This document shows, piece by piece, positions 1 to 21,584 of a stretch of DNA of 21,584 bases. The position numbers and the translations under genes are program-made. The first letter of the stretch is position 1. Each line of letters begins with the position of its first letter. The stretch is from positions 6,955 through 28,538 of the IMG/VR virus record IMGVR_UViG_3300001460_000133. The stretch is one strand, 5' to 3'. Below the pieces are notes generated by a model that was given only the letters and a program-made list of their open reading frames with translations, was not told where the DNA came from and made no database searches. Origin of the DNA: a virus.

Positions 1-96
1 AAAATAAAAATGGAAAAAATCTATGAAAAATCTTGTGGTAAAAAATATGCTAAAAAAGAAATGGTAGATGAGGTAGAAACTACTGAAGAAGTATAA
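1..96 (+). CDS. 3' end of an upstream gene (31 codons visible)
   Basis: The frame is open from base 1 to a TAA at 94-96, one base before the protease ATG at 98. The visible tail is short, lysine- and glutamate-rich, and ends in a run of acidic residues. T4-like phages usually carry the portal (gp20) or small prohead-core genes (gp67/gp68) just before gp21, so one of these is the likely identity. The fragment has no diagnostic motif, and I do not recognise it from sequence. An internal ATG at 10 could start a very short gene, but reading through from upstream is simpler. The tight spacing to the next gene suggests co-transcription with the protease. Confidence 0.5.
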   Translation, partial: KIKMEKIYEKSCGKKYAKKEMVDEVETTEEV

Positions 97-97
97 T

Positions 98-703
98 ATG
101 AGCAAAGCACTTTTAATAGAAACAAATACATTTAAAATCAACCCCCTCCAATTAACAGAAAATGTTAATAAAGAAACGGGTAATTTAATGGTTGAAGGTG
201 TTTTAGCTACGGCTGAAGTAAAAAATGGTAATGGTAGATATTATTCTAAAGATCTATGGAATAGAGAAATGGAAAAATATGGAGAAATAATTAAAGAAAG
301 ACGCTCAATGGGCGAACTTGACCACCCAGAATCCTCAGTAATTAATTTACAAAATGTATCTCATTTAATATCAGAATACTGGTGGGATGGAGATAATGTA
401 ATGGGTAAGATAGAAATTTTACCTACCCCATCAGGAAATATACTTAAAGAGTTAGTTAAAGCAGGTGTAACAGTAGGTGTTTCATCTCGTGGTATGGGTT
501 CTTTAGAAGATAGAAATGGTGTAATGGAAGTACAAGATGATTTCGAATTATTATGTTGGGATTTTGTTTCAACACCCTCTAATCCTGGTTCTTATATGCA
601 TACTTTAAATGAAGGTAAAAATACAGTTACTTATAATTATACAAATGTAAGTAAAGTATTACATGAGATCCTTTGCTCTAAAGGTTCATGTCCTATAACT
701 TAA
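98..703 (+). CDS. 21: Prohead core maturation protease (T4 gp21-like)
   Basis: This is the serine protease that cleaves scaffold and capsid proteins inside the assembled prohead before DNA packaging. At 201 aa it is close to T4 gp21 in size. Visible family signatures are GELDHPE at residues 72-78 (His76 the likely catalytic His), GVSSRGMGS at 127-135 (Ser129 or Ser130 the likely nucleophile), and a downstream block around Asp155 (WDFVSTPS) that fits the herpesvirus/T4 protease fold. It precedes the scaffold and capsid genes, as in T4. The start at 98 lies one base after the preceding stop, with no Shine-Dalgarno sequence. The roughly 30 C-terminal residues after the PGSYM region look poorly conserved and may be an autocleaved tail; that is inference. 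A strong terminator follows at 732-755. Confidence 0.9.
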   Translation: MSKALLIETNTFKINPLQLTENVNKETGNLMVEGVLATAEVKNGNGRYYSKDLWNREMEKYGEIIKERRSMGELDHPESSVINLQNVSHLISEYWWDGDNVMGKIEILPTPSGNILKELVKAGVTVGVSSRGMGSLEDRNGVMEVQDDFELLCWDFVSTPSNPGSYMHTLNEGKNTVTYNYTNVSKVLHEILCSKGSCPIT

Positions 704-731
704 TACTTTTAAAATTAGTTAATTTTAACCT

Positions 732-756
732 AAGCCCTCTTTTTGAGGGTTTTTTG
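732..756 (+). terminator. Rho-independent terminator after the protease gene
   Basis: A hairpin with stem CCCTC (735-739) and GAGGG (745-749), a five-T loop, and a run of six Ts immediately after. The A/T flanks can extend the stem. It lies 30 bases after the protease stop and separates this gene from the scaffold gene. Confidence 0.85.
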
Positions 757-767
757 TATCTTAAAAT

Positions 768-854
768 ATTTCCATATATGTATGATCATAATACACCATC
801 TCTTATATGGTGTCAAAAATAAAATAATCCCTATTACGGTTCCTAATAACCGTA
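768..854 (+). promoter_or_regulatory. Structured leader before the scaffold gene, with possible promoter
   Basis: This stretch between terminator and scaffold ATG holds three consecutive inverted repeats. They are the perfect palindrome TATGATCATA at 781-790, a hairpin ACACCAT/ATGGTGT (793-799 with 807-813), and a hairpin TACGGTT/AACCGTA (835-841 with 848-854). ATATGTAT at 777-784 resembles the putative late-promoter core and also occurs just after two other terminators in the window. The hairpins have no U-tract, so they do not look like terminators. They may shape scaffold mRNA stability or translation. No coding sequence is seen in 704-878. Confidence 0.45.
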
Positions 855-878
855 TTTCACAAATTTAAATTTTGCGAT

Positions 879-2114
879 ATGTCAAACAACAGAGATTTGC
901 TTAAAGAAGCAATTGCTGATGCTAAAGCGGTAAAAGAAACTGCAATAGCAAACGCTAAATCAGCTTTGGAAGAAGCTTTTACTCCACATTTGAAATCTAT
1001 GCTATCAGCTAAATTAGAAGAAATGGACAAAGATGAAGACATCGATGAAGGATACGATAAGTATGAAGAAGATGATGTTACAACTGAAGAAATTTCAACT
1101 GAATTAGATGAAGGTAAAGATGAAGATGAAGTAAAAGAAGAAAAAGTTGAAAAAAAAGAGATTGAAGAAATTAATCTTGATGAGTTACTTGCAGAACTCG
1201 AATTGGATGAAAACGCTCGTACAGACGCTGAAGAAGAAGGCTACAAAGACGGTATTAAAGACGAAAAAGAGGACTTGAAAGAGGACGAACGTACTGATGC
1301 TGAAGAAGAAGGCTACTTAGACGGAGAAAAAGACGAGAAAGAAGATATGGAAGATGATATAGACGACGAGGAAATTGACCTTGAAGAAATGTCAGAAGAT
1401 GATCTTAAATCCTTTATCGAAGATGTAATTAAAGACATGGTTGAAGCTGGTGAATTAGAAGCAGGAGAAGAAGCGGAAATAGATGACGAAGAGTCAGAAG
1501 TAGAAGTTGATATCGAAGTGGAAGATGAAGAAGAAATCATGGAAATGGATGAAGTTAGTTGGAATGATAAAAACAACCCTACAAGAGGAGCTAGTAAAGT
1601 AGATCTAGATCCTAAAAAGGTTGGACAATCAACAGCAGCTTATTCTATTAATGAGAAAAAAGAAGAATTAGATGAAAAAGTAAAAGGTGAAAAAGGTGTT
1701 GGAAACGAGGATGGAGACAAAGACGATTCTAAAACCGAAAAAGAAACTGAAAAAATGAGATTTAAAGAAGCTATTGAAGAAATCAATGCTCTTAAAGTTG
1801 AACTACAGGAAGTTAATCTTTTAAACGCTAAATTACTTTACACTAATAAAATCTTTAAATCAAAGAATTTGTCGGAAGACAAAAAAGTTAAAGTGTTAAA
1901 AGCTTTTGATAAAGCGGCAACAGTAAAAGAAGCAAAAGTTATTTTTGAAACATTAAACGAAGGTATGTCATCTAAAATGACAAAACCATCAATTAATGAA
2001 GTAAAAGGTAGCGCTTCAAAAGCTATGGGAATTGCTCCTACAGCTAAACAGCCAATCGTTGAAAATGCAGCATTTGCTCGTATGCAACAATTAGCTGGAA
2101 TAATTAAAAACTAA
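879..2114 (+). CDS. 22: Prohead core scaffolding protein (T4 gp22-like)
   Basis: Its inferred role is the internal scaffold around which the major capsid protein assembles, later degraded by the gp21-like protease. The protein is 411 aa, against about 270 in T4. Residues 1-45 are a helical Ala/Lys-rich segment. Residues about 46-230 are extraordinarily rich in Glu/Asp and include a 24-residue tandem repeat (114-137, 138-161). Residues 293-411 form a helical, coiled-coil-like block with NLLNAKLLYTNKIFKSKNL, which I recognise as the conserved C-terminal part of gp22-type scaffolds. It ends 31 bases before the capsid gene, the canonical place. The acidic expansion accounts for the extra length. 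The role is firm from context and the C-terminal motif, though sequence similarity to T4 itself is low. Confidence 0.85.
   Translation: MSNNRDLLKEAIADAKAVKETAIANAKSALEEAFTPHLKSMLSAKLEEMDKDEDIDEGYDKYEEDDVTTEEISTELDEGKDEDEVKEEKVEKKEIEEINLDELLAELELDENARTDAEEEGYKDGIKDEKEDLKEDERTDAEEEGYLDGEKDEKEDMEDDIDDEEIDLEEMSEDDLKSFIEDVIKDMVEAGELEAGEEAEIDDEESEVEVDIEVEDEEEIMEMDEVSWNDKNNPTRGASKVDLDPKKVGQSTAAYSINEKKEELDEKVKGEKGVGNEDGDKDDSKTEKETEKMRFKEAIEEINALKVELQEVNLLNAKLLYTNKIFKSKNLSEDKKVKVLKAFDKAATVKEAKVIFETLNEGMSSKMTKPSINEVKGSASKAMGIAPTAKQPIVENAAFARMQQLAGIIKN
1218..1361 (+). repeat. In-frame 72-bp tandem duplication within the scaffold gene
   Basis: Two consecutive 72-bp units (1218-1289 and 1290-1361) encode 24-residue copies, each starting RTDAEEEGY and continuing with a DG...KDEKED core. 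The units differ at many third positions, so the duplication is not recent. The motif is purely acidic/charged. Confidence 0.85.
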
Positions 2115-2145
2115 AAAAATAAAATTAATTTAAAAAATTCAAATC

Positions 2146-3774
2146 ATGAGTTTACAAACTTTATTAGAAAGTGCAAATCCCTACCACTCAGTACAGAGTG
2201 ATGCAGCCAGATTATCTGGTAAGTGGGAAAAAACAGGTTTGTTAGAAGGTTTAGGTGGTGCTTCAAAAAGCAACATGGGAATGATTCTAGAAAACCAAGC
2301 AAAACAACTTGTAGTAGAAAGTTCACAAACTGGTGGAGGTGCTGCTTCACAAGGTAACTTTACTGCGGGTATTGGTGGACAATGGGCTGGTGTAGCTCTT
2401 CCATTAGTACGTAAAGTATTTGGACAAATTGCTGCTCAAGAATTCGTATCAGTACAACCAATGAACTTACCTTCAGGTCTAGTATTTTTCTTAGATTTCC
2501 AATATGGAACTGATAAAACTCCATTCTCTGCAGGTTCTTCATTATATGGTGATGCTGCTGCTGATGGATCAACAGATCCTTTCGGTAACACAGCTGATGG
2601 TGGATTATATGGAGCTGGACGTTTTGGATATTCTATCAATAATACATCTTCACAAGCTGCTGGATACGCTTCAGCATCAGCTGACTGGTCAGATGTTAGA
2701 TTTGATTCATCAATTTCTGCTTCCGTAGCAGCTGGTAATTATCTAAAATTCCAAGTACAAAAAACAGCTTTACCTGTAGGAGATTTTGCAGGAGTTAGAG
2801 GATTTTCATTAGTTACTGGTTCTGCAGATACTGTAGTATCTGTACCAGCATATACAACTGATGATAGTACTAACGTATACTTTATTGTATTAGAAGCAAA
2901 TGTTACTGCTGGTGGTGCTGTAAAAGTAAAATACCAATTACAACCAACTGATCAATATAGAGGTGATTTCGAAGATGGAAACAATGCTATCAACGGAAAT
3001 AATACTCCAATTCAAATTCCAGAAATCAATGTACAGATGAAATCATCTGCTATCGTTGCTAAAACTAGAAAATTGAAAGCTGTATGGACGCCAGAATTTG
3101 CACAGGATTTAAATGCATATCATGCATTAGATGCTGAAGCTGAATTAACATCTATCTTAAGTGAGTACATTTCACTAGAAATTGACTTAGAGATTTTAGA
3201 TATGTTATTAGAAAGCGCTGCTGCTGGAAATGAAGTATGGTCTGCTGTAAATAACAGAGCTATTGCTGATAATGGTACTACTGGTGTAATAACAGATCTA
3301 AACTTTTACAATAGTCAAGGACAATGGTTCCAAACATTAGGAACTAAAATCCAAAAACTAAGTAATATCATTCACCAAAGAACATTAAGAGGTGGTGCAA
3401 ACTTCCTAGTATGTTCTCCATCTGTAGGAACTATCCTAGAATCTATTCCAGGATTTGCTGCAGACTCAGATGGTGATGTTTCTAAAGCTACTTACGCTTT
3501 TGGTGTACAGAAAGTAGGTACAATAAACAGTCGTCAGAAAGTTTATAAAAACCCATATATGAAGGAAAACCAAATCCTATTAGGATTTAGAGGATCTCAG
3601 TTCTTAGAAGCTGGTGCCGTATTTGCTCCATATATTCCATTAATTATGACTCCATTAGTATACGATCCAAATACCTTTACTCCAAGAAAAGGCCTATTAA
3701 CTCGTTATGCTAAGAAAATGGTACGTCCAGAATTCTATGGTACAATTAGTATAAATGGTTTAGATACTCTATAG
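2146..3774 (+). CDS. 23: Major capsid protein (T4 gp23-like)
   Basis: This protein forms the hexameric shell of the head. It is 542 aa, near T4 gp23 (521 aa). Residues 1-60 look like the N-terminal propeptide, containing the MILEN element around 46-50 that is common in this family. Two glutamates fit the gp21 cleavage preference ([L/I/V]-x-E): Glu49 and Glu58. Glu58, just before a Gly/Ser-rich stretch, is the better candidate. The conserved capsid block follows: VALPLVRKVFG, VQPMNLPSGLVFF and the adjacent aromatic sequence (about residues 83-125). The C-terminal half carries the family's conserved ALDAEAELT and PYIPLIMTPLVYDP regions. It sits directly after the scaffold gene and ends at a strong terminator. 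No separate gp24-like vertex gene is seen here. Confidence 0.95.
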   Translation: MSLQTLLESANPYHSVQSDAARLSGKWEKTGLLEGLGGASKSNMGMILENQAKQLVVESSQTGGGAASQGNFTAGIGGQWAGVALPLVRKVFGQIAAQEFVSVQPMNLPSGLVFFLDFQYGTDKTPFSAGSSLYGDAAADGSTDPFGNTADGGLYGAGRFGYSINNTSSQAAGYASASADWSDVRFDSSISASVAAGNYLKFQVQKTALPVGDFAGVRGFSLVTGSADTVVSVPAYTTDDSTNVYFIVLEANVTAGGAVKVKYQLQPTDQYRGDFEDGNNAINGNNTPIQIPEINVQMKSSAIVAKTRKLKAVWTPEFAQDLNAYHALDAEAELTSILSEYISLEIDLEILDMLLESAAAGNEVWSAVNNRAIADNGTTGVITDLNFYNSQGQWFQTLGTKIQKLSNIIHQRTLRGGANFLVCSPSVGTILESIPGFAADSDGDVSKATYAFGVQKVGTINSRQKVYKNPYMKENQILLGFRGSQFLEAGAVFAPYIPLIMTPLVYDPNTFTPRKGLLTRYAKKMVRPEFYGTISINGLDTL

Positions 3775-3802
3775 TAAGAGACTAAATTTTACTTAATAAA
3801 TT

Positions 3803-3828
3803 AACCCGGCTTTATGCCGGGTTTTTTT
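3803..3828 (+). terminator. Rho-independent terminator after the major capsid gene
   Basis: A perfect 8-bp stem AACCCGGC (3803-3810) / GCCGGGTT (3816-3823) with loop TTTAT, followed by a T run. This is the most GC-rich hairpin in the window, placed 28 bases after the capsid stop. It ends the head operon. Confidence 0.95.
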
Positions 3829-3836
3829 ATCTTTTT

Positions 3837-3853
3837 TATATGTATAATAAAAT
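3837..3853 (+). promoter_or_regulatory. Candidate promoter upstream of the PhoH-like gene
   Basis: TATATGTATAATAAAAT lies immediately after the capsid terminator and differs by one base in the core (G for T) from the AATATTTATAATAAAAT element before six other genes. The leader to the PhoH-like ATG is about 120 bases, AT-rich, and contains the palindrome TATAGCTATA at 3885-3894. No credible gene lies in 3775-3970. Confidence 0.45.
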
Positions 3854-3970
3854 GCGTTATATTCAAACTATATTTATCTCATTATATAGCTATATCAATA
3901 ATTTATTGTTTTTTAACGTATTTACTGCGGTTACATTCACTGATAACATAACCTTTAATTTCAAGAATTT

Positions 3971-4708
3971 ATGGCAAGTAAACACCATACGGATGATGTA
4001 TATCGTCCCAAGAGAATTCCTAAAAACCCAATTAAGTTCAAACTCCAACTTAATGACGAACAAAAAGAAGCAAAATCTACAATACTTAATAATACCGTCA
4101 CGCTCTTAGGAGGTAGTGCTGGTAGTGGAAAAACATTACTTGCATGTAATGTTGCCCTAGATGGTTTATTACGAAGACAATATGATAAAATCATAATAAC
4201 CAGACCTACAGTATCAAAAGAAGAAATAGGATTTCTACCAGGGGATTTAAGAGAAAAAATGGATCCTTGGGTACAGCCTATTTATCAAAATTTTTATCAA
4301 TTATATGATAAATCTAAAGTTGAAAAGCTTATTGAAGATGGTAAAATAGAAATTGTTCCCGTATCGTTTATGAGAGGTAGGACATTTTTAGATTCAATGA
4401 TTATTGTTGATGAAGCACAAAATGTTACTCACCAACAAATGGAAATGATTACTTCACGTTTAGGGTTAAGAAGTAAAATGATGGTGTGTGGTGACGCTCA
4501 ACAAACAGATTTAAAGAAAAAATCGGATTCTGGTTTTAAATTCTTATATGCTGCGGCAAGAAAAATTAAAAATTTAGAAGCAATTACTTTAACTACTAAC
4601 CACAGAAATGAAATAGTTGAAGATTTATTAGAATATTACCAAGAAGCAATTGATAAAGGTATATCAATTACAACATCAGGTTCTTATATTTATAATAATA
4701 AAAAATAA
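3971..4708 (+). CDS. phoH: PhoH-like P-loop ATPase
   Basis: PhoH-family ATPases are common phage accessory genes; a nucleic-acid helicase/RNase-linked role has been proposed for the family, but the phage function is unsettled. The 245-aa protein has Walker A GGSAGSGKT at residues 47-55, the family motif IITRPTVSKEEIGFLPGDL from about 75, Walker B MIIVDEAQN at 143-151 and the sensor-like GDAQQTD at 174-180, followed by THRN-type sequence near the end. All expected motifs are intact and there is no extra nucleic-acid-binding domain (no PIN, no KH), as in short phage versions. The ATG at 3971 is chosen because homology begins soon after. It is inserted between capsid and neck genes, and a promoter-like element precedes the next gene right after its stop. 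Confidence 0.93.
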   Translation: MASKHHTDDVYRPKRIPKNPIKFKLQLNDEQKEAKSTILNNTVTLLGGSAGSGKTLLACNVALDGLLRRQYDKIIITRPTVSKEEIGFLPGDLREKMDPWVQPIYQNFYQLYDKSKVEKLIEDGKIEIVPVSFMRGRTFLDSMIIVDEAQNVTHQQMEMITSRLGLRSKMMVCGDAQQTDLKKKSDSGFKFLYAAARKIKNLEAITLTTNHRNEIVEDLLEYYQEAIDKGISITTSGSYIYNNKK

Positions 4709-4711
4709 TTT

Positions 4712-4728
4712 AATATTTATAACAAAAT
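4712..4728 (+). promoter_or_regulatory. Putative late promoter element before the gp13-like gene
   Basis: AATATTTATAACAAAAT, with core TATTTATAA at 4714-4722, starts 20 bases before the ATG at 4734. It belongs to a set of six near-identical elements at gene starts. A partly similar run, TATTTATAAT, also occurs at 4687-4696 inside the end of the PhoH-like gene. Confidence 0.55.
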
Positions 4729-4733
4729 AAATT

Positions 4734-5873
4734 ATGGCAAATATACCTATCTGGCCCGGCAGTAGTTCATTTAGCCCAGGAGATACTCCTTTTGGGTTTT
4801 ACGATGCAGATACTGATTTTCAAACAGATGCCGATAAAGTATCAATATTTTGTTCTAGAAGGCTAGGATATCCTTTAGTTGATGTAGAATTACAAAATAT
4901 AAGTTTTTATGCTGCTTTTGAAGAAGCAACTACTACTTATGGTAATGAATTATATTCATATTTAATTAGAGATAATCAATTATCACTTGAGGGGTTAACC
5001 ACCTCTTCAAATTTAAATACAGAATTAATAGCACCTAATTTTGAACCTATTGTTAGATTAACAGAGATGTATGGTGCTGAAGCTGGAACTGGTGGGAATA
5101 TTCCTTATTATAGTGCTTCTATAGATACAATTGCCTACCAACAAGATTATGATTTAAATAAAAACCTTACAACGGGTACATTAGGTATAGAAATTAAAAG
5201 AGTATTCTATGAACCAGCACCTGCTTCTCAAAAATTTTATGACCCTTATGTAGGAACTGGATTTGGTACTATGAATATGTTTGATAGTTTCGGATTTGGG
5301 GGAATGAGTCCTGCTATTAATTTTTTAATGATGCCCTTAAATTATGATTTAGCTGTTATCCAACAGATAGAAATGAGTGATACTATTCGTAGATCTAATT
5401 ACAGTTTTGAAATACATGATAATAAATTAAGAATATTTCCTGTACCAATTTCAGGAAGTGGGAAAATTTGGTACGAATATATTAAAAGAAATGATAGAGT
5501 TGATTCTTCAAAAGTAGTAGGTGGGGATGTAATTACTAATGTATCAAATACTCCATATACTAACCCAAATTATAACCAAATAAATAGTGTAGGTAGACAA
5601 TGGATTTTTGAATATACTTTAGCATTAGCAAAAGAAGTATTAGGGTATGTAAGAGGAAAATACGGAACTATTCCAATACCAGATTCTCAAGTAACATTAA
5701 ACCAATCAGATTTAATAGCTGCTGCGACAGCAGAAAAAACGGCATTAATTGAAAGATTAAGGTCTTACTTAGATGAAACATCACGTAAATCATTATTAGA
5801 AAGAAGAGCACAAGAAGCAGAATTTAAACAAACGGAATTAAAACAGGTCCCGTACACAATTTATATAGGATAA
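4734..5873 (+). CDS. 13: Neck protein (T4 gp13-like)
   Basis: A head-completion/neck component that, with gp14, seals the filled head and provides the tail-docking site. It is 379 aa, longer than T4 gp13 (309 aa). The region around residues 36-76, with CSRRLGYPLVDVELQ and AFEEATTTYGNELY, is the signature I recognise from marine T4-like gp13 proteins. A central glycine/phenylalanine-rich stretch (about residues 175-200, GTGFGTMNMFDSFGFGGM) looks like an added flexible loop. The C-terminal helix is Arg/Glu-rich. It is followed by the gp14-like gene with a one-base gap. The 13-14-15 order matches T4. Confidence 0.85.
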   Translation: MANIPIWPGSSSFSPGDTPFGFYDADTDFQTDADKVSIFCSRRLGYPLVDVELQNISFYAAFEEATTTYGNELYSYLIRDNQLSLEGLTTSSNLNTELIAPNFEPIVRLTEMYGAEAGTGGNIPYYSASIDTIAYQQDYDLNKNLTTGTLGIEIKRVFYEPAPASQKFYDPYVGTGFGTMNMFDSFGFGGMSPAINFLMMPLNYDLAVIQQIEMSDTIRRSNYSFEIHDNKLRIFPVPISGSGKIWYEYIKRNDRVDSSKVVGGDVITNVSNTPYTNPNYNQINSVGRQWIFEYTLALAKEVLGYVRGKYGTIPIPDSQVTLNQSDLIAAATAEKTALIERLRSYLDETSRKSLLERRAQEAEFKQTELKQVPYTIYIG

Positions 5874-5874
5874 T

Positions 5875-6405
5875 ATGGCAATGTTTGGTAGACAAAGAGA
5901 TGTTAGTTTAATACGACATCTTAACCGTGAATTAATGGGTAATATTATTACCCAACAAGCAGCTATTTATAAATATAAATTAGAAGAAACGGTTACTAAT
6001 ATATATGGTGAAGCTGCCGGAGAAAAATTTTACAATGGTCCTTTCTTATTTGATGTATTATTATTAAGACAACCACAACTTTATCCTGAAGATGCTATTG
6101 GTATAGAATATGAAAGAAGTATTAGATTTGCTTTTTTAAGAGATGATTTAGTAGATGCAAATGTAGTTCCTGAAGTTGGTGATATTGTTTTGTATCAAAA
6201 TAACTATTATGGAGTCCAACAAACAATTACAAATCAATATTTTGTAGGCAAAAACCCAGAATATCCAAATAATGATTCAGATGGTACACCAAACCCACTA
6301 AACCCAGGATTAGAAGAATTTGGTACTAACTTATCTATAATACTTGAAACTTATTACATTCCTAGAGATAAAGTAGCAATTTCACCTTATAAAGAAAGAT
6401 TTTAA
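5875..6405 (+). CDS. 14: Neck protein (T4 gp14-like)
   Basis: Partner of gp13 in the neck. The 176-aa protein is shorter than T4 gp14 (256 aa), as in many marine relatives. The N-terminus, RDVSLIRHLNRELMGNII, fits the family (aromatic/basic start, NREL helix). The middle contains GEAAGEKFYNGPFLFDVLL and the beta-rich PEVGDIVLYQNNYYGVQQ region, near which DNPEYPNN-like loops are expected. It starts one base after the gp13-like stop and the next gene starts directly after its stop, so translation is probably coupled. An alternative start codon (ATG at 5881) lies two codons downstream and cannot be excluded. Confidence 0.85.
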   Translation: MAMFGRQRDVSLIRHLNRELMGNIITQQAAIYKYKLEETVTNIYGEAAGEKFYNGPFLFDVLLLRQPQLYPEDAIGIEYERSIRFAFLRDDLVDANVVPEVGDIVLYQNNYYGVQQTITNQYFVGKNPEYPNNDSDGTPNPLNPGLEEFGTNLSIILETYYIPRDKVAISPYKERF

Positions 6406-7329
6406 ATGCCAAACTTTAAACCATATCCAAAAACACAAAAAGAAATTAGCATGTCTCAGCAAACAGCTTATGACAAAGAAATAGGTAATCCTAATACCCC
6501 AGCTAATCCTAATGAATCTCAAACTGGAATAGATTTTAATAGATCTTCTAAATTAACTTCAAAAGGAGATACATATAAACCTTTTTCTATTGGTATTCAA
6601 GATTTAGATGAAGCTGTTTTTTATTATTTTAATCAAGTAATAAAACCTTTTGTTTATCAAAATGGAGAAAGAAGAGAAGTACCTGTTATCTATGGTAGTC
6701 CCGAAAGGTGGAAATCATTTCAACGTGATGGGTATTATAGAGATGATTCTGGGGCTGTAATGCTACCAATTTTAGTATTAAAAAGAGATACAATAACAAA
6801 AGATAGATCAACATATAATAAATTAGATTCAAACATGCCTAATTTATATGGAACTTTTGGGCAAGGATTTAATCCAAAAAATATGTATTCTAATTTTAAT
6901 TTACTAAACAACAAAAAACCAGTAAAACAATTTGAAACCATTGCCGTTCCCGATTTTGTAAATTTATCATATAGTTGTATTATTCAAACGTATTATATGG
7001 AGCAATTAAATAGAGTTATTGAAGCAGTAGAATATGCCTCAGACTCTTATTGGGGTAATCCTGAACGTTTTAAATTTAAGGCTAGTGTTGATAGTTTTAC
7101 TACTGCTACTGAATTAACACTTAATAAAGATAGACTAGTAAAAGGTACTTTTAATATTAATTTAAGAGGATATCTTATTCCTGATATTATTCAAAAAGAC
7201 TTAAATTCTATTAAAAAATATAATTCAAAAGCTAAGGTAAGTATTACATCTGAAGTTGTATCTAACATAGATGATATAACAAGCCCAACAAATTTCCAAA
7301 ATCCTAATAGTGATGGTAGAATTAGATAA
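6406..7329 (+). CDS. 15: Tail terminator / sheath stabiliser (T4 gp15-like)
   Basis: In T4, gp15 caps the tail tube and sheath and connects the tail to the neck. This 307-aa protein has a disordered N-terminus (residues 1-50, Pro/Asn/Thr-rich). A conserved block follows at about 60-120, containing DEAVFYYFNQVIKPFVYQNG, EVPVIYGSPERWKS and PILVLKR. A second block at about 175-220 has a beta-strand and YMEQLNRVIEAVEY helix, before a final NLRGYLIPDI strand. This layout matches gp15. An internal ATG at 6451 (Met16) could also serve as start, since the first 15 residues are low-complexity; I kept the longer form because its ATG directly abuts the gp14 stop. It is followed by a 52-base gap with a promoter-like element. 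Confidence 0.8.
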   Translation: MPNFKPYPKTQKEISMSQQTAYDKEIGNPNTPANPNESQTGIDFNRSSKLTSKGDTYKPFSIGIQDLDEAVFYYFNQVIKPFVYQNGERREVPVIYGSPERWKSFQRDGYYRDDSGAVMLPILVLKRDTITKDRSTYNKLDSNMPNLYGTFGQGFNPKNMYSNFNLLNNKKPVKQFETIAVPDFVNLSYSCIIQTYYMEQLNRVIEAVEYASDSYWGNPERFKFKASVDSFTTATELTLNKDRLVKGTFNINLRGYLIPDIIQKDLNSIKKYNSKAKVSITSEVVSNIDDITSPTNFQNPNSDGRIR

Positions 7330-7345
7330 TTTTAATAAATTTAAC

Positions 7346-7363
7346 CATATTTATAATTATAAT
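7346..7363 (+). promoter_or_regulatory. Putative late promoter element before the 76-aa gene
   Basis: Core TATTTATAA at 7348-7356, followed by an A/T-rich run, 34 bases before the ATG at 7382. The downstream half diverges from the other elements, so it is the weakest of the set. Confidence 0.45.
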
Positions 7364-7381
7364 AATTAAAATAATCAAAAA

Positions 7382-7612
7382 ATGAGTAAAATCAAGTTAT
7401 CTGAAAGTGAGTTGCAGGAATTAAAAAAATTACAAGATAAAGGAAATGAATTAATATTTTCTTTGGGACAAATAGAGGCTCAAAAAACCACATTATTTTC
7501 ACAATTACAAGAAATTCAAGGTGGTCGTAATAAAATAGGAAAAGAGCTTCAAGATAAGTATGGAGATGGAAACATCGATTTAGAAAGTGGAGAATTTACA
7601 AAAGTAAATTAA
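7382..7612 (+). CDS. Small coiled-coil protein of unknown function
   Basis: The 76-aa protein is almost entirely predicted helix, with heptad-like spacing of Leu/Ile (LSESELQELKKLQDKGNELI, then a Gln-rich second helix). It ends in a short turn containing KYGDGNIDLESGEFT. This looks like an antiparallel helical hairpin. I have the impression that similar small proteins recur beside tail genes in related environmental phages, but I cannot name a family. It has its own promoter-like element and precedes the sheath gene. In T4 the space between genes 15 and 18 holds the terminase genes 16 and 17; this protein is far too small for gp17 and has no visible gp16 signature. A tail-assembly accessory role is a guess from position. 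Confidence 0.8.
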   Translation: MSKIKLSESELQELKKLQDKGNELIFSLGQIEAQKTTLFSQLQEIQGGRNKIGKELQDKYGDGNIDLESGEFTKVN

Positions 7613-7630
7613 TTTTTTGAAAAAATATTT

Positions 7631-7648
7631 AATATTTATAATAAAACA
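7631..7648 (+). promoter_or_regulatory. Putative late promoter element before the sheath gene
   Basis: AATATTTATAATAAAAC, with core TATTTATAA at 7633-7641, begins 38 bases before the sheath ATG. It matches the consensus at all but the last base. Confidence 0.6.
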
Positions 7649-7670
7649 TAATACTAATTAATATACAACA

Positions 7671-9713
7671 ATGGCAGAAACATTAATATCTCCCGGAGTA
7701 CTAGCAAGAGAGAATGATTCATCTCAAGTTACTCAAGGCCCAGTAGAAGTAGGAGCAGCAATAATTGGACCTACTATTAAAGGCCCTGTTGAAGTACCAA
7801 CTATAGTTACTTCATATAGCGAATATTTAGCAGTATTTGGTGGATCCGTAACAAGTGGATCTCAACAATATTCTTATTTAAACCAAATAGCAGCTAATAA
7901 CTACTTTAGACAAGGTGGTTCAACTTTATTAGTAACTAGAGTAACATCTGGTTCTTTTACTAGCGCTGCGTCTAATAATTTATTTAATCCCAGAGAAACT
8001 GGTGTAGTAGAAAGATCTAGTCTTACAGGTTCTTTTTCATTTAATAATTTACCAGCAGGTGGAGGATTTAATATTACTTCAAGTGTAGGTAATGGTCCTT
8101 CAGGGGTACAATCAGTTTTAGCAACAAGTACTAGTGGAACAGGAACAGGTATATCAATAACTGCATCATTTACTACATCTCAAAGTATAGGAGATTTTAG
8201 TTTTGGAGGAGGTACAGGATATGCAGTTAATGATACCGTAACATTTTCTTCACAATCTTTAAGTTCTAATAAAGGAAATGGTACTGATATAGTCTTTACT
8301 CTTAGAGCCCAAGACATAATTAATCAAGTTCCATTTACTTTAAGTACAATTTCTGAAGGAGCTATAATGAATAGTTCAGGATCAGAAATTTCAGGAGGTG
8401 CCTTATCAAATGGTTCCCAAGATAATATTAGATGGGAAGTAACAGCAGTTAATACTTCATCTGGAGTATTTAGTTTAGCAGTACGTAGAGGAGATGATAC
8501 TAATAACCAAAAATCAGTCTTAGAGGTATTTAATAATATGTCTTTAGACCCATTAGCTACAAATTATATTGAAAGTGTAATAGGTAATAGCTATTATGGT
8601 AATATAGAAAATGATGCTGGAGATTATTATATTCAACAGCAAGGTTCATATGTTAATAGAAGTAGATATATTTATGTTTCTAATGTTAACGCACCAACTC
8701 CACAATATTTTGATAATGCTGGAAATGCAAAATCTCAATTTACAGGAAGTTTACCTGTAATAAGTTCAGGTTCATTTGGGTCAGCTATAGGATCATTATT
8801 TCCAGGTACAGCTCCGGCTCAATTTAATGAAAACATATCAACGAGCAATGTACAAGGTATTAGTGCTTTAGATTATACTGCATCTATTAATTTATTAACT
8901 AATAAAGATGATTATCAGTTTAATGTGTTAACAGCACCAGGTTTAATACACCAATTACACCCATCACAAGTTAATTTACTTGTAACAACTGCTGAATCTC
9001 GTCAAGATTGCTTATCAGTTATTGATTTAAGAGCTTATGGTTCAACAATTGGAGGAGTAGTAGGACAAGTAAGCGCATTTGATAGTTCATATTCAGCAAC
9101 ATACTGGCCTTGGTTACAATTAGTAGACCCAGATTCAGGAAGAACAATATGGGCACCAGCTTCTACATTAATTTCAGGAGTATATGCCTTTACAGATGCA
9201 TCTTCAGACCCATGGTTCGCACCAGCAGGTTTAACTAGAGGTGGATTAGGTCAAGTAGTTAGAGCCGAAAGAAAACTAACTTCTGGAAATAGAGATAGTT
9301 TATATGAAGCAAATATTAACCCTATTGCTACTTTCCCACAAAGTGGAGTTGTAGTATTTGGTCAGAAAACTTTACAGAAAAAAGCAAGTGCTTTAGATCG
9401 TGTAAATGTAAGAAGATTGTTAATAGCTCTTAAAAGCTATATTGTACAAGTATCAGATGCTTTAGTATTTGAACAAAATACAATTGCTACTAGAAATAAC
9501 TTTTTAACACAAGTTAACCCATATCTAGAATCAGTACAACAAAGACAAGGATTATATGCCTTTAAAGTAGTAATGGATGATACAAATAATACACCAGATG
9601 TTATTGATAGAAATCAATTAATTGGTCAAATATATTTACAACCAACTAAAACAGCTGAATTTATTATATTAGATTTCAATGTACTACCAACTGGAGCAAC
9701 ATTTCCAGCATAA
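7671..9713 (+). CDS. 18: Contractile tail sheath protein (T4 gp18-like)
   Basis: This protein polymerises around the tail tube and contracts to drive injection. It is 680 aa, near T4 gp18 (659 aa). The N-terminus, ISPGVLARENDSSQ, and the following GAAIIGPTIKGPVEVPTIV region are the classic sheath start that forms the inter-subunit strand. Residues about 100-400 are Ser/Gly/Thr-rich and variable, consistent with surface domains. The conserved C-terminal domain (about residues 480-680) contains WPWLQLVDP, PSGYVAG-like aromatic turns, GLTRGGLGQV, INPIATFPQSGVVVFGQKTL, RVNVRRLLIALKS and the final FIILDFNVLPTG strand. All expected parts are present. It is directly followed by the tube gene, as in T4. 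Confidence 0.95.
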   Translation: MAETLISPGVLARENDSSQVTQGPVEVGAAIIGPTIKGPVEVPTIVTSYSEYLAVFGGSVTSGSQQYSYLNQIAANNYFRQGGSTLLVTRVTSGSFTSAASNNLFNPRETGVVERSSLTGSFSFNNLPAGGGFNITSSVGNGPSGVQSVLATSTSGTGTGISITASFTTSQSIGDFSFGGGTGYAVNDTVTFSSQSLSSNKGNGTDIVFTLRAQDIINQVPFTLSTISEGAIMNSSGSEISGGALSNGSQDNIRWEVTAVNTSSGVFSLAVRRGDDTNNQKSVLEVFNNMSLDPLATNYIESVIGNSYYGNIENDAGDYYIQQQGSYVNRSRYIYVSNVNAPTPQYFDNAGNAKSQFTGSLPVISSGSFGSAIGSLFPGTAPAQFNENISTSNVQGISALDYTASINLLTNKDDYQFNVLTAPGLIHQLHPSQVNLLVTTAESRQDCLSVIDLRAYGSTIGGVVGQVSAFDSSYSATYWPWLQLVDPDSGRTIWAPASTLISGVYAFTDASSDPWFAPAGLTRGGLGQVVRAERKLTSGNRDSLYEANINPIATFPQSGVVVFGQKTLQKKASALDRVNVRRLLIALKSYIVQVSDALVFEQNTIATRNNFLTQVNPYLESVQQRQGLYAFKVVMDDTNNTPDVIDRNQLIGQIYLQPTKTAEFIILDFNVLPTGATFPA

Positions 9714-9727
9714 AAACTAAAAAGATA

Positions 9728-9745
9728 AATATTTATAATAAAATA
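9728..9745 (+). promoter_or_regulatory. Putative late promoter element before the tail tube gene
   Basis: AATATTTATAATAAAAT (core TATTTATAA at 9730-9738) lies 26 bases before the ATG. It is a perfect match to the element before the tape measure gene. Confidence 0.6.
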
Positions 9746-9755
9746 AGAAAATAAA

Positions 9756-10244
9756 ATGGCAATATTAGATCCAAACGAAATATTTTTTACAGCTTTTGAG
9801 CCAAAACAAAAGAACAGATTTATTATGTATATAGATGGATTTCCATCGTATATGGTAAAAGGTGTTGGGGCTGTATCATTAACTCAAGGTAGTGTAGCAC
9901 TTAACCATATAAACGTACAACGTTACGTAAAAGGTAAAACTATATGGAATACAATTTCATTTACATTATTTGATCCAATTACTCCATCAGGAGCCCAAGC
10001 TGTAATGGAATGGGTAAGATTACATCACGAATCAGTAACAGGTAGAGATGGGTATTCTGATTTCTATAAAAAAGATTTAACATTTAATGTGTTAGGTCCT
10101 GTAGGTGATATAGTTTCTGAGTGGGTAATTAAAGGAGCAATGATAACAGATGCTTCATTTGGAGATTATTCGTGGGAAGATGCTGATGCTGCTCAAGAAT
10201 TAACATTCACAGTACAACCCGATTATTGTATATTAAACTTCTAA
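9756..10244 (+). CDS. 19: Tail tube protein (T4 gp19-like)
   Basis: Its hexamers stack to form the inner tube through which DNA passes. The 162-aa protein matches T4 gp19 (163 aa) in length. Family features include an N-terminal KQKNRFIMYIDGFPSYMVKG strand pair, a central TLFDPITPSGAQAVMEWV element preceding the helix, a VTGRDGY loop, and a C-terminal beta sheet ending in FTVQPDYC. It follows the sheath and ends at a terminator with a UUCG loop, so sheath and tube form a discrete transcription unit. Confidence 0.95.
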   Translation: MAILDPNEIFFTAFEPKQKNRFIMYIDGFPSYMVKGVGAVSLTQGSVALNHINVQRYVKGKTIWNTISFTLFDPITPSGAQAVMEWVRLHHESVTGRDGYSDFYKKDLTFNVLGPVGDIVSEWVIKGAMITDASFGDYSWEDADAAQELTFTVQPDYCILNF

Positions 10245-10270
10245 AAAAGTTTAAAAATATTTCAAAGAAT

Positions 10271-10298
10271 AGCTTGGCTTCGGTCAAGCTTTTTTTTA
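10271..10298 (+). terminator. Rho-independent terminator with UUCG tetraloop
   Basis: The stem AGCTTGGC (10271-10278) pairs with GTCAAGCT (10283-10290) with one G-T wobble, closing a C(TTCG)G tetraloop, followed by eight or more Ts. It ends the sheath-tube unit. Confidence 0.95.
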
Positions 10299-10302
10299 TA
10301 TT

Positions 10303-10324
10303 AATATGTATCAACGATAAAAAT
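10303..10324 (+). promoter_or_regulatory. Candidate promoter before the gp26-like gene
   Basis: AATATGTATCAACGATAAAAA lies just after the tube terminator and about 20-40 bases before the ATG at 10345. The ATATGTAT core is shared with the stretches after the terminators at 732 and 3803. The match to the main element is partial. Confidence 0.35.
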
Positions 10325-10344
10325 GTTTTAATTAAATAAAGATT

Positions 10345-11073
10345 ATGAGTGAATTTAAATTCCCAACTGAAGAAGTAGACTTACCCTCCAAAGGATTATT
10401 ATATCCTAAAGACAATCCTTTATCTAGTGGTAAAGTAGAAATCAAATATATGACAGCTAAGGAAGAAGATATTTTAACTAATCAATCTTATATCCAAAAA
10501 GGAACTGTCTTAGATAAATTACTTGAATCTGTTGTTATAAATAAATCTATAAAATTAAAAGATTTACTTATAGGAGATAAAAATGCTTTATTAATTGCTA
10601 CACGTATTTTAGGGTATGGTAAAAAATATAACGTTATATTTAAAGGAGAAACAATTGATATAGATTTAACTGAATTAGAAAATAAACCATTTGATTCTTC
10701 ATTATTAATTGAAGGAAAAAATGAACTTGCTTATACCTTACCTCATAGTAATACTAAAATTACTTATAAATTACTAAATGGTCATGATAATGATAAAATA
10801 GATTCTGAGTTAAAGGGATTACAGAAAATTCAAAAAGATAATGTGCCTGAACTAACAACAAGATTAAAACATATAATAACCTCAGTTAATGGAGACGAAG
10901 ATTCTAAATCTATTAGAGAATTTGTTGATGGGTATATGCTTGCAAGAGATTCTAGAGCTTTTCGTGAATATTTAAAAAATAATCAACCCGATGTTGATAT
11001 GTCTATTATTTTAGACAGTGGAGAGGAGGTTGAAGTTCCTTTGGGGCTAAACTTTTTTTGGCCTGACGCCTAA
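10345..11073 (+). CDS. 26: gp26-family baseplate hub / tail assembly protein
   Basis: This 242-aa protein belongs to the T4 gp26/gp51 type of baseplate-hub assembly protein. The start, EFKFPTEEVDLPSKGLLYP followed by YMTAKEEDILTNQSYIQKG (residues about 40-60), is highly typical of gp26 in marine T4-like phages. So is the end, EVEVPLGLNFFWPDA. The final codons cross a T7 run (11053-11059), after which another frame stays open for 94 codons (see 11051-11344). Gene position between tail tube and tape measure is that of tail-assembly chaperones in other tailed phages, which bind the tape measure before tube polymerisation. I therefore infer a chaperone-like role alongside the T4-derived name. Its own promoter is probably the ATATGTAT-containing stretch after the 10271-10298 terminator. 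Confidence 0.88.
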   Translation: MSEFKFPTEEVDLPSKGLLYPKDNPLSSGKVEIKYMTAKEEDILTNQSYIQKGTVLDKLLESVVINKSIKLKDLLIGDKNALLIATRILGYGKKYNVIFKGETIDIDLTELENKPFDSSLLIEGKNELAYTLPHSNTKITYKLLNGHDNDKIDSELKGLQKIQKDNVPELTTRLKHIITSVNGDEDSKSIREFVDGYMLARDSRAFREYLKNNQPDVDMSIILDSGEEVEVPLGLNFFWPDA

Positions 11074-11344
11074 TGGAGCACAACAAGCTAGATTAAATTT
11101 ATTTAACCACATACATCAAATTATTTATCATGGTAATGGTGGTTATGATTTCAACACAGTATATAATATACCAATCTGGTTAAGAAAATATATTTACAAA
11201 GAAATTAGAGACTTTAACAATTCAGCATCACAACCACCAGAAGTTACAGGTGAAAAAACATTAATAGGAAAAGATGGTAAGATTAATACCCCAGCATTTG
11301 CTAAAGCATCTCAGCCATATAAAGGAAAAAGCAGCTACAAATAG
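11051..11344 (+). CDS. Frameshift extension of the gp26-like protein (start-less ORF)
   Basis: This frame is +1 relative to the gp26-like gene. It is open from just after a TAA at 11048-11050 to TAG at 11342-11344, and overlaps the last 23 bases of the upstream gene. It has no ATG, GTG or TTG codon. The product looks genuinely coding: GAQQARLNLFNHIHQIIYHG, then a VYNIPIWLRKYIYKEI segment that resembles small proteins near gp26/gp51 in other T4-like phages as I recall them, then a polar tail. The best explanation is ribosomal slippage at the T7 run 11053-11059 (CTA AAC TTT TTT TGG). A +1 slip gives about 332 aa and a -2 slip about 333 aa of fused protein. This mirrors lambda G/GT and its equivalents. 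An indel or assembly error at the homopolymer is the main alternative. Confidence 0.75.
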   Translation, partial: TFFGLTPNGAQQARLNLFNHIHQIIYHGNGGYDFNTVYNIPIWLRKYIYKEIRDFNNSASQPPEVTGEKTLIGKDGKINTPAFAKASQPYKGKSSYK

Positions 11345-11358
11345 TTGCTTTTTTTAAT
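11326..11358 (+). terminator. Rho-independent terminator overlapping the frameshift ORF stop
   Basis: AAAAAGCAGCTA (11326-11337) pairs with TAGTTGCTTTTT (11342-11353) with one G-T wobble and a CAAA loop, then further Ts. The TAG stop of the frameshift ORF begins the 3' arm. The late-promoter-like element starts within a few bases of it. Confidence 0.85.
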
Positions 11359-11372
11359 ATTTATAATAAAAT
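11356..11372 (+). promoter_or_regulatory. Putative late promoter element before the tape measure gene
   Basis: AATATTTATAATAAAAT with core TATTTATAA at 11358-11366, 24 bases before the ATG at 11382. A terminator hairpin occupies the space where a -35 box would lie, so any promoter here must act without one, as T4 late promoters do. Confidence 0.6.
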
Positions 11373-11381
11373 ACTCTTTAA

Positions 11382-13718
11382 ATGTCTGGATCCGACGAAA
11401 TAAAAAAACAAGCCGAAGCAACAAGGGATTTAAAAAACGAAACCCAAGAAAATCTCAGATATACAAGAGATATTAATAGTGAAATTCGTGATTCCCTTAA
11501 ACTATTAACAGGTGAAAAAGATTTACGTTCATCAACTCTAAAAGCTTTAAAAGAAGCTAATAGTTTAGCTGAAAATCAAGTTGACTTTGCTAAAGCAGGA
11601 TCTAAAGCTTTAATGGACTCTAATGCACTTAGAGAAAAGCAAATAACTTTCCAAAAAAATATTAGTAAATTAACAGCAAATGCTGATGATTTAACTAAAA
11701 AAAGACTAATGGCTCAAAAAGATCTTCAAGCTAATATGTCTAAAATGTCGGAGAAAGACATTAAAAAAGCCCAGCAACAAATAGATCTTTCTCTTAAGTC
11801 TGAAAAAGCACTACAAGGTCAAGCTACAAATCAAAAAGAAAATAAAAAATTATTAGACCAACAAGTATCAGCTGCTGATGAACTTAATAGTTTAGGTAGT
11901 AACAAATTATTTGGGTCTCTTTCGGACATAGCTAAAGCTATTCCTGGTGTTGGTGGTTTAACTAAAGGATTTGACAAAGCAGCAGAGGCCTCTAAAAAGA
12001 TAGGAGCTGATGTATTACAGAAAAAACTAGAAGCTGGAGAAGATGCTTCTCTTAGTATGGGAGAATCGTTATCTGTTGGTTTTAAAGGAGCAGCAGCTGG
12101 AGCAAATGAATTATTAAAAGCTTTTGGACCTATAGCTATTCTGGCAAAAGTATTTCAGGGTATGATGGCAGCAGATAAATCTGCTGGGGAGATAGCTAAA
12201 GGTTTAAATATAAGTACTAAAGAAGCAGGTAAACTATCTGCAGAAATGATATCAACTTCTCAAAGCTCTAAAGAATTAGGAGTTACTTATGAAGGACAAA
12301 AACATGCCCTAAAAGCTATTAATGCTGAATTGGGTACTTCTACAATGATAAGTGCTAAAACCTTAGCTACTTTTTCCCAATTAGAAAAGGTAGCAGGAAT
12401 GACCCAAGAAGAAATGATGGGTATAGGTAAACTATCTTTTGCCACAGGTAAAGATATGAAAAAGATGACAGGAGAATTTTTAGCTCAAGCTAAATCTGCT
12501 TCTTTAAAACAAGGAGTACTACTAAATGAAAAGAAACTAATGGCTGATATATCTAAAGTATCAGCAGCTACAACCTTATCATTAGGTAAAAATCCTAAGG
12601 CAATAGCAAATGCTGTAGCAACAGCTAAAGCTTTGGGTATGGAAATGTCTAAAATAGAAGGTATAGCTGATAGTTTACTTGATTTTGAATCATCCATTGA
12701 AAATGAAATGCAAGCTGAGCTATTATTAGGTAAAGATCTTAATTTAGAAAAGGCAAGAACAGCTGCATTAAATAATGATATGGCTACTGTAGCAGAAGAA
12801 ATTGCTAAACAAGCAGGAAATGCCGCTGATTTTGGAAAACTAGGTAGAATAGAACAACAAGCACTAGCAGCTGCTGTTGGAATGGGTAGAGAAGAATTAG
12901 CTAATATGTTGTATACCCAAGAACAACTACAAGGATTAACAGAAGATGAAGCCACAAAGGCACAAGAAGCATTAGATAAAAGAATTGAAGAAGTAGGAGT
13001 AAAACAAGCTCAACTGGAATTAGAAAAGGATGGTTTTAACGGACTTATAGCTCAAGCTTCTGAAGCAGAAAAAATAAAATTAGCTTCTGAAAAAACAAAT
13101 GAAGCTTTTATGGCGGCAGGTAAAAATCTTTTACCTGTAGTAGAAAAAATGACTGAGTTAGCTACCCTTGCTTCTAGAAATTTAGAATATATGTTAGCGG
13201 CAGTTGCTATATACAAAACATATCAGGCATATCAAAAAGTATCATTATTATTAGAAAAAAGAGGAATAGCTTTAAAAGGCAAGGGAATTGGTAAACAAAT
13301 AGCTACCTTAGCTATAGAGGCAGCAAATTCAGTTGCAAAAATACCGGTAATAGGAGCTGTATTAGCAGTAGCGGCAGGTCTAGGTGCATTTGCTCTTGGT
13401 AAAAGTTTATTAGGAAAAGGCGAATCAGTAGGAGATCTTAACTCACCTGCAAGTGGTATGACACAAGTTTCTACAAAAGAAGGAGGGTTATTTAATTTAT
13501 CTCCAAATGATGATATTGTAGCAGCCCCTGGGGCATCTGCGGCATTAGCAAATGCACAAAGTAGTGGTAAAAGCCCATCTATGCAAAAGTTAGAAGCACT
13601 ACAATCTCAAACAAATGCTTTATTAAGTCAAATACTTTCTAAACAAGGTACTGTACAAATGGATTCCGAAGAGGTAGGTACAGCAGTAGCTATGAATACT
13701 TATGAAATTTCAACTTAA
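11382..13718 (+). CDS. Tail tape measure protein
   Basis: This protein sets tail length and fills the tube lumen before ejection. At 778 aa and about 1.5 angstrom per residue, the known scaling predicts a tail near 115 nm. Residues about 1-170 are Lys/Glu/Gln-rich and strongly helical (coiled coil). Residues about 230-270 and 654-682 are hydrophobic (the latter PVIGAVLAVAAGLGAFALG) and could insert into a host membrane. Residues 270-560 are Ala-rich helices. The C-terminus contains EGGLFNLSPNDDIVAAPG and a second short coiled coil before an Asp/Glu-containing end, a layout common in myophage tape measures. T4 gp29 (590 aa) is the positional counterpart, but I see no sequence match to it. It lies directly after the gp26-like frameshift pair. 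Confidence 0.85.
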   Translation: MSGSDEIKKQAEATRDLKNETQENLRYTRDINSEIRDSLKLLTGEKDLRSSTLKALKEANSLAENQVDFAKAGSKALMDSNALREKQITFQKNISKLTANADDLTKKRLMAQKDLQANMSKMSEKDIKKAQQQIDLSLKSEKALQGQATNQKENKKLLDQQVSAADELNSLGSNKLFGSLSDIAKAIPGVGGLTKGFDKAAEASKKIGADVLQKKLEAGEDASLSMGESLSVGFKGAAAGANELLKAFGPIAILAKVFQGMMAADKSAGEIAKGLNISTKEAGKLSAEMISTSQSSKELGVTYEGQKHALKAINAELGTSTMISAKTLATFSQLEKVAGMTQEEMMGIGKLSFATGKDMKKMTGEFLAQAKSASLKQGVLLNEKKLMADISKVSAATTLSLGKNPKAIANAVATAKALGMEMSKIEGIADSLLDFESSIENEMQAELLLGKDLNLEKARTAALNNDMATVAEEIAKQAGNAADFGKLGRIEQQALAAAVGMGREELANMLYTQEQLQGLTEDEATKAQEALDKRIEEVGVKQAQLELEKDGFNGLIAQASEAEKIKLASEKTNEAFMAAGKNLLPVVEKMTELATLASRNLEYMLAAVAIYKTYQAYQKVSLLLEKRGIALKGKGIGKQIATLAIEAANSVAKIPVIGAVLAVAAGLGAFALGKSLLGKGESVGDLNSPASGMTQVSTKEGGLFNLSPNDDIVAAPGASAALANAQSSGKSPSMQKLEALQSQTNALLSQILSKQGTVQMDSEEVGTAVAMNTYEIST

Positions 13719-13721
13719 CCC

Positions 13722-13738
13722 AATATTTATAATAAAAT
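13722..13738 (+). promoter_or_regulatory. Putative late promoter element before the 52-aa gene
   Basis: AATATTTATAATAAAAT with core TATTTATAA at 13724-13732, 23 bases before the ATG at 13747. It fills nearly all of the 28-base gap after the tape measure stop, which argues that it is functional. Confidence 0.6.
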
Positions 13739-13746
13739 CAATAATT

Positions 13747-13905
13747 ATGAGCATTATAAGCAAATTACAACAAGTAGGTTCAATTTTTTCAAGAGAAAAT
13801 GGAGCTACACCATCAAAACAAGAAGCAGATCTTCAAACCGTAGATTCAATTTTAGGATTAAATGGTGAAACACCATCTAAATATTCCGATAATACACCTA
13901 ATTAG
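13747..13905 (+). CDS. Small protein of unknown function with two NGxTPSK motifs
   Basis: I start this gene at 13747 (52 aa). An upstream in-frame ATG at 13702 would overlap the tape measure end and run through the promoter-like element, giving an unlikely IFIIKSII N-terminus. The protein has a short amphipathic helix (ISKLQQVGSIF) and two related segments: SIFSRENGATPSK (residues 12-24) and SILGLNGETPSK (34-45). It ends in a polar tail. I do not recognise a family. It lies between tape measure and baseplate genes and is followed after six bases by the gp48/gp54-like gene, so a baseplate or tape-measure accessory role is plausible but unproven. Confidence 0.7.
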   Translation: MSIISKLQQVGSIFSRENGATPSKQEADLQTVDSILGLNGETPSKYSDNTPN

Positions 13906-13911
13906 TAAAAT

Positions 13912-15660
13912 ATGGGGTTAGTAGATTTAAGCACAGATCTTAAATCACTAAGATTTGGAAAGGATAGATTAGGAGGAGGTAGTAGTGACCAACCTTATAT
14001 AGTTAAAGATATTCCTGATACTCTTAGTGAAGTAGGCCAAACAGGAGGTACAGATTTTCTGTTAAGGGGAGGTTCTTTAATAGTTAATAAAACTATAGAT
14101 GATGTATCTCGACTAACCAAAATGTTTACTAACACTAAATCTTTAACTGGGGTTTTCTTTACAGCTAAACAGTTAATGCTATCTAGACAAGCAGTTCGTA
14201 CTCAAGCTAGTCCTTTTATCTTTAATGATGGTATGTATCTTCCTACATCTACTATAGCTCAAGCAGGTTTAAATGCTATAGGAGGACACTTATATAAACA
14301 AGGTATTTTACCGATAATCCAAACAACTAATAAATCTTTATTTGGGCAACCTAGTTATAGTAAAAATCTTACTGAAATAACTGATAATTCAACTAATAGA
14401 TTAATTAGTTTTATGTCTGGTTCTTCAACTATATTAGGAACTAGTAATATAAATGTTACTTCATATAGTGGAGGTCCTGGTTCTATTTTAGGGGTAGGCA
14501 AAACTAATATAAAAAGAGCAACTTATACTGACGAAGCTTTTAATCTATTAAATACTACTTTAGGCCAATCCTACAATGCTAGTGCTTTTAGTTACCAACA
14601 AATCGCAAATCAATCGAATGTTAATAAGGGAGAAACTAAAGAAGATTTTAGAAGCGAGTTATTAACTCCACCTGCAAAAAAAGATTATTCTATTCTTCCT
14701 GTTTTACCACGTAATTATGTTAGCAGTAATATTGAAAAACGTGTTAATTTAGGAAGCCCTGGAAAAATAGGAAATTTATCTAGTTACCAAAATGGGAAAA
14801 AAGTTGGAAATATTAAGCAAGGGGCTTTAGATCAAATAAATGCTTTCCCTCTTTATACAGATTTAACTGCAAAAAACGACCCTATATTAGATGATTTAAT
14901 TCCTTTTAGAATTGGAATAATTGATAATGATGATCCTAGAAATAAAACTTATATTCATTTTAGAGCTTATATTAAAGGATTAGAAGATAATTATAAAGCA
15001 GATTGGTCCTCAATTAAATATGTAGGTAGAGGTGAAGAATTTTATAGATATGGTGGTTTTTCTAGAGACGTAAGTTTTGGGTGGACAGTAGTAGCTCAAT
15101 CTAGAGAAGAATTAATACCTATGTATCAAAAACTCAACTATCTTGCTTCTGCTTGCGCTCCAGATTATTCTGGAACTTCCGGGTATATGCGAGGAAATTT
15201 AATTACATTAACTGTAGGTGATTGGTTCAATGAACAAGTAGGAATTATGACTGGAATAAGCCTTTCGGTTCCTGATGATTCTCCATGGGAAATTGCCTTA
15301 ACTGAAGATGGTAAAAATAATGAAGATAGGGGAGTGAAACAAGTACCACATAGAATAGATGTAAGTGGGTTTAATTTTAAACCTATACATAATTTTGTAC
15401 CACAAATACAGAAAAATAACTATAAAGAAGGTGAATATAAAGGTATAGGAGGAGATTATGTTGATGCTTATGGTAAACAACAATATATAAATTTAGGCCC
15501 TAATGGTCAATCTTATGGAGAATTCCCTTCAGGAAATTTAATTGATAGAAATCCAAATTATCTTCCTAAAAATGTTTCAGAAGATTTTAAAGCAGGATTT
15601 GATGAAGATCAAGCAGCAGTCATTGGAGCAGTAGAGGAATTCCAAACATTTCCTTTTTAA
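13912..15660 (+). CDS. Baseplate tube-initiator/cap protein (T4 gp48/gp54-like)
   Basis: In T4 the genes after the tape measure encode gp48 and gp54, tube-like proteins that connect the hub to the first tail-tube ring. This 582-aa protein holds that position. Residues about 1-125 are low-complexity with one Gln/Arg-rich helix; 130-320 are variable. A conserved beta-rich block starts near residue 329 (DLIPFRIG) and continues with YIHFRAYIKGLEDNYKADW, GRGEEFYRYGGFSRDVSFGW, an AQSREELIPMYQKLNYLASA helix, and GDWFNEQVGIMTGISLSVPD to about residue 500. The sequence order of a strand pair, long helix and beta sandwich is what I associate with the tube-domain of gp48/gp54 and other tail-tube-like initiators. 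Only one such protein is seen here, so which T4 gene it equals, or whether it replaces both, is unclear. Confidence 0.65.
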   Translation: MGLVDLSTDLKSLRFGKDRLGGGSSDQPYIVKDIPDTLSEVGQTGGTDFLLRGGSLIVNKTIDDVSRLTKMFTNTKSLTGVFFTAKQLMLSRQAVRTQASPFIFNDGMYLPTSTIAQAGLNAIGGHLYKQGILPIIQTTNKSLFGQPSYSKNLTEITDNSTNRLISFMSGSSTILGTSNINVTSYSGGPGSILGVGKTNIKRATYTDEAFNLLNTTLGQSYNASAFSYQQIANQSNVNKGETKEDFRSELLTPPAKKDYSILPVLPRNYVSSNIEKRVNLGSPGKIGNLSSYQNGKKVGNIKQGALDQINAFPLYTDLTAKNDPILDDLIPFRIGIIDNDDPRNKTYIHFRAYIKGLEDNYKADWSSIKYVGRGEEFYRYGGFSRDVSFGWTVVAQSREELIPMYQKLNYLASACAPDYSGTSGYMRGNLITLTVGDWFNEQVGIMTGISLSVPDDSPWEIALTEDGKNNEDRGVKQVPHRIDVSGFNFKPIHNFVPQIQKNNYKEGEYKGIGGDYVDAYGKQQYINLGPNGQSYGEFPSGNLIDRNPNYLPKNVSEDFKAGFDEDQAAVIGAVEEFQTFPF

Positions 15661-15668
15661 TAAAATAA

Positions 15669-15956
15669 ATGAAAAATAGATATAACATAAACAGACAAAT
15701 TAATACTATAGGGAACACTAAATACCCAGATATTCCTCCTAGTTTTGATGATACTTACGTTATTACAACTGAAGGTGATAGGTTTGACATACTCTCTCAA
15801 CAATACTATGGAAGCTCTTCATATTGGTGGGTTATATCAATAGCAAACCCTTCTTTACAACAAAATTCAATGATTCCTCCTATAGGACAACAAATTAGAA
15901 TACCTTCAAATTTAGGGGGGATACTAGCATCCTATACACAATTAAACCAACTTTAA
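15669..15956 (+). CDS. 53: LysM-like baseplate wedge protein (gp53-like)
   Basis: The 95-aa protein has a LysM-like core at residues 28-80: TYVITTEGDRFDILSQQYYG, then SSYWWVISIANPSL and a PPIGQQIRIP end. Such LysM domains occur in T4 gp53 and in P2 gpX-type baseplate proteins, where they pack between hub and wedge rather than binding peptidoglycan in solution. T4 gp53 is 196 aa, so this is a minimal version. It starts 8 bases after the upstream stop, and the giant hub gene begins 1 base after its own stop. The tight packing implies coordinated expression. Confidence 0.75.
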   Translation: MKNRYNINRQINTIGNTKYPDIPPSFDDTYVITTEGDRFDILSQQYYGSSSYWWVISIANPSLQQNSMIPPIGQQIRIPSNLGGILASYTQLNQL

Positions 15957-15957
15957 T

Positions 15958-18900
15958 ATGACAGGAAATATAATTGGATCACCAGTTGATGGGTTTGTAA
16001 AGAATGAAATTGATAATAGACAACAGATATTTGGTTCTGGGCTTTCATCTACTAGGGGCCCAGAAATGCAAAATTATTTGAATAATAGAACGGCTTGGAT
16101 AAAATTAGCATCTTCTATTACAATCAATAAAAAAGGAATTTTTAGACTTCCTGATGGATTAGATAGTAGCATGTCAGGTAACACTTTAGCTAAAACTGCT
16201 GTGTTATTTAATGGTCTTTCTTTTACACGAGATAAAAAACTAAAAAGTGGCGGAACAACCACAACAATAAACTCAAGATCAGGAGTTAATTTAAATAATA
16301 CCTTAATTAATAATAATGCTTATGGTTTTGGGGGCTCTGAAAATCAGGGAATAGTCCCAATGCCAGGTATATCTAATTTAAATGTTACAACCAAAAACAA
16401 CGGTTCTATCCAAACTGCTAAAATAAAAATTACAGCATATAATAGATTTCAATTTGAATTAATTGAATTACTATATCTTAGATTAGGATATACTATGTTA
16501 TTAGAATGGGGGTGGGATAAAAGATTTGTACCTTCTAAAGATTTTGATTTAAATAATGATGGTGTAATAGATATAAATGATGGTTTTATAGAAGATATAG
16601 GAAATACTTTTTTAGAAGATAGTTGGTTTTCTGATGATATTAAAACCCATAGTGCTGCTTTAAAAAAGATTCAAGGATATAGAGAAACATATAATGGAAA
16701 TTATGATGGTTTTTGTGGTAAAGTTAAAAATTTTAGCTGGGGTTTTTCAAAAGATGGTTCATATGACATTACTATAGATTTAATTAGTTTAGGAGATGTT
16801 GTAGAATCTTTAAGAGCAAACGCTCCTGCTACAGAAGAAGATAAAAAAAGAATATATCAAATAACTAAAAATTTAGACTCAACTTTAAAAGAAGATTCTT
16901 CTTTAGTTGCGGGGGCTGGAAACGATAAGATTTCAAATTATTTATTTTCAACGTTAGTTAATGTTGGAAATGAATCTTTTTTTAATAGTAAGTCAAGCCC
17001 TTATTTTGATATTTCATTAGGTGCTAAAGCAGCAGCAACTGTAGTAGGAACACAAACTAATGTTAGCTATCCATACGATAAAATAGATGGAGATTATAGA
17101 TACTATGTTACTTTTGGAGAATTAGTAAGATTAGTTGAAACCTTAATAGTTCCTAATTTAAATAAATCTAAACAAATAACGTTTGATATAGACGAAGAAA
17201 AAACAATATTCCATTGTAAACCACTTTTATTCCCTAATGATCCTAGAATATGCATTACTAATATGCTCCCCCATTGGGCTCTTTATTATGATTATTATGG
17301 TAGTTATTGCCACAAACCTAAATGGGCTACTAATATGAAAAGAAGTTTTACTTCTATAGAATCGGGCAAAGCATCAGAAAGGGAGGATTTTAAAACTTAT
17401 TTTACTTATTATAAGATATATAATTTATTTATAAATTTTAACTTTATATTTGATGCTTTAAAATCTAATACTGATAAACAAGGAAATATTAGTATATTTA
17501 AATTTTTTCAAAAAATATGTGACGGAATTAATGAGAGTTTTATGAATTCTCCTAAATTAGAACCTCTTATAAAGGAAGATAAAACAATTACTTTTATAGA
17601 TAGAAACGCTACTCCTAATTTAAAATCTTATGCCGATAAGTTAGGTATTTCTACACGAGAAACTGCAACATTTGAGGTTATGGGGTTTGATAACAGATCT
17701 AAAGTTAAAAAAGGTTCTTTTCTTCAAGAAGTTAAGTTTAATACTAAAATAACTCCAAAATTAGCTAATCAAATTGCTATAGGAGCAACTTCAACTGGGA
17801 CTTCTTTAACTGAAAGTTCAACAGGGTTAAAAAATTGGAATAAAGGATTAGTAGATAGATTCCAAAAAGATGTAACTACTGATGATGAAACAGCAGTAAC
17901 AGCTGTAACTACTGAAGTTGTTGAAGTGGCTGGGGTAACTACAACTACAACTACGAATGAAGAAACTGGTGAATCTACTTCTTCTACTATGACTAAATAT
18001 ACAGGTACTAATAATAGATATAAGACATCGGGTGGTGTTGCCTATGAAACAGCTGAAACTTTCCCTTATAAATTTATAATTCCTTATGAGACTGGTCCTT
18101 TTAGATTTAAATTAAATACCGGTTTTATGAGTAATGAAGAATTTGGTATAGTAGTTACTGTAGATACCGCAGGTAAGGTTCTATCAGTAGACAGAACACC
18201 GGAAAGTATTATTGGTGTTGGTGCAAATACAAAATTGGGAAAAACATATACATCACTACATCCAAGAGCAGGTGAAAAGATGGCAGAATTAAGGTCAATA
18301 CTAATAGAAGGTAAAACAGTAAGTAATATATTAGGAGCTGGTTCAAGTGCTAACTCTGGTGAGTTAAAAAGATTATTTAATATTGCTTTACAGGCAGAAT
18401 TTGATGTTTTATTTGGTGTTTCCACCACTGTTACTAGTGGTGAAGAACAAAATGCAGTGTCAGATAAAGGAATAACTTTAAGTGTTGAGGAAGGATATGA
18501 TGCTGAAGCTGATTTAAATGGTGATGGGATGATAACTACTGAAGAAAGAACAGCTAGATTAGCATTAGATGATGTAGAAGCAAAACGTACTAAAGAAGAA
18601 TTATCTTATGCTTCTAGTAATTTAGCTACATATATGATGATTTTATTTGGAGGAAAGTATGGGGCAGTAAATGTAGATTCATCTAAAATGAGATATTTTC
18701 CTATGCCCTCAAATGCTAAATTTTATAAAATTGGAAAATCTGCTTACGAATCTTATATAGTTTCGGAACAGGAATCCCAATATGTAAATAGTGGAATAGT
18801 TAGTAATAGTATAGGCTTTATTCCTTTAGATTTTTCTCTAACAGCAGATGGTCTTTCAGGTTTAAAACACTTTCAAAAAATAAAAATTAATCAAAGTTTT

Positions 18901-19980
18901 TTACCTAAAAATTATGGTGAAACCTTAAGTTTTTTAGTTAAAGGATTAAGCCATAAAATAGATAGTAGTGGATGGACAACACAAATTAATACTTTATCAA
19001 TTCCAGAAATGAACAAACAAGCTGCAATCCCATCTCCACCACCTGCACCCCAAGAACAAAGTTTTAGTACGGATGGTGATTCTAACTATGTTGGAACTGA
19101 TGTTGTATATAACCCAGAAATTACTGACCCAAGTAGTAGTTTACTTAAAACAATAACTAGTGGTTATTCTTTAATACGAACTGAAAAAGCTATCTATAGA
19201 TCTGGACCTAAAAAAGGACAAGAAATCCCATGGCAAGCAAGACATGCTAAAAAAATAAAAAGGTTAACTAATGGTATAACTGATGAATTAATATATTTCC
19301 CAGAAAAAACTACTAAAAGAGCTGTAGTAGTTCATTTTACAGCAGGGTGGTCTCGTGGGGATAATGCTAAGGGTTCAGTTAAAGGTATGGTTAATGGTGA
19401 TGTAAGTTTTCCTTTAGGTGTTCATTATTTTATCACAATGGGAGGTTTTATAGAAAATGTATTCCATGAAGATTATTGGTCTAACCATTGTAGTGTAGGT
19501 GATAATGATAAAGGAAGTATTGGTATAGAATTACAAAACCTAGGATATTTTAATAAAAAGGGTAATGGTTACTACCGAAAGGGTAATAGTTATCTTATTC
19601 CTTCAAAAATAGCAAAATATGGTGGAAAGGGATATGAATTGGGAGATACACCCGTTACAACTGGTACACCGGATGATTATGTATATGATTTTGGCTCTGG
19701 TAGAGGATTTAAAGGATACCAATATTATCATAAACATTCAACAAAACAAATACAAGCATTAGAATCTTTACTTAAAGGTATAAAACAACGCCACCCAGCA
19801 GTTAACTTAAAATATAATGGACCAGCAATGTTTCCTGCAAAAACTCCAAAAAACCCTAAAAGGCCTACAGCAAAAGGAAAATTTAGTATCCCTGGGATTT
19901 ATACTCATGGAAGTAATTATAGTAAAGGTGATACATATCCTGACCCTAATCTAGTAGCAATGTTAAAAAAATTAGGTTAA
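15958..19980 (+). CDS. Baseplate hub with C-terminal N-acetylmuramoyl-L-alanine amidase
   Basis: This 1340-aa fusion is probably the central hub and the peptidoglycan-cutting tip (roles of T4 gp27 and gp5). Residues 1 to about 640 contain gp27-like hub blocks: GIVPMPGISNLNVTTKNNG, a TAYNRFQFELIELLYLRLGY helix and NFSWGFSKDGSYDITIDLISL. Thr-rich linker sequence spans about 642-690. Hub-like beta sequence resumes to about 1015 (SGLKHFQKIKINQSFLPKNY), then a Pro-rich linker (1024-1035). The C-terminal domain (about 1095-1340) is an Amidase_2-type zinc amidase: VVVHFTAG with His1126, GIELQN with Glu1191, and THGSNYSKGD with His1317, Lys1323 and Asp1325 match the AmpD ligand/catalytic set. Two perfect EF-hand loops lie at 197-208 and 852-863. 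T4 instead uses a lysozyme in gp5. Its stop overlaps the next ATG by one base. Confidence 0.82.
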   Translation: MTGNIIGSPVDGFVKNEIDNRQQIFGSGLSSTRGPEMQNYLNNRTAWIKLASSITINKKGIFRLPDGLDSSMSGNTLAKTAVLFNGLSFTRDKKLKSGGTTTTINSRSGVNLNNTLINNNAYGFGGSENQGIVPMPGISNLNVTTKNNGSIQTAKIKITAYNRFQFELIELLYLRLGYTMLLEWGWDKRFVPSKDFDLNNDGVIDINDGFIEDIGNTFLEDSWFSDDIKTHSAALKKIQGYRETYNGNYDGFCGKVKNFSWGFSKDGSYDITIDLISLGDVVESLRANAPATEEDKKRIYQITKNLDSTLKEDSSLVAGAGNDKISNYLFSTLVNVGNESFFNSKSSPYFDISLGAKAAATVVGTQTNVSYPYDKIDGDYRYYVTFGELVRLVETLIVPNLNKSKQITFDIDEEKTIFHCKPLLFPNDPRICITNMLPHWALYYDYYGSYCHKPKWATNMKRSFTSIESGKASEREDFKTYFTYYKIYNLFINFNFIFDALKSNTDKQGNISIFKFFQKICDGINESFMNSPKLEPLIKEDKTITFIDRNATPNLKSYADKLGISTRETATFEVMGFDNRSKVKKGSFLQEVKFNTKITPKLANQIAIGATSTGTSLTESSTGLKNWNKGLVDRFQKDVTTDDETAVTAVTTEVVEVAGVTTTTTTNEETGESTSSTMTKYTGTNNRYKTSGGVAYETAETFPYKFIIPYETGPFRFKLNTGFMSNEEFGIVVTVDTAGKVLSVDRTPESIIGVGANTKLGKTYTSLHPRAGEKMAELRSILIEGKTVSNILGAGSSANSGELKRLFNIALQAEFDVLFGVSTTVTSGEEQNAVSDKGITLSVEEGYDAEADLNGDGMITTEERTARLALDDVEAKRTKEELSYASSNLATYMMILFGGKYGAVNVDSSKMRYFPMPSNAKFYKIGKSAYESYIVSEQESQYVNSGIVSNSIGFIPLDFSLTADGLSGLKHFQKIKINQSFLPKNYGETLSFLVKGLSHKIDSSGWTTQINTLSIPEMNKQAAIPSPPPAPQEQSFSTDGDSNYVGTDVVYNPEITDPSSSLLKTITSGYSLIRTEKAIYRSGPKKGQEIPWQARHAKKIKRLTNGITDELIYFPEKTTKRAVVVHFTAGWSRGDNAKGSVKGMVNGDVSFPLGVHYFITMGGFIENVFHEDYWSNHCSVGDNDKGSIGIELQNLGYFNKKGNGYYRKGNSYLIPSKIAKYGGKGYELGDTPVTTGTPDDYVYDFGSGRGFKGYQYYHKHSTKQIQALESLLKGIKQRHPAVNLKYNGPAMFPAKTPKNPKRPTAKGKFSIPGIYTHGSNYSKGDTYPDPNLVAMLKKLG
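16546..16581 (+). other. EF-hand-type calcium loop in the hub protein (first)
   Basis: Encodes DLNNDGVIDIND (residues 197-208). Positions 1, 3, 5, 6, 8, 9 and 12 carry D, N, D, G, I, D and D, satisfying the EF-hand loop pattern. It sits in an insertion between hub strands, right after LEWGWDKRF. Confidence 0.75.
18511..18546 (+). other. EF-hand-type calcium loop in the hub protein (second)
   Basis: Encodes DLNGDGMITTEE (residues 852-863), with D, N, D, G, I and the terminal E at canonical positions. It is followed by a charged helix (RTARLALDDVEAKR), as in real EF-hands. Confidence 0.8.
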
Positions 19981-20867
19981 TGTACTATCCAAAATCACAA
20001 ATAAAACCCAGTCAATTTACTAATGGAGATGAATTAGTTGAAAAAATAACTAAATCTGCTTATAGGGGATATTACTTTAAAACTTCTACAAATCAATATT
20101 TTACAGGGAAATATCCAAATGATCTCCCTAACACAGAATTAGAATTAGTAAGTGGTACCGCTGAGGGGTTGGGTAATGATGCTACTTTTTCTGACCCGGG
20201 TGCAGAAGATTTTTATATTCCTGAAGTAGAGAAGGCAACAGAAGAATCTAATTATTTTTCTTTACCTATGGGTTACTTAATATCAAATCCTATAACAACG
20301 GCTTACAGTAAAGTTCCAAGAAGACCCTTACAAACTGCTTGTAAACCAACAAAAGAAGATTATGATTTTGGAGAAATACAAAGATATATAGTTAAAAAAT
20401 CAAACAATAATTTATACATTGAAATATCAAAAAAAGAATATATTTTATTTAAAGATAGATCTCCAATTGTACAATTCCAACTTTATATTCCTATAACATT
20501 CCCTTGGATACTTACGGGAAAAGATAGAAAAGCAGTTGCAACCCTTAATTATAAAACTTTAGAACTTAAAGAAAAAGCTTTTAAAATACAAGGATTAGTA
20601 GATAGGTATAAAAATAATTATTCTCAATATTATAAAGTAGTAGGAATACAAGATAACCTAGAAACTGATGGAACTGAATATGTAGTTTCTACTACTGGTC
20701 TGCCGTATAAAGGAAAATATCATATTCATCCTACCAAAGGAGCAATGGTAGGAGCAACTCATACTCCTCAATTCCATAATTCCCTAGATCTTATTAGTTT
20801 AAATACAACAGGGTCTAGCAATAATATATCCCCAACAACAAGTAGAGGATCATTTGGAAGTTACTAA
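19980..20867 (+). CDS. Uncharacterised protein, probable baseplate/tail-tip component
   Basis: The 295-aa protein has an ATG that overlaps the hub stop (TAATG), so translation is likely coupled to the hub. The N-terminal segment (residues 1-55) has a YRGYYFKTSTNQYFTGKYPND repeat-like aromatic pattern. The middle is Pro/acidic. Residues 125-215 are a mixed alpha/beta region. The end has a His-rich segment, KYHIHPTKGAMVGATHTPQFH (His248, His250, His261, His266), then a Ser/Thr/Gly-rich tail. I do not recognise a characterised family; my impression is that the YYPKSQIKP start and the HIHPTKGAMVGATHT motif recur in related environmental phages. Position suggests a structural protein bound to the hub. 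The HxH pair recalls metal-binding tips of phage spikes, but this is speculative. Confidence 0.75.
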   Translation: MYYPKSQIKPSQFTNGDELVEKITKSAYRGYYFKTSTNQYFTGKYPNDLPNTELELVSGTAEGLGNDATFSDPGAEDFYIPEVEKATEESNYFSLPMGYLISNPITTAYSKVPRRPLQTACKPTKEDYDFGEIQRYIVKKSNNNLYIEISKKEYILFKDRSPIVQFQLYIPITFPWILTGKDRKAVATLNYKTLELKEKAFKIQGLVDRYKNNYSQYYKVVGIQDNLETDGTEYVVSTTGLPYKGKYHIHPTKGAMVGATHTPQFHNSLDLISLNTTGSSNNISPTTSRGSFGSY

Positions 20868-20898
20868 ATAATTTCTTATATTGACCAAAAATGGTTAT

Positions 20899-21584
20899 AT
20901 GTACTGGCTTGTAGAAAACGAGGAACAGTTAAATGTTTTAATAAATAGTGGTTATAAAAAGGCTTTTATTGAGGTAATACCTTATAATGACACAATACAC
21001 CCCGTACAAAACCATGTGAGTTTAGTGTATATTAGACCGATTAATGCAAGTAAAGGCTTTATGGTATGTGTTACGCATAGTGAATCTTTAAATGCTTTAA
21101 ATACGCGTGTAAACGAATTGATAGATAAGTTTGAAGTGTTGTATTGTCGTGATAAAAAGGAAACATTACATTATTTTCCAAACAAAACTCTTTATGACAT
21201 AACACCACCCCCTCATACGTATATACGACCTACAACACAAACACATGATTTATATTATAGGCAACATAAAGATAATCCGGAGTTAAATTTAATTATACCA
21301 ATTGTTAAACATTATGAATTGTGTGAGAACATTTTTAAAGATCTAAAAGCAAATATTAACATAGAAAAAACAAAATATGATGAATTCTTTAACAGTAGAG
21401 TATCCGTGGTATTCAACGCTATCGAGCGAAGTGGATTACGTATACACAATGAAACCTTCAGTGAATATTTCCACGCCGTTGACGGTGAATACGTCAACAC
21501 TCAGTTCAACTTAAAAACAACAACTACTAGACCTAGTAATAAATTTAATAATGTAAATTATGCAGCACTTAATAAAGAAAATGG
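20899..21584 (+). CDS. DNA polymerase, family A (Pol I-like), 5' part only
   Basis: The frame is open from the ATG at 20899 through the window end (228 complete codons). The N-terminal 150 residues look like a degenerate RNase-H-type region (LYCRDKKETLHYFPNKTLYD, then THDLYYR and IIPIVKHYELCENI). From about residue 165, SVVFNAIERSGLRI leads to the diagnostic YVNTQFNLKTTTTRPSNKF and NNVNYAALNKEN. These correspond to the TATGR-S-x-x-x-NLQNIP element before motif A of Pol I enzymes. Catalytic motif A would begin just beyond the window, so activity cannot be confirmed. Codon use is unlike its neighbours. No Shine-Dalgarno is present. The in-frame TTG at 20881 is an alternative start; ATG at 20891 is in another frame and stops after seven codons. 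No terminator separates it from the upstream gene. Confidence 0.7.
   Translation, partial: MYWLVENEEQLNVLINSGYKKAFIEVIPYNDTIHPVQNHVSLVYIRPINASKGFMVCVTHSESLNALNTRVNELIDKFEVLYCRDKKETLHYFPNKTLYDITPPPHTYIRPTTQTHDLYYRQHKDNPELNLIIPIVKHYELCENIFKDLKANINIEKTKYDEFFNSRVSVVFNAIERSGLRIHNETFSEYFHAVDGEYVNTQFNLKTTTTRPSNKFNNVNYAALNKEN

Follow-up and report, generated by a model that had tools for sequence, protein, structure and literature searches.

A recurrent candidate late promoter ahead of virion genes in T4-related phages of probable Bacteroidota hosts, and a sigma-like protein that may read it

A recurrent sequence element ahead of virion genes is best explained as a late promoter class read by a gp55-type phage sigma factor with altered specificity in T4-like phages of probable Bacteroidota hosts, a reading to which we assign a probability of about 0.7. 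Its standing as a promoter class is well supported and its place in a gp55-like sigma system moderately supported. The analysis shows its recurrence, direction, spacing and conservation and the class of genes that it precedes, as well as a separate host-like promoter class; where exactly transcription starts, that it does so late, and what reads the box are inferred. The window analysed, a stretch of 21,584 nt that forms part of a 28.5-kb viral record, is by its gene content (prohead protease, major capsid, PhoH, head-tail adaptor, tail sheath, tail tube, hub and wedge genes) that of a T4-related myovirus. Among cultured phages, the closest are the Flavobacterium phages immuto, whose sheath protein is 47% identical, and Shine-Dalgarno sites are found at just 2-5% of gene starts, as Bacteroidota gene starts likewise lack such sites (PMC6847099); on these two grounds the host of the phage group, which is large, mostly uncultured, aquatic and common, is probably a member of the Bacteroidota.

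On the plus strand of the window, TATTTATAA starts at positions 4714, 7348, 7633, 9730, 11358 and 13724, which lie 20, 34, 38, 26, 24 and 23 nt ahead of the ATGs at 4734, 7382, 7671, 9756, 11382 and 13747, respectively; the six elements of the original prediction and their distances to the start codons were all borne out by the scan. The corresponding late-type boxes, all on the plus strand, precede the gp13 (head-tail adaptor) gene (4712..4727, PWM score 21.3 bits), a gene of 76 aa (7346..7361, 14.6 bits), the tail sheath gene (7631..7646, 21.2 bits), the tail tube gene (9728..9743, 21.2 bits), a gene of 778 aa that by its position is the tape measure gene (11356..11371, 21.2 bits), and a gene of 52 aa with its ensuing unit (13722..13737, 21.2 bits). 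The last of these has an orthologous site in immuto before gp036, directly 3' of the immuto tape measure gene.

Further plus-strand sites beyond the earlier list are an exact copy at 4687, a strong variant at 3839 and weak variants at 10305 and 777. The exact copy (box 4685..4700, 16.8 bits) lies within the 3' end of phoH, 27 nt 5' of the gp13 site, and is also present in G001, G002 and several other relatives; it represents either a tandem promoter or a protein-coding constraint on ...SGSYIYNNK. The strong variant, the G-containing box TATGTATAATAAAA (3837..3852, 17.5 bits), follows the terminator 3' of the major capsid gene and is a candidate phoH promoter with a long leader. One weak variant, TATGTATCAACGA (10303..10318, 5.6 bits), is located 40 nt before the ATG of the baseplate-hub gene at 10345, a place where relatives carry variants of the form TAT[TG]TAT, and the other, TATGTATGATCATA (775..790, 8.8 bits), is a tentative site 102 nt 5' of the scaffold gene.

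When the 17-mer was scanned with up to 3 mismatches, 10 matches were obtained in the window compared with 2.8 expected and a maximum of 8 in 100 dinucleotide shuffles, and TATTTATAA occurs in 11 copies on both strands compared with 2.5 expected and a maximum of 6 in dinucleotide shuffles of the window. Seven of the nine plus-strand copies of TATTTATAA are located 10-50 nt 5' of a gene start (binomial p = 1.2e-9, on the basis that this zone makes up 3.2% of the window).

At genome scale, the element is enriched 5' of genes in the relatives. In 80 related contigs, collected via the tube protein, coding-strand copies of ATATTTATAA number 308 and opposite-strand copies 3, compared with 18.1 and 15.9 expected under a third-order Markov model, although these counts are not independent because the loci are homologous. 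When k-mers were counted in five related records across 454 upstream regions, with no motif preselected, the same sequence emerged as the top upstream 10-mer (63 regions vs 1.33 expected). G002 and immuto were held out from the training of a weight matrix; above a cut-off of 12 bits, G002 then yielded 28 coding-strand matches and one on the other strand (1.4 expected per strand), 24 of the 28 being 9-50 nt 5' of a start, and immuto yielded 13 and none (0.8 expected), 11 of them before a start. Boxes of immuto_2-6A, a phage of Flavobacterium sp. LMO8, are located at NC_055915.1 positions 128572, 146993 (sheath), 149172 (tube) and 153828. Chance matches would be favored by a GC content of 31% and by the presence of the 9-mer within genes, and the caution originally attached to in-gene copies near 5964 and 17424 was correct; nevertheless, chance, to which we give practically no weight, is ruled out by the shuffles, by the Markov models, by the held-out genomes and by the strand bias.

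The consensus of the late box is wATATTTATAA[T/C]AAAA, located mostly 20-40 nt ahead of the ATG (range 11 to 48 nt), and the region 18-30 nt upstream of it shows no information peak, that is, no conserved -35 element. Reading AATATTTATAATAAAAT as an E. coli-type TATAAT was considered and rejected, given that 30% of sites have C in place of the final T and that this part is lost in the more distant relative Mel-JY01; sigma-70-like hexamer pairs likewise show no enrichment in the window, with 64 found compared with 78 expected. Among relatives, TTTATAA is found ahead of the tube gene in 81 of 81 (TATTTATAAT in 65), the sheath gene in 53 of 62, gp13 in 11 of 12 and the 76-aa gene in 33 of 62, and TATTTATAAT is absent before five unit-internal genes for which 15 to 38 relatives each were checked. 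It counts against the late-promoter reading that no box stands within 80 nt of the major capsid gene. Boxes of the TATTTATAA class are followed by genes for tail fibre, tail spike, portal, head-tail adaptor, sheath and tube; many precede genes of unknown function, and a few stand ahead of unknown or non-virion genes, such as one that is NAD synthetase-like. In Mel-JY01, ATATTTATAA is missing and the core ATATTTAT, followed by other bases, stands ahead of orthologous virion genes (the portal region, the gene after major capsid, the sheath unit, tube and the next gene), with 18 coding-strand sites 12-60 nt 5' of starts. Because this relative keeps the core with other following bases, the core of the box seems, from sequence comparison, to be older than its tail. 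The region around the LR756508 sheath gene showed no such box, although LR756508 encodes a homologue of the sigma candidate described below; this too speaks against the reading.

The element is best read as a rightward promoter pointing along the genes, because of its strand bias, its spacing to the ATG, the terminators that precede it and the A-rich extension conserved on the gene side of the box. The distance from the start of the box to the downstream ATG is 27 +/- 8.5 nt, a spread bounded by the 9-50 nt selection, compared with a standard deviation of 201 nt for the distance to the previous gene end. In six genomes, the opposite strand has fewer copies than expected (2 vs 8.5, p = 0.009). 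The window sites 777, 3839, 10305 and 11358 each lie 3-25 nt past one of four plus-strand intrinsic terminators with T tails: 732..752, 3803..3823 and 10271..10290, located 3' of the prohead protease, major capsid and tail tube genes, respectively, with 8-pair stems, and 11324..11355, which ends the upstream unit with a 14-pair stem and abuts the box at 11356. Overall, a terminator is found ahead of 8 of 67 boxes, compared with 15 of the remaining 368 starts (Fisher p = 0.015).

These observations also bear on the possibility that the sites are late promoters of the T4 type (TATAAATA) that lie on the opposite strand and fire leftward. In favor of this, the core read in reverse complement is identical to TATAAATA, and cyanophages have the late consensus NATAAATA (PMC2984593). 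However, almost all genes run rightward, so leftward transcripts would be antisense into the upstream gene; a leftward transcript at 11356 would begin within the terminator; and it is the distance to the rightward ATG, not that to the upstream gene, that is constrained. We regard leftward firing as very improbable, and the original suggestion that the T4 box in reverse complement is a useful comparison was rejected on the strand bias of 308:3, the ATG spacing, the terminators and the gene-side tail. The identity in reverse complement need not carry any meaning. When TATTTATA and the T4 TATAAATA are instead read directly, 6 of 8 positions are alike and the two central bases differ; on the coding strand, 71 of the 109 copies of TATTTATA are 10-50 nt before a start, compared with 10 before a start among the 36 copies of TATAAATA.

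The proximity of the box to start codons, in a genome with Bacteroidota-type starts that lack Shine-Dalgarno sites, would also be consistent with a leader signal that acts in translation or in RNA processing. Against such a signal are the variable distance between box and ATG, the position of boxes directly after terminators, and the unit-internal genes, which also need translation yet have no box; moreover, the A-rich context at -3 is general to starts. A leader signal is accordingly considered improbable, and the rightward promoter remains the preferred reading.

A second, host-like promoter class was recovered by the same k-mer count over the 454 regions, in which TTCGTATATT was found 23 times compared with 0.11 expected. 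Its layout is TTTGG-N16-TTCGTATATTTA, with a conserved TTTGG about 16 nt 5' of TTCG; TTTGG is present upstream of TTCGTATATTTA in most sites, whose last position is usually A in place of G. The published Bacteroidota sigma-A promoter has the -33/-7 elements TTTG/TANNTTTG (PMC6847099), and the second class fits both its -33 TTTG and its -7 TAnnTTTG. Sites of this class stand ahead of DNA polymerase, SSB, QueC and DnaB-like genes. In G001, the virion blocks contain 14 late-type sites and 1 early-type site, compared with 6 and 16 elsewhere (Fisher p = 1.2e-4, a descriptive value given that the block limits were drawn after the sites had been seen). One immuto site, before gp065, fuses both classes (TTCGTATATTTATAATAAAA).

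The fused site is consistent with a rival explanation in which the host sigma-A holoenzyme itself reads the late boxes with no dedicated phage sigma, perhaps modified by a phage co-activator that takes over the -33 contact, much as in the AsiA/MotA system of T4. The late box (nATATTTA) partly coincides with the -7 element of the host (TAnnTTTG), is in register with the phage's early -7 element TATATTTA, and shares A-11 and T-8 T-7 T-6 with the Bacteroidota primary-sigma promoters (PMC6847099). It departs from them, however, in lacking TTTG at -33, in having T in just 22% of boxes at the place of the near-invariant host T-12, and in having A in 100% of boxes at the place of the host G-5; in addition, the conserved tail TAA[T/C]AAAA is added in late boxes, and the late and host-like classes occupy different genome blocks. 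Reading by host sigma-A is therefore judged unlikely, although less so than the other alternatives, and a phage sigma factor is preferred.

A search of ten records for Pfam sigma region 2 gave two weak matches (E = 0.006 and 0.009), both of them orthologous genes of two near-complete relatives. The candidate is 234 aa in G001 and about 230 aa across the family, with homologues in immuto (gp118, 45%, annotated 'hypothetical protein'), LR756508 (41%) and Mel-JY01 (39%); its gene is absent from the window's own 28.5-kb record. The search for a gp55-like late sigma that had been recommended with the original prediction thus produced a candidate, at scores below curated cut-offs. Against Sigma70_r2 the candidate scored 13.6 bits (curated cut-off 24), with a best E of 0.01 among 22 members; this was the top Pfam family for 14 of the 22 and the gp55 family the top PHROGs family for 11, all below threshold. 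HMMER searches with single family members against Pfam and with the family profile against PDB sequences found nothing significant, and the sole significant HMMER match of the G001 protein in PHROGs was a family of unknown function. Profile comparison with hhalign, using a gp55 profile of 30 sequences and a candidate family to which two distant members had been added, gave P = 2.2e-5 and a probability of 76%, collinear over the first 117 residues; an earlier comparison with 7 gp55 sequences had been weak (probability 5.5%). An AlphaFold model of moderate confidence (pLDDT 72.7) resembles sigma domain 2 in 5h6x (Z 9.1, 93 residues, 2.5 A) and 5wur (Z 9.2, 3.0 A), and nearly all listed structural matches are sigma factors, with the proviso that helical folds can reach middling Z values by chance; Foldseek alone returned no match to the model at E <= 0.001. 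The model suggests that the candidate is sigma-like, with a region 2 fold, and we infer that it is the protein that reads the box.

Taken together, the evidence is consistent with a scheme in which the host sigma would serve the TTTGG-N16-TTCGTATATTTA promoters early in infection and the phage's own sigma would later serve the late boxes. Host RNA polymerase, together with the sigma-like protein (234 aa in G001; gp118 in immuto), would read the single -10-like box without a -35 element, which the distant gp55-type sigma would recognize via domain 2. Rightward transcripts would start a few bases downstream of the box, resulting in short leaders on the virion genes. As for the originally predicted late promoter, a recurrent promoter-like element before virion genes, enriched in relatives, was confirmed, and late timing is a probable assignment. 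The accompanying proposal of a T4-like but distinct late sigma system is upheld as to a gp55-like candidate in relatives; the gp45 clamp, which is needed in T4, was not detected, with no match to PF02916 or PF09116 in ten records including complete immuto, a search that a diverged clamp could escape. The immuto DNA polymerase belongs to family A. It is possible, at somewhat less than even odds, that the phages represent a separate branch in which a sigma derived from gp55, altered in the box that it recognizes and extended by a C-terminal domain, works with Bacteroidota RNA polymerase and no T4-type sliding clamp to drive the late genes; late transcription would then not be coupled to replication as it is in T4.

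If this interpretation is correct, the consensus could be used for calling late genes and transcription units in an uncultured aquatic phage group, the sigma candidate is named as a protein to test, and the phages provide a natural setting in which to ask whether gp55-type late transcription requires clamp coupling. The capture of a Bacteroidota polymerase by a T4-type sigma would also be of mechanistic interest because the Bacteroidota primary sigma is unusual (PMC6847099).

A search of the available literature found no description of this motif in phages. Phages of the phiEco32 and 7-11 type are described as using their own sigma to redirect host RNA polymerase to phage promoters (PMC8948821); they are an unrelated group, and the likeness lies in a phage-encoded sigma. 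Cyanomyovirus late promoters (PMC2984593) likewise serve the late genes of T4-related phages, which are marine and gp55-encoding; their coding-strand box NATAAATA differs from the late box described here, and their gp55 was found directly by sequence search, unlike our sigma candidate. Another close comparison is with the late promoters of T4, which are read by gp55 with gp33 and gp45 (PMC2988020). Common to both is a single A/T-rich box at -10 with no -35 before virion genes, and in the profile comparison the candidate sigma is collinear with the N-terminal region of gp55. The box described here has TT rather than AA as its central bases and a conserved A-rich tail, and the candidate, at about 230 aa compared with 185 aa for gp55, carries an additional helical part at its C-terminus. 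Because of the different box, and because no T4-type clamp was detected, the system should not be filed as that of T4, although it would work like T4 late transcription.

The proposed reader of the late-type promoter box, a probable gp55-like sigma factor, is a conserved protein of about 230 amino acids annotated 'hypothetical protein' in the Flavobacterium phages immuto (gp118, L090:28174-28872) and encoded also at a second locus (L096:15920-16624). The best-conserved stretch of this protein, the C-terminal KKALYIYIREMTDCETPxLTKV, resembles a helix-turn-helix, yet no -35 element is seen in the promoters. In the related viral record G002, the corresponding gene (L098, G002:9462-10164) is divided over two reading frames, interrupted by a stop at about residue 30, and is therefore either broken or affected by a sequencing error.

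On the opposite strand of six IMG/VR genomes, ATATTTATAA is depleted, with 2 copies against 8.5 expected, perhaps because antisense promoters are selected against. An exact copy of the box also lies within the 3' end of phoH (window 4685-4700), 27 nt upstream of the real gp13 box, and is conserved across several relatives; it may constitute a tandem promoter or may follow from constraint on the encoded protein.

No box was found within 80 nt of the major capsid gene in the window (2146-3774), and TATTTATAAT was present at this gene in none of six relatives examined. The gene is probably transcribed from the promoter of the scaffold gene, for which the sole candidate is a weak box at 777.

The more distant relative Mel-JY01 (PP395634.1, L287-L290) has Microcystis as its listed host but is related to Flavobacterium phages; it carries the Bacteroidota-like upstream motif CGTATATTTG (5 against 0.06 expected), but 30% of its starts are Shine-Dalgarno-like. 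The host listing deserves a check.

The k-mer count made without a preselected motif, which yielded the late box, also gave a second upstream motif, TTTGG-N16-TTCGTATATTTA, occurring 23 times against 0.11 expected in G001, G002, G003, G005 and immuto (loci L089-L108). Apart from an unusual conserved TTCG immediately 5' of its -7 box, the motif looks, from its sequence, like an early promoter of the host sigma-A type.

Follow-up and report, generated by a model that had tools for sequence, protein, structure and literature searches.

A probable programmed +1 ribosomal frameshift in the gp26-like, putative tail-assembly chaperone locus of far-T4 phages

Frameshifted chaperone genes and the gp26-like locus

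Frameshifting between G and T has been regarded as conserved in long-tailed phages "except T4", with a shift of -1, -2 or +1 depending on the phage and a +1 shift considered "very likely" for the chaperone of the halovirus HSTV-2, as summarized in a 2016 review (PMC5009743). In a review of the T4 tail, gp26 and gp51 were described as hub assembly chaperones, gp51 being essential and of unknown function (PMC3004832). The tail-assembly chaperone genes of T4-like phages were named by Vladimirov, Gautam, and Davidson (2022, Virology 566:9-15; as represented in PMC10885494 and PMC12846349), and according to PMC10885494, which cites that paper, the short and the fused chaperone can be encoded by separate genes in T4-like phages. 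In addition, poly-T signals for -1 slippage have been described in T4-like chaperone genes (PMC12846349). Since gp26 and gp51 were named as tail-assembly chaperones in 2022, the identity of the chaperone family is known and not new, and neither is -1 slippage in T4-like phages. As for gp51 in marine phages, that of cyanophages and a marine vibriophage was reported to be without about 200 N-terminal residues, the available part of the report drawing no link to gp26 (Sullivan, 2010; PMC3037559). In the open-access literature, no report was found of a +1 version in the far-T4 group or of its Shine-Dalgarno (SD) and hairpin elements, and the conserved +1 version with a composite signal described below for this group is apparently new.

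The locus studied here lies in a 21,584-nt stretch (hereafter the window; positions 6,955 to 28,538 of virus record IMGVR_UViG_3300001460_000133). The major capsid protein of the window (2146-3774), a member of the T4 gp23 family, was nearest to that of Flavobacterium phage immuto (58%) and also near those of Microcystis phage Mel-JY01 and Rhodothermus RM378; on account of these closest relatives, the phage was placed in the far-T4 group. The window also encodes a tail protein of 1340 aa (15958-19980) with an amidase-like C-terminal domain (PF01510, E 4e-5, just under the curated cut-off).

All features of the locus itself are on the plus strand. The gp26-like gene (10345-11073; 242 aa), which matched phrog_150 "baseplate hub" with an E of 9e-8, is proposed to encode the short isoform of a tail-assembly chaperone. 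Upstream of it lies the tail tube gene (9756-10244; phrog_4542, E 2.5e-23), and downstream a probable tape measure gene (11382-13718), for which the family search gave no match of its own. The interval between tail tube and tape measure, a typical chaperone location to which the earlier note had assigned the locus, was thus recognized from the profile match on the tube side, and from the position together with the tape measure annotation of the immuto counterpart on the other. Terminator-like hairpins were detected by a terminator scan both between the tail tube and gp26-like genes (10271-10290) and over the end of the second reading frame, ORF2, where the hairpin closes the unit (11324-11355) and agrees with the terminator reported there in that note; because such hairpins flank both sides, the gp26-like gene and ORF2 may constitute a unit of their own.

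As in lambda gpG/gpGT, the locus combines this position with predicted short and long isoforms and a start-less second domain, whereas the lambda frameshift is -1 and the one proposed here is +1. The T4-like chaperones gp26 and gp51 (PF12322, phrog_150) belong to the same N-domain family and occur in the same tail gene block; T4 has two genes for them, one short and one long, whereas both forms would here be produced from one locus by the +1 shift. The resemblance of the locus to lambda G/GT follows from the fact that T4 gp26 and gp51 share one Pfam family. Likewise, the short chaperone gene of Vandenendeviridae and Andersonviridae (phage Adele, PMC12846349) ends, as is the case here, in a T-rich slip site, but the shift there is -1, at a GTTTTT motif.

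Judged from sequence comparison, this locus is best explained, and very probably correctly, by a programmed +1 ribosomal frameshift yielding a long tail-assembly chaperone. Most ribosomes would terminate at 11071-11073 and release the 242-aa short form, while a fraction would slip by +1 at TTT TTT TGG C and read on into ORF2, yielding a fusion of 332 aa. If the two forms work as gpG and gpGT do in lambda, the short one would coat the tape measure protein, and tail tube subunits would be recruited by the ORF2 domain. The earlier note had proposed that a programmed frameshift joins the gp26-like protein and ORF2, a proposal strengthened by the relatives, among which 255/257 have ORF2 in the +1 frame. 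It had also taken the pair for the hidden T4-type equivalent of G/GT; the relatives support the equivalence, although the family had already been named in 2022. The significance of the locus is that G/GT-type frameshifting would be extended to the large far-T4 group, in which the second chaperone ORF is unannotated or recorded as a separate hypothetical protein.

The start-less reading frame and its relatives

The zero-frame 3' end of the gp26-like gene reads CTA AAC TTT TTT TGG CCT GAC GCC TAA, its stop codon occupying 11071-11073, and both this ending and the frames were as the earlier note had described them. In the +1 frame, a TAA at 11048-11050 is followed by an open stretch through 11341 and then by TAG at 11342-11344. 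ORF2 (11060-11344) thereby comprises 94 codons plus TAG and, in the window, contains zero ATG, GTG or TTG codons, again in keeping with that description. When 95-codon sequences of the same composition were shuffled, only 0.02% of the trials were stop-free. Furthermore, the median dN/dS of ORF2 was 0.165, indicating purifying selection, versus 1.2 and 1.7 for the other two frames of the same stretch, which substantiated the coding content previously thought plausible from the translation. The predicted fusion, or long isoform (10345-11344; 332 aa), reads ...LNFF/GLTPNGAQQAR..., the slash marking the slip. In alignments of 52 sequences, W239 and P240 of the zero frame and F-G-L of the +1 frame, which are encoded by the same bases, were invariant.

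Besides the window-like junctions, further junctions were found by scans with Microcystis phage, Flavobacterium phage, and jumbo-phage homologues, giving 255 analysed junctions (79 window-like, 79 Microcystis-like, 80 Flavobacterium-like, and 17 jumbo-like). ORF2 was open in the +1 frame in all 255 junctions of these four sequence groups. A scan with a Streptococcus phage protein returned just one remote locus. In Rhodothermus RM378, Streptococcus SagM-GXN1, and Listeria LIS04, cultured phages that are more distantly related, a +1-frame ORF also overlaps the end of the gp26-like gene. In the records of immuto (L081:4839-4949) and Mel-JY01 (L082:4737-4973), a portion of ORF2 is entered as a hypothetical protein in its own right, and these annotations look like misannotated pieces of the fusion.

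Among the relatives with a complete junction, the +1-frame overlap was kept in 255/257, and the other two start ORF2 at its own ATG, so that a normal start, which the earlier note had regarded as evidence against the frameshift, occurs in 2/257. In both exceptions (L387 and L392), ORF2 follows downstream in a different frame and has its ATG 2 or 5 nt past the stop codon of gp26; L387 no longer has the slip site or the hairpin, and L392 retains the SD-like element along with a TTC CTT TGG remnant. They represent natural conversions of a frameshift into separate genes. Because these two carry an ATG-started ORF2, the ORF2 domain is evidently able to exist as a separate protein, and the fusion is not universal. 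They also lend some weight to the reading in which ORF2 is throughout translated on its own, through re-initiation or a non-standard start codon, as do the cyanophage ATG 5 nt past the gp26 stop and the TTG or GTG codons that occur within the open stretch of many relatives. We consider this reading highly improbable: the window and 53 relatives (54 junctions) have no ATG, GTG or TTG from the upstream stop to codon +25, the positions of start codons in ORF2 are not conserved elsewhere, in some variants a TTG is followed by a stop, and the invariant +1 residues F-G-L begin right at the slip site. A non-standard CTG start (in GGC CTG) was likewise rejected, this codon being unconserved in the Microcystis-like group. 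The comparison of the junction across relatives that had been suggested in the earlier note thus showed the T-run and the relative frame to be conserved and the start to be absent or unconserved.

As for the protein family, the gp26-like protein of the window itself fell below the Pfam match level for PF12322 (T4_baseplate), and 33 of 52 aligned relatives matched this family, the best with an E of 8.9e-22. T4 gp26 and T4 gp51 both match PF12322, gp51 extending C-terminally past the shared domain. Comparison by hhalign connected the window-type ORF2 with the cyanophage ORF2 (probability 96.6%, E 7e-10) and the cyanophage ORF2 with the gp51 C-terminus of T4 (96.7%, E 4e-10); the direct comparison of ORF2 with T4 gp51 was weak (E 0.05), and single T4 gp26 or gp51 sequences against the family profiles gave nothing significant. 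These links, by way of the cyanophage ORFs, suggest that ORF2 is a relative of the C-terminus of T4 gp51.

The gp26-like protein and ORF2 were modelled as two separate chains. The AlphaFold model of the former had a pLDDT of 92.9, and its fold matched "baseplate hub assembly protein T4-like" with an E of 1.7e-13. No sequence relative was found in the PDB, and in a PDB fold search with the gp26-like model, chains A and B of 2ob9, the HK97 tail-assembly chaperone, took ranks 1 and 2 with a non-significant E of 0.77 and a TMt of 0.45. The model of ORF2 predicts a helix, a short helix, and a helix followed by a low-confidence tail; its fold matches were weak (E >1) and included a tape measure chaperone and a hub assembly catalyst.

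A related layout is seen in cyanophages, the pelagiphage, KVP40, phiW-14, and phiM12, in which gp26 is followed, as here, by a small overlapping homologue of the gp51 C-terminus. In P-SSM2, HTVC008M, and phiM12, the part of phrog_150 that corresponds to the gp51 C-terminus matched a short -1-frame ORF overlapping the gp26 end, and the same layout of gp26 plus a -1-frame short ORF was seen in KVP40 and phiW-14. The ORF2 frame of all these phages is -1, at a T-run that reads T TTT TTC or resembles it and mostly with a nearby ATG, whereas that of the far-T4 group is +1; in 80 P-SSM2-like contigs, T TTT TTC stands at the gp26 end and the ATG is 5 nt past the stop. In P-SSM2, HTVC008M, KVP40, phiW-14, phiM12, and L217-L296, either a -1 frameshift or separate initiation may operate. 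The arrangement offers a reading of the cyanophage gp51 puzzle, namely, that the missing ~200 residues correspond to gp26.

T4 gp51 looks like a gp26-type domain joined to an ORF2-type domain, which fits a duplication replacing the frameshift. A broader scenario, in which the composite +1 signal goes together with a switch within the T4 supergroup (+1 in far-T4 phages, -1 in cyanophages) followed by duplication into gp26 and gp51 in T4, is possible but doubtful. In T4, gp26 and gp51 are divergently placed (L088:4803-6229), and Campylobacter phage CP81 (L097, NC_042112.1:23074-24200) carries two adjacent same-strand PF12322-like copies, possibly another short/long pair.

Slip site and direction of the shift

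The slip site TTT TTT TGG C (11053-11062) includes a run of seven T (T7; 11053-11059). TTTTTTTGGCCTGAC was present in 81/81 sequences, that is, the window and 80 independent viral contigs (protein identity 66-92%), and T7GGCCTGAC was common to the same 81/81, the +1 frame being open wherever the contig was long enough. Because T7GGCCTGAC is identical in all of them, an error for 6T or 8T, the possibility that the earlier note had wished to see checked, is very unlikely. Homopolymers are prone to sequencing error, and such an error could in principle have split a single gene into two ORFs; as the arrangement recurs in hundreds of independent assemblies, including cultured-phage records and sites without a long run, the probability of this explanation is close to nil.

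The window clade has zero slip-site variants, and the other groups provided the variation from which the direction of the shift could be judged. The slip codons of the 255 junctions were TTT TTT TGG (195), TTT CTT TGG (35), TTC TTT TGG (14), TTT CTA TGG (4), CTT TTT TGG (3), TTT TTT TAC (2), TTT CTT TAC (1), and TTT CTA TTC (1), with YTT followed by T in 250/255 and CTA in 5/255. Re-pairing by +1 is possible at every variant: YTT->TTT in general, and at TTT CTA TGG (4) and TTT CTA TTC (1) only if the slip occurs one codon earlier, TTT->TTC. The peptidyl-tRNA would thus shift one base forward, YTT->TTT, with TGG waiting in the A site; in the window, the P-site tRNA-Phe would move from TTT to TTT and the next codon read would be GGC.

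The same fusion could be generated by -2 ribosomal slippage, as documented for phage Mu (PMC5009743), with NFFFGLT instead of NFFGLT and hence one extra residue; for phages with the T7-type run, the predicted junction peptides are NFFGLTPNGAQQAR for +1 and NFFFGLTPNGAQQAR for -2. The P-site tRNA would indeed re-pair perfectly two bases back within the T7 run of the window. At TTC TTT TGG (14) and TTT CTA TGG (4), however, -2 re-pairing is impossible and the frame is unchanged, and -2 slippage was rejected as the family-wide mechanism on these variants; we regard it as an improbable account of the locus. The earlier note had left the choice between +1 and -2 open, and these junctions narrow it to +1.

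Transcriptional slippage, in which RNA polymerase would lose one U or add two on the T7 run with the aid of the adjoining hairpin, finds its support within the window's clade, where the run is invariant and a terminator scan picked the 11034-11048 hairpin together with the T-run. Across the family, a long homopolymer is not conserved: in at least 58/255 relatives, the run is broken or shortened (TTT CTT, TTC TTT, CTT TTT, TTT CTA) with the arrangement retained. These broken runs exclude transcriptional slippage as a general mechanism, and it was rejected family-wide on the slip-site variants; moreover, the SD-like element points to ribosomes. Although a contribution within the window's clade is possible, this explanation as a whole is very improbable.

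The upstream Shine-Dalgarno-like element and hairpin

Under the preferred +1 ribosomal mechanism, the slip is probably made more efficient by an SD-like sequence and by a hairpin refolding at the mRNA exit. The SD-like element GGAGAGGAGGT is located at 11020-11030, between positions -33 and -23 relative to the first T of the slip site. The occurrence of GGAGAGGAGGU exceeded the expectation from synonymous codons strongly, and that of the hairpin by the slip site moderately. The mean anti-SD energy of the window clade was -11.6 kcal/mol versus -1.9 for synonymous recodings, and anti-SD pairing was enriched at -34 to -28 in all four groups. In nearly every window-clade sequence, the glutamate at the SD-like element is encoded by GAG, whereas the GAA:GAG usage of the window is 387:45.

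The small hairpin AGTTCC-TTT-GGGGCT (11034-11048) adjoins the slip site on its 5' side and, together with the T7 run, gives the junction a weak-terminator look in the window's clade. Its MFE of -5.0 in the window corresponded to a p of 0.012 against the synonymous null and 0.21 against the GC-matched one. When stability was compared with recodings by the codon usage of the locus, Fisher p-values were 4e-10 (window group), 1e-4 (jumbo-like), 1e-6 (Microcystis-like), and 0.01 (Flavobacterium-like), and against GC-matched controls 7e-4, 0.006, 0.048, and 0.10 (not significant), respectively, all of which are optimistic because the representatives are related. The stem derives partly from a Pro-Ile-Gly protein motif; its sequence and register vary from group to group, evidence against a simple conservation of the stem sequence. 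No downstream stimulatory structure was found, RNAalifold being empty and the mean z about 0 to -0.7.

The closest described signal is that of prfB (RF2), in which a P-site CUU or UUU moves to UUU with an upstream SD-like sequence, as proposed here, and whose SD-assisted +1 frameshifting occurs in Bacteroidota (PMC8710568). The YTT_T slip with +1 re-pairing is of the prfB type. In prfB, a UGA stop stands in the A site and the SD is 3 nt from the slip codon, whereas here the A-site codon is UGG, rarely UAC or UUC, and the SD-like element lies ~25 nt upstream, ending ~23 nt before the T-run, with the hairpin between. In a 70S system, upstream hairpins adjoining the slip site were reported to stimulate +1 and attenuate -1 slippage, with the effect seen at CUUUGA only without RF2 (PMC6321510). 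We infer that the hairpin shortens the mRNA path between the distant SD and the slip site. In such a composite signal, the intervening hairpin would bring the SD close to where the slip occurs, and the mRNA would be pushed forward jointly by anti-SD pairing and the hairpin in its refolded state. The family supplies hundreds of natural +1 site variants, one group of which comes from a culturable Flavobacterium phage, and the effects of the SD and the hairpin are therefore directly testable.

In RNAalifold predictions for window positions 11020-11059, obtained for more than one group, the purine stretch and the T-run pair with each other and enclose the inner hairpin. As the ribosome occupies the T-run at the slip, this pairing was set aside as part of the slip signal, and it may possibly act as a regulator of approaching ribosomes.
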